A stretch of 64,000 bases of DNA from Chloroflexota bacterium (GTDB lineage: Bacteria > Chloroflexota > Dehalococcoidia > Lucifugimonadales > UBA3495): assembly GCA_009840165.1 (NCBI GenBank), contig VXOG01000098.1:124001-188000 (forward strand), given 5' to 3'. The notes below the pieces were generated by a model, which made no database searches, was not told the DNA's origin, and worked only from the letters and a program-made list of their open reading frames with translations. Positions within the stretch are counted from its first letter, which is position 1, and each line of letters opens with the position of its first letter. The translations under genes were made by a program, and so were the position numbers. This document shows positions 1-64,000 of the stretch, piece after piece.

Positions 1-394
1 CGGGGGAGCGGGCCTCATCCAGGTTGCGGCCGCCGCCGGCGTGCAGCAGGTCAGCCTCCCGGCAGTGTTCCAGGGTGGTCAGGAAGCCGCCCTCGGAAAA
101 GTCGAAGGAGTGGTTGTTGGCGGTGGTCACGGCATTGATGCCCATCCACTTCAACTCGTCCAGGTTGCGGGGGTCGGAACGGGTGTAGGTGTTGCCGCTC
201 CACTGCCAGGTGCTCTCGTAGTCGTGGAACAGCATCTCCAGGTTGACGAGGGACACGTCGGCGGCCCGGAGCAGGTCCACCAATTTGAGGAAGCGCGGCT
301 CCTGGAAAGCCCGCATCCGTCGCGTAATCATGGCGTCGCCGCCCACGGCGATGGAGATATCGCGGCGCTCGGCATCGTAAATCGTGGTGGTCAT
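1..394 (-). CDS. CapA-like metallophosphoesterase, N-terminal part (cut by window edge)
   Basis: The first 131 residues of a protein that runs off the left edge. Residues 13-22 (ISIAVGGDAM) give the opening beta strand and metal-binding Asp20 of the CapA/PGA_cap calcineurin-like fold. VSLVNLEM (47-54) and TTANNHSFDF (90-99, with Asn94-His95) are the next metal-site motifs in the expected order. Family members are linked to poly-gamma-glutamate capsule synthesis, but many in free-living bacteria are uncharacterised phosphoesterases, so the substrate is unknown. No signal peptide is visible. The ATG is the first in frame and follows a GGAGCC-type ribosome site (about 4 nt spacing). It is divergently placed from nothing: the next gene (Uma2) lies upstream on the same strand. 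Confidence 0.85.
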   Translation of the reverse strand, partial: MTTTIYDAERRDISIAVGGDAMITRRMRAFQEPRFLKLVDLLRAADVSLVNLEMLFHDYESTWQWSGNTYTRSDPRNLDELKWMGINAVTTANNHSFDFSEGGFLTTLEHCREADLLHAGGGRNLDEARSP

Positions 395-444
395 GTCGGC
401 TCCTTGTTGCGTCGGGACAAGGGTGGGGAGGCTGAGGAACGTTA

Positions 445-1209
445 TCAGTCGTCTGGCTGGGAGAGCCGTGCTTCCAATTGTCGGACTCGCGCTTCGGCCT
501 GCATCCGAGCGGCACGTTCGGCTTGGAGACGGGCTTCGGCAGTCTCGGCGCGGGCTTCGGCGATCTCGGCGCGGATCCGCAAGTCGGTATAGGTTACAAT
601 GTGCCGCTCCGTGGCCGGGTCGTAAAATGCGAGTTCTCCACGCTCCCATCGCAGCAGCAGATTCAACGTCCGGCTGTATCCCTGCAATACATCCTGCGAC
701 AACTCATCAATGTCCATGGGCATGTACATATCGCCCGCCAAGCGATCCCCGGCCAGCCGCGCCCCATGATATTCTCCTGTCTCGTCAAACCGCCAGTATT
801 CCGGTATCAGCAGCTTGGCGTAATCCTCACGCTTCGCCCCAGTGTCCGTGTCTGCCGTGCTCCGCGAGGCTACCTCCAAGACAAAGTCCGGCGGCTTCCC
901 CTGCTCCGAGATGATGTAACCGTTACTGGCCTCGTACAGATCCGGGAATACGTTAAAGGCAATGAGCAGGTCGGGATAACGGGCCAACTCCCGGAAAGTA
1001 CCCGGTTCCGCGATGATCCAGCGGTCAGCCCCCACCAGGGTAGTTTCGGGGTTGCCCAGGTGCTGGATGAGGTGGTGAGCGTGGCCGGTCCTAGTCAGTT
1101 GGTTGAACTGGGTCACTTCGTCGGGCTCGCGTTGGGGGATGTCGGGCAAACGGAAGCGGCCCGGAGACAGGGAGGTTCGGGTAGAGGGCTTGGAGGTGTG
1201 GGTAGTCAT
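445..1209 (-). CDS. Uma2-family (DUF820) putative endonuclease with C-terminal coiled coil
   Basis: 254 aa. The central region (PDFVLEVASRSTADTD, then KREDYAKLLIPEYWRFD) is the PD-(D/E)XK-like core of the Uma2/DUF820 family, which is very abundant in Cyanobacteria and Chloroflexota and has no settled role. The last ~45 residues are an Ala/Glu/Arg-rich heptad region (AEIAEARAETAEARLQAERA), a coiled-coil tail often seen on this family. The start chosen is the ATG opening MTTHTSK; the 15 codons upstream are Arg-rich and lack family resemblance. An extended -10 promoter lies 44 nt upstream of this start on the same strand. Confidence 0.85.
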   Translation of the reverse strand: MTTHTSKPSTRTSLSPGRFRLPDIPQREPDEVTQFNQLTRTGHAHHLIQHLGNPETTLVGADRWIIAEPGTFRELARYPDLLIAFNVFPDLYEASNGYIISEQGKPPDFVLEVASRSTADTDTGAKREDYAKLLIPEYWRFDETGEYHGARLAGDRLAGDMYMPMDIDELSQDVLQGYSRTLNLLLRWERGELAFYDPATERHIVTYTDLRIRAEIAEARAETAEARLQAERAARMQAEARVRQLEARLSQPDD

Positions 1210-1252
1210 GGCGAACCTGAAAGGTGTCGTCCGCCTATGGCGGATGGGCCGC

Positions 1253-1261
1253 ATTATACCA
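1253..1261 (-). promoter_or_regulatory. Extended -10 promoter for the Uma2 gene
   Basis: On the minus strand the bases read TGGTATAAT, a perfect TATAAT with the TGn extension, 44 nt upstream of the Uma2 ATG. The -35 region is poor, as is usual for extended -10 promoters. It lies back to back with a candidate promoter for the CoA-transferase on the plus strand. Confidence 0.5.
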
Positions 1262-1280
1262 GCCTGCCTTGACCTGCCAG

Positions 1281-1289
1281 TGCTACAAT
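1281..1289 (+). promoter_or_regulatory. Extended -10-like element for the first CoA-transferase
   Basis: TGCTACAAT fits an extended -10 (TGn plus TACAAT) and lies 25 nt upstream of the ATG at 1315. No good -35 is at the right distance. It is placed divergently from the Uma2 promoter. Confidence 0.35.
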
Positions 1290-1292
1290 ACC

Positions 1293-1324
1293 TCTGGAAT
1301 GGGCATCATCTGGAATGGGCATCA
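1293..1324 (+). repeat. 16-bp perfect tandem duplication across a start region
   Basis: The unit TCTGGAATGGGCATCA occurs twice head to tail (1293-1308 and 1309-1324). Each copy carries an ATG, but the two ATGs are 16 nt apart and so are in different frames; only the second (1315) opens the CoA-transferase. Confidence 0.9.
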
Positions 1325-2541
1325 TCGGCGAAATCCTAAATTCCGAACCAGCTCTGCCGCTCAGCGGTTACCGGGCGCTGGATATGTCCGGCCCGATGGG
1401 GGTCTATTGCGGCAAGCTGATGGCGGACATGGGCGCCGACGTGATCAAGGTCGAACCGCCGGGCGGCGACCTGATGCGGGAGATCGGCCCTTTCATCGAC
1501 GGCCGGCCCGGCCCCGACCGCAGCCTGTACTGGCTGCACTTCAACACCAACAAGCGCAGCGTAACGCTGGACATCAACAAGCCGGAAGGAGCGGCGGTTC
1601 TGCGCCGGCTTGCACGCGAGTCCGACATGCTGCTGGAGACCGGGCCACCCGGGTACATGGACTCGCTGGGGCTGGGATACGAGAGCCTGTCAGCAGACTC
1701 GCCCGGGCTGATTTACGCATCCATCACGCCGTTCGGGCAGACGGGGCCTTATCGAGACTTCAAAGGATCCGATCTGGTGGGCTTTGCCATGGGCGGGTAC
1801 ATGTACGTGACCGGTTGGCCTGATACCCCGCCCAACAAGTTATGGGGGTCGCAGGCTTATCACACAGCGTCGAACCGCGCCTACATCGCCATCCTGCTGG
1901 CCCTGTACCACCGCATGATGACGGGGCAGGGACAGTACATCGACGTGTCCATACAGGAGGCCGTGGCCGCCACCACCGAGCACGTCAATACGACCTACAA
2001 CTACACAGGTGAGTCGGCGGTGCGCTGCGGATTCCGGCACGGCGGGCAGTTTGTCGCCACGTGGCGGTGCAAGGACGGCTACGCCAGCATCACCACCAAC
2101 ACAAGGGCGGCGTGGGACGACCTGCGGGCCTGGATGCACCGGGACGGCATGGCCGGCGACCTGATGGATGAGCAGTACAACGACCACTTCGTCCTGCGAG
2201 GCGAACATTCGGCGCATATCGAGGAACTGGTACAAGCCTGGGCGCTGCTGCACACCCGGCAGGAGATTACCGAGTTCGGCCAGTCAAACCACCATCCGTG
2301 GGGTCCCGCAGCCACGGCTGATGAGATTCTGGAGAACGAGCAGCTATGGGGCCGGGGCTACCTAACCACCTTAGAATCTCCGGATGGGGTATCGATGGTG
2401 TACCCGGGCGATCCGTACCGACTGACCGAGTTTCCACAGCCGGTGCGCCGGGCTGCGCCCGATCCGGGGGAGCATAACGTCGAGGTACTGTCAGGCATAT
2501 TGGGTCTGTCTGCGGCGGATGTGGAACGGCTTTCTGTCTGA
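1315..2541 (+). CDS. CaiB/BaiF family III CoA-transferase, subunit lacking the catalytic Asp
   Basis: 408 aa, normal length for the family. The N-terminal Rossmann-like signature YCGKLMADMGADVIKVEPPG and the later TGQGQYIDVS are typical. Family III enzymes move CoA between carboxylic acids through a glutamyl/aspartyl anhydride at a conserved Asp placed 18 residues before the Arg of the helix ending ALxxR. Here that position is Tyr182 (AYHTASNRAYIAILLALYHR), so the protein should not be catalytic by itself. The next gene, 80 bp downstream on the same strand, encodes a paralog that keeps the Asp; I infer a heterodimer. No clear Shine-Dalgarno precedes the ATG, which sits in a duplicated 16-bp unit. 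Confidence 0.9.
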   Translation: MGIIGEILNSEPALPLSGYRALDMSGPMGVYCGKLMADMGADVIKVEPPGGDLMREIGPFIDGRPGPDRSLYWLHFNTNKRSVTLDINKPEGAAVLRRLARESDMLLETGPPGYMDSLGLGYESLSADSPGLIYASITPFGQTGPYRDFKGSDLVGFAMGGYMYVTGWPDTPPNKLWGSQAYHTASNRAYIAILLALYHRMMTGQGQYIDVSIQEAVAATTEHVNTTYNYTGESAVRCGFRHGGQFVATWRCKDGYASITTNTRAAWDDLRAWMHRDGMAGDLMDEQYNDHFVLRGEHSAHIEELVQAWALLHTRQEITEFGQSNHHPWGPAATADEILENEQLWGRGYLTTLESPDGVSMVYPGDPYRLTEFPQPVRRAAPDPGEHNVEVLSGILGLSAADVERLSV

Positions 2542-2556
2542 CGACCGACAGGCATC

Positions 2557-2603
2557 CCTCGACAGGCTCAGGATGATGGTTCGACAGGCTCACCATGAGC
2601 GGG
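2557..2603 (+). repeat. Dispersed repeat with two TCGACAGGCTCA units
   Basis: Two imperfect units, TCGACAGGCTCAGGATGATGG and TCGACAGGCTCACCATGAGCGG, stand head to tail in the short gap between the two CoA-transferase genes. Units of this kind are seen as intergenic repeats in many high-GC genomes; only this pair is seen here. Confidence 0.6.
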
Positions 2604-2621
2604 TGATAAGGATTAGGTTCA

Positions 2622-3857
2622 ATGGACTTGAACGGCAATGCGCATCAGAGCGGCCTTGCCCTGCGGGGAATCCGGGTGTTGGATTTCACCTGGATTCATG
2701 CCGGGCCTTCGGCCACGCGGATACTCTCAGATCAGGGCGCGGAAGTGATCAAGGTTGAGTCGAATAACGCGCTGTCGGTGATTGGCGGGCCGGCGTCGGC
2801 CACGGCGCGAGGGCTGGGCCAGCGCCACAACTGGAACGCGGGCAAGCTGTCCATCTCCCTGAACATGAAAACGGCGCAGGCCATCGACATCGCCAAGCGG
2901 CTGGCCGCGGTGTCGGACGTGGTGGCCGAGAACTTCAGCGGGCGAGTGATGCCCTCGTGGGGTCTCGATTACGACTCGATCCGGGCGATTAACCCCAGCA
3001 TCATCATGCTGAGCATGTCGGGTTTTGGGCGCACGGGACCGTGGAAAGACCGGGTAAGCTACGGCCAGACGCTACAGGCCTGGTCGGGGTTCACCCAACT
3101 GACGGGGTTTCCCGACACCGACCCCAGCGGTCCAGCCAGCGCGTACAGCGACGCTACGGGGGGCATGGCCGGCGCGCAGGCGGCGCTGCTGGCCCTGATG
3201 CATCGGGCCAGGACCGGGCGCGGGCAGTGGCTGGACGTTTCGCAGTTCGAGTCGCTGTCGTCTCTGCTGGAAACGCTGGTTTTGGACATGAGCGTGAACG
3301 GAGCCACCGCGGTTTCATCGCGCACCGGGAATCGCCTGTCCTATGGCGGCGGCGCTCCTCACGGCGCGTATCGCTGCAAGGGGGAAGATCGGTGGGTGGC
3401 CATCACCGTTTTCACTGATGAGGAATGGAGGGCGTTAGTGGACGTTGTGGGCAATCCGCAATGGGCTGACGACCCAAGGTTCGCTACTGGCGAGGCCCGC
3501 GAACGCAACGCCGACGCGTTGGACTCGCTGGTGGAATCGTGGACACTCCAGCACACTGCGGAAGATGTGATGAGCCGGTTGCAGGCCAAGGGCGTCGCTG
3601 CCGGGGTAGTGCAGACCGGGGAGGATCTGTCACGCGACCCTCAGTTGAAGGAGCGGGAGTTCTTTCGCCGCGTCCCCGATCAGCAGGGAGTAGAGCGGAT
3701 CATCGAGAGCGCGCCTTACAAGCTATCGCGCACCCCGGGCAGAGCTACCAGGGGTGCGCCGGAGTTCGCAGCGGACATGACCTACGTGCTGCGGGAATTG
3801 CTGGGCATGTCCGACGACGAGGTGGAGGATTGCGCCATCGCCGGCGCGTTCGACTGA
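2622..3857 (+). CDS. CaiB/BaiF family III CoA-transferase, subunit with catalytic Asp
   Basis: 411 aa. It carries the family signature AGPSATRILSDQGAEVIKVE near the N terminus, SMSGFGRTGPWKDRVSYGQT in the middle, and TGRGQWLDVSQFE. The catalytic aspartate is present as Asp177 in YSDATGGMAG, at the conserved 18-residue distance before the Arg of ALMHR. It follows the Asp-less paralog by 80 bp on the same strand. Together they resemble, in the same order, the two halves of the fused protein at 40.1-42.7 kb. The acyl substrate cannot be told from sequence. The ATG (2622) is followed by an unconserved leader of ~12 residues. Confidence 0.92.
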   Translation: MDLNGNAHQSGLALRGIRVLDFTWIHAGPSATRILSDQGAEVIKVESNNALSVIGGPASATARGLGQRHNWNAGKLSISLNMKTAQAIDIAKRLAAVSDVVAENFSGRVMPSWGLDYDSIRAINPSIIMLSMSGFGRTGPWKDRVSYGQTLQAWSGFTQLTGFPDTDPSGPASAYSDATGGMAGAQAALLALMHRARTGRGQWLDVSQFESLSSLLETLVLDMSVNGATAVSSRTGNRLSYGGGAPHGAYRCKGEDRWVAITVFTDEEWRALVDVVGNPQWADDPRFATGEARERNADALDSLVESWTLQHTAEDVMSRLQAKGVAAGVVQTGEDLSRDPQLKEREFFRRVPDQQGVERIIESAPYKLSRTPGRATRGAPEFAADMTYVLRELLGMSDDEVEDCAIAGAFD

Positions 3858-3910
3858 GTAGCGCGCCGGTAACCGCCAGAGATTGCCGTTATGGTGATTG
3901 TTTCAGTTGC

Positions 3911-5038
3911 CTACAGGAAAGCGAACTGCTCGTAGTCGCCGTGGACGATGGGCACGGGATCCAGCTCCAACCACCGGTTCAGGATGGTGGCGTAGGTGGA
4001 GCGGAAGTCGTTGGTGAAGTGCAGGTCGCCCTCTGAGTGGTCCTCGGGGCGCAGGGACGGGTAGTCGCCGTACAGCCCGCCGTTGACCGACCCGCCGATG
4101 ACGAACGCCGCGCCGCCGGAGCCGTGGTCAGTACCGGTGCCGTTGTCCTTAATGCGCCGCCCGAACTCGGAGAACACCAGGATCAGGGTGTCGTCCAGCA
4201 TCCCGTGCTCCTCCAGGTCGCTGGTGAAGTCGGCAATGGCGGTGGACACGTCGGTCCACAGCTTGGCGTGGGCCGGCAACTCGTTGCTGTGGGTGTCGAA
4301 ACTCCCGTGCATGGTGTAGTAGAAGCGGGTGCCGAGCCCGGCCGACATGACCTGCGCCATGTTGCGGAGCGACTGGCTGATGGGAGTGTCAGCGTACTCC
4401 ACGGACGACGAGTACAGGTCGGGGGCGGAACGCAATCGGTCGGCGCCCTTCAGCGCGTTGGAGCCGGTTTCCGATAGCACCTGCGCCACGATGTCCTTGG
4501 TCTCCGTCGGCCCGTAAATCCGGCTGAACGCCTCCAGGGCGTACTGCCGGGATTTCTCGTCCTGGATGTCCGGCATCAGGCCATAGGTCTCGAGGTTGGC
4601 CACCGATGCCACCGGCACGCCCTTGCACACCATCGCCCGGGGGAGGCCGCGTCCGAAGTTGACGCCGGTCAGCACGTTCTCGCCCCGCGGATCAAGGTCG
4701 CGGATGGCCGCGCCCAGCCAACCCTCAGCGCCGATCTTCTCCGACTCGGCGGTGTACCAAACGTCGCGGGAGCGGAAGTGCGAGCGGTTCGGGTTGGGGT
4801 AGCCGATGCCGTTGATGACGGCGATGTCGCCCTGGTCCCACAGGTGTTTGATGGCCGCCAAGTTGGGGTTGAATCCCACCTCGCCATCCAGGTGCAGCAC
4901 TTCACCTTCGGGGATGCCGACGTTGCTGCGGAAGTCGTAGTAGAGGGGGTTGTTGTAGGGGATCACGGTGTTCAGGGCGTCGTTGCCACCCTGGAGCTCA
5001 ATCACCACTACCGACCTTTCCCTGTTGGTGGAAGTCAT
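3911..5038 (-). CDS. DUF1501 protein (alkaline-phosphatase-like fold), no export signal
   Basis: 375 aa, third gene of a DUF1800-NHL-DUF1501 set. Typical DUF1501 marks are VVVIELQGGNDALNT at the start, NRSHFRSRDVW (about 84-94), FSEFGRR (289-295) and TDHGSGG (303-309). DUF1501 is a relative of the sulfatase/alkaline phosphatase superfamily with no assigned reaction. Most members begin with a Tat-type leader; this one starts directly with the core strand after ten residues, so it should stay in the cytoplasm. The start at MTSTNRER is set by a strong AGGAGG site 9 nt upstream; the 20 codons before it are not conserved-looking. Confidence 0.93.
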   Translation of the reverse strand: MTSTNRERSVVVIELQGGNDALNTVIPYNNPLYYDFRSNVGIPEGEVLHLDGEVGFNPNLAAIKHLWDQGDIAVINGIGYPNPNRSHFRSRDVWYTAESEKIGAEGWLGAAIRDLDPRGENVLTGVNFGRGLPRAMVCKGVPVASVANLETYGLMPDIQDEKSRQYALEAFSRIYGPTETKDIVAQVLSETGSNALKGADRLRSAPDLYSSSVEYADTPISQSLRNMAQVMSAGLGTRFYYTMHGSFDTHSNELPAHAKLWTDVSTAIADFTSDLEEHGMLDDTLILVFSEFGRRIKDNGTGTDHGSGGAAFVIGGSVNGGLYGDYPSLRPEDHSEGDLHFTNDFRSTYATILNRWLELDPVPIVHGDYEQFAFL

Positions 5039-5101
5039 CGGGCTATCCTCCTGTTTGGTATGCTCGGTTGCGACGGGATTGCCACGCTGCGCTCGCAATG
5101 A

Positions 5102-6139
5102 CTAAGCGGAGGCGCGGGCCGGTTGGTACACCTGGATGCGGTGCCGGTTGCTTTCGGTTACGTACAGGTTCCCGTCGCGGTCCAGCTTGACCGACACGGG
5201 CGACCAGAAATACTTTTCGATGTGGGACGACTCTTCGTGGGGATCGTCCACGAAGTAGTCGATTTCGGGTTCCAAGTTGGCGCGGGAGCGGGCCTCGCCC
5301 TCCTCCACGTTGACGGACAGGAAGTTGGCCGCCCAGGCGGACAGGGTAGCCTCGCCCCGCAGCTTCTGGACAAAGCCGCCGTCGGAGTCCAGCACCTGCA
5401 CCCGCTCGTTGCCCCAGTCCGCCACGTAGATGTAGCCACTGGCGTCCACTGCCACGCCGGAAGGCCGGTGAAACTCGCCGTCGCCCCGTCCCGACGTGCC
5501 GTAGGATGCCAGGTGCGCGCCGTCAGCGGAAAACTTCTGGATGCGGTCGTTGCCCCAGTCGGCGACGTACACACAGCCGTCGGCGCCTACGGTAATGCCC
5601 CAGGGCAGGATGAACTCGCCCGGTGCGTTGCCGTGCGAGCCGAAAGATGCCAGGAAGCGTCCGTCGGCGGTGAATTTCTGGACCCGGTGATTGTAGGTGT
5701 CGGCGACGTAGAGGTTGTCATCGGCGTCGAAGGCCAGCCCAGACGGCGTGTCCAGTTGGCCCTGGCCGGCTCCGTGTTCGCCCCAAGTGGACAGCAGCGT
5801 CCCCTCGCGGTCGAACACCGAGATCCGGTGAGTGGCCTCGTCGCTGACGTACACGCGGCCCCGGCTGTCCAGAGTGCAGGCAGAGGGCCAGATGAACTGA
5901 CCGGGAGACTGGCCATACGCCGCGAAGGTTCCGTAATACTCGCTGTCGATGTCGCACATGGTGACGCGCACGCCCCGCGTAACGTTCTCCAGCGAGCGGT
6001 TGGCGACGTACATACGCCCGTCCTCGGCGATGCCAACATCGGTGGGCGCATAGAACCCCCGGCCCTCCATTGTGGTCATGCCCAGGGTCATGCGGTATTC
6101 GAGAAGCTTGATTTCCGGAATGTCTTGCACTGTGGCCAT
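5102..6139 (-). CDS. NHL-repeat beta-propeller protein (cassette 1)
   Basis: 345 aa with about six NHL repeats, seen as recurring phrases such as GRVYVSDEATHRISVFDREG, DNLYVADTYNHRVQKFTADG, GCVYVADWGNDRIQKFSADG and GYIYVADWGNERVQVLDSDG. NHL propellers are binding platforms or, in peptidyl-glycine lyases, enzymes; no catalytic signature is seen. An insertion of about 70 residues (SAWAANFLSVNVEEGEARSR onward) precedes the last repeat. There is no signal peptide. It lies 16 bp downstream of the DUF1800 gene and 63 bp upstream of DUF1501 on the same strand, so co-transcription is likely. A close paralog is at 13.3-14.3 kb. Confidence 0.93.
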   Translation of the reverse strand: MATVQDIPEIKLLEYRMTLGMTTMEGRGFYAPTDVGIAEDGRMYVANRSLENVTRGVRVTMCDIDSEYYGTFAAYGQSPGQFIWPSACTLDSRGRVYVSDEATHRISVFDREGTLLSTWGEHGAGQGQLDTPSGLAFDADDNLYVADTYNHRVQKFTADGRFLASFGSHGNAPGEFILPWGITVGADGCVYVADWGNDRIQKFSADGAHLASYGTSGRGDGEFHRPSGVAVDASGYIYVADWGNERVQVLDSDGGFVQKLRGEATLSAWAANFLSVNVEEGEARSRANLEPEIDYFVDDPHEESSHIEKYFWSPVSVKLDRDGNLYVTESNRHRIQVYQPARASA

Positions 6140-6155
6140 GTCATTTCACCAATAG

Positions 6156-7571
6156 TTACGCGCGTTGGAACTCGTGAGTTGACGCCACCATTTGCAGAAC
6201 TTCCGCAATACGACCGTCGCCCACGCTGTCAGCGGAACCGGCCACGGAGGCGAAATCCACCAATTCGCGGCGCGTGTCCTCGGACACCTGGATCGCGCCC
6301 ACCTGGTCCAGGCAGGCGTCAACAAGCATTTCCGGCGAGACCGCAGACGGGTTGGACGCGATGCGCTCAACCATCGTCCGTACTCCCGGCTTGGCGGTAT
6401 CGCCCAGCTGCTGGGAGGCGAAGTTGATGCGCTCCACCAGCGAGCCGGTGTCGATCCAGTCGGTGCCCTGATGCCATCCTTCCACGCTGGGCGGGTTGTT
6501 CAGGAACTGGCCCATGAAGATGGACTGCTGGTAACGGTCCAGGATTTCCTTGCGCGGGCGGTCGAACTCGCCGGTGAGCCGCAGCACGCCGGCCACCAAC
6601 TCCACCGGGCTCTTGACCCTGCGATACCGGACCGACTCGTCCTTGAAGAAATCGGAGTTGAACAAGGCACGCAGCATGGCCGTTATGTCATAGCCGCTGT
6701 CGAAGTACGCCTTCACCAGCAGGTCGATGGCCGCCGGGTCCTGCGGCTCGGTGTAGGGCCACTCCGGGACCGGCGGCTCATCGGCCACAAAGAAACTATA
6801 CATGTGCCTAGAGATGAACCGGGCGGTGGCTTCCTGCTGGCAGATGATGTCCACAATATCGTCGCCGTTGAACGGCCCGCGCTGGCCCAGGAATTCTTTC
6901 TCGCCGAAGTCGTGGTCGTCCCCCTGGAACTCGAAGTGCCAGGCGATGCGGCCATACGGCCAGTCGGAATCACGCATTGAGCGCAGTTCCATGTATTCGC
7001 GGTTGCCCAGCGTCCAGCCGGTAAAGGCGCGGGCGCACTCCTGCACGTCCTGTTCGGAGTAATTGCCCACCCCCATGGAGAACAGTTCCAGCAGCTCGCG
7101 CCCGAAATTCTCGTTGATGGCGTCCTTGTGATTGTCCTGGTTATCCAGCCAGATAATCATGGCAGGGTCCTGGGACAACTCCACCAGCAGGTCGCGGAAG
7201 CTGGCCATGCCCTTGTAGCGGAACATGCGAACCTGGTCTGAAAGCGCCTTGCCGTGAATGACCTTGGGGTATCCCGTGGCGAAAATGCCGTGCCAGAACA
7301 GGGCGACCTTTTCGCGCAGCGGCGTGGTGGTGGTGGTCATTCGGTACAACCAGTTCTCGCCGGAACCCAGCGTGCCCATCATGCCCGACAGCTCGGGATG
7401 GAATCGCCGGATCAGGTCGTCGCCCATGCGCTGCTCGCTGCTCCGGTCAAGCAGCATTTCCACCGTGGCCTCGTAGCCCTGGGCAGCGTAGGTTTCCAGT
7501 TGGTCGCGGGTGGCGCCGAAACCGGCCCGTCGCATCAGGTGGCCAATCAGTTCAACATCGCGGTTTGCCAT
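6156..7571 (-). CDS. DUF1800 protein (cassette 1)
   Basis: 471 aa, usual length for DUF1800. Recognisable stretches in order are LIGHLMRRAGFGATRDQLE, EKVALFWHGIFATG, MIIWLDNQDNHKDAINENFG, RELLELFSMGVGNYSEQDV, CARAFTGWT, FISRHMYSFFVADEPPVPEW and PSVEGWHQGTDWIDTGS. The biochemical role of DUF1800 is unknown; it is regularly found beside DUF1501. No export signal is seen. The ATG chosen (MANRDVE) has GGAGG 9 nt upstream. It is the first gene of the three-gene minus-strand set and has a paralog at 16.5-17.9 kb. Confidence 0.93.
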   Translation of the reverse strand: MANRDVELIGHLMRRAGFGATRDQLETYAAQGYEATVEMLLDRSSEQRMGDDLIRRFHPELSGMMGTLGSGENWLYRMTTTTTPLREKVALFWHGIFATGYPKVIHGKALSDQVRMFRYKGMASFRDLLVELSQDPAMIIWLDNQDNHKDAINENFGRELLELFSMGVGNYSEQDVQECARAFTGWTLGNREYMELRSMRDSDWPYGRIAWHFEFQGDDHDFGEKEFLGQRGPFNGDDIVDIICQQEATARFISRHMYSFFVADEPPVPEWPYTEPQDPAAIDLLVKAYFDSGYDITAMLRALFNSDFFKDESVRYRRVKSPVELVAGVLRLTGEFDRPRKEILDRYQQSIFMGQFLNNPPSVEGWHQGTDWIDTGSLVERINFASQQLGDTAKPGVRTMVERIASNPSAVSPEMLVDACLDQVGAIQVSEDTRRELVDFASVAGSADSVGDGRIAEVLQMVASTHEFQRA

Positions 7572-7642
7572 AGGTTTACGCCTCCCATTGGCGGATTTCC
7601 GCAATCATACCGGAATGCGAGAGGCAATTCCAGCCGACGTAA

Positions 7643-7807
7643 TCACCTTGAACGCCGCGCCCGCCGCCGAACCCACGGCGCCGCGTAGTTCCGGTTAGAG
7701 TTGAACGGCGGGTCCAAGTAAATCAGGTCAACGCAGTCCGAGTTGATGCCCCGCAGGATGTCCAGGTTGCCGCCCGTCCAGACGGTCTTGTCGGCAAAGT
7801 TAGGCAT
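7643..7807 (-). pseudogene. N-terminal fragment of a DNA methyltransferase
   Basis: A 54-codon reading frame begins MPNFADKTVWTGGNLDILRG and contains DLIYLDPPFNSNRNYAAP, the DPPF catalytic motif IV of beta-class amino-methyltransferases. After AAP the frame degenerates (WVRRRARRSR then TGA). Shifting by one base restores a sensible VGSAAAGAAFK, so a frameshift plus loss of everything downstream explains it. In intact relatives the enzyme is several hundred residues long. It lies beside an IS remnant, which may have caused the deletion. Confidence 0.7.
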
Positions 7808-8312
7808 CGTCGTAGCCCGATTTTAGCACGTATGCCCTCATCAATTTTGAATCCGGCGGGCGATAATCCACTGACGCTTCCCTGGGAGGTAACGCCACCC
7901 GCCGCCGCAACTTGCCCGGTTGCCCGCGGCGGGTGTTTGCTGTAACGTGATAATGCGCCAATCGATTACGCCCTTGCCGGGAGATCACTCCATGACTGCC
8001 CACACCACTGAACCCACAACCACCACCGGCATCCCCTTCTATTACTACACCCGCGACGAAAGGATGGCGTAATGTTGTCAGGAACTGGACTTGTATGAAA
8101 AACGTTACGAGCTGGAATTTCTGCTCGAAATGACCCCCACGACTGGAACTCGTGGGACAACCACCAAATCGTTCACGAAGCCGGACTCAGTCAACACCCT
8201 TTCGTAGTCCATTTTAGAAATACCCTCGGTTTCGGGTTTTATGCGAATCAGGGTGGGCTCCGCCTGGGCGGGTTCATTCAATGCCAAAACTCCGTGGTAC
8301 TGGAAGTAACTG
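7808..8312. other. Degraded stretch, no supportable gene
   Basis: About 500 bp between the methyltransferase fragment and the IS remnant. A 26-codon plus-strand frame from 7992 (MTAHTTEPTTTTGIPFYYYT) and a following frame containing LDLYEKRYELEFLLE look like pieces of one decayed gene separated by a stop. A 73-codon minus-strand frame starts inside the IS terminal repeat. Neither is convincing as a functional gene. Confidence 0.5.
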
Positions 8313-8768
8313 GGGCGTGTTGACATTTGAATAATGGCCGGATGAGCAGCATGAAACTATTAGCGGTTTCAGCCCCAAATCCACGTGAGAGTGGACGCGC
8401 TGGGCAATCCCTTGCGGTGCATACTGACTGGTGGACAAGAGCATGATATTACCCAGGCCCCTGGTCTGATCGCCGGTTATGAGAGCCAATATGTGATCGC
8501 GGACAAAGGGTATGACGCCCGATCGTTTCGCCAGTCTATTCTGGAACGTAGTATGACCCCAGTCATTCCGCCTCGCTCCAACCGGAAAGCGCCTCACGAA
8601 TATGACGTCCATCTATACCGAGAACGACATCTGGCGGAGTGTTTTATCAACAAGATGAAGCAGTATCGCCGGGTCTTCTCCCGGTTTGAGAAACTGGACG
8701 CCAGATACTTGGCCTTCCTCAACTTCGCCGGCACCCTCATCTGACTCCGGTGAAATGTCAACACACCC
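8313..8768 (+). mobile_element. IS5-type insertion sequence with internal deletion
   Basis: The ends form an inverted repeat: GGGCGTGTTGACATTT at 8313-8328 and its complement, with one C/T change, at 8753-8768. CT at the left and AG at the right may extend this to a CTAG-like target. Between them is only the C-terminal part of a DDE transposase. At about 456 bp the element is roughly half the size expected for an IS5-type element, and the 5' half of the transposase, including the first catalytic Asp, is missing. It cannot move by itself. Confidence 0.8.
8385..8744 (+). pseudogene. IS5-family transposase, C-terminal remnant
   Basis: 119 codons beginning inside the original gene. YVIADKGYDARSFRQSILER holds the second catalytic Asp of the DDE triad. 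HLAECFINKMKQYRRVFSRF holds the conserved Glu and the tail typical of IS5/IS1031-type transposases. The first DDE Asp and the DNA-binding N terminus are absent. No start codon with a ribosome site fits, so it is unlikely to be translated as a useful product. Confidence 0.85.
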
Positions 8769-8811
8769 TAGATTGATGCGCCCACATGGGCATCTTGAAA
8801 AGGAGGCAACC

Positions 8812-9993
8812 ATGAACCCACTCAACATCGGCCCCAACGTCTTGTCGTGGCTCCCCGCCGAGCAAATCGAGGACTCGGCGATGCAGCAGATTGAGAACCT
8901 GTCGCGGATGCCTTTCATCTTCAAGCACGTCGCCGTCATGCCCGACTGCCATTTCGGCATGGGCGCAACCGTTGGATCCGTAATTCCCACCAACCGCGCC
9001 ATCATCCCCGCCGCCGTCGGCGTGGACATCGGCTGTGGCATGATCGCCGTCAAGACGCCGCTCACCCGCGATGACCTGCCCGAAGACCTTTCCGACATCC
9101 GCAAGGCCATCGAGCACCAGGTTCCCCTGAGCGCAGGTCACTACAACCGCAGCGTCAAGAAGACCGCCAAGCCGCGCATCGAGCAGCTTGAAGCCAAGGC
9201 CGCTGAACTCGACCGGCTGGACTTCTACGACAAGCTGGACAAGAACTGGCGCAAACAACTCGGCTCCCTGGGTTCGGGCAACCACTTCATTGAGGTAGTG
9301 CTCGACGAGGAGGGCTACGCCTGGGCGTTCCTGCATTCCGGTTCCAGGGGCGTAGGCAACCGCATTGCTACCAACCATATCAAAATCGCCAAGGCGCTGA
9401 TGGAGAAGTGGTATATCGACCTGCCCGACGCCGACCTAGCCTACCTGGTTGAGGATACGCCGGAATTCGACGACTACATGAAAGACCTCGATTGGGCCCA
9501 GGAGTTCGCCTTGCTAAACCGGGAGGAGATGATGGACCGCATCATCCGGCTGCTCCAGTATCGCTGCGGCGACTTTGAGCCGGTTGAAACCATCCAGTGC
9601 CATCACAACTTCACCCAGCGCGAGCATCACTTCGGCAAGAATATCCTGGTGTCCCGCAAGGGGGCCATCGAAGCGCGGGAAGGGCAGCTGGGCCTGATCC
9701 CCGGCTCCATGGGCACCCGCAGCTACGTGGTGCGCGGCAAGGGCAACGCGGCATCGTTCAACACCGCTCCCCATGGCGCGGGCCGCCGCCTCAGCCGCAA
9801 CAAGGCCCGCAACAACTTCACCATGGAGGACTTCGACCGGGACATGGCGGGCATTGAGGTCAACCGCTCTGAGGCGTTCCTGGACGAGTTGCCCGGCGCC
9901 TACAAGGACATTGACCTGGTGATGGAACAGTCCGCCGGCCTGGTGGAAGTCCTCCACACCTTCCGGCAGATCGTGAACGTCAAGGGCGCGTAG
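8812..9993 (+). CDS. rtcB: RtcB-family RNA ligase
   Basis: 393 aa. RtcB joins 2',3'-cyclic phosphate or 3'-phosphate RNA ends to 5'-hydroxyl ends using GTP and Mn2+. Seen motifs: MPDCHFGMGATVGSVIPT, DIGCGM with metal ligand Cys75, LGSLGSGNHFIEV, LHSGSRGVGN, QCHHNFTQREHHFG, and NTAPHGAGRRLSR, where His321 should be the GMP-accepting histidine. The length matches the short bacterial form. The ATG is set by AAAGGAGG 6 nt upstream; the frame extends further 5' into the IS element but without family resemblance. A strong hairpin plus T-run follows the gene. Confidence 0.95.
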   Translation: MNPLNIGPNVLSWLPAEQIEDSAMQQIENLSRMPFIFKHVAVMPDCHFGMGATVGSVIPTNRAIIPAAVGVDIGCGMIAVKTPLTRDDLPEDLSDIRKAIEHQVPLSAGHYNRSVKKTAKPRIEQLEAKAAELDRLDFYDKLDKNWRKQLGSLGSGNHFIEVVLDEEGYAWAFLHSGSRGVGNRIATNHIKIAKALMEKWYIDLPDADLAYLVEDTPEFDDYMKDLDWAQEFALLNREEMMDRIIRLLQYRCGDFEPVETIQCHHNFTQREHHFGKNILVSRKGAIEAREGQLGLIPGSMGTRSYVVRGKGNAASFNTAPHGAGRRLSRNKARNNFTMEDFDRDMAGIEVNRSEAFLDELPGAYKDIDLVMEQSAGLVEVLHTFRQIVNVKGA

Positions 9994-10036
9994 ATTCCCG
10001 CATCGTCGCCCCGCCCCAAAATGGCGCGGATTGACA

Positions 10037-10080
10037 ACGGCCGGCGCAGCCAACAGCGCCGGTCGTTTGTTAGTTTTCTT
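10037..10080 (+). terminator. Rho-independent terminator after rtcB
   Basis: CCGGCGC (10041-10047) pairs with GCGCCGG (10056-10062) around an 8-nt loop; flanking ACG/CGT extends the stem across one mismatch. The sequence after the stem is T-rich (TTTGTTAGTTTTCTTT). Confidence 0.75.
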
Positions 10081-10115
10081 TATACGACGTTGCCCCCATT
10101 GATGAGGTGACCACA

Positions 10116-10688
10116 ATGCTGAAATGGAACATCCCGCTCGCTTCAATCACTATTCTGTCCTGCGTTTTACTTATCGCCGGCGCGCTGGCATGCGGCTTGG
10201 GCAATGATGATGACACCGAAGCCGACGAGGCCCTGAACCGGGTTCAACGGCTAGCTACGGAAAATACCGTACAACTGCAAGTGCTCAAGGCCGGACTGGA
10301 CCAGATGGAACAGGCCAACCAGGACCTTGCTGATCGCGTTGCCGGTCTAGAAAAGGAAAAGCAGGACCTGACTCACCGCCTCGCCGTCCTTGAAGAGTTC
10401 GCCGCTGTGGCAGCCGCAAGTGTGGCATCGAATCCGGCGCTTGCCAGTCCGCCCGCCGCAGCTCAACCCTCGGGTCTGGGCGCAGCTTACGATGCCGCTT
10501 CGGAGGAAGACCGCGCGGTTATACGCGAATTCCTGGAATGTTCAATGCGAGCCGGCGGCGTTCCCGAGAATGAGATCCCCCAAAGAATCCCAGAGTCGGA
10601 AAAGGTGACCTGGCACGTCATCGACGAGGGAACAGAAACCCTGGATAACTTCCGTATGCTGCGCGACATTGTGTGCCCTCCCAAATAA
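10116..10688 (+). CDS. Putative exported coiled-coil lipoprotein
   Basis: 190 aa, family not recognised. Residues 5-24 are hydrophobic and end in GALACGLG, close to a lipobox with Cys25 or so as the lipidated residue, followed by an acidic linker (GNDDDTEADEA). Residues ~35-95 have heptad periodicity (LDQMEQANQDLADRVAGLEK), a coiled coil. After an Ala/Pro-rich linker comes a ~70-residue C-terminal domain containing one Cys (EFLECSMRAGG) and a final Cys (DIVCPPK). GAGGTGA lies 5 nt before the ATG. It is followed within 65 bp by the MmgE/PrpD gene on the same strand. Confidence 0.7.
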   Translation: MLKWNIPLASITILSCVLLIAGALACGLGNDDDTEADEALNRVQRLATENTVQLQVLKAGLDQMEQANQDLADRVAGLEKEKQDLTHRLAVLEEFAAVAAASVASNPALASPPAAAQPSGLGAAYDAASEEDRAVIREFLECSMRAGGVPENEIPQRIPESEKVTWHVIDEGTETLDNFRMLRDIVCPPK

Positions 10689-10752
10689 ATCCCCCGCCAT
10701 CTGTGGCATAATCGCAGCCATCTCACGCACGCAACCCGCCGGAGGCCGCGAT

Positions 10753-12126
10753 ATGCCCACCATCGCCGAATATGTCTCGAACTACTCTGCCAATCTGCAC
10801 TTCCGCGACATTCCCGCTGCAACCGTTCACGACCTCAAGCGCATGACTATCGACACCATCGGTTGCGCCATTGGGGGCTACACCTCCGAGCCCAGCAAAA
10901 TCGCCCGCGAGTTGGCCGGAGAGGTGACCGGACATCGCCGCCCGGTCACCGTCATCGGCAACGGGCTTGCCAGCAGCCCGGAGTTGGCGACCTTTGCCAA
11001 CGGCGTGATGATCCGTTACCTGGACTTCAACGACGGCTACACAACGCTGGAATCCGGCCATCCCAGCGACAGCATCGCCGCCACGCTGGCCGGGGCCGAG
11101 TTGGCCGGAGCCGGCGGCCGGCGGTTCATCACGGCCACCGCCGTGGCCTACGAGGCGTTCTGCCGCTTTGGCGACGCTTTTAACATCAGGGCGCTCGGGT
11201 TTGACCACGTCACCAACGGAGCCATCGCCAGCTCGCTGGGCGCCGCCCGCGCCATGGGTCTCACCGTCGCGCAGACCGAGCAGGCGCTGAACTTGGGCAT
11301 CACCCCGAACCTGGCGCTGGGCCAGACCCGCGTGGGCGAACTCTCCCACTGGAAGGGGTGCGCTTACGCCAACGCCAGCCGGAACGCCGTGTTCGCCGCC
11401 CTGCTCGCCGAACGCGGACTCACCGGGCCCGGCCCGATATTCGAGGGCGAGCTGGGATTCTTCAACGCCGTGACCAAAGAGCCTTACCAGTTGGAACCCT
11501 TTGGGGGCGACCAGGGCCAACCTTTCAAAGTCCACGAGTGCAACATCAAGCACTTCGCTCTGGGCCTGTATTCCCAGACCGTCGTCGAAGCCGCGCTGGA
11601 AGCCCGACAGCAGGTGCCGGACTTCAACGAAGCCAACGTGGAACACGTCCACATCCGCACCCTGCAGAAGGCTATCGACATCATGGCCGGGGACGAGGAA
11701 AAGTATCACCCGCAGACTAGGGAATCCGCCGACCACAGCATGCCCTATGCCACGGCCATCGCCCTGAAACACAACACCCTGAACCAGAGCCACTTCTCCG
11801 ACGAACATATCCACGACCCGGCCATAGCCACGCTCATCGGAAACACGCGTATCGAAGCTTCCGAAGAGGCCGCCCGCCGATTCCCCGACGCCATGCTGTG
11901 CAACCTGGACCTACGGATGAGCAACGGCCAGACCTATAGCGCCGAGGTCGGCCACTTCCGCGGCCACCACCGCAATCCGATGACCGACGCCGAAGTGGAA
12001 GCCAAGTTCCGCGATCTCTGTGAGGACTTGCTTTCGCCGGATCAAACTGAGGAGCTACTCGCCCGCCTCTGGAACTTGGAGGAGGAAGAGAATATCAGCG
12101 CCTTGCTGCGTGTAACGCGGATCTAA
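10753..12126 (+). CDS. MmgE/PrpD family protein
   Basis: 457 aa, typical length. MmgE/PrpD proteins include 2-methylcitrate dehydratase (PrpD), cis-aconitate decarboxylase and iminodisuccinate epimerase. The N-terminal all-alpha domain shows LKRMTIDTIGCAIGG, YLDFNDGYTTLESGHPSDSI, ATAVAYEAFCRFGDAF and LGITPNLALGQTRVGELSHWKG. The smaller domain follows from about residue 270. No prpB/prpC genes are nearby, so a methylcitrate role is not supported; a catabolic dehydratase or lyase acting with the CoA-transferases is possible. GGAGG stands 7 nt before the ATG. Confidence 0.92.
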   Translation: MPTIAEYVSNYSANLHFRDIPAATVHDLKRMTIDTIGCAIGGYTSEPSKIARELAGEVTGHRRPVTVIGNGLASSPELATFANGVMIRYLDFNDGYTTLESGHPSDSIAATLAGAELAGAGGRRFITATAVAYEAFCRFGDAFNIRALGFDHVTNGAIASSLGAARAMGLTVAQTEQALNLGITPNLALGQTRVGELSHWKGCAYANASRNAVFAALLAERGLTGPGPIFEGELGFFNAVTKEPYQLEPFGGDQGQPFKVHECNIKHFALGLYSQTVVEAALEARQQVPDFNEANVEHVHIRTLQKAIDIMAGDEEKYHPQTRESADHSMPYATAIALKHNTLNQSHFSDEHIHDPAIATLIGNTRIEASEEAARRFPDAMLCNLDLRMSNGQTYSAEVGHFRGHHRNPMTDAEVEAKFRDLCEDLLSPDQTEELLARLWNLEEEENISALLRVTRI

Positions 12127-12552
12127 TCACGCGCCGATACGTGTTCCGTCGGGGTATGTGTAGCCTACCCGGTCGCTGTACCCACCGGCGGCGGGGAAAA
12201 TCTGTCGGTACAGGCCGCGCGCCCGGTTCTTGACCACCGCGCCGGCGGCGTCCTTGGTGGGCGTCGGCTTGGCGTTCTGGTCTTTGTAGAACTGGGATTG
12301 CAGAGGGCTGTCGTCCTCCATCTCCCAGATGCAGAGGTAGCGCATGACGTTGTTGGCTTGCCCGTCCTCCGGGTCCAGCATAAAACGACGCGCGCTGATG
12401 TAGCCGGGGATCGACATACGCTCCGGCAGATGCTCCTCGTTGTACCACTTGTTGAACACCGCGTCGTCCGCCTCGTCCACCTCCATCATCACCACCAACA
12501 CCGTGGTGCCAACCTTTTGATCGCTGATTTTACTGCCATTCCTGCTGGTCAT
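12127..12552 (-). CDS. Small ferredoxin-fold (DUF4286/EthD-like) protein
   Basis: 141 aa. TTVLVVMMEVDEADDAVFNKWYNEEHLPERMSIPGYISARRF is the pattern of dimeric alpha/beta-barrel proteins of the DUF4286/EthD type, where a beta strand is followed by WYxxEHLPxR and GxxxxRR. Such proteins can be small degradative enzymes or stability partners; no reaction can be assigned. It converges tail to tail with the MmgE/PrpD gene (stop codons adjacent). AGGAGAG lies 5 nt before the ATG. Confidence 0.75.
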   Translation of the reverse strand: MTSRNGSKISDQKVGTTVLVVMMEVDEADDAVFNKWYNEEHLPERMSIPGYISARRFMLDPEDGQANNVMRYLCIWEMEDDSPLQSQFYKDQNAKPTPTKDAAGAVVKNRARGLYRQIFPAAGGYSDRVGYTYPDGTRIGA

Positions 12553-12570
12553 GTTTCTCTCCTTTCGTAC

Positions 12571-12963
12571 CTAACCGTCTTGGAGTTCAGAAATACTAAC
12601 CTCGCCGCCGTGCTTGAAATCCACCGACAGGTTGTTTCCCCAGAGGAGACCAATGCCGACCAAGGGAAACACCTCGGAAGCCAGGACATTGATAGTTCGT
12701 TGATTTCCTTGCCACCAAATCGTCGCTTCGTACAGGTCGAATCGGGTCAACACGCCGTCACCGATTCTGAAGTTGGTGCTGCCGATGAACGGAAGCCGCA
12801 ATTGTGTAATCGCCGCAGTCGGCAACGTCAAATTGCCGGTGAAACCAGTGTCCAGATGCGCTTCAATTGATTGTTCCCGGCCTTCTCGGTCTATAAGCGC
12901 AATGTTGATTTCCGGCCGGTGCAGCAAGTTGACTGCCCCGACGGTCATGCTGACTCCGCTCAT
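12571..12963 (-). CDS. Clan AA (retropepsin-like) aspartic protease
   Basis: 130 aa, single-lobe size. EAHLDTGFTGNLTLPTAAI carries the DTG catalytic motif in the form D-T-G-F-T-G seen in bacterial clan AA proteases; LVGIGLLWGNNLSVD is the second conserved strand. Single-lobe enzymes work as dimers. Its ATG overlaps the stop of the upstream 85-aa gene by 4 nt (ATGA), so translation is coupled. I recall this pairing of a small acidic protein with a single-lobe protease as recurrent in Chloroflexota and Cyanobacteria, which suggests a two-component module. Confidence 0.85.
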   Translation of the reverse strand: MSGVSMTVGAVNLLHRPEINIALIDREGREQSIEAHLDTGFTGNLTLPTAAITQLRLPFIGSTNFRIGDGVLTRFDLYEATIWWQGNQRTINVLASEVFPLVGIGLLWGNNLSVDFKHGGEVSISELQDG

Positions 12964-13217
12964 GGGCTCAACGACTCGAACGCCGCCGGAAAACCGACCT
13001 TGAATATGTACACGTCGGCATCGGTTATCCTCATCCGGAGTTGCCCCGCCGCCTTGTGTAGCACCTCATCCAACTCCCAATCCATGCTATCGTGATCGAC
13101 GGCCAGGAAATAGCCAATCGGTTCCTCGGCACCTTTCAATGTCGGGCGCACCTTTTCCTGGTACACCATCCTGCCGACTTCCTCGGCTTCTTCGGGGCTC
13201 ATGTCCCGCCATCCCAT
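12960..13217 (-). CDS. Small protein paired with clan AA aspartic protease
   Basis: 85 aa, MGWRDMSPEEAEEVGRMVYQ to the C-terminal FKVGFPAAFESLSP. The layout (helix, then GYFLAVDHDSMDWELDEV, then a strand DADVYIFKVG) matches small partners commonly encoded just before clan AA proteases. No catalytic motif is seen. The ATG has AGGAGG 6 nt upstream. It overlaps the protease gene by 4 nt. A regulator, substrate or antitoxin-like role is inference. Confidence 0.75.
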   Translation of the reverse strand: MGWRDMSPEEAEEVGRMVYQEKVRPTLKGAEEPIGYFLAVDHDSMDWELDEVLHKAAGQLRMRITDADVYIFKVGFPAAFESLSP

Positions 13218-13264
13218 CTCGACCTCCTGCTGGTGGTTATATCCCGAGGAACTTGCGGGCATTA

Positions 13265-14251
13265 TCACAGCCGCCGGTAGATCTGCACGCGGTGGCGGTA
13301 GCAGTCGGCCACGAACACCAAGCCGTCGTCGCTGGCGGTGACCGCTGAGGGCCGGTAGAACCGCCGCTTCAGCTCGATGTTCTGCGTCGCGGCGTTCAGC
13401 TTTTCCTCGATGTCCGGGTTGGCGTCCAGGAAAGTCCGCGCCCACTTGGACGTGCCAGAATGTCCGATGAGGGTGTCGATGACATGGCCGCTTTCGTCGA
13501 GCACCTGCACCCGGTCGTTCAACCAGTCGCACACGTAGATGCGGCCATCGTTGTCCACCGTCAAGCCGTTGGGACGCGAAAAACCGTTGCCGCCGTCCCT
13601 GCCGTCAAAGGTGGCGATGAATCTGCCGTCGGCGTCGAACTTCTGCACCCGGTCATTCCGCCAGTCGGTAACATACACATGATTTGTTCCGTCAACGGCA
13701 ACGCCCCAAGGCATCCTGAACTGACCCGCCCCCTCGCCTTCAGATCCCCAACCTGTCAAAAACTCGCCGTCCGTCGTGAAACGCTGCACCCGGTGATTCA
13801 ACGAGTCCACCACCAGCAGCGACCCATCCGGCGCAAACGCCATTCCCGACGGACCGTTCAGCTGCCCCGGCTCCGAGCCCGGTTCGCCCCAACAGCGCAG
13901 GAACTCCCCTTCGGGAGTGAACACACTCACCCGGTGGGTGTTCTCGTCAGACAGGTACACCATCCCGTCCGGCCCGAAACGGATTTCGGTTATCCATATG
14001 AATTGACCCGGCGCTTCACCCCAATCGGAAAATTCTCCCACGTAGTCGCCGTCAAAGGTGCATCGCGTAACTCGCACTCCCTCCGGCTGGTTTGGGTTGG
14101 CTCGGCTCCCTACGTACAGCAGGCCGTCCGGCCCGACCGCCAGGGAAATCGGCCCGCTGAATCCCGGCCCGCTTCCGGACAACAATCCAATCACATTGTG
14201 GTACTGGTACATCCCCGCCACCGACAGCGGGTATTCAACAACCGTGGTCAT
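13265..14251 (-). CDS. NHL-repeat beta-propeller protein (cassette 2)
   Basis: 328 aa, about six NHL repeats (for example GMVYLSDENTHRVSVFTPEG, GSLLVVDSLNHRVQRFTTDG, NHVYVTDWRNDRVQKFDADG, GRIYVCDWLNDRVQVLDESG). It parallels the cassette-1 NHL protein along its length, including the insertion before the last repeat (SKWARTFLDANPDIEEKLNA). No signal peptide. The chosen start MTTVVEYPLS has GAGG upstream and is matched by the remnant copy at 15.6 kb, which starts MTRVVEYPPS. A dispersed repeat lies just upstream. Confidence 0.93.
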   Translation of the reverse strand: MTTVVEYPLSVAGMYQYHNVIGLLSGSGPGFSGPISLAVGPDGLLYVGSRANPNQPEGVRVTRCTFDGDYVGEFSDWGEAPGQFIWITEIRFGPDGMVYLSDENTHRVSVFTPEGEFLRCWGEPGSEPGQLNGPSGMAFAPDGSLLVVDSLNHRVQRFTTDGEFLTGWGSEGEGAGQFRMPWGVAVDGTNHVYVTDWRNDRVQKFDADGRFIATFDGRDGGNGFSRPNGLTVDNDGRIYVCDWLNDRVQVLDESGHVIDTLIGHSGTSKWARTFLDANPDIEEKLNAATQNIELKRRFYRPSAVTASDDGLVFVADCYRHRVQIYRRL

Positions 14252-14270
14252 CGTAACCTCATCAACTTTT

Positions 14271-14312
14271 ACTCCCTCTCCCCTCTGTGGGAGAGAGTTG
14301 GGGTGAGGGGGC
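14271..14312 (+). repeat. Dispersed CTCTCCC...GGGAGAG repeat, copy 1
   Basis: An inverted repeat of CTCTCCC and GGGAGAG followed by TTGGGGTGAGGG. The same arrangement recurs at 20673-20710 (minus) and, inside a coding region, at 41351-41388. Confidence 0.8.
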
Positions 14313-14318
14313 AACCCC

Positions 14319-15527
14319 CTACGTCAACTCAATCGTAACCGCTGGCAGCCCGCATTCCAGCTTACCGATGGTTTCCAGGCACCGGTCGTTGGCCGGGGGC
14401 ATCACCGGGCCTGACAGCGCATCCCGCCTTAGCCGTTCCAACGGCGATGACTTCAACAGTCCTCCGCCGCCGGCCAAGCGCATCGCCGCATCCGTTACCG
14501 ACACGCCCGCCTCGGCGCAATACTGCTTGGCCCGGTTCACTGCCAGCACCGCGCCGGTGGGATTGGCGCTCCGGTCGGTCAAAGCCGCGTCCACCAGCAG
14601 CAAACGTCCCGACTGTATCGCAACCGACATCTCACCAATGGCCTTTTGCGTCCCCGGATGGTTGATGATCGCGCCGCCCCCGGGCGTCCAGGTCTTCTCA
14701 TTCACGTAATCGGTGATATAGCCGTATGCCGCTTCCGCGATGCCCAGGTACACCGCGGCGTATCCCAACGAAAAACTGCCCCAGTCGGCACTGAGTATCC
14801 GACCCGGCGGACCGAAGATAGCATGAGCCGGGGCTACTGTGGCGTAGGTAACGGTATGGCTCGCCGTCGCTCGCATCCCTACCGCGTCCCATTGTTCCGT
14901 AACCTCAACGCCGCTCATGTCGCTGCGGATCATGGCCGAAACTATATTGTCCGAGCCACCCCCACTTCCCGCGATGATGCCGGTGACGAAAAAGTAGTCC
15001 GCCGCGTCTGCCAGAGAGCAGAAATGCTTGGTGCCAGTCACTCGGTATCCGCCGCCGGCCACCGGCGTAAAAATGGTTGACAGCACGAACCGCTCCCGCG
15101 CCGACGCTCCGGGCTCGCTGGTGATGGACGCGAACAGCTGGCCGTCGTCAACCGCCTCGCGGAAATACCAGTTTTGCTGTTCGGGCGTGCCCAGCCCGCC
15201 GACAAATGATCCCAGCACGTTGGTGTGCATCGTCAGCGTCAGAGCGGTGGACGGACAGCCGCGCGCCACCGCCAGGATGCACATGGCGTAGGTGAGAGGA
15301 TCCACCTCCAGCCCACCGTACTCAGCCGGAACGCGCAGGCCCGTAAGCCCGGCTTGCCGAAGGTCGTCGTAGTTCTCCGAGGGGAACTGCGCCGCTTCGT
15401 CGTAACCCGCCGCACGCCCGAAAAACCGTTCTCTCGCCAGCCGGTCGGCAGTGTGTGCCAACTGCATCTGCCCATCGCTCATGCAGCGAGCAGCGGCGGA
15501 TGGGATGGGTTCTAGTTTGATAGTCAA
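14319..15527 (-). CDS. Acyl-CoA dehydrogenase family protein
   Basis: 402 aa. Order of domains is normal: N-terminal helices with ENYDDLRQAGLTGLRVPAEYGG, the middle beta domain with ASITSEPGASARERF and GTKHFCSLADAADYFFVTG, and the C-terminal helical domain ending in MRLAGGGGLLKSSPLERLRRDALSG. FAD is the expected cofactor. The C-terminal GGGGLLKSSPLERLRRDA pattern is shared by acyl-CoA dehydrogenases and by DszC/FMN-dependent monooxygenase relatives, so oxidation of an acyl-CoA is likely but not certain. It lies downstream of the NHL remnant and upstream of the intact NHL gene on the same strand. Confidence 0.9.
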   Translation of the reverse strand: MTIKLEPIPSAAARCMSDGQMQLAHTADRLARERFFGRAAGYDEAAQFPSENYDDLRQAGLTGLRVPAEYGGLEVDPLTYAMCILAVARGCPSTALTLTMHTNVLGSFVGGLGTPEQQNWYFREAVDDGQLFASITSEPGASARERFVLSTIFTPVAGGGYRVTGTKHFCSLADAADYFFVTGIIAGSGGGSDNIVSAMIRSDMSGVEVTEQWDAVGMRATASHTVTYATVAPAHAIFGPPGRILSADWGSFSLGYAAVYLGIAEAAYGYITDYVNEKTWTPGGGAIINHPGTQKAIGEMSVAIQSGRLLLVDAALTDRSANPTGAVLAVNRAKQYCAEAGVSVTDAAMRLAGGGGLLKSSPLERLRRDALSGPVMPPANDRCLETIGKLECGLPAVTIELT

Positions 15528-15562
15528 CAGTTACCGCCCGAGCCAGAAATGATTACCACAAT

Positions 15563-15679
15563 TCAGATACGCTGCCCCAGCGCGAGGGAAACCGGCCTGC
15601 TGCCCGACAACGATCCCACCACGTTGTGGCACTGGTACAGCCCCGCCAACGACGGCGGGTATTCAACAACCCTGGTCAT
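15563..15679 (-). pseudogene. Truncated copy of the NHL gene start
   Basis: Thirty-eight codons read MTRVVEYPPSLAGLYQCHNV and onward to VSLALGQRI before a stop. They match residues 1-40 of the cassette-2 NHL protein (MTTVVEYPLSVAGMYQYHNV) with a short internal gap, then the similarity ends. The fragment lies between the DUF1800 gene and the acyl-CoA dehydrogenase, in the position an NHL gene holds in cassette 1. The stop codon of the upstream foreign gene lies inside it. Confidence 0.85.
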
Positions 15680-16403
15680 TTCTGACTCCCCCAGGCGGGA
15701 TAAGTTCACCAACTCTTGCCCATTTCTTCGCAAACTCGTCTAGCCGGCGCTTAATGACATCGTCATCTGATATTACGAAGAAGGTCCGAAAACCGTCCGT
15801 GTTGCAATAGAAAGCACCAACGCAATGAGGCAGCTTCTTCATCCAATATCGGATTTCCTTGCGATGGCCACCGGGCCTCCGGGTGTTGTGGTGATACAGG
15901 ACAGCTGTCCGTCCAGTCGAAAGATTTAATGCCTCCGCCAGAGGTAATCGCTTCCAGTACTTGGCACGAGAGGGTCTATAACGTTTGTCCAAGCATAGAC
16001 CGTTATCCGGGTCTGTGAAAATAATTTTGCAACCCTGTAGTTTAGTCACAACATCGTTGAACCAGTCAGCTCGCCATTTCCGCCGCTGACGCCATTGGCT
16101 CGGCAGTAAATCTGTTTCAAGACGCTCATTAGTAAATTTCGCTCCATTCAGAAGGCTAGAACTCTCTAGCGCCGCAACGGATCTACTCTCACTTTGCACA
16201 ATCGTGTTCAGCCCATTGAACAAATCTCTGTCCAGAGGTTTCCATATATCAGGCTTTTTGAGATAGCCCAGTTTCCTTCCATCTGGACCTTCCTCGTTGG
16301 GATGCAGATACCACGCAACCCCAAGCTGTTTCCCTTCGCTAAGGTGGCGAAGCAATCCGTACTTGACGAAATCCCCGAAATCACCCACGTATTTATCCTG
16401 CAT
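15663..16403 (-). CDS. Conserved hypothetical protein, probably acquired
   Basis: 246 aa, not assigned to a named family. It begins MQDKYVGDFGDFVKYGLLRH and contains KIIFTDPDNGL (about 126-136) and TAVLYHHNTRRPGGH, stretches that suggest an enzyme core. Base composition is visibly less GC-rich than the neighbours and codon use is relaxed. Its last six codons (RNDQGC) and stop read into the start region of the NHL remnant in another frame, which marks an insertion junction near 15680. A nuclease or DNA/RNA-modifying role is only a guess. Confidence 0.75.
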   Translation of the reverse strand: MQDKYVGDFGDFVKYGLLRHLSEGKQLGVAWYLHPNEEGPDGRKLGYLKKPDIWKPLDRDLFNGLNTIVQSESRSVAALESSSLLNGAKFTNERLETDLLPSQWRQRRKWRADWFNDVVTKLQGCKIIFTDPDNGLCLDKRYRPSRAKYWKRLPLAEALNLSTGRTAVLYHHNTRRPGGHRKEIRYWMKKLPHCVGAFYCNTDGFRTFFVISDDDVIKRRLDEFAKKWARVGELIPPGGVRNDQGC

Positions 16404-16449
16404 GATTCACCCTTGGACGATCCCGTTCATCCATGAAAAAGCTCAGTCC

Positions 16450-17898
16450 CTACGCGAACTGGTATTCTCGCGTTGACCCAATCATGCGCAGGGCGTTCAG
16501 GGTCGCCGATTCCAGGTCGGCCCCGTTTTCCAGCAGCTCCGCCGCTTGCGCCACCAGCGCCGTCCGGTTGTCTTCCCGCAGGGCGACGCAGCCCAGCAGT
16601 TCGAGGCATCCGTCCACGATACTGGCGGCGTCCAAGCCGGATTCCCGTTCCAGCAGCGCGTCCACGATGTTCCGCACTCCTTGATGCGACGGGTTGCCGA
16701 GCTCGTCCGCAACGAAGTTGATGCGCTCGACCATGCTGCCGCTGTCGATCCATTCTTTGCCGGTATGCCAGCCCTCCACGGATGGCGGATTCAGCAGGTC
16801 CTGGTTCATGTACCGGCACTCCAGCGCGGTGTCCATTACCCCCGTTCGCGGGAATTTCAGGTCGCCCACCAGGTGGAGGGTGCCGACCACCACCTCGGCC
16901 GGGCTTTTCACGCGAGCGAACCGCGCCGTTTCCGACTTGAAGAAATCTGACGTGAACAACGCCTTCAACATCGAGCGGATGTCGTAGCCGGAGCGGAAAT
17001 ACTCGGCTTCCAGCAGGGCGATGGCGTCCGGGTCGGCCGGTTGGGTGTTCTGCCAGGCCGGCACCTGCACGTCGTCGGCCACGAAGAAGTTATACATGTG
17101 GCGGCTGATGAACCGCGCCGTGGACGGCTGCCGGCAGATGATCTCGATGATGTCGTCGCCGTTGAAATTGCCCGTTTCGCCCTGGAAAGTCTTGATGCCG
17201 TCGTCATGGTCGTCGGGGTCGTAGCGGAAGAGCCACGGCGTCTTGCCGTAGGGGATGCTCGCCACGTTGTCGTCGTCGATGGTCCAGCCGGTGAAGGCCC
17301 GCGCCGCCTCCTGCACGTCGTCTTCGGTGTAGTTTTCCCTGCCATCCATCCCGACGCCCATGGAGAACAGTTCCAATAGCTCCCGGCCCCAGTTCTCGTT
17401 GATGGCGTCCTTGTGGTTGAAGTTGTTGTCCAGCCAGAAAATCATGGCCGGGTCGCGAGCCAGGCGTTCCAGCAGCGTCTGGAAACTGCCCAAGCCGTAT
17501 TCCCGGAACATGTCAATCTGGTTCAGCATGGTTTTTTCGTGCAGCACTTTAGCCAGGCCGGTGGCGAAGACGCCGTGCCAGAAAAGCGCGACCTTTTCCT
17601 GCAAGGGCCGGGTGGCGGCGTTGCCGTTCATCCGGTACACCGTTTCGGTCAAAGCGCCCTCGATGTTCCGGCTCTCCTTCCAGTCGATGTAGTACCGCTC
17701 GATGATGTCCTCGTCCAGCCCGGGCTGGGCCTCGGGATGCAGCAGCCATTCCACCGTGGCGTCGTAACCCCAGGAGCCGTACCTGTTCAGTTCGGCCGGC
17801 GTCGCGCCGAACCCGGCTCGCCGCAAAAGATGGGCTATAAGAGCCCGGTCGGTACTTTGAATATCATTAGTAGCGTCGCTAGCGCTGACCATAGTCAT
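16450..17898 (-). CDS. DUF1800 protein (cassette 2)
   Basis: 482 aa, close paralog of the cassette-1 DUF1800: ALIAHLLRRAGFGATPAELN, EKVALFWHGVFATG, MIFWLDNNFNHKDAINENWG, RELLELFSMGVGMDGRENYT, FISRHMYNFFVADDVQVPAW and PSVEGWHTGKEWIDSGS align in order. The start MTMVSASD has GAGG 8 nt upstream. No export signal. A DUF1501 partner is missing from this copy. Downstream lie the foreign gene and NHL remnant, so the original operon appears to have been broken. Confidence 0.93.
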   Translation of the reverse strand: MTMVSASDATNDIQSTDRALIAHLLRRAGFGATPAELNRYGSWGYDATVEWLLHPEAQPGLDEDIIERYYIDWKESRNIEGALTETVYRMNGNAATRPLQEKVALFWHGVFATGLAKVLHEKTMLNQIDMFREYGLGSFQTLLERLARDPAMIFWLDNNFNHKDAINENWGRELLELFSMGVGMDGRENYTEDDVQEAARAFTGWTIDDDNVASIPYGKTPWLFRYDPDDHDDGIKTFQGETGNFNGDDIIEIICRQPSTARFISRHMYNFFVADDVQVPAWQNTQPADPDAIALLEAEYFRSGYDIRSMLKALFTSDFFKSETARFARVKSPAEVVVGTLHLVGDLKFPRTGVMDTALECRYMNQDLLNPPSVEGWHTGKEWIDSGSMVERINFVADELGNPSHQGVRNIVDALLERESGLDAASIVDGCLELLGCVALREDNRTALVAQAAELLENGADLESATLNALRMIGSTREYQFA

Positions 17899-18121
17899 CA
17901 GAACAACCTCAGCGTCAGTTTGTTTTGTGGGATGAATTTGCGAAATCATACCACAGGCCCGGGGGTGTCCCATTATCGGCATTGACAACCTTCAGCCGTC
18001 GGCGCACTATGTTGCGGCCCCGGCTCATCGCGGAAAACCGAGGCCAGGGGCATGGTCCGATCCGCCCACCCGGTTCGAGGGTACTTTCATTTTCGGCATA
18101 CGACTCCCGCGCGTGCGCACC

Positions 18122-19360
18122 ATGGACTCATGGTTGGCGTACCGCGATTTCCGGCTCCTGTGGTTCGCAAACTTCTGCGCCTTCACCGGTCAATGGCTCC
18201 AGTTGCTGAGCATCGGCTGGCTGGTGAAGGAGTTGTCCGCCGGTTCGGGCGCTGGCGGCCTGCTTGTCCTGTCCGCCAGCGCCCTCAATACGTTGCCCGG
18301 CCTGGTGGTGAACCCGCTCACCGGAGTGCTCGGAGACCGGCTTGACCGGCGCAAGCTCGCCATAGTCGTGCAGTCCATCGCCGCCGCGTTGGCGTTGGGC
18401 TTCGCTTTCCTGGTGGATACCGATCACATCCGGTACTGGCACGCCTACGCCTACGTCCTCATTTCCGGAAGCTGCCTGGCCATCACCCAGCCAATCCAGC
18501 AGGTAATGATCTCCAACACGGTTCCCCGGGGCGCGCTTACCAACGCTTATGCCATCAACACCCTGACCGTCACCGGCACACGCATATTCGGTCCGTTCGT
18601 CGGCGGCATCCTCATCGCCAGCATCGGGTTCTTCTGGAACTTTGCCATGGAGGCCGCGTTGTACCTGGGCGTGGTGCTGATGTTGATTCCCATGCGCACA
18701 CCCTACACGTCCTCAGCGCTCACATCTGACGAAACTGCCGGCCAGCGCCAGCGCATCACTCCTATCGCTGACATTCGCGACGGCCTGCGGCATCTGTGGC
18801 GACAGCAAAAGGAAGTCCTCGAGATAGCCCTGATCTCAGTGATCCCCAACACCATCCTGCATCCCCTCTGGTTCCTGCTGCCCCTGTTCACGGTGGAGGT
18901 TCTACAGGCCCATGCCGACATGGGCGGCTATCTGCTGGCGGTTACCGGCGTCGGCGGGTTGATCTCCACCCTCTGCATCGCCACCTGGGGCTTCCCGTTC
19001 CGCCGCGGCCACATCCTGATTGCCACCTGCATCCTGGGGTCCCTGAGCACCATGTTGTTCTCGCAATGCTCGTGGCTCTGGGCGGCATTCATCGTGCTGG
19101 CCGTGATGTCATTCTTCCAGGCGTACTTCCGCACCACCGCCGGCACCCTGGTGCTGACCATCGTCCCCGACCAGTATCGCGCGCGCACCATGGCCCTGCT
19201 GGCCTACGAACGTTCCTCCCTAATCGGCGTCAGCATCCTCGTGGGCCTGCTCGCCGATTTCACGTCTGCGTCAATGGCCATACTGGCTATCGGGGCGTTG
19301 GGCCTGAGCCTGACCCTGGCGTGCTTTGCCACCCTGCGCCGCGTGCGCGCGCTGCAATAG
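18122..19360 (+). CDS. MFS exporter (EntS/MFS_3 type), tandem copy 1
   Basis: 412 aa with about 12 hydrophobic segments. RLLWFANFCAFTGQWLQLLS opens the fold, and GVLGDRLDRRKLAI is the MFS loop 2-3 motif (GxxxDRxxRR). The family includes enterobactin exporter EntS and macrolide exporters. The C-terminal half contains NTILHPLWFLLPLFTVEVLQ and FFQAYFRTTAGTLVLTIVPD. A GTG three codons upstream is an alternative start. It is followed after 11 bp by a paralog. Confidence 0.9.
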   Translation: MDSWLAYRDFRLLWFANFCAFTGQWLQLLSIGWLVKELSAGSGAGGLLVLSASALNTLPGLVVNPLTGVLGDRLDRRKLAIVVQSIAAALALGFAFLVDTDHIRYWHAYAYVLISGSCLAITQPIQQVMISNTVPRGALTNAYAINTLTVTGTRIFGPFVGGILIASIGFFWNFAMEAALYLGVVLMLIPMRTPYTSSALTSDETAGQRQRITPIADIRDGLRHLWRQQKEVLEIALISVIPNTILHPLWFLLPLFTVEVLQAHADMGGYLLAVTGVGGLISTLCIATWGFPFRRGHILIATCILGSLSTMLFSQCSWLWAAFIVLAVMSFFQAYFRTTAGTLVLTIVPDQYRARTMALLAYERSSLIGVSILVGLLADFTSASMAILAIGALGLSLTLACFATLRRVRALQ

Positions 19361-19371
19361 GGGAAACTGAT

Positions 19372-20613
19372 TTGCGTCTGCCGCGCCTGCATACGCTGGA
19401 CGCCTGGCTGGGCTACCGCAACTACCGTCTGCTGTGGTGCGGCAATTTCTTCGCCAACAGCGCTCAGTGGCTACAGTTGCTCAGCGTAGGCTGGCTGGTG
19501 CGCGAGCTTTCCGAGGGATCAGCCGTCGCTGGCCTGCTGGTCGTAACGGTCGGCGGGATCAACACCCTGCCCGGCCTGGTAGCCGGTCCCTGGGGCGGCG
19601 TATTGAGCGACCGTTTCGACCGCCGCCGCCTGGTCATCACCTTCCAACTGATCATGTGCGGGCTGGCCTTCAGCTTTGCGCTGCTGGTGCTGTCGGAACG
19701 AGTCACGATCTGGCATGCCTATCTGTACGTGATTCTGGCCGGAGTTTGCCACTCCATGGCCCAACCCATGCGGCAATCCCTAATCGCGGCTACTGTACCC
19801 CGGGAGATGCTGGGCAACGCCCTGGCCGCCAACGTGCTCACCATCACCGGCACGCGCATCTTCGGCCCGTTTATCGGTGGAATCCTGATTTTTACCCTGG
19901 GTTTCTTCTGGAATTTCACCATCGAGGCTTGCCTATATCTGGCCAATGTCCTGATGCTGATGCCCATGCGGACCCCGTACTATCGGCAAGGCGACGCCCG
20001 GGCCCGGGGCTCCGCCATCGCGAACATGGTGGAAGGGATACGCTACATATGGAGCGATGAACGGGCTATCTTCCAGATGATGATCCTGTCGATCATCCCT
20101 AACATCATCCTACATCCCACGTGGTTTCTGCTGCCCGTTTTCACTACCGACGTACTCAACCGCAGCGCCGATGTTGGCGGCTATCTCCTTTCAGTAACCG
20201 GTATCGGCGGCTTCCTCGCTGCCCTTTTCATGGCCTCGTTCGGCTTCATTTTCGACAAGGGCAAGGTGGTGTTGGGAGCCGCCGTCGTGAGTTCCATAAC
20301 CTGCTTCCTGTTCGCGTTCTCTCATTGGATGGCCCTGGCGTTCGTCGTCATTGCTGCGATGGCTTTCAGCCAAGCCGTTTTCCGCACCAGCCGGGGCACG
20401 CTGATCCAAACGCTCGCCCCGGACCGTCTGCGGGGCAGGTTGACCAGCCTCCAGAGTTTCGACCGGGGATTCCTGGTCGTCGCCAGCCTGGGCGTGGGCG
20501 CGCTGTCCGACGCGACGTCGCCGGTGGCTGCCATCGCCATCGTCGGCGCATTAGGACTCGCGCTGTCGTTGATCTGCTGCGCTGCCCTGAGCCGTGTGCG
20601 ACAACTTCCTTAG
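19372..20613 (+). CDS. MFS exporter (EntS/MFS_3 type), tandem copy 2
   Basis: 413 aa. It aligns with the preceding protein end to end (RLLWCGNFFANSAQWLQLLS, GVLSDRFDRRRLVI, TRIFGPFIGGILIFTLGFFW, NIILHPTWFLLPVFTTDVLN). The start is a TTG at 19372, set by AGGGGA 7 nt upstream and by alignment with the first copy. The two genes are 11 bp apart and must be co-transcribed. MFS_3 proteins usually act alone; an adjacent diverged pair may have split substrates or may form a heterodimer. Confidence 0.9.
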   Translation: MRLPRLHTLDAWLGYRNYRLLWCGNFFANSAQWLQLLSVGWLVRELSEGSAVAGLLVVTVGGINTLPGLVAGPWGGVLSDRFDRRRLVITFQLIMCGLAFSFALLVLSERVTIWHAYLYVILAGVCHSMAQPMRQSLIAATVPREMLGNALAANVLTITGTRIFGPFIGGILIFTLGFFWNFTIEACLYLANVLMLMPMRTPYYRQGDARARGSAIANMVEGIRYIWSDERAIFQMMILSIIPNIILHPTWFLLPVFTTDVLNRSADVGGYLLSVTGIGGFLAALFMASFGFIFDKGKVVLGAAVVSSITCFLFAFSHWMALAFVVIAAMAFSQAVFRTSRGTLIQTLAPDRLRGRLTSLQSFDRGFLVVASLGVGALSDATSPVAAIAIVGALGLALSLICCAALSRVRQLP

Positions 20614-20672
20614 AGGACGCCTAATAAGCCGTATCCGGATTTCAGTTCGGAGGTGAGAATGTGAAGGGACTT

Positions 20673-20710
20673 CCCCTCACCCCAACCTTCTCCCGCCAGG
20701 GGAGAGGGAG
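20673..20710 (-). repeat. Dispersed CTCTCCC...GGGAGAG repeat, copy 2
   Basis: Minus-strand copy of the family seen at 14271 and 41351: CTCTCCCC, a short loop, GGGAGAAGG, then TTGGGGTGAGGGG. It sits between the MFS pair and the aminotransferase gene. Confidence 0.8.
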
Positions 20711-20786
20711 ATTTTAGAGCCGGGCGTGTGGTTCGTTGTCAGCGGGGTTGGTAAACTGCACAGCCACAACCGGAAAGAGGTGAACC

Positions 20787-21962
20787 ATGACCAGAGCTCC
20801 CGCGACGCGCATTCAACGAGTACAGCCCCCGGCCACCTTGGCCGCCGGCGAAAAGGCCCGACAGCTGGCCCGGCAGGGTCACGACGTAATTGACCTGGGC
20901 CAGTCGAGTCCGCACCACGTGACACCGCAGCACATCATCGACGCGGGGGTTGCGGCCTTGAACGCCGGGCATACCAACATCAGCTCATCCCGCGGGCTGC
21001 CCGAACTGAGCCAGGCCATGGCCGCCAAGCTGGACGTCCACAATGGCCGTGCCGTTGATCCCGACGGCGATATTCTGGTTACTCCCGGCAGCAAAATGGG
21101 GTTGTATGAAGCGATTAACGCCTACATAGAGGCGGGAGATGAAGTTCTGGTGCTGGAGCCCACCTGGGTCAGCTTCGCCCAGCAGGTGGAGATGGCCGAG
21201 GGGGCGCCAGTAGCCGTGCCGCTCAGCGAGGAAGAGGAGTACCACATCAGCTACGAGCAGTTGCGGGAGTACGTCACCCCGCGCACGAAGATGATCGTCA
21301 TCAACAACCCAAACAACCCTACGGGCCGGGTGTACACCGGGGAAGAATTGGCCGCCGTAGCGCGTTTGGCACAGGAACAGGACCTGCTGGTCCTTTGTGA
21401 TGAGACCTACGAGTATTTCCTCTACGATTCCAACCGGCACGTTACGATAGCGACTCTGGAGGGTATGGCGGAACGAACCCTGACCAGTTACACCTTCACC
21501 AAGGCGTACTCGATGTCCGGCTGGCGGTTGGGCTGCATCGTGGCTCAGTCAAACCTGCTGGAGCCACTGCTGAAGATACAAGAGCAAACAGCCAGTTTTG
21601 TCTCTCCCTTTGTGCAGATGGCCGGGGTGGCCGCCCTCCAGGGTCCCCAGGACCACCTGACCACGTGGCGGGAGGACTGCGACGAACTGCGCGCGCGCTG
21701 CGCCGACCGGTTGTCCCAGGTTCCCGGCGTACACTGCCCGCGGCCTGAAGGGGCCACGTTCCTGTTCCCCCGCTACTCGGCGGATATGTCATCCACGGCG
21801 ATGGCCGAGCTGCTGGTGGAACGGGAAGGAGTGGTGGTAACCCCCGGCATCGGCTTTGGCGAAAGCGGGGAGGGCCACTTCCGTATCGCCCTGATGCGGT
21901 CTCCCGCCGACCGGGTTGTGGAAGGGGTGGAGCGCATAGCGCGAGTCCTGGAAACGCTCTAA
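20787..21962 (+). CDS. PLP-dependent aminotransferase, class I/II
   Basis: 391 aa. The fold-type I aspartate aminotransferase family is shown by DIGQSS-like VIDLGQSSP, INNPNNPTGRVYT (substrate/PLP-binding Asn), VLCDETYEYFLYD (Asp binding the PLP ring N) and TFTKAYSMSGWRLG with Schiff-base Lys239. C-terminal RIALMRSP holds the substrate-carboxylate Arg. AspB-like aspartate or broad-specificity aminotransferase is most likely; the exact donor cannot be told. AAAGAGG precedes the ATG. Confidence 0.92.
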   Translation: MTRAPATRIQRVQPPATLAAGEKARQLARQGHDVIDLGQSSPHHVTPQHIIDAGVAALNAGHTNISSSRGLPELSQAMAAKLDVHNGRAVDPDGDILVTPGSKMGLYEAINAYIEAGDEVLVLEPTWVSFAQQVEMAEGAPVAVPLSEEEEYHISYEQLREYVTPRTKMIVINNPNNPTGRVYTGEELAAVARLAQEQDLLVLCDETYEYFLYDSNRHVTIATLEGMAERTLTSYTFTKAYSMSGWRLGCIVAQSNLLEPLLKIQEQTASFVSPFVQMAGVAALQGPQDHLTTWREDCDELRARCADRLSQVPGVHCPRPEGATFLFPRYSADMSSTAMAELLVEREGVVVTPGIGFGESGEGHFRIALMRSPADRVVEGVERIARVLETL

Positions 21963-21998
21963 CCTGAGTCAATCTGTAGGGTCTCTCCAAAGTTACTT

Positions 21999-22113
21999 CG
22001 TCATTCCGGCGAAGGCGGGAATCCAGGAAGTCGTTGCGTTTGGACTGCCCTGGATTCCGGCCCCGTATCAAGTACGGGGTGACGTTCTTTCGCCGGAATG
22101 ACGGTTGGGGGTG
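21999..22113. repeat. Dispersed GTCATTCC palindromic repeat, long copy
   Basis: The stretch starts CGTCATTCCGGCGAAGGCGG and ends with its complement CGCCGGAATGACGG. Inside is a second palindrome, CCCCGTATCAAGTACGGGG. Shorter copies are at 35615, 37477 and 58333, and the inner palindrome also occurs inside the restriction-modification remnant at 54652. It lies between the aminotransferase and the DHA2 exporter. Confidence 0.8.
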
Positions 22114-22173
22114 ATATGATAGTATGCCGCCGCTCTAATTATCGCCGCTATTGCATTTCCCACCCTCGCCGCT

Positions 22174-23682
22174 TTGATTCAACGCATCACATCCAGTCCC
22201 GCCTATAGATGGTGGAACTTCTGGACCATCGCCACCGGCACCTTCTTCTCCGTCGTTGACCACGGCAGCGTGCTGATTGCGCTGCCGGGCATCGAGTCGC
22301 ATTTCGACGCCACGCTGGAATCCGTTCAGTGGGTCGTCATCGCCTACGCCCTGGTGATCAGCGTGCTGCTCCTGCCCATGGGCCGCCTGGGCGACGTCGT
22401 CGGACGCCGCCGGGTGTACATCACAGGCACTGCTATTTTCGTGGTCGCTTCTCTCGGCGCCACCTTCGCCCCAACCCTGGAAGTGCTGGTCGCCATGCGT
22501 GTCTGCAAGGGCATCGGCGCCGGCATGGTCCAGGGTTGCGGCATGGGTATGATGCTGGCCGCCTTCTCCGACGCCGAGCGCGGTAAAGCCCTGGGAACCC
22601 ATCTGAGCGTGGTGGGCATGGGGGCCATCGCAGGGCCTGCCATCGGCGGATTCCTGGTCGCATACCTGGGCTGGCAATCGGTGTTCTTTGTGAACGTGCC
22701 CGCCGGGTGCATCGTGCTGGCGCTGTCCTGGTTCCTGCTGGAACGGGGCCCCGTCATCGGGCAGAGCCGGCCGCACAGCTCAACCTTTGACTGGGCCGGC
22801 GCGGGGGTGTCCGGCGTCATACTGCTGGTGCTGCTGCTGGTGGTGGGGAACGGAAACAGCCTGGGGTGGCAGTCTGCTCCGGTCATGGTCGGTGGAATCG
22901 CCGTGGCCATCGGTATGGCGTTCTTTATCTGGTGGGAGCTGAGAACTGCATCGCCAATGCTGGATCTGCGCTTGTTCGCCAATCGCGTCTTCGGAATCGG
23001 CGCGGCGTCCGCGTGGCTCTCGTTCTTCGGCACATCAGCTGCACGGTTCCTCATGCCCTTTTACCTGCAACGCGTGCTGGGCTATTCGCCGGAGCAGGTG
23101 GGATTGATGATGATTCCGGCGGCCCTGTGCATGGTGATCCTGGGGCCGCCCAGCGGCAGGTTATCCGACAAGTTCGGCTGGCAGGCGCTCACCGTGATCG
23201 GCCTGACCATGAGCGCGGCTGGCGCGCTGGTGCTGGCGTTCGCCCTCCAGGAACGTTCGGCGGTGTGGTTCGTCATCGCCACCATGATGATGCAGAGCGC
23301 CGGCAACGCTGTGTTCAACTCCCCCAACAGCAGCAGTATTATCAGCGTGGTGGACCGTAGTCGCTACGGAGTGGTGTCGGCCCTGACGCAGCTCATCCGC
23401 AATTCCGCCAACGTGGTCAGCGTGGCGGTGTCCACCACCATCGTCGTTTCCACCATGGCGACCTACGGCGTGGAGCCCAAACTCGAAGCCGTTGATCCCA
23501 GCGTGGCGACGGCCTTCGTTGCCGGATTGCGCTGGGCCTACCTGGCCATGGGCTGCGCGGTGGGAACCGGCGTTGTCATATCGCTATACCGGGCCGTCAC
23601 CTCCCGACGCCCGACGCAGCCGTCCGCGCCGGTATCACAGCCTGAGCCTTCGCCTTCGGCCGGCGTCAACGGAGACAGCTGA
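22174..23682 (+). CDS. MFS exporter, DHA2 (EmrB/QacA) type
   Basis: 502 aa with 14 predicted hydrophobic segments. WTIATGTFFSVVDHGSVLIA resembles the DHA2 first helix (usually LDxTIVNVALP). GRLGDVVGRRRVYITG is the loop 2-3 motif, and GMGAIAGPAIGGFLVAYLGWQSVFFVNVPAG is antiporter motif C plus the family-typical WRWIFFINVPIG counterpart. Multidrug export driven by protons is the family role. The start is uncertain: a TTG at 22174 is the first usual start in frame and lacks a good ribosome site. Confidence 0.88.
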   Translation: MIQRITSSPAYRWWNFWTIATGTFFSVVDHGSVLIALPGIESHFDATLESVQWVVIAYALVISVLLLPMGRLGDVVGRRRVYITGTAIFVVASLGATFAPTLEVLVAMRVCKGIGAGMVQGCGMGMMLAAFSDAERGKALGTHLSVVGMGAIAGPAIGGFLVAYLGWQSVFFVNVPAGCIVLALSWFLLERGPVIGQSRPHSSTFDWAGAGVSGVILLVLLLVVGNGNSLGWQSAPVMVGGIAVAIGMAFFIWWELRTASPMLDLRLFANRVFGIGAASAWLSFFGTSAARFLMPFYLQRVLGYSPEQVGLMMIPAALCMVILGPPSGRLSDKFGWQALTVIGLTMSAAGALVLAFALQERSAVWFVIATMMMQSAGNAVFNSPNSSSIISVVDRSRYGVVSALTQLIRNSANVVSVAVSTTIVVSTMATYGVEPKLEAVDPSVATAFVAGLRWAYLAMGCAVGTGVVISLYRAVTSRRPTQPSAPVSQPEPSPSAGVNGDS

Positions 23683-23692
23683 GGCGACCGTA

Positions 23693-24733
23693 TCACTGGA
23701 AGCGCGGCATAACTTCTTTGGCGAACAGTTCCATCGACTTCAACTGCTTGCCCTGGTCCATCCCGCCGAAGGCGAAGTTGCAGCCGAAGTAGCGCACCCC
23801 CGCGTCGTGCAGCGCCTGGATTTTGGCGGCGCACTGGTCCGGCGAGCCGATGAATGCCCGGTTATCCGCCAGGTATTCGTAGCTGGGCGGGAGTTCGGTG
23901 CGCCGGTTCAGGTATTCCGCCATTGGCTGGTACACCTCACTGCCCACCGAAAACTCGCGTCGCCAGGTGTTCAGGTCGAGGGTCCAGTTCAACGCTTCCC
24001 GCGCCTCCCGGTGCGCCTGCTCCTCCGTTTCCGCGACGTAGAAATAGCGGAAAAATGGTACTTCCGACGCACTCACGCCATATCCTGCGTCCTCGGACAT
24101 CCGCAAATACCGCTGCATCAAATCCACCGCATCATCCGTGTTGAGCACGACACCTACGATCAGGCGGCGGCCCGTTGACGCCACGAAGTCCAGGGATTCC
24201 GCGCTGCGCGTCGCCGCCACGTAAACCGGGGGGTGAGGGTTCTGCAAAGGCGTCGGTACCAGGTTGACGTGCTTCACCGTGTGATATTCGCCTTCAAAAG
24301 TGTAGTCGCGGTTCGTCCACAGCGCTTCCACCATCTCGATGGTTTCCCGGTAGCGGGCCTGGCTCTCCGCGTGGTCGATGCCGAAGTTGACGTACTCCGA
24401 TGACGCCGCGCCCCGGCCGAACCCCACATCCAGCCGGCCGTCGCTCAGCACGTCCAGCGTCGCCGTGTCTTCAGCCAGCCGCACCGGGTGGTGCAGCGGG
24501 GGAATCAGCACCGCCGTGCCCAGCCGAATGCGCTCGGTCCGCGCGGCGATGTTGCTGGCGATGATGAGCGAAGACGCTCCCAGGCCGTACCGGGTGAAGT
24601 GGTGTTCGGCCAGCCAAACCGCCTTGAATCCCAACTCTTCTCCCACGGTGGCCTGCTCCGTCAAATCCGAATACAGGCCCCTTGGCGTATATTGCTCAGG
24701 CCAGGGTATGTGGGAAAACAGGGCAAAATCCAT
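23693..24733 (-). CDS. LLM-class flavin-dependent oxidoreductase
   Basis: 346 aa. Bacterial luciferase-like TIM barrel: MDFALFSHIPWPEQ, ELGFKAVWLAEHHFTRYG, RIRLGTAVLIPPLHHPVRLAEDTATLDVLSDGR (dispersed here in order) and DVGFGRGAASSEY. Members use reduced FMN or F420 to oxidise or monooxygenate organic substrates. Such enzymes are highly expanded in SAR202 Chloroflexota. The ATG (MDFALF) has AAGGAG 7 nt upstream; the 27 codons before it are unrelated. It converges with the DHA2 exporter gene, 10 bp apart. Confidence 0.92.
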   Translation of the reverse strand: MDFALFSHIPWPEQYTPRGLYSDLTEQATVGEELGFKAVWLAEHHFTRYGLGASSLIIASNIAARTERIRLGTAVLIPPLHHPVRLAEDTATLDVLSDGRLDVGFGRGAASSEYVNFGIDHAESQARYRETIEMVEALWTNRDYTFEGEYHTVKHVNLVPTPLQNPHPPVYVAATRSAESLDFVASTGRRLIVGVVLNTDDAVDLMQRYLRMSEDAGYGVSASEVPFFRYFYVAETEEQAHREAREALNWTLDLNTWRREFSVGSEVYQPMAEYLNRRTELPPSYEYLADNRAFIGSPDQCAAKIQALHDAGVRYFGCNFAFGGMDQGKQLKSMELFAKEVMPRFQ

Positions 24734-24901
24734 TTCGCGCTCCTTGTTGATTCGTGGGCGAGCAGTGTACACACCATGCGCGCGCATTTTCAAACTCCAC
24801 TTGTCTGCTATCATTAATCGTCAATCACCGGCGACCTCCGGCGGCTTGCCGGTTGGAAACCTCCATCATGGCGCACCACGCGACCAATCCTAGGAGCAAC
24901 G

Positions 24902-27900
24902 TTGACTATCCTGACCGAACTAGCCTTGCGCCGCAAGTCGGTTACCGTCATGGCGATGGTTCTGCTCCTGATAGCGGGCGTCTTTTCGTACAACCAACTC
25001 CGCCAGGAGCTGTTCCCGGAAATCAGTTTTTCCATAGTGTACGTGGTCACGACGTACCAACAGGGCGACCCCAGCACCGTCGCCGCCGATGTGACCTCGA
25101 AGGTAGAAGACGTCATCGTCGGGATGCCCGACCTGGAGAAAATCACCTCGGTTTCCACAGGGAATCTGTCCCTGGTGACCGCCAACTTTATCCCAGGCTC
25201 CGACGTGGAAGACGCGGAAGAGGAAATCAGGAGCCGGGCCAGCGGGCTGGTCCTGCCCGACGACGCCGGCGAGCCTTATGTTTTGCGGCTCACCTCGGAC
25301 ATTTTCCCGGTGATGTTGCTGAGCGTCAGCGGCCAGCAGGACATTCCCGCCCTGCGACGCATCACCGACGATGAGATCATCCCGAGACTGGAAGCGGTCA
25401 ACGGCGTTTACGACGTTACGGTTGAAGGCGGCGTTCCCGAACGGGTCTCCGTCATCGTTGACCCGGCCCGCACCAACGAACATGACCTGACCATACAGGA
25501 CGTGGTCAACGCGGTGGCCGGAAATTCCATAGACCTCAGCGCCGGCACGCTGACCCGCGACGAGCGATCCATCGGCCTGCGCACCTACCAGGGTTACGCC
25601 AACCTGGACTCCATCCGGGACCTGCCGGTAGGCTACACCAGGTCCGCCTCCAACCCAGCATCCGGGGACACCTCCGTTACGCCAGTCCTGCTGTCAGACG
25701 TCGCCACCGTAACCATCGACACGCCGGAATCGGATACCGTTTCCCGCACCAACGGGCAGCCCAGCCTGTCGCTCCAGGTGCTCCGCCTGCCGGACGGCAA
25801 CACCATTGAGCTTACTCAGGAACTCCTGGCTGTGATAGGCGACCTCGACCTCCCACCGGACGTGCAGGTTGATGTCCTCTACAACGACGGGCCAGAGCTG
25901 GAAGAACAGCTGGCCAACGTCGTCGGCCAGGGCGGATTGGGGTTCGCCATTGCCGTTTCCGCCATCTTCATTTTCCTGCTGCAACTGCGCCCTTCGGCAA
26001 TCCGCGGCATTCTACACACCCTGCGTCCCACGTTGATCATCGCCATCTCCATACCCCTCAGCATCATGATCACCGTGCTCATCATGGCCGTATTCGACTG
26101 GACGCTCAATTTCATGAGCCTCGCCGGACTGGCTATCGCGGTAGGGCGCATTGTGGACGACAGCATCGTCGTGCTGGAAAACATCTACCGGCACATCCAG
26201 GCCGGCGGCCAACGCATTTCTACCGGAGGTACCGAAGCCACGGCTTACCGGTTCGCCCCTCTTGGCGACGACCCCGGACTGGCTGCCGCCATTCGGGGAA
26301 CCCGCGAAGTGGCCGCCGCTATCCTGGCTTCCACGTTGACCACGGTTGCCGTGTTTCTGCCTTTGGCGTTCATCCCCGGCATCGTCGGCGAGTTTTTCCT
26401 CCCCTTTGCGCAAACCGTTTGCGTTTCTCTGCTGGCCTCCACGTTCATCGCGCTAACCGCCGTGCCGGTGCTCGGCTCCATTCTCCTGCGCCGGGGCGAC
26501 ATGGCCGATGAAGAAGAAACAGCGGTGGAAGACACCTGGCTCCAACGCATCTACACGCCGGTCCTCAGGTGGGCGCTCAATCATCCGCTGCTGACCGTCC
26601 TGGGTTGCATCGCCGCCGTCGCCGCCAGCATTCCGCTGGTCTTCGTGCTTCCCATCACGTTATTCTCGTCGGGTGAGGCTGAGTCGATGCGCATTGACGT
26701 AACCATGCCCGAAAACACGGCTGCCGCCGCGATGTTCCGGGAAGTCCGCGACATCGAGCGGACGCTGGATGGATATGTGGCGGCGGGTTACATTACGTCC
26801 TATCAGGGCACCATGGGTTCAACCAGCCAGGACTTTGGGCCCAACGTCGGCGAAACAGGTTTTGATGTATCAGGCTTTTTCCTGGCGTTGTCCGACGAGG
26901 TGCCGGCGGACTTCGCCGAGGAACTCCGTGAGGCTCTGCCAGACAAGGAAAACGTGGACATTCAGGTCTTTGTGGACTCCGCAGGTCCGCCTCAGGCCGG
27001 CATCGAAATCGCCGTGACCGGCAACGATTACAGCGAAGTTCAGAGCGCCGCCAACACCCTCGTTGAACGCATCAGCCCTCTCGACGGTGTGGTCAATCTG
27101 AAAACCAACGTCAGCGACAACAAGGAGGAGCTCACCTTTGAGGTGGACACTGCCGAAGCCGGGCGCTACGGCTTGAGCTCGCTGGCGGTAGCCGGGCAGA
27201 TTCGCACTTGGGTGTACGGCAACGACGCTGCCGAGGTCAACCTGTCCGGCGACGCCTATGACGTAGTGGTGCGAGGCAAGGACGAACAGGTTGATGAAAT
27301 CGACGAACTTCAGAACCTGCCCATTGCCGGCCCCATTGGCGCCGTGCCCCTCGGTTCGATCAGCGATGTAAAGACGACGGTAGGGCCTGCCGTGGTGACG
27401 CACTACGATGGCGACCGTTCCGTTACCATCACCGGTGAAATCGAAGCTCGTGACCCTCAGGCCACCAGCGCCCGCATTGACCGGGTTATCAATGACGCGA
27501 ACTTACCGTCGAGCGTAACGGTGCGACAGGGCGGCTTTGCCAGCGACATTGAGGAGCAGTTCCAGAACGTCTATATCGCCATGGCCATTGGTTTGGCCCT
27601 GGTGTACCTGGTGATGGTGGCAACCCTGGGTTCGCTGCGCGATCCGTTCATCGTGGTGCTCAGTATGCCTTTGGCCGTGGTGGGCGCGCTGATAGCGCTC
27701 ACCGTAACCGGGCGGGCGCTGAGCCTCCCCTCCATGATGGGATTCCTCTTCCTCATCGGCATCGTCGTCACCAACGCCATCGTGCTGATCATCTTCATTG
27801 ATCAGTTGCGTCAGCAGGGGTTGGCCGTGGGCGACGCCATTTTGCTCGCCGGGCGCACTCGCCTCCGGCCGATTTTGATGACCGCCTTTACCACCATCCT

Positions 27901-28117
27901 GGCCCTGCTTCCGCTGGCTTTCAGCAACGCCAGCGGGTTGGTGGGTTCCGAGCTGGCCACCGTGGTGATCGGCGGCCTCATGAGCTCTACTTTCCTCACC
28001 CTGGTGGCGGTGCCGGTAACCTATATGCTCCTGCACCAGTCAGTACCCGATCTGTTCACTCGCGCTTGCCGGCTCATCGTCAGACCCGCCCACGCCGAAG
28101 TGGACGCTGTTCCGTAA
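24902..28117 (+). CDS. RND-superfamily efflux transporter (AcrB/MdtB-like)
   Basis: 1071 aa. TM1 is at about 14-33, and the two large extracytoplasmic loops and TM2-6 and TM8-12 blocks follow in the usual order. RIVDDSIVVLENIYRH holds the paired Asp of the proton relay in TM4. GIVVTNAIVLIIFIDQLRQ and RPILMTAFTTILALLPLAF are the TM10-TM11 counterparts. The TTG start follows AGGAGC. The adaptor gene comes 46 bp later. No outer-membrane channel gene is in the window. If the host is a monoderm Chloroflexota, the pump would not need one, which is unusual for this family. Confidence 0.93.
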   Translation: MTILTELALRRKSVTVMAMVLLLIAGVFSYNQLRQELFPEISFSIVYVVTTYQQGDPSTVAADVTSKVEDVIVGMPDLEKITSVSTGNLSLVTANFIPGSDVEDAEEEIRSRASGLVLPDDAGEPYVLRLTSDIFPVMLLSVSGQQDIPALRRITDDEIIPRLEAVNGVYDVTVEGGVPERVSVIVDPARTNEHDLTIQDVVNAVAGNSIDLSAGTLTRDERSIGLRTYQGYANLDSIRDLPVGYTRSASNPASGDTSVTPVLLSDVATVTIDTPESDTVSRTNGQPSLSLQVLRLPDGNTIELTQELLAVIGDLDLPPDVQVDVLYNDGPELEEQLANVVGQGGLGFAIAVSAIFIFLLQLRPSAIRGILHTLRPTLIIAISIPLSIMITVLIMAVFDWTLNFMSLAGLAIAVGRIVDDSIVVLENIYRHIQAGGQRISTGGTEATAYRFAPLGDDPGLAAAIRGTREVAAAILASTLTTVAVFLPLAFIPGIVGEFFLPFAQTVCVSLLASTFIALTAVPVLGSILLRRGDMADEEETAVEDTWLQRIYTPVLRWALNHPLLTVLGCIAAVAASIPLVFVLPITLFSSGEAESMRIDVTMPENTAAAAMFREVRDIERTLDGYVAAGYITSYQGTMGSTSQDFGPNVGETGFDVSGFFLALSDEVPADFAEELREALPDKENVDIQVFVDSAGPPQAGIEIAVTGNDYSEVQSAANTLVERISPLDGVVNLKTNVSDNKEELTFEVDTAEAGRYGLSSLAVAGQIRTWVYGNDAAEVNLSGDAYDVVVRGKDEQVDEIDELQNLPIAGPIGAVPLGSISDVKTTVGPAVVTHYDGDRSVTITGEIEARDPQATSARIDRVINDANLPSSVTVRQGGFASDIEEQFQNVYIAMAIGLALVYLVMVATLGSLRDPFIVVLSMPLAVVGALIALTVTGRALSLPSMMGFLFLIGIVVTNAIVLIIFIDQLRQQGLAVGDAILLAGRTRLRPILMTAFTTILALLPLAFSNASGLVGSELATVVIGGLMSSTFLTLVAVPVTYMLLHQSVPDLFTRACRLIVRPAHAEVDAVP

Positions 28118-28163
28118 TGGGTCGATTGCCAACTGACCCTCAAACGTGTCTCGCCGAGGAACG

Positions 28164-30140
28164 ATGTTGAACTTAAAAGCTGTATTGCCGTCTTTGTGCA
28201 CGGTTTCCCGCGCCGGGTCTGCTCCGCTGGCCCTGGCTATCCTATCGGCGTTGCTGTTCGTGGGCTGTGGCGCCGGCGCCGGCAGCGCGAACGCTCCTGA
28301 ATCGACTAGGGCCGCCAACATCGCTTCGGCGGAGACCGACTACACGGTTAGTGATTTTCGTGTCCGCAGCGAGTTGGTCTTCTCCACCCGGGCCGATCTG
28401 TCTTTCCAACTGCCCGGGGAAGTCGGCTCCGTCAACGTGGCGGTCGGCGACCTGGTATCCGCTGGCGATGTATTGGCTACCCTGGACTCTGACACTGTGA
28501 CCAACCTCCGGCACGCCGAAGCCCTTGCCGAGTTCAAAGTCGAGGATACGCAGGACAATCTGGAAAGCGTTCTGGGCTTGCAGTCCGCCGACCCGTTGAT
28601 CCGGGCCCGCGCCGAAAACGCTCTGGCGCAAGCCGAAAACGCCCTGGCGCAAGCGGAGGTGGCTTTGGAAAATTCCGAGGACGCACTTGAGGACTATCAG
28701 TTGGATCACGAAGTCGCTCTCAGCGCCGCCGTCCAGCGCGTCGCCGACGCCACCGCCGCCCTCGACCGCGCCGAGGAGGCGGTGACCGACTTCGCCGATG
28801 CACACGGCCAGCAGTTCGCCAACGCCCTGGCTGCGCGCGCCCTGGCTCGCACCGCCCTGGAAACCGCCCGGGACGCCGTATCCGATTTCCTACCTGACCA
28901 TGACGATTCCATCAGCAAGCTTCAGAACACCATTTCCAAGACCGAGCTTGCTCTTGATCGGGCTCGGGAGTCTCTGCGAGACTTCGACAAAAACCATGCA
29001 GACCGGCTTTCCACCGCCCGGCAAAATCTCGCCCAAGCCGAAACCCGGCGGGACAACGCTCAAGACCGGCTGGATGATTTCTATGTGAAAATCGTCAACG
29101 AGGAGTTTCACAACCTGCGAGACGGGCAGAATTTCGATGTAGTGCAGCTCAATGCCCTCCAGGCCGCCGTTGACGCCGAGCAACGCGCGGTGGACACCCT
29201 GAAGCGGGACATCGTCGAACTCGAAGCCGGCCCGAAGGAAATCGATCGTGTCGCCATTGAGACGAACATCGCAGAACTGGAATCCACGCTAACGATCCTG
29301 AATCGGGATTTGACCGATGCGCTGGCAGGACCCGACCAGGAGGAGCTGGCGCGGCTGGAAACCAACATCCTGGTGGCCCAGGAACGTCTCAACACCGCAG
29401 AGCGCGACCTGGCCGAAGTGGAACAGGGCGTGGATCAGATCGAACTTGCGCGGCTGGAAACCGCGGTTGACACCGCCCGGGTTGCCCTGGAGTCGGCCCA
29501 ATCCCGGCTGGAGCGCCTTGCGGAAGGGCCGGATGAGGCCACCGTCGCCGCGCTCACCCAGGCCGTCGCCACGCGCACCCAGGCCGTAACCACCGCCCGC
29601 GAAACTCGGGAGGACCTGGCCGCCGGGCCCGACCTCGCGGCAGTCGCGCTGGCCCAGGCAAACATCGCGGATGCCCTCGTCGATTACGCTGACGTACAGG
29701 AAGATCTGGAGGACACCGTAATTCGCGCTCCCTTTGACGGATTGGTGCGCATGGTGACCATCGAATCCGGCGACGCCATCAGGGTCGATGCTCGGGTCAT
29801 TCAGCTGGTGGACCCGACTGATGTTATTGTGGAGGGCCTCCTGGAAACCAACCACATAGACCGCGTAAACGTGGGCACGCCCGCATCCGTAATCCTGGCC
29901 GCATTGCCGGGCGTCACTTTCGATGCTGCCGTGGTCTCGATCAGCCAGGATGCCCGCACCGAGCGCGGGGTCATCAGCTTTCCGGTGAATTTCAGCGTTG
30001 TCATCCCCGAGGGAGTGGAGATACCGCCGAATCCAGGTCTGGTAACCACTACCGTAATCACCGGAGACGCGCCGCCGTCGGAAAGGCCGGATGCGCGACC
30101 CGGAGGCGGAGGCTCAGGGCGGCCAAACCGTAACCAGTAG
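28164..30140 (+). CDS. Efflux adaptor (HlyD/MFP family) lipoprotein with very long coiled coil
   Basis: About 658 aa, nearly twice the usual size. An N-terminal hydrophobic segment ends LFVGCGAG, a probable lipid-attachment Cys. A half lipoyl motif (GSVNVAVGDLVSAGDVLATL) is followed by roughly 400 residues of Ala/Glu/Leu-rich coiled coil with internal repeats (RAENALAQAENALAQAEVAL; LARLETNILVAQ and LARLETAVDTAR). Then come the second lipoyl half (IRAPFDGLVRMVTIESGDAI) and the beta-barrel domain (VDPTDVIVEGLLETNHIDRV). It is the partner of the RND pump upstream. A GTG at 28146 is an alternative start. The long hairpin may bridge a thick wall or reach another partner. Confidence 0.9.
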   Translation: MLNLKAVLPSLCTVSRAGSAPLALAILSALLFVGCGAGAGSANAPESTRAANIASAETDYTVSDFRVRSELVFSTRADLSFQLPGEVGSVNVAVGDLVSAGDVLATLDSDTVTNLRHAEALAEFKVEDTQDNLESVLGLQSADPLIRARAENALAQAENALAQAEVALENSEDALEDYQLDHEVALSAAVQRVADATAALDRAEEAVTDFADAHGQQFANALAARALARTALETARDAVSDFLPDHDDSISKLQNTISKTELALDRARESLRDFDKNHADRLSTARQNLAQAETRRDNAQDRLDDFYVKIVNEEFHNLRDGQNFDVVQLNALQAAVDAEQRAVDTLKRDIVELEAGPKEIDRVAIETNIAELESTLTILNRDLTDALAGPDQEELARLETNILVAQERLNTAERDLAEVEQGVDQIELARLETAVDTARVALESAQSRLERLAEGPDEATVAALTQAVATRTQAVTTARETREDLAAGPDLAAVALAQANIADALVDYADVQEDLEDTVIRAPFDGLVRMVTIESGDAIRVDARVIQLVDPTDVIVEGLLETNHIDRVNVGTPASVILAALPGVTFDAAVVSISQDARTERGVISFPVNFSVVIPEGVEIPPNPGLVTTTVITGDAPPSERPDARPGGGGSGRPNRNQ

Positions 30141-30161
30141 AGGCAGCCGTTCCCGAAACGT

Positions 30162-30190
30162 GTAGGGGCAGGTTTTAAACCTGCCCCTAC
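30162..30190. repeat. GTAGGGGC...GCCCCTAC palindrome, copy 1
   Basis: A perfect 29-bp palindrome, GTAGGGGCAGGTTT with its complement, between the 3' ends of the adaptor gene and sucD. Similar palindromes are at 35649, 38972 and 62140. In this convergent position it could also end transcription from both sides, though it lacks a T-run. Confidence 0.9.
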
Positions 30191-30220
30191 GTAATGGCCA
30201 AACCATTTGGGCGGTCGAAC

Positions 30221-31117
30221 CTATCCGGTCAGTCCTGCGTCTCGCAGCGTTCGCTGAGCCGTAACGCCGATGTCAGCGGGAGTCGGGATGATAACCGCGC
30301 CGGCGGCTTCCAGCGCGCGCGTTTTCGACTCCGCCGTGGCAGACTCGCCGGTGATGATTGCCCCGGCGTGCCCCATCCGCTTCCCGGAAGGCGCGGTAGC
30401 GCCCACGATCAGAGAGCAGATCGGTTTGGTGAACTCCGACGACCCGATGTATTCGGCCGCTTCCTGCTCCATGGTTCCGCCGATCTCGCCGATGAACACC
30501 ACCATGTCGGTGTCCGGGTCTTCGTTGTAGAGCCGCAGAATATCCACAAAGCTGCTGCCGATGATCGGATCTCCGCCTATGCCGACGCACGACGACTGCC
30601 CGATGCCCAGGTCGGTCAGCTGCCCGACCGCTTCATAGGTCAACGTTCCGCTGCGCGATACCACACCCACCCGTCCCGGCATGTGGATGTTGCCCGGCAT
30701 GATGCCCACCTTGCAGCGCGCCTCCGGGTTGATCATGCCAGGGCAGTTGGGGCCGATCAGTCGCACGCCGCTGGCCTTCACGTAGCGATACACTCCCACC
30801 ATATCCTGCACCGGAATGCCCTCGGTGATGCACGCAATCAATGGCATTCCCGCGTCCACCGACTCGGCGATGGCGTCGGCTGCGAACGGCGGCGGCACAA
30901 AGATCAGCGCCACGTTGGCCTGCGTCGCATCCACCGCCTCGCCCACGGAGTCGAACACCGGCACCGCGTCGTCAAACAGCTGCCCGCCTCGTCCGGGCGT
31001 TACTCCCGACACCACCTGCGTCCCGTAAGCCTTGCAGGCTCGGGCGTGGAAACTGCCTTCACGACCCGTGATGCCCTGCACCAGGATGCGCGATTGCTCG
31101 TCGAGTAAAATCCCCAT
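30221..31117 (-). CDS. sucD: Succinate-CoA ligase, alpha subunit
   Basis: 298 aa. Succinyl-CoA synthetase makes ATP or GTP from succinyl-CoA in the TCA cycle. The CoA-binding Rossmann domain shows [22 protein letters not shown] and [36 protein letters not shown] holds the phosphohistidine (about His248). [35 protein letters not shown] (in pieces) is the beta-subunit contact region. It follows sucC by 7 bp on the same strand. Confidence 0.96.
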
Positions 31118-31124
31118 TTGCCGC

Positions 31125-32291
31125 TCAGCCCTGCGCGCCAGCGCGCGCCGAGAGGGCCGCCGCCGCTTCCGTCAAAGTATCGGTGAAAGTTACGTCAAGA
31201 CCCGACTGCGCCAGGATTTCCTTGCCTTCTTCCAGATTGGTGCCCAGCATCCGTACCACCATGGGTTGCGTTGCCTGGCGTTCTTCGTAGGCCATCACTA
31301 TCCCCCGCGCCGCCACGTCACAACGGAGGATCCCGCCGAAGATATTCACCAGGACCTGGCTGACCTTGGGATCCGAAAGAATAATCCCTACCGCAGTCGC
31401 AACCTTCTCCTCAGTCGCGCCGCCGCCCACGTCCAGGAAGTTGGCCGGGGCGGCGCCGGCCGCGTTGGCCACGTCCAGGGTCGCCATGGCCAGCCCGGCG
31501 CCATTCACCAGACAACCTACGCTACCGTCCAGGCTGACGTATGCGATGTCGTCGTCCGCGGCCCGCGCCTCTAGATGGTCTTCCTGGCTGCGATCCCGCA
31601 ACTCGCGCAGGTCGGGGTGTCGGAACAGCGCGTCGTCCTCCACGTCCATCTTGGCGTCCAGCGCCACCACGCCGCCGTCACCGGAAACGATCAGAGGGTT
31701 CACTTCGACCAGCGAACAGTCGTTGTCGATGAATATGCGGAATAGCTTGGCCAACACGTCCGCTCCCTGCCGCGCTGTGGCCCCGGACATTCCCAACCGG
31801 GCCGCCACCCTGCGGCATTGGAACGGCATCAGGCCCAGGCCCGGCTCCACAGCTTCGGTGATAATGGCGTCCGGGTTAGTGGCTGCCACCTCTTCTATTG
31901 ACATCCCGCCGGCCGCGCTGGCGATCAGCACCGGTCCGCGGTGGTTGCGGTCCATGGTCAATGCCACGTACATTTCGGTGGCAATATCCGCCAACTCTTC
32001 CACCAGCACGCTGTCAACGGGAACGCCGGCGGCGTCCGTCTGGTGTGTAACGATGCGCGAACCCAACAGGCCGGCGGCGAATTCACGCCCTTCCTCAGCA
32101 GAACCGACTACCTTGACGCCGCCGGCAAGTCCCCGCCCTCCGGCATGAACCTGCGCCTTGACAACCCCCCTGCCTCCAAACGATGAGACGGCTTCCGCTG
32201 CTTCCGCCGGTGTACTCGTCACCTTCCCGTTGGGAATTGGAATACCGTACTCGGCAAAAATCGTTTTCGCTTGATGCTCGTGCAACTTCAT
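31125..32291 (-). CDS. sucC: Succinate-CoA ligase, beta subunit
   Basis: 388 aa, normal length. [20 protein letters not shown] opens the ATP-grasp domain; [20 protein letters not shown] binds nucleotide; [13 protein letters not shown] and [17 protein letters not shown] carry the metal-site Asn/Asp. [21 protein letters not shown] and [14 protein letters not shown] belong to the C-terminal domain. First gene of the sucCD pair. Confidence 0.96.
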
Positions 32292-32419
32292 CGCGTCAGG
32301 TATTTTGCCTTACGCCGGCCCCTTCGTCAACGCGAAAACCTGCGACGACTTGAGCATAATGGCGCATAATCTATAGCTGGGCCGGCGGGAAATCGTTCCC
32401 GCCGGATCGCCGGACAGCC

Positions 32420-33838
32420 ATGCCCGAACCGAGACCACGAACCCTCCGCGCGGAAACCATGGGCACCGCGCCCATGTGGTTCCTGCTGTTGCAGATGTCC
32501 TTCCCGCCCATGCTGGCCATCATCGTGATGGCCCTCTACAGCATCGTTGACCGGGCTTTCGTCGGCAACGTCATCGGGGTGGATGCCCTCAGCGGCCTGT
32601 CAGCCGCCTTCCCGGCCCAGATCGCCGCCGTTGCCATCGGCCTGCTCCCCGGCCTCGGTGGTATGTCAGTGGCATCCCGCGCGCTCGGGGCCAGGGACAC
32701 GCGACAGGCATCCCGCGTCATTGGCTCGTCGCTGGCAATACTGGCTCCTGTTTATCTGGCGGTGACCGTAGCCGGCGTGTTGCGTCTGGACGACCTGACC
32801 GCGCTGATGGGCGCGTCGTCCGACACTGCCCCCTATGCTCGCGAGTACCTGGTGATCATCCTGCCCGGCGGAATCTTTACCATGCTGGCCGTCGCTGCCA
32901 ATAACCTGTTCATGGCGGAGGGACGACCGGGATCCGCCACCGTCGTTCTGGCCGGCGGCGCCGTCGCCAACGTTATCCTGGATGCCCTTTTCATCCTGGT
33001 GTTCGGCTGGGGCATCACCGGCGCAGCGGCAGCCACCGTCCTCGCCCAGGGCCTGGCCGTAACCTACGTCGCGTGGTTCTATCTCACCGGACGCAGCGCT
33101 CTCAACATCACGTTGGATGCTCTGCGTCCCCGCTTCAGACTGATTCAGGAAATCATCGCTCTCGGCCTGCCCATTTTCATCATCGAGGCGGCCCGGTCAA
33201 TCGTCGTCGTGGTTATCAACAACATCCTGGCCCAGTATCAGGGCGGCGATGCCTACATCGCCCTGTTCGGCGTCATCAATGCCGTGCTGGAGTTCGCGCT
33301 GGCGCCGTTCATTGGCGTCGCGTTGGCCTACTTGCCGTTGGCTGCCTACAACTATGGAGCGCGCAACTACCGGCGGATCCGGGAAGCCATCTGGCAAAGT
33401 TGTCTGGGCGCAACCATTTGCGGCGCATTGATGATCGCCGTGCTGCTCCCGCTGTCCGGACATATCATCAGACTGTTCGCTGAAACCAACGCCCTGCCGC
33501 CCGAGGCCGCGAACGCGCTGCGGGTAGCCCTGATCGCGCTGCCCATCGTGGGCATCGAGTTCGTCAGCTCGGTGGCGTTCCAGGCGTTGGGCAAAGCGTG
33601 GCCTTCGGTGGTTCTCACCGTCGTGCAGCGCGTGGTGTTCCTGCTCATCTGGGTGTTTACCCTATCGGGCATGTTGGGTGTTTGGGGAGTGTGGTGGTCG
33701 TTTCCGGTAACCGACATCAGCGCCATGTTCCTGGGTTTCGTCGCGCTGGCGTTAGTCTGGCGGCGCGCCGAAAAATGGGGCGAGGCGGACTACCACCGCA
33801 GGGTCGGCGATTTTGACGGCACTGCCGTCAGGCAGTAG
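32420..33838 (+). CDS. MATE-family efflux transporter
   Basis: 472 aa with 12 hydrophobic segments in two similar halves. MSFPPMLAIIVMALYSIVDRAFVGNVIG is the MATE TM1-TM2 region; SAAFPAQIAAVAIGLLPGLGG, FMAEGRPGSATVVLAGGAVANVILDALFI and YNYGARNYRRIREAIWQS are further family stretches. It is a DinF/NorM-like cation-coupled exporter; substrate unknown. It is divergent from sucC with ~130 bp between them. Confidence 0.93.
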   Translation: MPEPRPRTLRAETMGTAPMWFLLLQMSFPPMLAIIVMALYSIVDRAFVGNVIGVDALSGLSAAFPAQIAAVAIGLLPGLGGMSVASRALGARDTRQASRVIGSSLAILAPVYLAVTVAGVLRLDDLTALMGASSDTAPYAREYLVIILPGGIFTMLAVAANNLFMAEGRPGSATVVLAGGAVANVILDALFILVFGWGITGAAAATVLAQGLAVTYVAWFYLTGRSALNITLDALRPRFRLIQEIIALGLPIFIIEAARSIVVVVINNILAQYQGGDAYIALFGVINAVLEFALAPFIGVALAYLPLAAYNYGARNYRRIREAIWQSCLGATICGALMIAVLLPLSGHIIRLFAETNALPPEAANALRVALIALPIVGIEFVSSVAFQALGKAWPSVVLTVVQRVVFLLIWVFTLSGMLGVWGVWWSFPVTDISAMFLGFVALALVWRRAEKWGEADYHRRVGDFDGTAVRQ

Positions 33839-33893
33839 CTTTATTGTTCAGTCCGAGAGAGATATCTACAAAAACCCATTGGTGGAGATTCTA

Positions 33894-34517
33894 ATGGCAG
33901 AGCGAGTATCGGTGTACATCGACGGCTTCAACCTCTATTACGAACTGCGTTCAAAGGGTTGGCGTCGGTATTATTGGCTGAACATTCTTAATCTTGCGGA
34001 GAGGCTTGTGAGGCCGGGTCAGACACTAAAATTAGTGAGGTATTTTACCGCGCCAGTTTTGCCACGACCAAATGGTCGCGGCCAACACGAACGCCAACGA
34101 ACGTACTTGGAAGCGCTAGCAACGCTACCGGATCTGCATATCCATCAGGGCTATTTCCTGACAAAAAGCTAGTTATGCCCCTTTTGCGGATCAATCCAGG
34201 AAACATTTGAAGAGAAAATGACCGACGTGAACATCGCCGTCGAGCTGCTGGGAGACGCTCAAGACGACACATTCGATACTGCAATTATCATATCTGGCGA
34301 CAGCGATTTGTCTGGGCCGGTGAATGCGATTCGTCAGCGCTATTCGGACAAACGAATTGTTGTGGCATTTCCTCCCAATCACGTCTCAAAACAGTTGCGT
34401 CAATCGGCGAATGCCTCTTTTATCATAGGTCGACGAATGTTCAGCGCCAGCTTGTTCCTGGAGCAGGTTCCAACTCCAGGCGGATACGTGATCAACAAAC
34501 CACCGGAAGGGACGTGA
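33894..34517 (+). pseudogene. NYN-domain RNase gene with one in-frame TAG
   Basis: Read through, 207 codons. MAERVSVYIDGFNLYYEL has the first NYN/PIN-like acidic residue (Asp10) and FN13. ISGDSDLSGPVNAI has Asp136 and Asp138, the second metal site. LCPFCGS after the stop suggests a metal-binding pair as in LabA-type NYN proteins. Codon 93 (34170-34172) is TAG, and the frame is open on both sides, so only one substitution separates it from an intact gene. GGTGGAG precedes the ATG. It lies downstream of the MATE gene in sequence of lower GC. A shortened C-terminal product could be made from the ATG at 34218. Confidence 0.8.
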
Positions 34518-34610
34518 AAACTCCCTGACCAGACAGCCCTAGCCAGCAACCCCTCCCGGCGGTATGATGGCGGCAACCGTACCGTATCCGATACACGAGG
34601 AGGCGTTACC

Positions 34611-35600
34611 ATGGCAGACGGAATTACCATTTTGGTCGGCACCGCCGGGCAGGGAGTCATGCGCAGCATCGACAGCGGCCAGTCCTGGCGGCGCGTCGGC
34701 ATCACTCAGGGCATCCACTCGGACGCGGTGGTGCGTTGTCTGACGCCGATACCCGGCGCGGAGGGCAGCGTGCTGGCCGGCTGCGACCGGGGCATCATCC
34801 GCAGCGACGACAACGGCGACACCTGGCGGAGCGTCAGCACGCCGATGGACGGGACGGCAGTGTGGGCCATCGCCTTCGACCCGTCCAACCCGCAGATCGC
34901 TTTTGCCGGCACCGGCACGCCGGACCCGTGCCAGATCTACCGCTCGAAGGACGGCGGCGCAACGTGGGAATTACGCCCGGTAGAAGTGGCCGCCGAATGT
35001 CCCGCCGTCGGCGTTCCGCGCGTCACCGGCATTGCCATCGACCCCACCAACGGCAACAGCGTGTGGGTGGGCATTGAGGTGGACGGGCTGCGCCACAGCG
35101 CCGACGGCGGCGACACCTGGGAGACCGTACCGCACCAGGACATTCCCAACCTGGACATACACAACGTGACCGTTACCTCCGGGCCGCCCCATCGCGTGGT
35201 GGTGATGGTGAACGACGACGTTTTCCTGACCGACGACGACGGAAGCACCTGGCGCAACCTGGACGTGCGGCAGAACTTCCCACTGGGCTACCCGCGCGGC
35301 ATCAAGGTGAAGGCCGACGACCCGCAGACCATCTTCACCACTTTCGGCGACACCACCCCCGGCTCGACCGGCGTGGTGATGCGGTCGGACGACGCCGGCG
35401 CGACGTGGAACAGCCTGGACCTGCCGGTGGCCCCGAACACGGCGATGTGGGTGGTAAACTCGCAGCCGCAGAATCCCGACTTCCTGCTGGCCGGCAGCCG
35501 GTACGGCTACCTGTATCAGTCGGACGACGCCGGCAATTCCTGGAACAAGTTTGACCGAGAGTTCAGCGAAATCTCGTCGGTGATGTGGTTCCCCAACTAG
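34611..35600 (+). CDS. BNR/YCF48-like beta-propeller protein
   Basis: 329 aa with repeated Asp-box phrases: SIDSGQSWRRV, SDDNGDTWRSV, SKDGGATWELR, SADGGDTWETV, TDDDGSTWRNL, SDDAGATWNSL and SDDAGNSWNKF. These Ser-x-Asp-x-Gly-x-Thr-Trp boxes mark a seven-bladed propeller as in YCF48/sialidase-like or sortilin-type proteins. No catalytic sialidase residues are evident and there is no signal peptide. AGGAGG stands 8 nt before the ATG. Confidence 0.9.
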   Translation: MADGITILVGTAGQGVMRSIDSGQSWRRVGITQGIHSDAVVRCLTPIPGAEGSVLAGCDRGIIRSDDNGDTWRSVSTPMDGTAVWAIAFDPSNPQIAFAGTGTPDPCQIYRSKDGGATWELRPVEVAAECPAVGVPRVTGIAIDPTNGNSVWVGIEVDGLRHSADGGDTWETVPHQDIPNLDIHNVTVTSGPPHRVVVMVNDDVFLTDDDGSTWRNLDVRQNFPLGYPRGIKVKADDPQTIFTTFGDTTPGSTGVVMRSDDAGATWNSLDLPVAPNTAMWVVNSQPQNPDFLLAGSRYGYLYQSDDAGNSWNKFDREFSEISSVMWFPN

Positions 35601-35614
35601 CGCATAGGAATACT

Positions 35615-35641
35615 GTCATTCCCGCGAAAGCGGGAATCCAG
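35615..35641 (+). repeat. Dispersed GTCATTCC repeat, short copy
   Basis: GTCATTCCCGCGAAAGCGGG followed by AATCCAG, with the inner palindrome CCCGC-GAAA-GCGGG. The same unit is at 37477-37503. Confidence 0.85.
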
Positions 35642-35648
35642 AAACGGA

Positions 35649-35676
35649 GTAGGGGCGAATAATTATTCGCCCCTAC
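35649..35676. repeat. GTAGGGGC...GCCCCTAC palindrome, copy 2
   Basis: A perfect 28-bp palindrome (GTAGGGGCGAATAA and complement) between the convergent 3' ends of the BNR propeller gene and the dehydrogenase gene. Confidence 0.9.
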
Positions 35677-35683
35677 CGCGGGA

Positions 35684-36637
35684 TCAGAACCAGTTGGCTT
35701 TATCGACCACGTTGCGCAGTTCGCGGCCCTCGTTGAAGCGCTTGCAGTTGTCGATGAAGAGCTCGGTGCGCCGCTGTTCGAGGTAGGGGCCGTTGCCGGC
35801 GACGTGGGGCGTGATCAGCACGTTGGGCATGGTCCAGAGCGGGTGGCCGGCGGGCAGCGGCTCAATCTGAAACACGTCGAGGCCGGCGCCGCCGATTTCA
35901 CCACTCTGCAACGCCGTCACCAGGTCATCGAGGATCACCGTTGCGCCGCGACCGATGTTGATGAAGAAGGCGCTGTTCTTCATGGCCTGGAACTGCTCCG
36001 TGCGGAACATGCCCTGGGTTTCGGGCGTTTCGGGGACGGTCACGATGACAAAATCGGCGCGGGGGAGGACATATAGCAGATTGTCGGGGCGGTGCAGTTC
36101 GGCCACGCCTTGCGTGGGTTCCGGCAGCCTGGGATCGACGGCGAGCAGGGTCATGCCGAACTCGGAGCAGAGGCGGGCCGTCTCGCCGCCGATGCCGCCT
36201 ACCCCGACGATTGCGGCAGTGGCCTCGGGCAAGTAGATGGTCGGGTAGCCCTGTTGCCAGACTCCGGCGACCTGTTGGGGGATGTACACCTGCAACCCGC
36301 GAGCGAAGGCCAGCAGCAGCGACATGATGTGCGCGCTGATGTGATCGTTGTAGATCTCCCGGGTGTTGGTTACCACCACGTCGCTGTCGATCAGGGAGTC
36401 ATGGTAGTAGCCGGCGCGGGGGCCGGCCTGGGGGCAGGCGATCCATTTCAGGTTGTGGGCGCGTTCCAGCAGTTCCGGCCTGATGTCTCCGAACGCGGCG
36501 TCAGCGTCGCCGATGACCTCCATGGCCTCGCCGACGGTGGGGCAGACCTGCACGTCGATATCGGGTATTTCCTGACGCAGCAGGTCGGGCCAGTGTTCCT
36601 GGTAGTTGGGTGGGCAGATGATCAGCTTGAATGCCAT
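35684..36637 (-). CDS. D-isomer-specific 2-hydroxyacid dehydrogenase
   Basis: 317 aa. NAD-binding motif AAIVGVGGIGGETARLCSEFG (a GxGxxG fold) lies mid-protein. The catalytic Arg (NIGRGATVILDDLV), Glu and His (PNVLITPHVAG) of the D-LDH/phosphoglycerate dehydrogenase family are all visible. It probably reduces a 2-keto acid to a D-hydroxyacid; the substrate is open. GGAGG is 7 nt before the chosen ATG (MAFKLI). Confidence 0.92.
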   Translation of the reverse strand: MAFKLIICPPNYQEHWPDLLRQEIPDIDVQVCPTVGEAMEVIGDADAAFGDIRPELLERAHNLKWIACPQAGPRAGYYHDSLIDSDVVVTNTREIYNDHISAHIMSLLLAFARGLQVYIPQQVAGVWQQGYPTIYLPEATAAIVGVGGIGGETARLCSEFGMTLLAVDPRLPEPTQGVAELHRPDNLLYVLPRADFVIVTVPETPETQGMFRTEQFQAMKNSAFFINIGRGATVILDDLVTALQSGEIGGAGLDVFQIEPLPAGHPLWTMPNVLITPHVAGNGPYLEQRRTELFIDNCKRFNEGRELRNVVDKANWF

Positions 36638-36752
36638 GGGGTTGCCTCCGGCCGAGGGTGGTTTTTCGTCGGTATTGTAAAACGACGTTGAGGCGACGAT
36701 CACGGCATTAATTCGCGATTCGGGGCTTTAAACCGAAATGACAATGTGGATG

Positions 36753-37085
36753 TCAGAAGAGTTCCAGAATGCCCTCAGCGGCGTTGTCGTGGAAAGCCGT
36801 CAATTCACTGTGTCGGTCACGCAACAGCGTAGCCACTTGGGAAGTTGGGCCGTTGCCCAGCCGTATCCAGATTACCTTGGGTGGGTGGCCGCGGGAAAGG
36901 CTCAAGTCGCGGTAGTCGGCATCTTTGGTAACGATCACCAAGCTGCGCTCCCTGGCATAGGCCCAAATCACGGTATCATCCGCGGTATCCATGTCCAGAT
37001 CCCAAACGTGGACCGACTGTGGCCAAAGATCAGCTAGCATCACCTTGAGAGCGGGAGACAGATTATGATCGATCAGCAGCCTCAT
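36753..37085 (-). CDS. DUF5615 PIN-like toxin
   Basis: 110 aa, intact. MRLLIDHNLSPALKVMLADL gives Asp6 of the PIN-like site; LDMDTADDTVIWAYARERSLVIVTKDADY holds the following acidic residues. DUF5615 proteins are predicted RNases encoded with DUF433 partners. The ATG overlaps the stop of the DUF433 gene by 4 nt. Confidence 0.88.
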   Translation of the reverse strand: MRLLIDHNLSPALKVMLADLWPQSVHVWDLDMDTADDTVIWAYARERSLVIVTKDADYRDLSLSRGHPPKVIWIRLGNGPTSQVATLLRDRHSELTAFHDNAAEGILELF

Positions 37086-37315
37086 AGGGTCTGAGGATGT
37101 TTGATGCGCCGCTTCGGTTCAGCAGCAAAGGCGTAGCAGGCCAGGATGTCCTCGTGGGTCAAGTACGGAAAGTCGTCCAGTACTTCTTCTTCGGACATGC
37201 CGCCCGCCAGGTATTCCAGCACGTCATATACCGTGATGCGCATTCCTCGGATGCACGGTTGCCCGCTGCGCTTTCCCGGCTCTATGGTAATGATTTTCTT
37301 ATAGTCCACGGACAT
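37082..37315 (-). CDS. DUF433 antitoxin-like protein
   Basis: 77 aa. KIITIEPGKRSGQPCIRGMRITVYDVLEYL and EEEVLDDFPYLTHEDILACYAFA (given here in halves) are the standard DUF433 winged-helix-like pattern. DUF433 with DUF5615 is a predicted type II toxin-antitoxin pair; the DUF433 protein should bind both toxin and its own promoter. The start MSVDYKK is preferred over an upstream ATG because of the GGGGGG site before it. Confidence 0.88.
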   Translation of the reverse strand: MSVDYKKIITIEPGKRSGQPCIRGMRITVYDVLEYLAGGMSEEEVLDDFPYLTHEDILACYAFAAEPKRRIKHPQTL

Positions 37316-37476
37316 CAAGCCCCCCGCTGGCACGCCGCATTCTCTCCGCCGTTGTATCTATCATAACCCAATTGCCGGCGTTTGAGCCTTCAGTTTTGCG
37401 CTATACTGCCGCCATCCAACCGGCTACGCTCTGGCGCTCCTGAATTGCGCCGGCTGAGGCCGAATACCTTTCAATC

Positions 37477-37503
37477 GTCATTCCCGCGAAAGCGGGAATC
37501 CAG
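37477..37503 (+). repeat. Dispersed GTCATTCC repeat in a leader
   Basis: Second short copy of the GTCATTCCCGCGAAAGCGGG unit plus AATCCAG. It ends 19 nt before the hydantoinase ATG, so it lies in that gene's 5' leader. Confidence 0.85.
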
Positions 37504-37522
37504 TTACGGAGGGACCAAAAAC

Positions 37523-38947
37523 ATGCTGGACTTGATTATTCGCGGCGGCCAGGTGGTCACGCCCTGGGGCGTGGGCGACTGGGACGTGTGCATCCAGGGC
37601 GAGAAGATCGTAGCCATTACCGCGCCCAACACCATGACCGACGACGTCACACGCGTCATCGACGCCACGGGCAAGATCGTGGTGCCCGGCGGCATCGAAC
37701 CCCACGCTCACATCGACGCGCCCATCATGGGGCCCGGGAACCTGCGTACCGCGCCTCCGGAGCAGGTGAGCCGGGCCGCGCTGTTCGGCGGCACCACCAC
37801 GCTGCTGGACTTTGCCATCCACCACCCCGGCAACACCATCGACGAGGCCATCCAGGAGCGCACCAACTCCTGGCGCGGCAACTCCTACGCCGACTACGCC
37901 CACCACCTGATGCTGCTGGGCGAGATTCCCCAACGCACCCTGGAATCGCTGCACGAGTACATCGAGGGCGGCTGGTCCAGCGTCAAGATCTTCACCACCA
38001 ACATCCGGCCGCCGGAAATGTCGGGCGAGCCGCGCAAGGTGGGCATGGGCCACCTGCACGACCTGATGGAAGTGATCCAGCGCAATGACGCCATGCTGCT
38101 CGTCCACTCCGAGGACGACGACATGGTGCAGTACATGTACGAAAAGCTCCAGCGCGAGGAGCGCAACGAGTGGTGGAACATGCCGCAAGTGCATAGCAAC
38201 GAGTCGGAGGACGTGTCGTTCCGCCGGGTGCTGCGGGTTGCTGAGTGGACGGGGGCGCCGGTCTATTTCGTGCACGTGAGCGCGCGGGAAGGCATCAACG
38301 CCATCGGCGAGGCGCGTAACCGGGGCGTGCCGGCCTACGGCGAGACGCTGCACAACTACGCCTGCTTCAACGCCAACAACTACAAGGAAGAGGACGGGAT
38401 GAAGTACCACACCTACCCGTCCCTCAAGTCGCCGGAGGACGCGGCCATGCTGTGGAAGGGCATCGCGTGGGGCGGCCTGCACACCATGGCGACGGACGAA
38501 TACTGCACGGACTGGAACCTGAAGATCCAGGGCAAGTCCGTGCGCGACGTTACCGGCGGACACAACGGCGCCGAGACTCGCGTGGGCATCACCTACAGCG
38601 AGGGCGTGTCCAAGCGCGGAATGTCTTTGCAGCGCTTTGTGGACGTAACGTCGGCCAACTGCGCCCGCATCATGGGCCTGTACCCGCGCAAGGGCGCGCT
38701 GGCCCCCGGCAGCGACGCCGACATCACGCTGATTGACCCATCCATCAAGAAGCGCCTCACCATGGACGACTTCCACATCAGCGACTACAGTATCTGGGAA
38801 GGGTTTGAGATCGAGGGCTGGCCGGTCATGACCATCATGCGCGGCCAAGTGGCCGTGGAGGACGGCCAACTGACCGCCCAGGCCGGCCATGGCCAGTGGA
38901 TCCCGCGCAAGATTGACCGGGAGGTTACGAACCGGCCGATTGGGTAG
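37523..38947 (+). CDS. Dihydropyrimidinase/D-hydantoinase-like amidohydrolase
   Basis: 474 aa. Cyclic amidohydrolase with the binuclear zinc site: PHAHIDA (His61, His63), carbamylated Lys155 in SSVKIFTTN, LLVHSEDDD, YFVHVSAREG and ATDEYCTDWN for the final Asp. SDADITLIDPSIKKRLT is the composite small beta domain. Hydantoinases open five- and six-membered cyclic diamides; the exact substrate is open (allantoin and dihydropyrimidines are both possible). GGAGGG lies before the ATG (MLDLIIRGG). Confidence 0.92.
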   Translation: MLDLIIRGGQVVTPWGVGDWDVCIQGEKIVAITAPNTMTDDVTRVIDATGKIVVPGGIEPHAHIDAPIMGPGNLRTAPPEQVSRAALFGGTTTLLDFAIHHPGNTIDEAIQERTNSWRGNSYADYAHHLMLLGEIPQRTLESLHEYIEGGWSSVKIFTTNIRPPEMSGEPRKVGMGHLHDLMEVIQRNDAMLLVHSEDDDMVQYMYEKLQREERNEWWNMPQVHSNESEDVSFRRVLRVAEWTGAPVYFVHVSAREGINAIGEARNRGVPAYGETLHNYACFNANNYKEEDGMKYHTYPSLKSPEDAAMLWKGIAWGGLHTMATDEYCTDWNLKIQGKSVRDVTGGHNGAETRVGITYSEGVSKRGMSLQRFVDVTSANCARIMGLYPRKGALAPGSDADITLIDPSIKKRLTMDDFHISDYSIWEGFEIEGWPVMTIMRGQVAVEDGQLTAQAGHGQWIPRKIDREVTNRPIG

Positions 38948-38971
38948 GCTGGTTGAAACTGCGGGACCGCA

Positions 38972-38999
38972 GCAGGGGCGAATGATTATTCGCCCCTAC
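38972..38999. repeat. GTAGGGGC-type palindrome, copy 3
   Basis: GCAGGGGCGAATGA and near-complement TTATTCGCCCCTAC, after the hydantoinase gene. One end differs from the other copies (GCAG for GTAG). Confidence 0.85.
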
Positions 39000-39027
39000 A
39001 TCACACAAATGCACATGGATTTTTGGC

Positions 39028-39552
39028 GTGACCACGACGAACGAAAGTCTCCAAACGTGGGAATCAGTATCGGAAAGAATGCCGGAGCTTCTGAAAGAGC
39101 TCAGATGCAGTGACCTTTTGCGGCGTGATAGTCGGGGCTGGTTACCAAAAGATCTGCCGAAGAAAGGGGTTTATGTTTTCTACGGACATCACAAATTCCG
39201 TGGGCCCGATAAACCCATTTACGTCGGAAGGACCGACCGCGTGCATGACCGTTTGCGGGAGCATGGACAGCACAAGGCCACACACAACAAAGCGACTTTC
39301 GCATTTATATTGGCTGAGGAAGAGGCGGCCAAATGTGAAATTGTACGTGGTTCACGCAGCCGGAATGACTTCCAGAATGATATGGAGTTCAAGCCTTTTT
39401 TCTACGCGGCCAAAATGCGTATAAGGGACATGGATTTTCGCGTTGTGGAGATCCCAGATCCGATAGAGCAAGCGGTGTTTGAGGTTTATGCCGCTTTGGT
39501 GCTGGAGACGACAGTGCCGCAAGGAGGTTACAACGACTTCAGCAATCATTGA
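39028..39552 (+). CDS. GIY-YIG-type nuclease-domain protein
   Basis: 174 aa. PKKGVYVFYG then KPIYVGRTDRVHDRLREHGQ gives the GVYVFY...IYVGRT form of the GIY-YIG core with the conserved Arg. Family roles range from repair to restriction and homing; this one has no extra recognised domain. The GTG start is unusual and lacks a clear ribosome site. GC content is lower than in neighbours, which suggests acquisition. Confidence 0.75.
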   Translation: MTTTNESLQTWESVSERMPELLKELRCSDLLRRDSRGWLPKDLPKKGVYVFYGHHKFRGPDKPIYVGRTDRVHDRLREHGQHKATHNKATFAFILAEEEAAKCEIVRGSRSRNDFQNDMEFKPFFYAAKMRIRDMDFRVVEIPDPIEQAVFEVYAALVLETTVPQGGYNDFSNH

Positions 39553-39593
39553 TCAGGGCAGCGTTCCTACCGGAGAGTTTCACAGGAGGTGAC

Positions 39594-39854
39594 ATGAGCG
39601 AAAGGTGGCAAGTTCAGGAAGCGGAAGCCAGGTTCAGCGAATTTCTGGCGGCGGCGGAACGTGATGGCCCGCAGATAGTCACCAGGCAAGGAGTGGAAAC
39701 TGCCGTACTGGTCCCCATCGCCCAATGGCGCGACATGGAAAAGCGAACCAGGCGCAATATCAAAGAATTGCTGCTTGCTCCGGAAGCCCGGACCGAAAAT
39801 TTGACGCCCCCTCGCTCCAGGATGGTGTTCCGAGAACCGCCCACTCTGGATTAG
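39594..39854 (+). CDS. Phd/YefM-type antitoxin (orphan)
   Basis: 86 aa. WQVQEAEARFSEFLAAAERDGPQIVTRQGVETAVLVPIAQW is the Phd/YefM DNA-binding fold: the A-K-A-x-F-S-E pattern followed by a G-x-E/P-x-A-V-L-V strand. The C-terminal tail (LLLAPEARTENLTPPRSR) is the toxin-wrapping part and is intact. CAGGAGGTGAC precedes the ATG. The partner toxin is reduced to a 15-codon stub 4 bp downstream. Confidence 0.88.
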   Translation: MSERWQVQEAEARFSEFLAAAERDGPQIVTRQGVETAVLVPIAQWRDMEKRTRRNIKELLLAPEARTENLTPPRSRMVFREPPTLD

Positions 39855-39858
39855 CCTG

Positions 39859-39906
39859 ATGAACCTACTCGACACGTTGATGTGGCATTGCTCAATCTAT
39901 TTCTAA
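39859..39906 (+). pseudogene. VapC/PIN toxin stub
   Basis: MNLLDTLMWHCSIYF then TAA. The first six residues are the usual PIN start (LLDT with the catalytic Asp); everything after is lost. It stands exactly where the toxin partner of the Phd antitoxin would start. Confidence 0.55.
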
Positions 39907-40135
39907 GTCAGTAGGCTGCAAATTGCCTATGGGCAACCATTAAATGCACAACCGCCTCGGAAGGCGGCTGGCGCCCATCCGTCGAAACAGGATGGGGGGT
40001 CGATCAATATGTTACGCTAATCGGCCCATGTCGTCAACTTGCCTTGCGCGCACGCCGCGCCCAAGCCTATACTGCGGCAACCCCATTATTGCCGGCGCCG
40101 CGTAGCCGCCGGCCCTTTGACGACCAGGGTGATAA

Positions 40136-42661
40136 TTGCCGGATACGGGTACATCAGCGCCGACTATTTCAACGTTGCCCTCTGCGCCATTGGAGGGCAT
40201 TCGCGTCGTTGAGTGGGGCGAGATGGTTTCTGCTCCGTTCTGCGCCAAAGTGCTGGCCGAGCTGGGCGCCGATGTTATCAAAGTTGAGCCTCCAGACGGC
40301 GATCCGGCCCGACGGCGCGGCCCGTTCCCCGATGGCGTTTCCCATCCCGAAAGCAGCGGGCTGTTCCTGTTCGCCAATCAGGGCAAGCGGAGCATAACCC
40401 TGGACATGGCCACCGACGCCGACGTCGTCCGACTTCATCGCCTGCTGGAAACCGCCGACATCTTCGTTGAGAACCAGCCTTACGCCGCCCTGCACAAAGT
40501 CGGCATTTCCGCCGAGCAGTTGGCTGAACGCCACCCGCGCTTGATAGCGGTTTCGATCTCACCCTACGGCCGGATGGGAGATTACCGGGAGTACGCCGGT
40601 TACGACCTGCAAGTGAACGCATTGAGCGGTATGAGCTTCGGCACCGGCCATACGCATCGTGAGCCGTTGACCACGCCCAACCAACAGGCGGGGTTCCTGG
40701 CCGGCGTGGGCGGCGCGTTCGCCGCCATCGTTGCGCTGTTGGCCCGCGATGCTGCAGAAGCGGATGGGTGTGGGGATGCCGGACAGTACATCGACGTCGC
40801 CGACTCGGGCATCATCGCGACGCTGCTTACCGGCTATCATCTGCCCACGTTCATCTACCGGGGCATCGCCGGTTCGCGGTCCGGCAACCGGATGCGGCTG
40901 GGGTTATTCCCCAACTGTGTGCTGCCTTGCCGGGACGGTTACGTCTGCATCGACGCGCCACAGATGGAGCAGTACCAGCGGTTCCTGAACCTGTTGGGCA
41001 ATCCCAACTGGACGGAGGACCCGCGCTACCGGGACCGCCGCGCCATGAGCGACCGGTATCCAGAGGAAGCGGAGAGCCTGATCGCGCCCTGGTTCAAGGA
41101 GCACGATAAGGACGAGATACTGCAACTGTGTCTGGAAAACCGGATCCCCTGCGCGCCTGTGCTCACGATAGACGAAGTATTGGAGTCGCCGCACCTCCTT
41201 GCTCGCCGATGGTTCTGCGAGGTTGACCACCCGGAGGCCGGCAGTCTGCAATACCCCGGGCCACTGGTACGGCTGCACGGATCGCCGCTCAAAGTATCGG
41301 ATCCGGCGCCGATGCTGGGGGAGCACAACGACGAAATCCTCGGTGAGAATCCCCCTCTCTCGTCGAGGGAGAGGGTTGGGGTGAGGGTGTCGTCGCAGAA
41401 ACCGCTGAAAGCCTTGCAGGACGTTCGGATCATTGACCTGGGTTCCGCGTGGGCCGGGCCGATGGCGGGGCAGTTGCTAGCCGACATGGGCGCCGAGGTC
41501 ATCAAAGTGGAGAGCCGCGCCCGTATGGACGGCATGCGTCTGGGCCGGCCCATGATACCCATTCCCGATCTTGGTGAGGATCTCGCCGGCGGCGACCGGG
41601 GGCTGTGGCCGGAGTTACAGCCGGTCTTTCACGGGTTGAACCGCAACAAGCTCAGCGTTACCCTGAACCTGCGCACGGAAGAAGGCCGTTCCCTGTTGAG
41701 ACAGTTGGTTTCAGTGAGCGATGTGGTCTTGTCGAATTTCTCGCCCGGTGTGCTGCAACGGTTGGGCGTGGACTACGACAGCCTGAGCAGGGTTAAGCCG
41801 GACATCATTGTGGCGGCCATGCCGGCTTTCGGGGACACCGGGCCGTTGAGCGATATGGTAGCCTACGCGCCCATCATACAGGCCATGTCGGGCATGATGA
41901 GCCTGGTGGGATATCCACCGGAGGAGGGCGAGCCGCTGGTGGGAGAATTGCAGGCGGCCTGGAGCGATACGGTGGCTGCTCTCTGCGCCGCGTTGGGAGT
42001 GGTGGCCGCCCTGCGACACCGCAACCGAACCGGCTGCGGCCAGTACGTGGAAGCGGCGCACCTGGAGGGGACGGCGGCCCTCCTGGGCGTTCCGATGTTG
42101 CAGTACCAGATGACGGGCAATGTACCGACGCCCCCGGGCAACGACGATCCTGACTTCGCGCCGCACAACAACTACCCCTGCGCGGGCGAGGATGCCTGGG
42201 TGTCCATCGCCGTGGGCGCGGATAGTGAGTGGCGCGCCCTGGTTGGTGTTCTGGGACGCGAAGAATTGAACACAGATCCCAGATTCTGCGACTTAGCATC
42301 CCGCTGGCAGCATCGGCGGGAATTGGATGATCTCGTCGCAGAGTGGACACGCTCCAGGACGCCGGAGGAAGCGACTCACCTGCTGCAATCCGCCGGCGTC
42401 GCCGCCATGCCCGTGATGAACATTGCCGACCAGTTCGCCGACCCGCACCTGAACGCGCGGGATACCTACGTGGAAATCGACCACCCACACGTGGGAGCGG
42501 AGATGCTGTACGGGGTTCCATGGCTGTTCAGCGATACGCCGGGCTCCGTTCGCGCGCCGGCCCCGCTGCTGGGTCAGCACAACAAATATGTTCTGACCGA
42601 ACTGCTGGGCATGGATGACGCCACGGTGCGCCGGCTTTCCGACGATCAGGTGGTGTACTGA
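40136..42661 (+). CDS. Fused double CaiB/BaiF CoA-transferase
   Basis: 841 aa made of two complete family III CoA-transferase units. The N half (about 18-400) begins GIRVVEWGEMVSAPFCAKVL; at the catalytic position it has Gly186 (QAGFLAGVGGAFAAIVALLAR), so the Asp is missing. The C half (about 422-841) begins DVRIIDLGSAWAGPMAGQLL and keeps Asp611 (AWSDTVAALCAALGVVAALR). The join (residues 406-418, PPLSSRERVGVRV) is encoded by a copy of the dispersed CTCTC...GAGAGGGTTGGGGTGAGGG repeat, which here stays in frame. The order, inactive then active, copies the separate genes at 1.3-3.9 kb. The TTG start follows AGGGTGAT. The MFS gene starts on the last base of its stop codon. Confidence 0.92.
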   Translation: MPDTGTSAPTISTLPSAPLEGIRVVEWGEMVSAPFCAKVLAELGADVIKVEPPDGDPARRRGPFPDGVSHPESSGLFLFANQGKRSITLDMATDADVVRLHRLLETADIFVENQPYAALHKVGISAEQLAERHPRLIAVSISPYGRMGDYREYAGYDLQVNALSGMSFGTGHTHREPLTTPNQQAGFLAGVGGAFAAIVALLARDAAEADGCGDAGQYIDVADSGIIATLLTGYHLPTFIYRGIAGSRSGNRMRLGLFPNCVLPCRDGYVCIDAPQMEQYQRFLNLLGNPNWTEDPRYRDRRAMSDRYPEEAESLIAPWFKEHDKDEILQLCLENRIPCAPVLTIDEVLESPHLLARRWFCEVDHPEAGSLQYPGPLVRLHGSPLKVSDPAPMLGEHNDEILGENPPLSSRERVGVRVSSQKPLKALQDVRIIDLGSAWAGPMAGQLLADMGAEVIKVESRARMDGMRLGRPMIPIPDLGEDLAGGDRGLWPELQPVFHGLNRNKLSVTLNLRTEEGRSLLRQLVSVSDVVLSNFSPGVLQRLGVDYDSLSRVKPDIIVAAMPAFGDTGPLSDMVAYAPIIQAMSGMMSLVGYPPEEGEPLVGELQAAWSDTVAALCAALGVVAALRHRNRTGCGQYVEAAHLEGTAALLGVPMLQYQMTGNVPTPPGNDDPDFAPHNNYPCAGEDAWVSIAVGADSEWRALVGVLGREELNTDPRFCDLASRWQHRRELDDLVAEWTRSRTPEEATHLLQSAGVAAMPVMNIADQFADPHLNARDTYVEIDHPHVGAEMLYGVPWLFSDTPGSVRAPAPLLGQHNKYVLTELLGMDDATVRRLSDDQVVY
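41351..41388 (+). repeat. Dispersed CTCTC...GAGAGGG repeat inside a gene, copy 3
   Basis: CCCTCTCTCGTCGAGGGAGA then GGGTTGGGGTGAGGGT, matching the intergenic copies at 14271 and 20673. It lies in frame between the two CoA-transferase halves. Confidence 0.85.
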
Positions 42662-44088
42662 TGCGCCTGCGCCGGCCCAACATATTCTACGGCTGGTATA
42701 TCGTTCTGGTCAGCCTGATCGCCGACGGAATGAAGCACGGCAGTTTCAACCGAGGCTTCACGGTGTTCTACATTCCGGTGGAGCAGGACCTTGGTTTCAC
42801 CCGCACCATGATGGGACTTGCCGAAGGTCTGGGTCGCCTGATGGGAGGGATCCAGGGGCCGGTGATGGGGTATTGCACCGACCGGTTCGGGCCGCGCGTC
42901 ATGCTCGCATTCGGCGGCTTGATGTCAGGTCTGGGCTTCATCCTGCTGGGCTACACCGGAAGCTTCTGGTACTTCCTGGTCATCTTCGTCGGCTTCCTTT
43001 CGGTGGGGTTCCGGTCCGGCTACAACAACGCTTCGGTGGCGGCGGTGAACAACTGGTTCCGGCGACGACGCGGGTTCGCCATGTCCATCGTCAGCATGGG
43101 CAATGGACTGGGCGGCGCATCGGCCCCACTGGTCGGACTCCTAATTTTCGCCATCGGCTGGCGCGACGCCTGTACTGTGCTGGGCTTCGTCATTATCGGA
43201 GTGGTGATACCACTGTCGTGGTTCATGCGCCGCTCGCCGGAGGACATGGGGCAGTTGCCTGACGGCGACCCGCCGGAAGCAGTTGAAGCAAATGCCCAGA
43301 GCGCTTCCGGTCGCCGGAGGATGCAGTTCGGGTCGTATGACTTCACGGCGAAGGAGGCGATGCGGACGCCATCCTACTGGCTGTTGATACTTGCCACCGG
43401 TTTCCGCAACGTCGTCCACGCCGGCGCATCGTTCCTGATGGCCCCCATGATCGTGTGGTTCTTGGAGGGCGGCGGCGCCTACGGGACGGTTCTCTACGAT
43501 TCGATAGCGTCGGTGCTGGGCAAAATATTGGGCAGCCGCGACAGTACCGACATTCTGATCGCTGCCGGTTTCGTCGGACTTTTCTCAATCATCAACATGC
43601 TCTTCTACCCGATGGTAGGGTGGCTCGGCGACAAGGCCGACCGGCGCAAGCTGTGCGCGGTGTGCATGATTTCGGGAGCAGTGGCCCTGGCCGCGTTGAT
43701 CAACCAGAGCGGTTTCCTATGGCAGCTGACGGCCTTCGTAGTCTTCAAGGCATTCGCCGAAAGCGCCAACCCGCTGAACTGGGCGATCATGGGCGATTTC
43801 TTCGGCCGGCGCTCCTACGCCACTCTACGCGGCTGGCAGCATCTGCCCGACCAGATCGCTTCGATGTGGACTGCCATGTGGATGGGCGCCATCTATGACC
43901 ATACCGGCAGCTTCTACTGGGCGCTTTTCCCGCTGGTGGTTTTGTACATCGCCGCGGCCATCGGCTACTGGTTCCTGCCGCGCCCGCCGCTGCCCAGGCG
44001 ACTGCGGCTGCAACAGGAGCGCGAGGAGGCGCGGCAGGCTCGGATGGAGCGGGCCAGCGGGGCCGCCGCCCCGGAGCCTGCTGATTAG
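42661..44088 (+). CDS. MFS transporter (OFA/monocarboxylate-type)
   Basis: 475 aa with 12 hydrophobic segments. FYGWYIVLVSLIADGMKHGS and GYCTDRFGPRVMLAFGG are typical of the oxalate:formate antiporter/monocarboxylate group; VNNWFRRRRGFAMSIVSMGNGLGG is the TM4-5 motif. Its ATG shares one base with the stop of the fused CoA-transferase (TGATG), so the two are translationally coupled. Import of the acid activated by that CoA-transferase is the simplest reading, but is inference. Confidence 0.9.
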   Translation: MRLRRPNIFYGWYIVLVSLIADGMKHGSFNRGFTVFYIPVEQDLGFTRTMMGLAEGLGRLMGGIQGPVMGYCTDRFGPRVMLAFGGLMSGLGFILLGYTGSFWYFLVIFVGFLSVGFRSGYNNASVAAVNNWFRRRRGFAMSIVSMGNGLGGASAPLVGLLIFAIGWRDACTVLGFVIIGVVIPLSWFMRRSPEDMGQLPDGDPPEAVEANAQSASGRRRMQFGSYDFTAKEAMRTPSYWLLILATGFRNVVHAGASFLMAPMIVWFLEGGGAYGTVLYDSIASVLGKILGSRDSTDILIAAGFVGLFSIINMLFYPMVGWLGDKADRRKLCAVCMISGAVALAALINQSGFLWQLTAFVVFKAFAESANPLNWAIMGDFFGRRSYATLRGWQHLPDQIASMWTAMWMGAIYDHTGSFYWALFPLVVLYIAAAIGYWFLPRPPLPRRLRLQQEREEARQARMERASGAAAPEPAD

Positions 44089-44101
44089 CAGTCTTTTGCC
44101 T

Positions 44102-44701
44102 CTACGGGAGGTCGCACCGCATCGTCACCCGCGCGATCCAGTTGCGGGGGCGGTTTTCCAGCGGCCCGCGCACCACGCTGAACCCGGCCCGACGGAACAT
44201 CGGCTCGGTGCCGAAATAGGCGTTGTCGTCGCCGGTGCGCTCTTCGCCGGCCCGAGGGTAGGCTTCCACGGCGGGCGCGCCGTGCTGGGCGGCGTATTGC
44301 ACCGCCGCTTCGATCAACTCTACCGCGATACCGCGTCCACGGACGTCTTTTCTTACCGTCACGCACGGGATTACCCACACGTCGGTGTCGTCAACTCGCG
44401 GTGTGGCGCGGGAGCGGTCCACGCGGTTCAACTCGTAGCGTGGCGCAACGGCAACCCAGCCCACGGGCTCATCGCCATCGTATGCCAGCAGGCCCGGCGC
44501 AGGATCCCTCTCAGCCAGTTCCGTCATCACCGCCCGGCGACGCCGGCTGACGGAACCTTCGCCCCGCAACGCGCGCGTCTCGGCCTCGGTGATGCGCGGG
44601 AACATGCACCAGCAGCCGGCGCCGAAGTTGCCCCGCAGGATGGTTCCGAAGTCATCCATCAACTCGGGGCTCAAGGGGCGAAATGTGAGTTGCGGTACCA
44701 T
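44102..44701 (-). CDS. GNAT-family N-acetyltransferase
   Basis: 199 aa. The acetyl-CoA-binding signature is VRKDVRGRGIAVELIEAAVQ (R-G-x-G-I-A), preceded by the strand DVWVIPCVTV. AYFGTEPMFRRAGFSVVRG is the usual C-terminal strand-helix. The N-terminal part is Cys-containing (GNFGAGCWCMFPR), a pattern seen in a subgroup of GNATs with unknown acceptor. It converges with the MFS gene (14 bp apart). Confidence 0.9.
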   Translation of the reverse strand: MVPQLTFRPLSPELMDDFGTILRGNFGAGCWCMFPRITEAETRALRGEGSVSRRRRAVMTELAERDPAPGLLAYDGDEPVGWVAVAPRYELNRVDRSRATPRVDDTDVWVIPCVTVRKDVRGRGIAVELIEAAVQYAAQHGAPAVEAYPRAGEERTGDDNAYFGTEPMFRRAGFSVVRGPLENRPRNWIARVTMRCDLP

Positions 44702-44814
44702 GTCATTCTCTCCAAAAGTCCCAGAGGCGTTTCCAGTATCGGTTATACTCTAGCCCATCCGGTTATTGGCTATTGCTTTCCGCGCCGCGTCGCATCGATA
44801 TGGAGAATACAACA

Positions 44815-45210
44815 ATGGTTGACGCGAAACCCGCTGGAAAATGGCGGAGACCCGAAAACGTGGAAGCTCTGTTGAATCATGATGCCGTTACGATTCCAGT
44901 GGAGGAACTGCCCCTGAAGGCGATCGCCGACTTCTGCCGCGAGTGGGGTATCAAGGAGATGTACTCGGTTCCGATGGAGCTGGAGTGGTTTGAGCCGGGC
45001 GGACCGTTCGACGGCACCGAGGTATCGATGCGGGTTGTGTACCGGGACGACGCGCCGTACACCATGGCACGTTGGGGAATGGGCAGGTTACTGGGCGAGG
45101 CCATCGGCAAAAATGCCTACGTAAGTACGCTGTTTTCGCCCCAAGACCGTGGCTTCGGATGGCGTGAAAACCTGATCATGGAAAGGAAAACGCCCGTTTA
45201 TGTTGAATGA
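44815..45210 (+). CDS. MNT-like nucleotidyltransferase-fold protein with lost active site
   Basis: 131 aa. The layout is that of MntA-type proteins: VEELPLKAIADFCREWGIKE (helix leading into the motif), then two strands, then MGRLLGEAIGKNAYVSTLFS in place of the usual ELSELLGRKVDLVT. The catalytic GS...DxD motif is replaced by YSVPMELEW...GTEVSM, so AMP transfer is not expected. GGAGA stands 7 nt before the ATG. It overlaps the HEPN gene by 11 nt in the order expected of MNT/HEPN toxin-antitoxin pairs. Assignment rests on weak similarity plus context. Confidence 0.6.
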   Translation: MVDAKPAGKWRRPENVEALLNHDAVTIPVEELPLKAIADFCREWGIKEMYSVPMELEWFEPGGPFDGTEVSMRVVYRDDAPYTMARWGMGRLLGEAIGKNAYVSTLFSPQDRGFGWRENLIMERKTPVYVE

Positions 45211-45550
45211 CGCCAGCTCGATTCATGCCCCACGACTGCAATTTATACTGGAGCAGGCCAGGAATGAACAGCGAGTGACGAGCAGGCTGAGAACATCCTG
45301 GCGGGAAGATTCTGCTGCATTTTACACAGCTTGCTACGCTCTGATTCGCGTCGGCAACGCAATAGCCCTACATTCCAGACAGTTGGAGCAAATGTATCCA
45401 AACTACCCCTGGGTGTACTGAGTGGATTTAAGAAATCAGTTGGCGCACTCCCATATAACCAACGAAGTCCAGCCCGGCGACGTATATATGGCCATAGAAA
45501 GCTCCCTGCCCGGGCTGGTATTTGCCATTACCATCCAACCGCCACCTTGA
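45200..45550 (+). pseudogene. HEPN (DUF86) toxin gene with one in-frame TGA
   Basis: Codons 1-73 (LQFILEQARNEQRVTSRLRT, ... LEQMYPNYPWVY) match the first helices of DUF86 HEPN proteins, with YPNYPW in place of YPEIPW. Codon 74 (45419-45421) is TGA. The same frame stays open for 42 more codons: VDLRNQLAHSHITNEVQPGD carries the HEPN R-x4-H RNase motif (Arg78, His83). The total of ~116 codons equals a normal DUF86 protein. So a single nonsense change removes exactly the catalytic part. It overlaps the MNT-like gene and reaches the methyltransferase start (TTGA overlap). Confidence 0.8.
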
Positions 45551-46857
45551 CGTCCGATACCGCCACCCACCTGCGCCTTGCCCACCTTCTTGCCGGCGAC
45601 CTTGCCTTCCAGTCTCCGGTGCGGGAGGCTCATCCGCTGTACGCGCTGCATCCCTTCGCGGCGCGCTTTCCGCATGGGTTGGCCGACCATTTCATAAGTG
45701 GCTTGACCCAACCCGGTGGCACCGTGCTGGACCCGATGTGTGGCTCCGGCATCACCCTGCTGGAGGGCTGGCTGGCCGGCCGCTCGGTGGTTGGCGTTGA
45801 CCTGGATCCGTTAGCGCGACGCCAGAGCGCGGCGCGTACCACTGTCCTCGACCCCCACGCCGTCCGCGATGCCGGCCACGCTACCATCCGCCGTGCCGCC
45901 GACCTCTATGCCGGCATTGGAGATCCCGCCGACCCTCTGGCCGCAGTCCGGGACGGCATGGATGCTGCTACCCAGCAATTCCTGGACTATTGGTTTTTCC
46001 CCGAGACTCAGCAGGAGCTGGCCGCTCTTATTCTAGCCATCCGCGCCGAGCCGGATGCCGATCTGCGAAACCTGCTGGAGGTAATCTTTTCCTCCACCAT
46101 AGTCACCAAGTCCGGCGGCGTTTCCCGAGCCCGGGATTTGGCGCACACGCGGCCCCACCGCGTCGCCGACAAAACGCCAAGACGTCCCATCCGTGTTTTC
46201 GCTAACTTGGTGGGCCGCGCTGCCGACGCCTACACCGCTATCAACCCCGATATGGTGGGCGAAAGCCGCATTGTTGCCGGCGACGCCCGTGTCCTGCCGC
46301 TGCCCGACGACAGCGTTAACTTGATCGTTACGTCGCCACCCTACGCCAACGCTCTGGACTACATGCGCGCGCACAAGTTTTCGCTGGCGTGGTTGGGCGA
46401 TCCGATTCCCAGCCTTACCGACTTACGGGCACAGTACATTGGCTCGGAATCAGCGGGCAACCGGGCCAGGCAATACGTTCCCGCCGAATTGCCCGCACCC
46501 GTTCAGACCGTGGTTGATCAGCTGGCCATCAAAGATGCCCCCAAGTCCCGCGTGCTGCGTCGCTATTTTGTCGATATGCAGGCTGCAATTGGCGAGATGG
46601 CCCGCGTGCTGCGACCCGGCGCGGCGGCCGTCATCGTAGTCGGCCCGTCGGTGATGCGGGGCATTATGATCCCAACCCACCAATGCCTCGCCGCCATCGC
46701 CGCCGCCGTCGGCCTTGACGTGGTGGCCGTCGCGCCCCGCAACCTCGACCGGGACCGGCGCATGATGCCGGCGCGGCGCGGCAACCAGGCCGAAACCGCC
46801 AGCGGCATCGAACTGCGGCAATACACCGAATACGTAATCGGCGCGGTCAAGCTCTGA
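45547..46857 (+). CDS. DNA methyltransferase, TSPPY (N4-cytosine) type
   Basis: 436 aa. VLDPMCGSGITLLEGWLAGR (from about residue 60) is the AdoMet-binding motif I, followed by GVDLDP. LIVTSPPYANALDYMRAHKF holds the catalytic TSPPY (262-266), the form seen in N4-cytosine enzymes. Motif I before motif IV fits the alpha/gamma order. SPPYANALDYMR...YIGSES is shared with a group of solitary bacterial methylases. No endonuclease gene is next to it. The TTG start has no clear ribosome site and overlaps the HEPN frame by 4 nt. Confidence 0.85.
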   Translation: MTSDTATHLRLAHLLAGDLAFQSPVREAHPLYALHPFAARFPHGLADHFISGLTQPGGTVLDPMCGSGITLLEGWLAGRSVVGVDLDPLARRQSAARTTVLDPHAVRDAGHATIRRAADLYAGIGDPADPLAAVRDGMDAATQQFLDYWFFPETQQELAALILAIRAEPDADLRNLLEVIFSSTIVTKSGGVSRARDLAHTRPHRVADKTPRRPIRVFANLVGRAADAYTAINPDMVGESRIVAGDARVLPLPDDSVNLIVTSPPYANALDYMRAHKFSLAWLGDPIPSLTDLRAQYIGSESAGNRARQYVPAELPAPVQTVVDQLAIKDAPKSRVLRRYFVDMQAAIGEMARVLRPGAAAVIVVGPSVMRGIMIPTHQCLAAIAAAVGLDVVAVAPRNLDRDRRMMPARRGNQAETASGIELRQYTEYVIGAVKL

Positions 46858-47182
46858 CTCGTCCTCCCGCGCACCCGGAAACCTACCGCCAAACGGCAGC
46901 CCGGATTATCCCGGAACGGCTATCTACCAGATGTTGTTTTGCGACGTCTGAGGAGGTCCGGATTGTTGCCCTGTTGGACACTCCGACCGATTCAGAACAT
47001 CGTTGCGACATTCGACAAAAGCGGGCCGCTTACGATTGGCGTTTGTACGCTTTTTCAAACAGAGGAAAATTTTGGCGTTTTCAATGAAATAAGGCGGAAC
47101 GGGATATCTACGAAGTCGCCTAGCGGTGGCGTAAACCGGGCGTCTAACATTGTCGTTCATACCATAGTGGAGCGCACAAACG
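46858..47182. other. Non-coding region upstream of dnaA
   Basis: 325 bp with lower GC than its flanks and several A/T-rich runs (for example around 47050-47095). No TTATNCACA box was found on either strand; the best partial match is TTATCCCGG near 46906. So it is not supported as an origin, but may hold the dnaA promoter. Confidence 0.6.
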
Positions 47183-48673
47183 ATGGCCGATTTTTCCGAC
47201 CCCGCATCAGTCTGGCAAGCCGTGCTTGGCCGGTTGCAAATGGAGATGCCCCGGGAGCATTTCAATACGTTCCTGCGCCCGTGCGTCGGGCACAGCTGGC
47301 ATGACGGCGACCTTGCATCAGGTACGGGGCCGGCCCTGGTGGTGGCGGCCTCCAGTTCATTCGCGGTGTCGTGGCTGGAGTTGCCCCTGCACCTGGCGAT
47401 GGCCCGGGAAGCGCTTACCAGAACGCTGGGCCGGGAAGCCGGCATCCAGTACCGGGCGATGCCATCGGTGGCGGCCAGCGACGATTCAGCGGAGGAGGTT
47501 GATCGCGTTCGCGTCCAGTCCATCACTGCGGCGCCGGCGCGTCGGACGCGGGCGCCGGTGCCCGACGGCTATGACCTGGGACGGAACACCTCGGCTGCCA
47601 GCGAATACGATTGGGATACCGTCAACGCAGTCACCTGCAACCCGCGCTACACCTTCGAGAACTTTGTCGTGGGCGAGAGCAACCAGTTGGCGTACCATGC
47701 GGCCAATGTCGTCGCAGATGCTGGCCGAGGTTCGGTGGACGGAGAATCGTCCAGCGGCTATAACCCCCTGTTCATATACGCCGGGCCGGGCATGGGCAAA
47801 ACCCATCTCCTCCATGCTATCGGCAACCGGGCGCTGGAGCAAAGCCGCTCAGTCCTGTACGTAACCTCCGAGCAGTTCACCAACGAGTTCGTATCCGCCA
47901 TCCACCGGCGGGCGATGCGCGAATTCCGCGACCGCTACCGAGGTCTGGACTTGCTGCTCATGGACGACGTGCAGTTCCTGGCCGGCAAGGAGCAGACGCA
48001 GGAAAGCCTCTTTCACACGTTCAACGACCTGCACCAGGCCGGAGCGCAGATTGTGCTCACCAGCGACCGGGCGCCTCATACCATTGCGCCCCTTGAGGAA
48101 CGGTTGAGGTCACGGTTCCAGTGGGGTTTGCTGGCGGATATTCAGCCGCCGTCGCTGGAGATGCGGCGGGCCATCCTGCGGGCGTGGGCCGCCGCTCAAC
48201 GCGCGAATGCGCCCGACGCAATTCTTGACCTGATCGCTCAGCGGGTGAACCGCAACGTCCGCCAGTTGCAGGGAGCTTTCAACCGGGTCATGGCCATGGC
48301 CCAGTTGATGAATGCGCCGCTGACTCCCGAATCCGTTGCTGAGCAACTGGACGGCATCGCCGGCCCGGACCCACGAGCCGACATAACACCGGAGATGGTA
48401 CTGGACGCGGTGGCGCGGCATTACAGCGTGAGCACAGAGCAAATCTTGGGACGCGGACGCACCGCGACGGTGGCACAGGCCCGGCAGGTGGTCATGTATC
48501 TGCTCGCGGTCGAGTTAGGAATGCCTCCCACCGCCGTGGGCAGGTTCCTGTCGGGACGCAACCACAGCACGGCGCTTCACGGCGTGGAGCGGATACGCGC
48601 TGCGGTTGCCGGCGACGAACGGTTGCGCCAGTCGGTCAACAGCATCAAGGGCGCGTTGCTGGAAGAGGCTTAA
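47183..48673 (+). CDS. dnaA: Chromosomal replication initiator DnaA
   Basis: 496 aa with all four domains. Domain I: SVWQAVLGRLQMEMPREHFN. A ~80-residue linker. AAA+ domain: RYTFENFVVGESNQLAYHAA, Walker A GPGMGKTH (201-208), Walker B LLLMDD (257-262), sensor/Arg-finger EERLRSRFQWGLLADI. Domain IV: LGRGRTATVAQARQVVMYLL and GRFLSGRNHSTALHGVERI, the DnaA-box-binding signature in diverged form (usual: GRDHTTVLHA). The neighbours are not dnaN or recF, and no DnaA boxes are seen upstream, so it could be a relocated dnaA or a second paralog. Confidence 0.92.
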   Translation: MADFSDPASVWQAVLGRLQMEMPREHFNTFLRPCVGHSWHDGDLASGTGPALVVAASSSFAVSWLELPLHLAMAREALTRTLGREAGIQYRAMPSVAASDDSAEEVDRVRVQSITAAPARRTRAPVPDGYDLGRNTSAASEYDWDTVNAVTCNPRYTFENFVVGESNQLAYHAANVVADAGRGSVDGESSSGYNPLFIYAGPGMGKTHLLHAIGNRALEQSRSVLYVTSEQFTNEFVSAIHRRAMREFRDRYRGLDLLLMDDVQFLAGKEQTQESLFHTFNDLHQAGAQIVLTSDRAPHTIAPLEERLRSRFQWGLLADIQPPSLEMRRAILRAWAAAQRANAPDAILDLIAQRVNRNVRQLQGAFNRVMAMAQLMNAPLTPESVAEQLDGIAGPDPRADITPEMVLDAVARHYSVSTEQILGRGRTATVAQARQVVMYLLAVELGMPPTAVGRFLSGRNHSTALHGVERIRAAVAGDERLRQSVNSIKGALLEEA

Positions 48674-48674
48674 A

Positions 48675-49124
48675 TCAGCCGGCGTCTCCGCTTTCGCGTT
48701 CCGGCGCCGCCATGCCGGTAAATTCCTCCAAGCGTCGGATACGGTCCAGCACTTCAGCTTCGTATTCGGCCCGCACCCTGGCAAGTTCGGCTTCAGCCTT
48801 TTGGGCTCGCAGGCGTTCCTGTTCGGCCTGCTGGCTAGCTTGCTCGACCTGTTGGTTGGCTTGTGTGATGGCGGCCTCGGCCTTGTCTGCCCGCTGGCGC
48901 TGTTTATTGGCCTCCGCCTGAGCGTCGGCTACTCGCTTGTCTCTGATCAATCCGACCATCATAATCACAGTTCCAAAAGAGATTCCGGACAGGTTCGCCG
49001 CCAGCTTATTCAAGGGGTGTATCCCGGGGAATAAACCTTCCAGCAACTGAAGTCCCGTGGCTATCAGCACCCCGAGAACGACTATAGCATAGGCGACCGC
49101 GTAGTATTTTACATTTTGCCACAT
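48675..49124 (-). CDS. Two-TM membrane protein with coiled coil
   Basis: 149 aa. Hydrophobic segments at about 7-28 (YAVAYAIVVLGVLIATGLQL) and 47-60 (LSGISFGTVIMMVGLI) are followed by a charged Ala/Glu/Gln-rich coiled coil (KQRQRADKAEAAITQANQQV and on). The C terminus (RIRRLEEFTGMAAPERES) resembles the tails of Uma2-type proteins. Family not recognised. It converges with dnaA; stops are 1 bp apart. Confidence 0.65.
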   Translation of the reverse strand: MWQNVKYYAVAYAIVVLGVLIATGLQLLEGLFPGIHPLNKLAANLSGISFGTVIMMVGLIRDKRVADAQAEANKQRQRADKAEAAITQANQQVEQASQQAEQERLRAQKAEAELARVRAEYEAEVLDRIRRLEEFTGMAAPERESGDAG

Positions 49125-49278
49125 AAGGCTGACACATTCACGGCATATCCCGCAACCAAGATACCGGGCTTCGCGCCGGTAAGCAACCGGTGCATTCGGT
49201 CCAGCTGTCCACCTGGGCGGGGGCAACCCTGCTATATTTGTGGCGATTTACCGTCAGCCTCAGTGCTTGGAGACCAAC

Positions 49279-50316
49279 ATGACCTCAGCAAATCAAACGC
49301 TCACCATCCGCACCATCGTCGGCACCGGCGAGGCCGGCTACTCCGGCGACGGCGGCCCCGCCGCGGAGGCCACGCTGCGAGAGCCATTCCTCTGCGCCTT
49401 CGACCCCGCCGGCAACCTGTTCTTCTGCGAGGCCCGCAACCATATCGTGCGCCGAGTGGATGCCGCCAGCGGGATTGTAACCACGGTGGCAGGTACGGGT
49501 GAGCAGGGCTACACCGGCGACTGCGGGCCGGCTACGGACGCCACGCTCTACGAACCCTACTCCCTGGAGGTTGACGCCGACGGCAGCATCTACATCGTTG
49601 ATCGGCTGAACGCTGCCGTCCGTCGGGTGGACGGAACCACCGGCATCATCACCACCGTCGCCGGCACCGGGGAGCCGGGCTACTCGGGCGACGGCGGACC
49701 CGGCAGGGAGGCGCAACTGCGCGAACCCAATGATTGCTTCCTTGACGGTCGGGGCGGCCTGCTGATCGCCGACATCCAGGATCAGCGCGTCCGACGTCTT
49801 GACCTCGCCACAGGGATCATCGACACCTTTGCCGGCAACGGCGAAAAGGTGCGCGGCGGCGACGGCATGCCGGCCAATCAGGCCAGCATCCTGGGCGCGC
49901 GGGCCGTTTGCATGGACAGTCGGGGCAACACCTTCATCGCCGAGCGCGAGGGCAACGGCGTGCGAATCGTGACCGCCGGCGGCATCATGGGCACGGTGGC
50001 CGGGGCGGACGCGGAGCGCGGATACACCGGCGACGGAGGGCCGGCGCTGGCGGCTGCCTGGGGCGCGCCGAAAGCCATTCGATGCGACGCCAACGACAAC
50101 ATCATTGTGGTGGACACCGAGAACCACGCCATTCGCCGCATCGACGCCAACACCGGCACAGTGACCACCATCGCCGGCGGACACCTGGGTGGCGACGGCG
50201 ACGGCGGGCCGGCCACGGATGCGGGGATGGATCGGCCTCACGGCTGCGGCATCGCCGCCAACGGCGCGATCTACGTTGCCGACAGCAACAACCACCGGGT
50301 GCGGGTGGTAGAATAA
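49279..50316 (+). CDS. NHL-repeat propeller protein, GDGGPA type
   Basis: 345 aa with six repeats of the pattern TVAGTGEQGYTGDCGPATDA followed by a strand such as GSIYIVDRLNAAVRRVDGTT. This GxGxxGxxGDGGPA subclass differs from the other NHL proteins in the window. The chosen ATG (MTSANQT) has GGAG 7 nt upstream and leaves no signal peptide. Ligand or enzyme activity unknown. Confidence 0.9.
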   Translation: MTSANQTLTIRTIVGTGEAGYSGDGGPAAEATLREPFLCAFDPAGNLFFCEARNHIVRRVDAASGIVTTVAGTGEQGYTGDCGPATDATLYEPYSLEVDADGSIYIVDRLNAAVRRVDGTTGIITTVAGTGEPGYSGDGGPGREAQLREPNDCFLDGRGGLLIADIQDQRVRRLDLATGIIDTFAGNGEKVRGGDGMPANQASILGARAVCMDSRGNTFIAEREGNGVRIVTAGGIMGTVAGADAERGYTGDGGPALAAAWGAPKAIRCDANDNIIVVDTENHAIRRIDANTGTVTTIAGGHLGGDGDGGPATDAGMDRPHGCGIAANGAIYVADSNNHRVRVVE

Positions 50317-50429
50317 TCGCCGACACGGGGCGCGAAGGACGAGGCGGCGTTTCTTGACAGGAACCGCCCTTGTTGGCTACGATGAATCTATGGGCTTCGC
50401 ATTGGGAACGGTGCGATAACCGGCACAGT

Positions 50430-50505
50430 GGGGATATAGCTCAACTGGGAGAGCGCGGCGTTCGCAATGCCGAGGTTGCGGGTTCGAGCCCCGCTATCTC
50501 CACCA
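50430..50505 (+). tRNA. tRNA-Ala (anticodon CGC), CCA encoded
   Basis: Acceptor GGGGATA pairs with TATCTCC (one G-T). D arm GCTC-AACTGGGA-GAGC. Anticodon stem CGGCG/TGCCG with loop TTCGCAA, so the anticodon is CGC. T arm GCGGG-TTCGAGC-CCCGC. Discriminator A and encoded CCA at the end. Confidence 0.93.
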
Positions 50506-50518
50506 TTACCATTGGCCT

Positions 50519-50595
50519 GCCCCTGTAGCTCAGTTGGACAGAGCGGCGGCGTCCTAAGTCGCGCGTCGGGGGTTCGAGTCCCTCCAGGGGTACCA
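50519..50595 (+). tRNA. tRNA-Arg (anticodon CCT), CCA encoded
   Basis: Acceptor GCCCCTG pairs with CAGGGGT (first pair G-T). D arm GCTC-AGTTGGACA-GAGC. Anticodon stem GCGGC/GTCGC with loop GTCCTAA, so CCT. T arm GGGGG-TTCGAGT-CCCTC. Encoded CCA at 50593-50595. Only 13 bp separate it from tRNA-Ala. Confidence 0.93.
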
Positions 50596-50608
50596 TTTAT
50601 ACTTGAGA

Positions 50609-50628
50609 CCTGAAGGGACTCGAACCCC
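50609..50628 (-). repeat. Inverted partial copy of the tRNA-Arg T arm
   Basis: On the minus strand this reads GGGGTTCGAGTCCCTTCAGG, matching the T arm and the start of the 3' acceptor strand of tRNA-Arg at 50569-50589 with one change. It lies 13 bp after the tRNA, in inverse orientation. Confidence 0.7.
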
Positions 50629-50770
50629 TTCTCCATTCTTGCAGCCCTTTGACCTTGGTCCTGAACGCTCAATCAGTAGCGTTCGTAACGGCCGGCGGCC
50701 CGTGTTTTAGCGTCCGATCTGATGGAAACCGTCGGCGGTCAGCCGCCAATTGACGTCTTCTCAGATTAGT

Positions 50771-50786
50771 CTTGACATTAGTCAAG
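50771..50786. promoter_or_regulatory. Palindromic operator candidate before phd/vapC
   Basis: CTTGAC-ATTA-GTCAAG, a perfect 6-bp inverted repeat 21 nt before the antitoxin ATG, containing a TTGACA -35-like hexamer. ATTAGTC also occurs as a direct repeat at 50765. Phd-type antitoxins bind palindromes of this kind to repress their own operon. Confidence 0.5.
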
Positions 50787-50807
50787 CCCATCGGCAAGGA
50801 GAGACGG

Positions 50808-51041
50808 ATGGTAACGGTGAACATCCACGAGGCAAAGACCCACCTGTCCCGCTTGCTGGCCCAGGTTGAGCCCGGCGAAGAGGTGGTCATCGCCCGCAAC
50901 GGCAAACCCGTGGCCCGCCTGGTAAGCGTCCCAAAGCGCGGCAAACGGCAGTTCGGCTCCATGCAAGGGTTGATCAATCTTGACGACAGTTTCTTCGCTC
51001 CGTTGCCTGACGAGGGACTAACGGCATGGGAAGGAGCGTAA
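50808..51041 (+). CDS. Phd/YefM-type antitoxin
   Basis: 77 aa. VTVNIHEAKTHLSRLLAQVEPGEEVVIARNGKPVARLV is the standard Phd pattern of antitoxins paired with VapC-type PIN toxins (both halves present). The tail LDDSFFAPLPDEGLTAWEGA is the toxin-binding segment. AAGGAGAG precedes the ATG. The toxin gene begins 3 bp after its stop. Confidence 0.93.
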   Translation: MVTVNIHEAKTHLSRLLAQVEPGEEVVIARNGKPVARLVSVPKRGKRQFGSMQGLINLDDSFFAPLPDEGLTAWEGA

Positions 51042-51044
51042 ACC

Positions 51045-51431
51045 GTGCAGTTGCTGCTCGACACCCATGTTCTCATCTGGTGGCTTGAAGGCAGCAATCG
51101 GTTGTCTGCCCCGGCTCAGCTGGCGATAGCGGATGAATAGAATGAGGTGCTGATCAGCGCTGCGTCCGCCTGGGAAATCGCCACCGAATCCCGGCTTGGC
51201 AAATTACCGAGCATGGCAGTTCTGGCCCGCGACGTGTCCGGGGCAATTGCTTCCCAGGACTTCGCCGAACTGCCGATTAAGGTGGCCGATGCCGTCCGGG
51301 CCGGCTCCCTCCCCGGCCCGCACCGGGACCCCTTCGACCGGATGCTCATCGCCCAGGCTCAGGCGCGCGACCTATTTCTCGTATCCTATGAGACGCTTTT
51401 CGACGCGTACGGCGCTCGCCGCCTGTGGTGA
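51045..51431 (+). pseudogene. VapC PIN-domain toxin gene with one in-frame TAG
   Basis: Read through, 128 codons. LLLDTHVLIWWLEG has catalytic Asp6; SAASAWEIATESRLGKL has Glu44; GPHRDPFDRMLIAQAQ has the third acidic residue. VSYETLFDAYGARRLW ends the domain, with Glu where Asp is usual (VSYDxxFxxYG). Codon 32 (51138-51140) is TAG, between IADE and NEVLISA, a place where a Gln or Lys codon would be one substitution away. The GTG start follows AAGGAG. The upstream antitoxin is intact. Confidence 0.85.
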
Positions 51432-51541
51432 AGCCAGAACATATTCATCGCCACGCTCTCAAACTTTCACTGTGAGAGGCCGAGTCCTGCCGGCCAGAGC
51501 CAAGAACCCTATTCAGTGCAGCCCTATGCCGTGTTAACCAA

Positions 51542-52987
51542 TCAGGAGGGCGTCGGTTCCGCCTCCGCTCTTCCACGTCGCGCTGCCGACCGGCGCTCCC
51601 GAGTCCATGATTTACGTGTAAACTGGCGGCCCAGGCCGCGCTCGATCTCGCGCCATTTACGGTCTTCGTCCGGCGTGATGAACGTGATCGCCTCGCCGGC
51701 GCGACCCATGCGGCCGGTGCGGCCCACACGGTGGGTGAACAGCTGCTCCGAGTCGGGGAGGTCGTAATTGATCACCTGTCCGATGCCCTCAACGTCCAGG
51801 CCGCGCGCGGCCACGTTGGTAGCAACCAGGATTGGCGCCACTCCCGAGCGGAAATCCTGCATCACCCGCTCGCGGGCGACCTGGCTGAGATTGCCCTGCA
51901 GCGCGCCCACAGGGTAACCCAACTCATCCAATTGTCCGGCCAGTCTCTTGACACCGTGCTTGGTTTTCCCAAACACCAGGACCGGCGCCCCGTCGCGGCG
52001 GTCCAGCAGCGTACGCAGCGCCTCCATCTTGTCAGTCTTCCGGATGCTGTAAACGAGATGTTCCACGGTTGGCAGGGCTTCGAAATCGGCGTCCACTGAC
52101 ACCGTGACCGGATCATGGAGGTGTTTCCTGGCGGTCTTCGCCACCCAGTCCGGTACGGTGGCCGAAAACAGCGCCGTCTGCCGCTGAGTCGGAGTCGCGC
52201 CCAAAATGGCGTCGACGTCACGGGCGAAGCCTCTATCGAGCATCTCGTCAGCTTCGTCCAGAACCAGGAAACGCACTGATTTCAGGTTCAGACTGCCCTG
52301 ACGGACGTGATCCAACGTCCGGCCCGGCGTGCCGATGATGATCTGCGCGCCCTGTCGCAACGCCTTGTGGTCCTTTCCCACCGATCGCCCGCCGTACAGC
52401 AGGGTAACGTGCAAACCTTGTGATCCGGCGAGATCCTCCACGACGCCGCCCACCTGGATGGCCAACTCGCGGGTAGGCACGAGGACCAACGCTTGCACCT
52501 GCCTGACGGTGGCGTCACATTGTTCCACCAGCGGGACCGCAAACGCCAGGGTTTTTCCGGATCCGGTGCGAGCCTGACCAATCAGGTCCCTGCCTTCCAG
52601 CAAAGGAGGTATCGACTGTTCCTGTATCGGGGTAGGATCGGATATGTTCATACCTGCTATGGCCGCCCTGGTGGCGCGATTCAGCAACATGCCGGGGAAG
52701 ACGGTTTCCCACGCCAGGGCGTCGGATGGGCTGCCATCGGCGGAGACTTGTGGAGACGTCGGTTTGCGGCCTTCCGGAGTACGGGAAGATGCGACGCCGT
52801 TTCGCCGCAGGTATAAGCAGGATGAACAATAAACGGGCCGACCCTCGGTCGGCCGGAACGGAACGGTGGTGGTGTCTCGGCAGTCCGCACAAATGGCGGG
52901 ATGCCGCTGCGGTCGGTTGATTTGTGGGCTGTTCGTATGATTGCGATTCCTGGAGCGTGTGCCAGTCTGACGGGGTTGAAATGACAT
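51542..52987 (-). CDS. DEAD-box RNA helicase with N-terminal zinc ribbon
   Basis: 481 aa. A zinc ribbon (Cys33-x2-Cys36 ... Cys54-x2-Cys57; FRPTEGRPVYCSSC) precedes the helicase. Motifs: Q motif PTPIQEQSIP, ARTGSGKT (I), PTREL (Ia), VLDEADEML (II), FSATVP (III), ATNVAARGLDVEG (V) and HRVGRTGR (VI). The C terminus is short and Arg-rich. RhlE/CsdA-like roles in ribosome assembly or RNA decay are likely. The CxxC...CxxC leader with PTEGRPVYC is a small module also found alone in Chloroflexota and candidate phyla. AAGGAG lies 10 nt before the ATG. Confidence 0.94.
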   Translation of the reverse strand: MSFQPRQTGTRSRNRNHTNSPQINRPQRHPAICADCRDTTTVPFRPTEGRPVYCSSCLYLRRNGVASSRTPEGRKPTSPQVSADGSPSDALAWETVFPGMLLNRATRAAIAGMNISDPTPIQEQSIPPLLEGRDLIGQARTGSGKTLAFAVPLVEQCDATVRQVQALVLVPTRELAIQVGGVVEDLAGSQGLHVTLLYGGRSVGKDHKALRQGAQIIIGTPGRTLDHVRQGSLNLKSVRFLVLDEADEMLDRGFARDVDAILGATPTQRQTALFSATVPDWVAKTARKHLHDPVTVSVDADFEALPTVEHLVYSIRKTDKMEALRTLLDRRDGAPVLVFGKTKHGVKRLAGQLDELGYPVGALQGNLSQVARERVMQDFRSGVAPILVATNVAARGLDVEGIGQVINYDLPDSEQLFTHRVGRTGRMGRAGEAITFITPDEDRKWREIERGLGRQFTRKSWTRERRSAARRGRAEAEPTPS

Positions 52988-53261
52988 AGAGGAAAAACTC
53001 CTTGGTCTCTAATTATAACAGCGTTCCGCATCGGTCAACGTCGCGCTTAATGCATTATACTGGCGCCACATTTCAATACTGCAGGTCCGGAGGCGCGACG
53101 TCGCCCGCTCCTGGACAGCAGATAAAGGGAGAACGATCATCGCCAACGAGACCGCGAACCAGCCGAACAGCGAGCCAGCATGCAATCGGGAACCCGCAGA
53201 CGCTACGGCGGGCGTTATTGACGAACGGCCACGCAATGAGGAATATCTCAAGTTACGGCGT

Positions 53262-54305
53262 TTGATGTTGGAGCACGGGCTTCTGGATCGCCAATACGCC
53301 TCTTACGCAGTCAAGTCATCAATCGCTTTCGCGCTGCTCATCGCCAGCGTAGCCATACTGGTGGTTTTCGACAGCCTGTGGGTGCAGCTGGCAAACGCGG
53401 CCCTGATGGCGTGCGCGTTCAGCCAGTTCGCTTTCCTGGGGCATGACTCCGGACACCGTCAGATCTTCCGGTCGGTGAAGCGTAACGATATGCTGATGAT
53501 GCTGGCCGCGCTGGTTACGGGCCTGGCCCCCAGCTGGTGGCAGGAGAAGCACACCAGGCATCACGTCAGCCCCAACCAGATCGGGCATGACGGCGATATC
53601 GAAATTTCGGTTTTTGCCTTCACACGCGCGCAGGCCTTGGATTCCTGGGGAGTGGCACGGTTCTTCATCCGCCATCAAGCCTTCTGGTTCTATCCGATGC
53701 TCCTCCTCACGTCGTACAGTTTGCTGAGCGCGGGCATTGTCTTCCTGGTGCGGATGAAAGGGGTGAAGTATCCCATCCTCGAACCCATTGTCGTGGCGAC
53801 CGCAATAGCAGCCTATCTTGCTCTGGTTTTCACCTTCCTGCCCTTTTGGCACGGCGTCCTGTTCATTGTGGTCCACCGGGGTTTGCTTGGATTCCACCTG
53901 GGTTCAGTCTTTGCTCCTAATCACAAGGGAATGCCAATACTGCCTCCTGGTACCGAGCTCGATCACCTGCGGCAGCAGGTGTTAACGTCCCGGAACGTCA
54001 TCCCCAATCCGGTCATCGATTACATATACGGTGGGTTGAACTATCAGATTGAGCACCACCTCTTTCCCAGCATGCCCCGCAACCGGTTGAAGGATGCCAG
54101 GCCCTTGGTCAGGGCTTTCTGTGCTGACCACGGGGTTCTCTATCACGAGACGGGTTTCTGGCGGTCCAATCATGAGATACTGAGCTATCTGCACACTGTG
54201 AGCGCACCCCTGCGTCACAACCGCCGAAAGCCCCTGAGCAGCCTGGATTGCCTGGCCAGGCGTGCTGCTTTGCCGAAACAGCGCTCGGCATATGCCCTCT
54301 TCTGA
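53262..54305 (+). CDS. Membrane fatty acid desaturase
   Basis: 347 aa or slightly longer. Three His boxes of the diiron site: HDSGH (61-65), HTRHH (97-101) and QIEHH (262-266); the QxxHH form is typical of front-end or acyl-lipid desaturases. Four to six hydrophobic segments lie between. The reading frame continues upstream with protein-like sequence (EEYLKLRRL) but no ATG/GTG/TTG, so the true start may be a rare codon near 53139 after GGGAGA. The frame is otherwise intact. Confidence 0.9.
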   Translation: MMLEHGLLDRQYASYAVKSSIAFALLIASVAILVVFDSLWVQLANAALMACAFSQFAFLGHDSGHRQIFRSVKRNDMLMMLAALVTGLAPSWWQEKHTRHHVSPNQIGHDGDIEISVFAFTRAQALDSWGVARFFIRHQAFWFYPMLLLTSYSLLSAGIVFLVRMKGVKYPILEPIVVATAIAAYLALVFTFLPFWHGVLFIVVHRGLLGFHLGSVFAPNHKGMPILPPGTELDHLRQQVLTSRNVIPNPVIDYIYGGLNYQIEHHLFPSMPRNRLKDARPLVRAFCADHGVLYHETGFWRSNHEILSYLHTVSAPLRHNRRKPLSSLDCLARRAALPKQRSAYALF

Positions 54306-54330
54306 GCGGGTGTCCAATAATGGCCTAAGA

Positions 54331-54343
54331 GCGTGTTGACATT
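54331..54343 (+). repeat. Solo copy of the IS5-type terminal repeat core
   Basis: GCGTGTTGACATT matches 13 nt of the left end of the IS remnant at 8313. No second end or transposase sequence is seen nearby. It may be chance or a scar. Confidence 0.3.
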
Positions 54344-54511
54344 CAGATTTGAGCGATGTGCGGCTGTGTTGGCGCCCCGCGCTCTACGAGAGGCTTCGGT
54401 TACCTTCACGGCACAGCCAGATCAGCGCCACTCGTCGGTTTAGAGTGAAACCTCCCAACGGAATGTTCGCAATATGGTACGCTCAGGGGTACTTTTCCTC
54501 TCTCAATTTGA

Positions 54512-56281
54512 GTAGGAAATGGACAGAATTTAGCCGCCGTTGCCACTTTACGAAAAGTCTGGGGTGTCCTCGCCTTACCCAGGCGACTGCGCAGATTGCA
54601 CAACTTCGATTTCCATCTCCTGGATGACCCGGGCTACCTACCCCAGAGCCTGCCCCGTGCTTGACACGGGGGCAACTAGGAATCTGAAGCCCTCTTCACC
54701 CTCATCGCTGAAGTCCACGAACGTAGGCCGCTGGGCATCACGTCCAACCCGGTCTTCTCCGCCCCGCCGTCATCGCCGAGGAAAAGGTTGACCGCATCAT
54801 CGGCAACCCGCCCTGGCTCACCTACGGCCAGAGCGCCGACATCATCCGCGAAGAACTGCGGAACATGAGCGAATCCCGCTACGAGATCTGGGCCGGCGGC
54901 AAACTCGCCCCGCGCCACCCTGTTCTACACCCGCTGCGCCGAACTGTACGCCAAACCCGGCGCGCAAAACGGCATGGTGCTGCCCCACAGCGCATTACGT
55001 ACCGGCCAACATCTGAAATGGCGCAGCGGAACCTACCGGCGCAAGGGTGGACGCAACGCCCCCGGCATCGGGCTGAACCTGCGGGTTCAAGAGCCGTGGG
55101 ACCTGGACAACGTGGTGCCCGACTTCTTCCCCATGCCGGCCAGCGTGGTGTTCGCCGAGTACGGCGGCATGGACGAGGGCGCGGCGCTGGCCCCGGCAAC
55201 CGTGCAGGTATGGCGCGGCAACTGGGAGGACGACTACCTCGGCATCACCAGGGCATCCGAGGCCCTCCACCACGACGACGGCAAATTCAAGTCACCCTAC
55301 GCCGACCTGTCCAGCCAGGGGCCAACCGTACTTGACCGCCGGCTGTTTTTCGTTGACGTACTGCCACACACCGCCGCGATTCCTGCGGCCAACAGCACCA
55401 ACGTCCGGGCACGTCAAGGCAGTCAGGAGAACACAAAGTACGACGGACAATTGCATTTACTGGATGGTGTAGTGAATAACGACCACCTGCTTGACGTGTA
55501 CCTGAGCGAGTGCATCGCGCCTTACCTCGCATTAGATCCGCTGCAAGCGGTCTTGCCCGTGCATAGTCCCACCATGACCATTCCCTTGCTGCCCGACGGC
55601 AGCCTTGACGTGGCAGCGCTGAATTCTGCGATGCAACGACGGTGGAATAACGCCGCCGGAATGTTCCAGGAAGCGCATAAAGAGCGCGCCATTACCGAAC
55701 TGTTTGACAACTTGAACCACCTCAACAAACTCGCCAATCAGCTTGACTACCTGCAAGGCGCAATCACTGGCGACGAAACGACGCGCATTGCCTACACTAC
55801 GCAAGGCGAACCTACCGCGGGTCTCATCAGGGACAATCATTCCATCTTGGACCACAAACTATTTCAAACAATTTGCCGGTCGGAAGATGAAGCTTATTAC
55901 TTGCTTACCATCATTAACAGCAACGAGTTGGCAACGCGGGCCAAGCCGTTCTGCACGACCAATTGGGCCAAGAAAATTAGAGATTTCCACAAGCACGGCT
56001 GGAAGCTGCCCATCCCGCGCTACGACCCCGACGACCCGCTGCACGCCCGCCTCAGCCAACTGGGCGCAACCGCCGAGCAGGAATGTCAAGCCCTGATCGC
56101 CCAGAGCGACATCACGACCCGTCCCGCCGGCGACCCCCAATCCCGCGCCGCCCGCCGCCTCCTGCGCCACACCTGGCAACCCACCAGCAAAACCGCCCAG
56201 GCAATCGAGGCGGCGGTCGCAGATCTGCTCAGCGACCCAGCCCAGGCGGCGTTGGCAGCGCGGCAGATGCAAGACAAATGA
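54512..56281 (+). pseudogene. Decayed Eco57I-type restriction-modification methylase
   Basis: From 54974 a 435-codon frame is open (VLPHSALRTGQHLKWRSGTY to the C terminus), giving the target-recognition/C-terminal part of a type IIG-like or BREX-type adenine methylase. Upstream, in other frames, are KVDRIIGNPPWLTYGQSADI (catalytic NPPW), ATLFYTRCAELYAKPG after a frameshift near 54914, VHERRPLGITSNPVFSA, and LHNFDFHLLDDPGYLPQSL. At least three frame changes occur. A CCCCGT...ACGGGG hairpin of a dispersed repeat interrupts the 5' part at 54652-54672. The AdoMet motif I was not found, so the enzyme is dead. Confidence 0.75.
54652..54672. repeat. Dispersed CCCCGTxxxACGGGG palindrome in the R-M remnant
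   Basis: GCCCCGTGCTTGACACGGGG is the same kind of palindrome as the inner part of the repeats at 22063 and 58408. It lies between two coding-like pieces of the decayed methylase, with stop codons around it. Confidence 0.65.
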
Positions 56282-56319
56282 ATTCCGAATACTGCCATTA
56301 AAAAAGGAGAATACCCCGT

Positions 56320-56904
56320 ATGAGCACGCTGCACATCAAAATCACTGACGAAACTCACTCGCCGTTAAACGAAGCAATGGTACTGGTCGCTTATCCCAAC
56401 GGCACGAAGAAATCCGTGGGAACTGACCAGTCAGGCACATGCGCGATTGATCTTTACCGGGACGACATCTCCGTACGCCTCATCGCCGCCGCGTCAGGAC
56501 ACTACCCATACCAATGCGAATTTGACCTCAAAAAAATACAAGGGCCAGTCGCAATCACGATGAATCAAGGTGACGGCCAGTGGGGTAACTCCGCGATATT
56601 CAACGGACGAACAGGATATATCCCACGGATCGAGGGACGACTCAATCCCATACATGACACCAGCGACCGCTACTACCTCTACGGTGACAGCTTGGCCATC
56701 AACGGCGGCGGACGCCAGCCAGTCCATTTCAATCCAGGGGAATGGCTCGCAATAGAGGACAGCCAAAGTATGGAATGCAGCGTGAAGTTCATCATTGTCG
56801 AGGACCACTTCACCCTGTTGGAATACACCGCACCAACTCACTACCAGCATCAAGAGCAACTAGAGACTAACACGGGCTGCGCGTCGGACGCCGCGTCATC
56901 CTGA
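56320..56904 (+). CDS. Hypothetical protein with Ig-like N-terminal fold
   Basis: 194 aa. The first ~90 residues (LHIKITDETHSPLNEAMVLV then GTDQSGTCAIDLYRDDISVR) resemble carboxypeptidase-regulatory/Ig-like domains, without a signal peptide. The rest is Tyr/Asp-rich and unrecognised. The last codons (ASDAASS) and the stop lie in a dispersed repeat that begins at 56890, so the original C terminus may have been replaced. AAGGAG precedes the ATG. It follows the dead methylase by 38 bp and was probably its co-transcribed partner. GC is lower than the window average. Confidence 0.6.
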   Translation: MSTLHIKITDETHSPLNEAMVLVAYPNGTKKSVGTDQSGTCAIDLYRDDISVRLIAAASGHYPYQCEFDLKKIQGPVAITMNQGDGQWGNSAIFNGRTGYIPRIEGRLNPIHDTSDRYYLYGDSLAINGGGRQPVHFNPGEWLAIEDSQSMECSVKFIIVEDHFTLLEYTAPTHYQHQEQLETNTGCASDAASS

Positions 56905-57136
56905 AAATCCGATAATCCTGGCAATCCTGATTCTGACCATCCCCCCCTCGCAAACCGGGCGCGCAGCAGAGTGAGCCCTGAACATAGACCACTGGGGTGC
57001 GCTTTCAACCGCGCCATCACCAGAATTAGGATGCGCGGAATTACAGGATTGGCAGGATTGAGTTGGCCCACCCTTGCGCCGCGTCATCCTGAAAATCCGA
57101 TTATCTCGCTAATCCTGATTCTGACGATTCCCCCGC
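56890..57136 (+). repeat. Pair of 59-bp direct repeats (GCCGCGTCATCCTG...)
   Basis: Copies at 56890-56948 and 57078-57136 both start GCCGCGTCATCCTGAAAATC and share ATCCTGATTCTGAC and a C-run near the end. Between them, around 57026-57060, is a related inverted piece (AATTACAGGATTGGCAGGAT). No gene is seen here. Confidence 0.75.
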
Positions 57137-57241
57137 CGCAAAACAGCCAACGGTAGCCCGGCACAGCCCCCCCGCCGCCGTCGCCATTGCCCAGGCAGGT
57201 TAGAGTTGCTAACCTGTATCAACAGTCCGAGGAGTGCCCAG

Positions 57242-57625
57242 ATGGCCACCCGGAAATATCAACAGGCCAGCGAGCATTTTCTGGCGCAAGCCGGACAAGA
57301 ACTCGCCAGCGATTTGCCACAGGCATCCGAGAAAGGCTGGGGCGCTGCCACCCAGATACTCAAAGCCATCGCGGAACAACGCGGCTGGGAGCACAACCGT
57401 CACCGGCACTACCTCAGCATCACCAGCCGACTCCGGGACGAAACCGGCGACGGCGACATCCGACGCTTGTTCGGAAGTGCCAGTCTGTTGCACGAAAACT
57501 TTTACGAAAACGAGATGACGGCCGAAGATGTGGCCGACGGCCTGGACGACGTGAAAGCCCTGATCGACAACGAAGCCCTGGCCGACCACCGAGCGGGAGC
57601 CGTCCGACTCCTCCGACGCAGTTAG
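57242..57625 (+). CDS. PaREP1/HEPN-like helical protein
   Basis: 127 aa, all helical. KYQQASEHFLAQAGQELASD, LPQASEKGWGAATQILKAIA, GSASLLHENFYENEMTAEDV and a final helix give the four-helix pattern of the PaREP1/HEPN-type family (S-E-K-x-W/G-G-A near the centre). No R-x4-6-H RNase motif is seen, so it may be a binding or adaptor form. GAGGAG stands 8 nt before the ATG. It stands alone, between repeat blocks. Confidence 0.7.
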   Translation: MATRKYQQASEHFLAQAGQELASDLPQASEKGWGAATQILKAIAEQRGWEHNRHRHYLSITSRLRDETGDGDIRRLFGSASLLHENFYENEMTAEDVADGLDDVKALIDNEALADHRAGAVRLLRRS

Positions 57626-58114
57626 CCAAAATCAATGACACCCGCCCCTTGCGCCAACTCACACGCCCGTTCTATCCTGTATTTGTCAGGTTCCCCGTCG
57701 GATGCTCGAGAACCCGGCGGGGCCAGCTGCATCGCATGCAGCGGCAAGCCACCGAAACTATTTAGCGAGGTGTCATCAGGTTCGGGTCGTTCAACGGCCT
57801 GTCGGTTACTCCAAAGCAGAAAACGGTTCCCCAGGGGCCTAGAGTCGGTTTATTCCCCGACCAAGCTCCCGGAACCCGGCGGGTGCCACCACCGCTTCGT
57901 GCCGCATAGCCCCGACCTATTTGGCCGGACCGCTGCGGGACACGGAAGACTAGGGCAATAACCTTCTGCGCCAAGCAAAAAACAGCGTTGGCCGTGTTCC
58001 GACACTCGACCCGAACCTCAAACCTGACGCCGTACCCGGAAAACCCAAGCCCAACCCACAACGGAGGTCAAAGCCAAAGACAACCAACCCCCGGCCAACG
58101 AAATCGGCCCGCCG
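57626..58114. other. Non-coding, structured GC-rich region
   Basis: About 490 bp without a credible gene. It has strong hairpins, such as GCTGCAT-CGC-ATGCAGC (57726-57742) and GTCGG...CCGAC (57844-57862, minus). On the minus strand it contains CCAAATAGG (57916-57924) followed by CGGGTT, CTTG, a stem-loop and CTAG in the order seen near the 3' half of RNase P RNA. The P4 sequences expected at both ends were not found. Confidence 0.5.
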
Positions 58115-58309
58115 TCACGGAGTCGCCCACCACAGATTCCACAGCAGGAAAAACAGGATGACCGCCACCCAGCCGCTGAGCAGCGCGATGCGATAGATGC
58201 GAGTGAACCACGGATGTTCCCAGAAGGGCAGCCGGCGCTCGCGGGCCCAATAGGCTTCGGCGCTGCCGCCGGCCCAGACCCAGCGGCGGAATTTCCGCAC
58301 TAACTCCAT
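58115..58309 (-). CDS. Small single-TM protein
   Basis: 64 aa, unrecognised. MELVRKFRRWVWAGGSAEAY, a charged middle, then one hydrophobic segment (IALLSGWVAVILFFLLWNLW) and a short end. The composition is protein-like, with positive residues before the membrane segment. The ribosome site is weak (GGACAG). It is upstream of repeats and downstream of nothing clear, so a chance frame is possible. Confidence 0.4.
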   Translation of the reverse strand: MELVRKFRRWVWAGGSAEAYWARERRLPFWEHPWFTRIYRIALLSGWVAVILFFLLWNLWWATP

Positions 58310-58332
58310 CTGTCCACTATCTGGCCGTGCGC

Positions 58333-58426
58333 CGTCATTCCCGCCGTCCACTCGTCATTCCCGCCGTCCACTCGTCATTCCCGCGAAAGAACGTCACCCC
58401 GTACTCGATACGGGGCGGGAATCCAG
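58333..58426 (+). repeat. Dispersed GTCATTCC repeat cluster
   Basis: Two copies of CGTCATTCCCGCCGTCCACT in tandem, then CGTCATTCCCGCGAAAGAAC, the palindrome CCCCGTACTCGATACGGGG and GCGGGAATCCAG. It combines parts of the copies at 21999, 35615 and 37477. Confidence 0.85.
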
Positions 58427-58456
58427 AAACCTCGCCCCAACAGGCCATCCTTCACC

Positions 58457-59215
58457 CTACAAAATCTGCGACAGGAAATGCTTGACCCGTTCGTGGCGCG
58501 GGTTGTTGAAAAACTCGTCGGGCGGCTGGTCTTCCACGATGATACCCTCGTCGAACATCACGATGCGGTCCGCCACCTCGCGGGCGAACCCCAACTCGTG
58601 AGATACGGCCAGGATGGTCATCTGGGATTCGGCCAGCTCGCGCATCACCTCCAGCACTTCCTTGATCATCTCCGGGTCCAGGGCCGACGTCGGCTCGTCA
58701 AAGAGCATGATGTTGGGCTGCATCGCCAGGGCGCGCGCAATGGCGACCCGCTGCTGCTGTCCCCCGGACAGTTGAGCCGGATACTTGTCGGACTGCTCGG
58801 GGATGCCCACCCGCTCCAGCAACTCCATGGCGATGCCCTCCGCCTCTTTCGCCGGCAGATGCCGTACCTTGATGGGCGCCAGGGTGATGTTGTTCATCAC
58901 AGTGAGGTGCGGGAACAGGTTGAACGACTGGAACACCATGCCCACGTCCCTGCGGATCGCGTCGATGTTGCGCACGTCGTTGGTCAGCTCGATGCCGTCC
59001 ACGGTGATGTCGCCCCGCTGGTGCTGCTCCAGGCGGTTGATACAGCGGATGAACGTGGATTTGCCGGATCCCGAGGGCCCGATAATCACCACCACCTCCC
59101 CCTTCTTCACCGACGTGGTGACGCCCCGCAGAGCGTGGAAATTGCCGTACCACTTGTGAACGTCGCGGCAGGTGATGATCTCTTCATCGATAACAGTGTG
59201 TCCGTTGGTAGTCAT
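58457..59215 (-). CDS. Polar amino-acid ABC transporter, ATPase (AapP/GlnQ)
   Basis: 252 aa. Walker A GPSGSGKST (46-54), Q-loop Gln96 in MVFQSFNLFPHLTV, signature LSGGQ (149-153), Walker B IMLFDEPTSALDPE and switch His in AVSHELGFA. The FNLFPHLTVMNN and GIPEQSDKYPAQLSGGQQQR stretches are specific to the PAAT family. It powers the permeases encoded just upstream on the same strand. Confidence 0.95.
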   Translation of the reverse strand: MTTNGHTVIDEEIITCRDVHKWYGNFHALRGVTTSVKKGEVVVIIGPSGSGKSTFIRCINRLEQHQRGDITVDGIELTNDVRNIDAIRRDVGMVFQSFNLFPHLTVMNNITLAPIKVRHLPAKEAEGIAMELLERVGIPEQSDKYPAQLSGGQQQRVAIARALAMQPNIMLFDEPTSALDPEMIKEVLEVMRELAESQMTILAVSHELGFAREVADRIVMFDEGIIVEDQPPDEFFNNPRHERVKHFLSQIL

Positions 59216-59305
59216 GGTGGGCGCTCCGTTGCGGTGGGTACGTGAGCTGTCTATTGGCCGTTATTGCGGAGCCGACGACGGCGATAGTCCACCCTCACGC
59301 ATAGA

Positions 59306-59557
59306 TCAGTCTGACGGCAGCGCGAGCGTTGGTTCGCCTTCGGCGCCGTGCCGATGATTCATCAGTGCAACCACAATTTCATTTGTCCGCCGCACCATAT
59401 CTTTGATTTCCTCCTGCCCCTGCTTCAGCTCCCCAACGTCGGATTCCAGCCGGCTCACCCGTTGCCCCAACCTCGCCAGGTACACGGTCAGTCCCACCGC
59501 CATGCTTATCAGGATTGCCAGCGTGCTTATCGCAACCGGGTCTATGTTAATCGCCAA
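59306..59557 (-). CDS. Small membrane-anchored coiled-coil protein
   Basis: 83 aa. One hydrophobic segment at about 8-28 (AISTLAILISMAVGLTVYLA), then a coiled coil (RVSRLESDVGELKQGQEEIK). The TTG start is supported by GGGAGG 7 nt upstream. It lies between the permease and ATPase genes of the amino-acid transporter; small proteins of this shape are common in Chloroflexota and this may be an insertion without a transport role. Confidence 0.65.
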   Translation of the reverse strand: MAINIDPVAISTLAILISMAVGLTVYLARLGQRVSRLESDVGELKQGQEEIKDMVRRTNEIVVALMNHRHGAEGEPTLALPSD

Positions 59558-59615
59558 TTCAACCTCCCGAGGCAGTCAACTACAGCTACGCGGTATTCTA
59601 GCAGACAGTCGCCCC

Positions 59616-60866
59616 CTACCGCTGCCCCACTCCCAGGTTTCGCTCTATATGACGGCTTACGTACGACATTCCGTAGCAGAACACCCAGAACACCACGGCG
59701 AGGAACACGAACATCTCCCGCGCGCTCGCCAGGTACTCCGGCCGGCTGATGAACACCCGCCCGATTTCCACGATGTCCACCATCCCGATGATGTACACCA
59801 GGCTGGTGTCCTTGAACAGCGCGATGAACTGCCCCACGATGGCGGGAATTACGTTGCGGATGGCCTGGGGCAGGGAAATGAGCAACGTGGTCTGCCATCC
59901 CGGCAAGCCCAGCGCGCGGGCCGCTTCCGCCTGCCCGGGGTGCAACGCTTGCAGACCGCCGCGAATGTTCTCCGCCATGTATGCCGAGCTGAACAGCGTA
60001 ATCACCACTGCGGCGCGGAACAGCGAGTTCTGCGGAAAGTCCTCGGGAAAGGCCAGCGGCACCAGCGTCTGCGACATGAACAGCAGGGTGATCAGTGGAA
60101 CGCCCCGGAATACCTCGATGAACACGACGCACAGCAACTTCACCACCGGCAGATTGCTGCGTCGCCCCAACGCCAGCGCAATGCCGATGGGCAGGCTCAG
60201 GCTGATTCCGCCCACGGCCAGTATCAGGTTCAGCGTCAGCCCGCCCCAATACACCACGGACACCGGTTGCAGGCCCGGCACGTTGGGAAGACCGCGCTGC
60301 AAAACCAGCGTGATCAGGAACGCCGCGACGCCCCATGCCACCGCCCACCGGGGCTGGCCCAGCGGAGTGTACCTGGCCACGGCCCACCCTATCCCCGTGG
60401 CAGGCAGGTTGGCCAGCAGCAGGATGCGAACGTCCCACCCCATGTCGTCCAGGCTGTAGGGCAAAAAGGCGAACAGCGCCGCGACCACGGCGGTCAGTAT
60501 CGCAATCCGCTTGGCCACGCCACCGCCCATGATGCCCCAGATCATCCCCAATAGCGCCGTGACCAGGAGCAGTGACACCTGGGGACGCCAGAAGCAGTTC
60601 TGGCCCGGGCAGGCCAGTTCGGTGTTGTAGCTGCCGATCAGGAACAGACCACCTACGCGCTCTACCACCGTCCAGTCTGCCGACCAGAAAATCCAGCGCA
60701 GCCCGTACCACAGGATCAACAGCAGCAGCGCGCTCGACACCACCGTCAGCGCGGAGTTCAACCGGCTGCTGAACAGGTTGGCGTGCATCCAGCCGATGAC
60801 GCCGACCTCTGTTCGGGGAGGAGGCAGTACCTGCGCCGCAGTGTTTTGAGTTGTGTCGGCAGCCAT
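59616..60866 (-). CDS. Amino-acid ABC permease (AapM-like)
   Basis: 416 aa, the long Aap form (short HisM-type permeases are ~220 aa). The C-terminal half holds the PAAT permease core and the EAA loop: GGLQALHPGQAEAARALGLP followed by LISLPQAIRNVIPAIVGQ. The N-terminal half has extra membrane segments (VTALLGMIWGIMGGGVAKRI). It starts 3 bp after the AapQ-like stop codon. Confidence 0.92.
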   Translation of the reverse strand: MAADTTQNTAAQVLPPPRTEVGVIGWMHANLFSSRLNSALTVVSSALLLLILWYGLRWIFWSADWTVVERVGGLFLIGSYNTELACPGQNCFWRPQVSLLLVTALLGMIWGIMGGGVAKRIAILTAVVAALFAFLPYSLDDMGWDVRILLLANLPATGIGWAVARYTPLGQPRWAVAWGVAAFLITLVLQRGLPNVPGLQPVSVVYWGGLTLNLILAVGGISLSLPIGIALALGRRSNLPVVKLLCVVFIEVFRGVPLITLLFMSQTLVPLAFPEDFPQNSLFRAAVVITLFSSAYMAENIRGGLQALHPGQAEAARALGLPGWQTTLLISLPQAIRNVIPAIVGQFIALFKDTSLVYIIGMVDIVEIGRVFISRPEYLASAREMFVFLAVVFWVFCYGMSYVSRHIERNLGVGQR

Positions 60867-60869
60867 CTG

Positions 60870-62084
60870 CTAACCAGTGAACCGGATGTGTCGGTTGTAC
60901 AAATTGCCAATCAGAGACCAGGTCAGGCTCATGGCCAAATACGTGGCCATGAGCATCAGGAAGATGTTTATGGCCGGCGCCGTCTGGGTCATGGTGATCG
61001 CCACGTTGGTGAGGTCGGTGTAGCCCACCACACCGCCAAGGCTGCTGTTCTTGGTCAGGTTCAGGCACTGGCTGATCCACGGCGGGATGATGACCCGCAG
61101 CGCCTGTGGAAACGTAACCTGCCGTAGCGTATTCACGGGCGAGAGACCCAGGGCGCGGGCGGCTTCGGTCTGGCCGCGCCCCACGGACTGGATGCCGGCG
61201 CGCACGATTTCGGCGATGAACGACGCCGTGTACATCACCAGCCCGATCAGCAGCACCAGCATGCCGGCCCGGATGGTAACCCCGCCGTCGATGCGTCCGA
61301 AACGGCCCTGGGGCGCGGGAGTCGAGATGGAGAATGGCGCGTCGCCAAAGATCCCGCTGAGGACGAGCCAAGCAATCGCGGCGATTCCTACAGCTGTTGC
61401 GCAACCGATCACCAACGGGTACGACGCCCGACCGGTCTCCTCCTCGCGCCGGACCAGCCTGCGGTGCGCCAGCGCCCCGACGAGCGCCGCCACTACCGCC
61501 AACGCGAGCCAGACCACCGCCGGCGTGATGCCGCCAGCCACCGGTCCCGGGAAAGAAATCCCCGCGTTATTGACGTACAGCAGATCCGCGATGACATATC
61601 CTTCACGTACCGTGGGCAACGCCAGAATGATGTAAAACCAGAAAAATAGCTGCACCAGCAACGGAACGTTGCGGAAGAACTCAATATAGGCCGTGGCCAG
61701 CTTGGACACGATCCAGTTGGGGGAAAGGCGGCACACGCCTACGAAGATGCCCAACAACGTGGCCAGTATCACGCCGGCGACCGCAACCACTAGGGTGTTG
61801 GTGGCAGCTACGATCAGCGCGTAGAGGAAACTGTTCGAGGACTCATACGGAAGGACGTGCTCCCCGATGGGCGTCTGGTATTCGCGCTCCAGGAAACTGA
61901 AGCCGAAGGGGATTCCCCGGTCCTCAATGGCAAACGCCATATTGCCGAAGAACCACATGACCAGCGCCACCACCAGGATAGCCGAGGCGAGCTGAGCGGC
62001 CCACTGGAGTATCTGGGCGTGCCGCCAGACCGGAATCCCCTGGTAGGTGAGTATGCGGGGTAATGTCCTATTGGAATTGATCAT
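60870..62084 (-). CDS. Amino-acid ABC permease (AapQ-like)
   Basis: 404 aa. The N-terminal membrane region is followed by AYIEFFRNVPLLVQLFFWFY (PAAT permease core), an inserted membrane domain, and the EAA loop GIQSVGRGQTEAARALGLSP with FPQALRVIIPPWISQCLNLT. Length and insertion match AapQ of the general L-amino-acid transporter. GGTGG precedes the ATG. Confidence 0.92.
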   Translation of the reverse strand: MINSNRTLPRILTYQGIPVWRHAQILQWAAQLASAILVVALVMWFFGNMAFAIEDRGIPFGFSFLEREYQTPIGEHVLPYESSNSFLYALIVAATNTLVVAVAGVILATLLGIFVGVCRLSPNWIVSKLATAYIEFFRNVPLLVQLFFWFYIILALPTVREGYVIADLLYVNNAGISFPGPVAGGITPAVVWLALAVVAALVGALAHRRLVRREEETGRASYPLVIGCATAVGIAAIAWLVLSGIFGDAPFSISTPAPQGRFGRIDGGVTIRAGMLVLLIGLVMYTASFIAEIVRAGIQSVGRGQTEAARALGLSPVNTLRQVTFPQALRVIIPPWISQCLNLTKNSSLGGVVGYTDLTNVAITMTQTAPAINIFLMLMATYLAMSLTWSLIGNLYNRHIRFTG

Positions 62085-62139
62085 TTCTTGCCACCGCTGC
62101 GCGATATTCTAACGCATCGCGCGCGATCCAAACACGTAA

Positions 62140-62168
62140 GTAGGGGCGGGTTTCAAACCCGCCCCTAC
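62140..62168. repeat. GTAGGGGC...GCCCCTAC palindrome, copy 4
   Basis: A near-perfect 29-bp palindrome, GTAGGGGCGGGTTT with complement, between the binding-protein gene and the AapQ-like gene. Here it lies inside an operon and may set down 3'-end stability to give more binding protein than permease. Confidence 0.9.
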
Positions 62169-62199
62169 ATTTTGATCGAACTGCCGGTTGGCTTTGCTT

Positions 62200-63381
62200 T
62201 TAGCGCAGCGGCGCGGCGTAAATCTGGCCGCCCTTGGGGCAGTCCTGGCAGGGAGCGTTGGCCCACAGCGCGTTGCGGCCATTTTCCCGAGGCAGGTCAA
62301 TGCCATCGGGGCCAAGGTTGCGAGCGTAAATCTCACCGTAGTTGCCGACGGCATTGATCACGTCCTGCGCCACGGTCTCGCTGAGTCCCAGCGGTTCCTG
62401 GCCGAATGCGCCTTCCAGACCCATCAGGCGGTCCACCTTGGTGTCGCCGGTGGCGGCGGTCGGGACGCTGCCGGAGGTTACGCCGTAAGCCTCGGCGTAG
62501 ATGAGAATGCCCATGACGGTCTTGACGATGTCGAACCACTGGTCATCGCCGTGGGGAACCACCGGCCCCAGGGGTTCTTCGGAAATCGTCTCGGGCAGGA
62601 TCACGTGGTCGGCGCGGTTTTGCAGCGCGGTGCCCAACGCGGCCAGCTGCGAGCGGTCGTTGGTGAAGGCGTCGCACTGGCCGCTTTCGTAGGCGGCGAC
62701 CACGGCGGGAGTGTCCTCAAAGGTCAGCACTTCGATATGCAGGTCGTTCTGGTTGGAGAAGTCCTGGAGGTTCAGCTCGGTGGTGGTACCCAGGGTGACG
62801 CAAACGCTGGCGTCGTGCAGCTCCAGCGCGCTGCTGATGCCCAGGTCCTTGCGCACCATGAAGCCCTGACCGTCATAGAACATGGTCTGGGCGTAGTTGC
62901 CCCACTGGGCGTCGCGGGAGGTGGTCCAGGTGACGGTCCGCACCAGCATATCGACTTCGCCGGACTGTATGGTCGGGCCGCGCTCGGCGGCGGTGATCAG
63001 GCGAATCTCGATCTTGTTGGGGTCGCCGAGAACGGCGGCGGCCAGGGCGCGGCACAGGTCGATGTCAAAGCCGACGTTGTTGCCGTTGTCGTCCAGGAAC
63101 CCGTAACCGGGAACGTCGTTGCGGCTGGCGCAGATGACCTTGTCGCGGGCGCGCACGGCATCGAGGCGACTTTCGCCCTGGTTATCCATGGAAGTGGCGT
63201 CAGTTGCCGTGGGCGCCGCGGTGGCTTCCATCGGCGCCTCCGTGGGCGTCGTCATGGCGGCAGTGGGTTCGGTAGCGGCGGGCGCGGGAGGCGCCGGCGG
63301 CTGTTCCTGCCCGCAGGCCATTGCGGCCACCAGCGCGAGCATTAAGGTTGCGCCGGCAATATACTTGATGATTCGTTTCAT
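62200..63381 (-). CDS. Amino-acid ABC solute-binding lipoprotein (AapJ-like)
   Basis: 393 aa. The signal segment MKRIIKYIAGATLMLALVAA ends in a lipobox-like AAMAC, then a Pro/Ala/Thr linker of about 45 residues. The PBP fold follows: VICASRNDVPGYGFLDDNGN, GFDIDLCRALAAAVLGD, CVTLGTTTELNLQDF, YESGQCDAFTNDRSQLAAL. The C-terminal CQDCPKGGQIYAAPLR has the Cys pair and ending typical of AapJ. AGGAGG precedes the ATG. A paralog lies immediately upstream. Confidence 0.94.
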   Translation of the reverse strand: MKRIIKYIAGATLMLALVAAMACGQEQPPAPPAPAATEPTAAMTTPTEAPMEATAAPTATDATSMDNQGESRLDAVRARDKVICASRNDVPGYGFLDDNGNNVGFDIDLCRALAAAVLGDPNKIEIRLITAAERGPTIQSGEVDMLVRTVTWTTSRDAQWGNYAQTMFYDGQGFMVRKDLGISSALELHDASVCVTLGTTTELNLQDFSNQNDLHIEVLTFEDTPAVVAAYESGQCDAFTNDRSQLAALGTALQNRADHVILPETISEEPLGPVVPHGDDQWFDIVKTVMGILIYAEAYGVTSGSVPTAATGDTKVDRLMGLEGAFGQEPLGLSETVAQDVINAVGNYGEIYARNLGPDGIDLPRENGRNALWANAPCQDCPKGGQIYAAPLR

Positions 63382-63524
63382 TTCCTATAGTCCTCCTGAA
63401 TACTATTCTGGCGTGACCGCCGACTTTCAAACGGCGCAATTGTACCACGCTCGCACGCGCTCATACGCTGAATGTCGGAACGGGTTCTACGCAATCTGTA
63501 CTGATTGGAGTCAGCATAACCCGA

Positions 63525-64000
63525 TTACCGCAACGGCGCGGCATAAATCTGTCCGCCCCTGGGGCAATCCGTGCAGGGCGCGTTCGCCCACAGCGCGTTG
63601 CGGCTGCCCTCCCGTTCCAGACCCAACGGTATCAGGTGGCGGTTGTAAATCTCCCCGTAGTTGCCCACTCCGCGAATCACATCCTGGGCAACGGTGTCCG
63701 ACAAACCCAGGGCTTCCTGCCCAAAGGAACCTTCCAGCCCGAAGAGCCGGTCAACCTTGGTGTTGCCGGTAGCGGCGGTGGGCACGTTGTCGGACGTTAC
63801 ACTGTAAGCCTCCGCGTAAATCAGGATGCCCATGACGGTTTTCACGATGTCGAACCACTGGTCATCGCCGTGCGGAACCAACGGGCCCAGTGGCTCCTCA
63901 GATATGGTGCCGGGCAGGATGACGTGATCGTCGGGCTTCTCAAATCCGGCGCGCGTGCTGACCAGGCCGGAGCGGTCGGTGGTGAGCGAATCGCACTGAC
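63525..64000 (-). CDS. Second AapJ-like solute-binding protein, C-terminal part (cut by window edge)
   Basis: The last ~157 residues of a paralog of the preceding protein: QCDSLTTDRSGLVSTRAGF, HVILPGTISEEPLGPLVPHG, DDQWFDIVKTVMGILIYAEA, and CTDCPRGGQIYAAPLR. It matches the AapJ-like protein closely up to the C-terminal Cys pair. The N terminus is outside the window. The 140 bp between the two genes holds a ribosome site but no clear terminator. Confidence 0.92.
   Translation of the reverse strand, partial: QCDSLTTDRSGLVSTRAGFEKPDDHVILPGTISEEPLGPLVPHGDDQWFDIVKTVMGILIYAEAYSVTSDNVPTAATGNTKVDRLFGLEGSFGQEALGLSDTVAQDVIRGVGNYGEIYNRHLIPLGLEREGSRNALWANAPCTDCPRGGQIYAAPLR

What the first reader, a model, noticed from the sequence alone, without database searches (positions are those of the whole stretch)
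12571..13217. Two-gene unit: 85-aa protein plus single-lobe aspartic protease
The genes overlap by 4 nt. Soluble single-lobe DTG proteases in bacteria lack known roles, and small partners of this kind often stand before them. The set-up resembles a toxin-antitoxin or protease-inhibitor pair.
Basis: partly seen in the sequence, partly recalled or inferred. Interest (0 to 1): 0.5.

Follow-up and report, generated by a model that had tools for sequence, protein, structure and literature searches.

The report
Protease cassette with dedicated small partner
Two small neighbouring genes, one for a cutting enzyme of the HIV-protease type and one for an unnamed partner protein, travel together as a movable unit in bacteria and look like a poison-and-antidote pair.

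Summary
The window holds an intact retropepsin-type protease (P0001, DTG motif) preceded by an 85-aa protein (P0002) of a family with no match in Pfam, NCBIfam, PADLOC or PHROGs. The 4-nt overlap depends on which protease start is used here, but is exact in 73 of 78 relatives. Pairing is nearly obligatory: 78 of 79 protease loci from named genomes have the partner directly upstream (the 79th is cut by a contig end), as do 118 of 120 protease hits in 40 related genomes; 135 of 144 partner hits have a protease hit downstream. DTGA/DTGS-type proteases of related genomes lack it (28 of 28 clean loci). The pair behaves as a dispensable cassette: 2-20 partner hits per genome in one genus; at the window's site present in 6 of 14 congeners (three tandem pairs in one), absent in 7, unresolved in 1; no fixed neighbours; also on cyanobacterial plasmids, once inside a BREX cluster. 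Decay is one-sided: 24 units keep the partner but have lost or disabled the protease; at most 3 show the reverse. Best reading: a toxin-antidote module with an aspartic protease as toxin. Toxicity and binding are untested. My listed literature searches found no description.

The parts
12960..13217 (-). partner gene, 85 aa (P0002), predicted alpha-beta-beta-alpha-beta domain; residues 81-85 low confidence
   Evidence: no hit in Pfam, NCBIfam, PADLOC, PHROGs
12571..12963 (-). single-lobe retropepsin-like aspartic protease, 130 aa (P0001); family start more likely at 12948 (125 aa)
   Evidence: (TIGR03698 44.5 bits, below its cut-off of 57.35)
12960..12963 (-). ATGA stop/start overlap if the first protease ATG is used
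12954..12957 (-). GGAG, Shine-Dalgarno-like, ahead of the second protease ATG (12948)
   Evidence: direct reading
13223..13228 (-). AGGAGG, Shine-Dalgarno-like, ahead of the partner ATG
   Evidence: direct reading
13265..14314 (-). upstream flank: NHL-repeat protein, stop 47 nt before the partner ATG; with the downstream flank it defines the site that is empty in 7 of 14 congeners
12127..12552 (-). downstream flank: 141-aa protein, one match in each of 14 genomes of the genus, no Pfam hit

Best explanation
A mobile toxin-antidote module (working like a type II toxin-antitoxin pair). The second gene encodes a cytoplasmic retropepsin-type aspartic protease, expected to be active as a homodimer and harmful to the cell when free. 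The first gene encodes its dedicated small partner, made just before it by translational coupling, which binds the protease and keeps it off. Loss of the cassette, or loss of the partner, would free the protease; loss of the protease is harmless, so orphan partners remain. Shown: adjacency, co-inheritance, cassette-like presence/absence, protease fold (predicted) and motif, one-sided decay. Inferred: dimerisation, toxicity, direct inhibition, benefit to the host (addiction or phage defence).
For: Pairing 78 of 79, 118 of 120 and 135 of 144. Separate tblastn searches with a partner and with a protease each hit 8 plasmid records, 7 shared, at neighbouring places; the eighth protease record has a partner-family gene annotated next to it. 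The 4-nt overlap is kept across phyla. Distance matrices of 175 intact pairs correlate r 0.83, 500 shuffles at most 0.11. At the window's site the pair is present in 6 of 14 congeners (three tandem pairs in G006) and absent in 7, where the two flanking genes are adjacent. 2-20 partner hits per genome in the genus. 124 of 128 mechanically chosen neighbour ORFs gave 65 Pfam families, none in more than 3 members. Plasmid copies lie inside a BREX cluster and beside a ParDE-type pair. Decay 24 to 3, binomial 6e-4 against gene length, 19 to 3 and 5e-3 without the five motif-only losses; three more broken proteases with intact partner frames among the named loci, one on a plasmid. Protease model: Rickettsia retropepsin Z 13.0, rmsd 2.9, 119 aligned.
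Against: No toxicity or binding data. No DNA-binding domain was recognised in the partner, unlike most type II antitoxins (recalled). At the window's site the pair starts 47 nt behind the NHL gene and may share its transcript, so no self-regulation is evident. Loss of the first of two coupled genes could silence the second, which may bias the decay count. The count rests on my manual classes, on draft genomes, and on related genomes that are not independent. The protease is the faster-changing member at the site (54% against 87% identity between G000 and G009), odd for a toxin with a conserved target. No PADLOC family matched and most recognised neighbours are ordinary enzymes.
Confidence: 0.55

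Rival explanations
1. A protease-inhibitor (or protease-chaperone) pair with an ordinary regulatory job: the partner tames or folds the protease, but the pair is neither toxic nor addictive; it cuts a specific target under some condition.
For: Obligatory pairing and co-inheritance fit any dedicated complex; a known bacterial relative, RimB, binds and regulates a partner enzyme (PMC12239564, passages read).
Against: A regulatory pair would be expected at steadier copy number and with lasting neighbours; here partner hits vary tenfold within one genus, the site is empty in 7 of 14 and neighbours differ. A dedicated chaperone should not outlive its protease, yet partners without a working protease are common.
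Confidence: 0.22
2. The partner is the substrate: the protease cuts it to release an active fragment, which is the effector; the pair is a switch rather than a poison and antidote.
For: The partner's last residues are predicted flexible, and four of the ten strongest inter-protein couplings in a shallow analysis join partner residues 56, 66 and 80 to protease residues 32-40 around the DTG (weak).
Against: One-sided survival of the partner would then leave an effector that cannot be released; no constant third gene that could use the product.
Confidence: 0.1
3. A phage-defence (abortive infection) cassette, in which the partner senses infection and releases the protease.
For: Position inside a BREX cluster on a Nostoc plasmid, patchy distribution, fast-changing protease.
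Against: No PADLOC family; one clear defence-cluster example among the plasmid records opened; most recognised neighbours of the named loci are ordinary enzymes. Overlaps with the best explanation rather than excluding it.
Confidence: 0.1
4. Chance neighbours or a spurious ORF.
For: The window gives many overlapping mechanical ORFs.
Against: 78 of 79 and 118 of 120 pairings; dN/dS under 0.5 in 19 of 21 close partner pairs and 17 of 20 protease pairs.
Confidence: 0.01

Closest known systems
TIGR03698 clan AA aspartic protease (DTGF type)
   Same: P0001 aligns over residues 19-119 with E 1.5e-11; relatives on plasmids carry this name
   Different: P0001 scores below the curated cut-off; 21 of the 30 loci returned for this family in related genomes are other types without the partner
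Rickettsia APRc, retropepsin-like protease (PDB 5c9b/5c9d/5c9f)
   Same: single-lobe retropepsin fold, Z 13.0, rmsd 2.9 over 119 residues
   Different: 14% identity; the Rickettsia enzyme is a membrane-linked protein with no such partner (recalled)
RimB / RloA of Pseudomonas
   Same: small bacterial clan AA proteases encoded next to functional partners (PMC12239564, passages)
   Different: partners are ATP-grasp proteins and, for RloA, a transglutaminase-like membrane protein; RloA is secreted; not a movable two-gene cassette
Type II toxin-antitoxin systems
   Same: two small coupled genes, presumed antidote gene first, many dispersed copies, plasmid carriage, orphan antidotes
   Different: no known toxin or antitoxin family recognised; the 2009 survey (PMC2701414, passages found) discusses a zinc protease, COG2856, and the term search found no aspartic protease in it

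Membership tests
Clan AA, retropepsin-like aspartic protease | catalytic D-T/S-G motif | tested here: met
   DTG at P0001 residues 38-40, invariant in 34 of 34 aligned rows; five relatives without it were met later
Clan AA, retropepsin-like aspartic protease | retropepsin fold of one lobe | tested here: met
   model pLDDT 93; best matches are retropepsins, Z 13.0, rmsd 2.9, 119 aligned
Clan AA, retropepsin-like aspartic protease | activity as a homodimer | not testable with these tools
   inferred from the single lobe and from strands near both ends
TIGR03698 (NCBIfam) | score above the curated cut-off of 57.35 bits | tested here: not met
   44.5 bits
Type II toxin-antitoxin system | two small adjacent, usually overlapping genes inherited together | tested here: met
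Type II toxin-antitoxin system | patchy, mobile, multi-copy distribution | tested here: met
Type II toxin-antitoxin system | toxin gene rarely intact without antitoxin gene | tested here: met
   at most 3 such cases against 24 of the reverse
Type II toxin-antitoxin system | toxicity of the toxin alone and neutralisation by the antitoxin | not testable with these tools
   needs expression experiments
Type II toxin-antitoxin system | DNA-binding, self-regulating antitoxin (most families) | tested here: inconclusive
   no recognised domain by profile and no convincing fold match, which does not exclude one
Known defence or toxin-antitoxin families in PADLOC | match to a model | tested here: not met
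   no match up to E 1 for P0001 and P0002

The most novel reading that the evidence does not exclude
This is the first family of toxin-antitoxin modules whose toxin is a retropepsin-type aspartic protease, held in check by a new small protein that blocks dimerisation or the active cleft; it has spread through Chloroflexota, cyanobacterial plasmids and other lineages, reaches ten or more partner hits per genome in 7 of 14 genomes of one genus, and may guard plasmids or kill phage-infected cells.
Probability: 0.45. Interest if true: 0.8.

Novelty: new variant of a known kind. Interest (0 to 1): 0.6.

Why it matters
Single-lobe aspartic proteases are numerous in these bacteria and mostly unexplained. 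A strict genetic partner, kept across phyla, turns one whole subfamily into a directly testable problem: co-purify, assay, and express with and without the partner. If the protease is a toxin, it adds a new enzyme class to toxin-antitoxin biology and would offer a natural protein inhibitor of an HIV-protease-like fold.

Tried and rejected
Family libraries gave no relative of the partner: no match at all for P0002, and for four other members one insignificant Pfam match below its cut-off. The PDB sequence search gave three insignificant hits for the partner profile (best E 0.16) and none for the protease profile. Foldseek and VIA gave nothing convincing for the partner model: best E 0.75 and Z 2.6 against the PDB, E 0.1 against viral models. 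A DUF5678 protein stands there at rank 30 (TM 0.45), too weak to use. No partner-protease fusion was found in the loci held at that time, up to L157. The viral-contig scan gave one distant protease without partner. The phage collection gave one partner hit at E 0.7.

Covariation between the two proteins ranks inter-protein pairs high, four of the top ten at protease residues 32-40, but with an effective depth of 130 and shared ancestry this is a hint only. In one search minus-strand loci were read in the wrong orientation; they were redone. The decay script flagged 21 proteases as broken. After reading the flagged ones I counted 13 with frameshift, stop or deletion (L143, L149-L152, L154-L157, L176, L195, L261, L271) and 5 with the DTG motif changed (L215, L217, L226, L227, L252; L227 also lacks its N-terminal part), set aside 2 contig edges (L202, L233) and moved 1 to intact (L223). 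Of 8 without protease, 6 were counted (L140-L142, L144, L145, L147) and 2 set aside as tandem partners in front of another pair (L146, L257). In the other direction I counted L138, L139 and L248 and set aside L208 (contig edge). The 102 units called intact by the script were not read one by one.

Literature: searches, seen as listings. Opened by term search: PMC12239564, PMC2642776, PMC2701414, PMC3482391 (first 300,000 characters), PMC9561280, PMC4963859, PMC12654330. None of the passages shown describes this pair; the Synechocystis and marine toxin-antitoxin papers hold none of the words aspartyl, aspartic, COG5550, retropepsin, peptidase. Coverage is open-licence PubMed Central only, without supplements.

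Full report
What is there. On the minus strand of the window lie two small ORFs: 12960-13217, 85 aa (P0002), and 12571-12963, 130 aa (P0001) with HLDTGFTG. The first protease ATG overlaps the partner's stop as ATGA. A second ATG at 12948 is preceded by GGAG and matches the start of the family, so in this copy the true arrangement may be an 11-nt gap. P0001 matches TIGR03698 at 44.5 bits, under the curated cut-off. P0002 matches nothing in Pfam, NCBIfam, PADLOC or PHROGs.

Structure. The protease model (36 sequences, pLDDT 93.0) is a retropepsin lobe: Rickettsia retropepsin Z 13.0, rmsd 2.9, 119 aligned; XMRV and EIAV proteases follow. The partner model (56 sequences, pLDDT 83.5) has helix 8-26, strands 37-41 and 47-50, helix 53-63, strand 69-73, then a tail of falling confidence; no solved structure among those compared resembles it convincingly.

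Pairing. A scan of named genomes with a protease alignment confirmed 248 relatives and kept the best 80, giving 79 loci. 78 of 79 carry the partner directly upstream; L126 has only 74 nt before the protease. In 73 of 78 the stop and start overlap by exactly 4 nt; L063, L069, L079, L105 and L130 do not. In 40 related genomes, protease hits of 50 bits or more number 120, of which 118 have a partner hit within 400 nt upstream. Partner hits number 144, of which 135 have a protease hit, whole or fragment, within 400 nt downstream; the protease list of that call was cut at its weak end. Other clan AA proteases serve as a control: of 38 loci show a partner, 9 of them DTGF/DTGY types and one (L001) a DTGA protease whose stretch also holds a separate pair; the other 28, all DTGA or DTGS by reading, have none. 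On cyanobacterial plasmids, separate tblastn searches with a partner and with a protease each hit 8 records, 7 shared, at neighbouring places. The record found by protease alone has a partner-family gene annotated beside it. The record found by partner alone, Oscillatoria pOSCIL6304.01, keeps the partner and a protease cut off at the DTG region.

Spread. The named loci are mostly assemblies labelled Chloroflexi, Chloroflexota or Dehalococcoidia, with others labelled Acidimicrobiia, Gammaproteobacteria, Deltaproteobacteria, Acidobacteria, Pirellulaceae and Latescibacterota. Binning errors could inflate that list; the Nostocales plasmids are complete records. Equal contig length and position suggest that congener G004 is the record JAPPMU010000049, a Chloroflexota assembly, so the window is probably Chloroflexota (inference).

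A movable cassette. The 141-aa gene downstream of the pair has one match in each of 14 genomes of the genus. A pair stands directly upstream of it in six: between it and the NHL gene in G000, G002, G005, G008 and G009, and as three tandem pairs in G006, where the NHL gene lay beyond the stretch read. In seven the two genes are adjacent with no pair (G001, G004, G007, G010, G011, G012, G013). In G003 neither the pair nor the NHL gene was in the flank read. Between G000 and G002, G009 or G005 the flanks are 95-96% (141-aa gene) and 84-89% (NHL) identical, partners 54-87% and proteases 50-54%. Synonymous distances are 0.48-0.93 for the flanks, 1.5-1.7 for the protease, and saturated for the partner except 0.80 with G009. 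That fits replacement or exchange among copies, though the genes are short. Partner hits per genome in the genus run from 2 to 20. Of 128 neighbour ORFs chosen mechanically beside the named pairs, 124 were scanned: 65 Pfam families, none in more than three members. A Nostoc plasmid copy lies between pglZ and pglX of a BREX cluster and a Trichormus copy beside a ParDE-type pair.

One-sided decay. I fetched all 144 partner places, classified them by script and read the flagged ones. They are 131 units, 13 hits being the first half of a double partner. Thirteen proteases are broken by stop, frameshift or deletion, five more have lost the DTG motif, and six partners have no protease at all: 24 units with a whole partner frame and without working protease. 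The reverse is seen at most three times: L138 (intact protease, no partner), L139 (a weak, divergent protease), L248 (partner without a usual start codon). Against a null set by gene length (123 to 88 codons) the binomial probability is 6e-4; without the five motif-only losses it is 19 to 3 and 5e-3. Named loci add L076, L078 and L081 with broken protease and whole partner frame. The genomes are related and drafts, so this is evidence, not proof. It says that a working protease without its partner is rarely kept.

Other anatomy. Thirteen partner ORFs carry two partner domains in tandem, twelve of them before a protease (working or broken) and one, L145, alone. In six genomes a partner domain ends a 388-438-aa frame; the three I scanned (L020, L038, L152) carry a PEP-mutase domain in front. 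Two domains per partner chain would suit a dimeric target; that is inference. Distance matrices of 175 intact pairs correlate at r 0.83 (shuffles at most 0.11), so pairs are mostly inherited together.

Mechanism. The most economical reading is toxin and antidote: coupled translation puts the partner first, the partner binds the protease, and the protease harms the cell when free. Shown: pairing, overlap in the family, cassette behaviour, predicted fold, catalytic motif, one-sided decay. Inferred: dimer, toxicity, inhibition, benefit. Rivals are a non-toxic protease-inhibitor pair, a substrate switch, and a phage-defence cassette, the last compatible with the main reading.

Known or new. The 2009 survey of type II systems discusses a zinc protease family; a term search found neither COG5550 nor retropepsin in it (PMC2701414, passages). 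The polymorphic toxin survey holds none of five terms in the text held (PMC3482391). Two toxin-antitoxin papers, on Synechocystis and on marine bacteria, hold none of five such terms (PMC4963859, PMC12654330). Single-domain prokaryotic clan AA peptidases are described as little known (PMC2642776, passages). Searches joining aspartic protease or retropepsin terms with antitoxin terms returned no paper or listings in which no title pointed to this pair; the one phrase match, 'toxin is a protease' in PMC9561280, is part of 'protease-dependent process'. The protease family is known; the partner family, the strict pairing and the cassette behaviour appear undescribed within those searches.

Noticed in passing
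L020, L038, L152; also frames at G005:C112, G009:C75, G013:C144: A diverged partner domain sits at the C-terminus of a PEP-mutase-type enzyme ahead of the protease; Pfam checked in three of six such frames.
   Followed up: partly
L145, L151, L156, L175, L188, L196, L197, L207, L217, L218, L222, L232, L234: Partner ORFs with two tandem partner domains, twelve of thirteen before a single protease.
   Followed up: partly
L008 (own genome C77:50110-50367): A different single-lobe protease (DTGATDTLLHP) is preceded by another small ORF without Pfam match over its cut-off, perhaps a parallel pair.
   Followed up: no
window 8385-8744 and 8686-9993, + strand: Part of a DDE transposase whose frame overlaps the long form of an RtcB ORF, perhaps an insertion remnant.
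   Followed up: no
G004 and relatives, loci L022-L051: Related genomes carry many solo DTGA/DTGS-type proteases, up to 43 TIGR03698 hits per genome in all, an unexplained expansion.
   Followed up: no
L158, L162, L165: Among the five genomes compared at the syntenic site, the window's partner is closest to that of G009 (87%) but its protease to that of G008 (62%), suggesting exchange between the two genes.
   Followed up: partly
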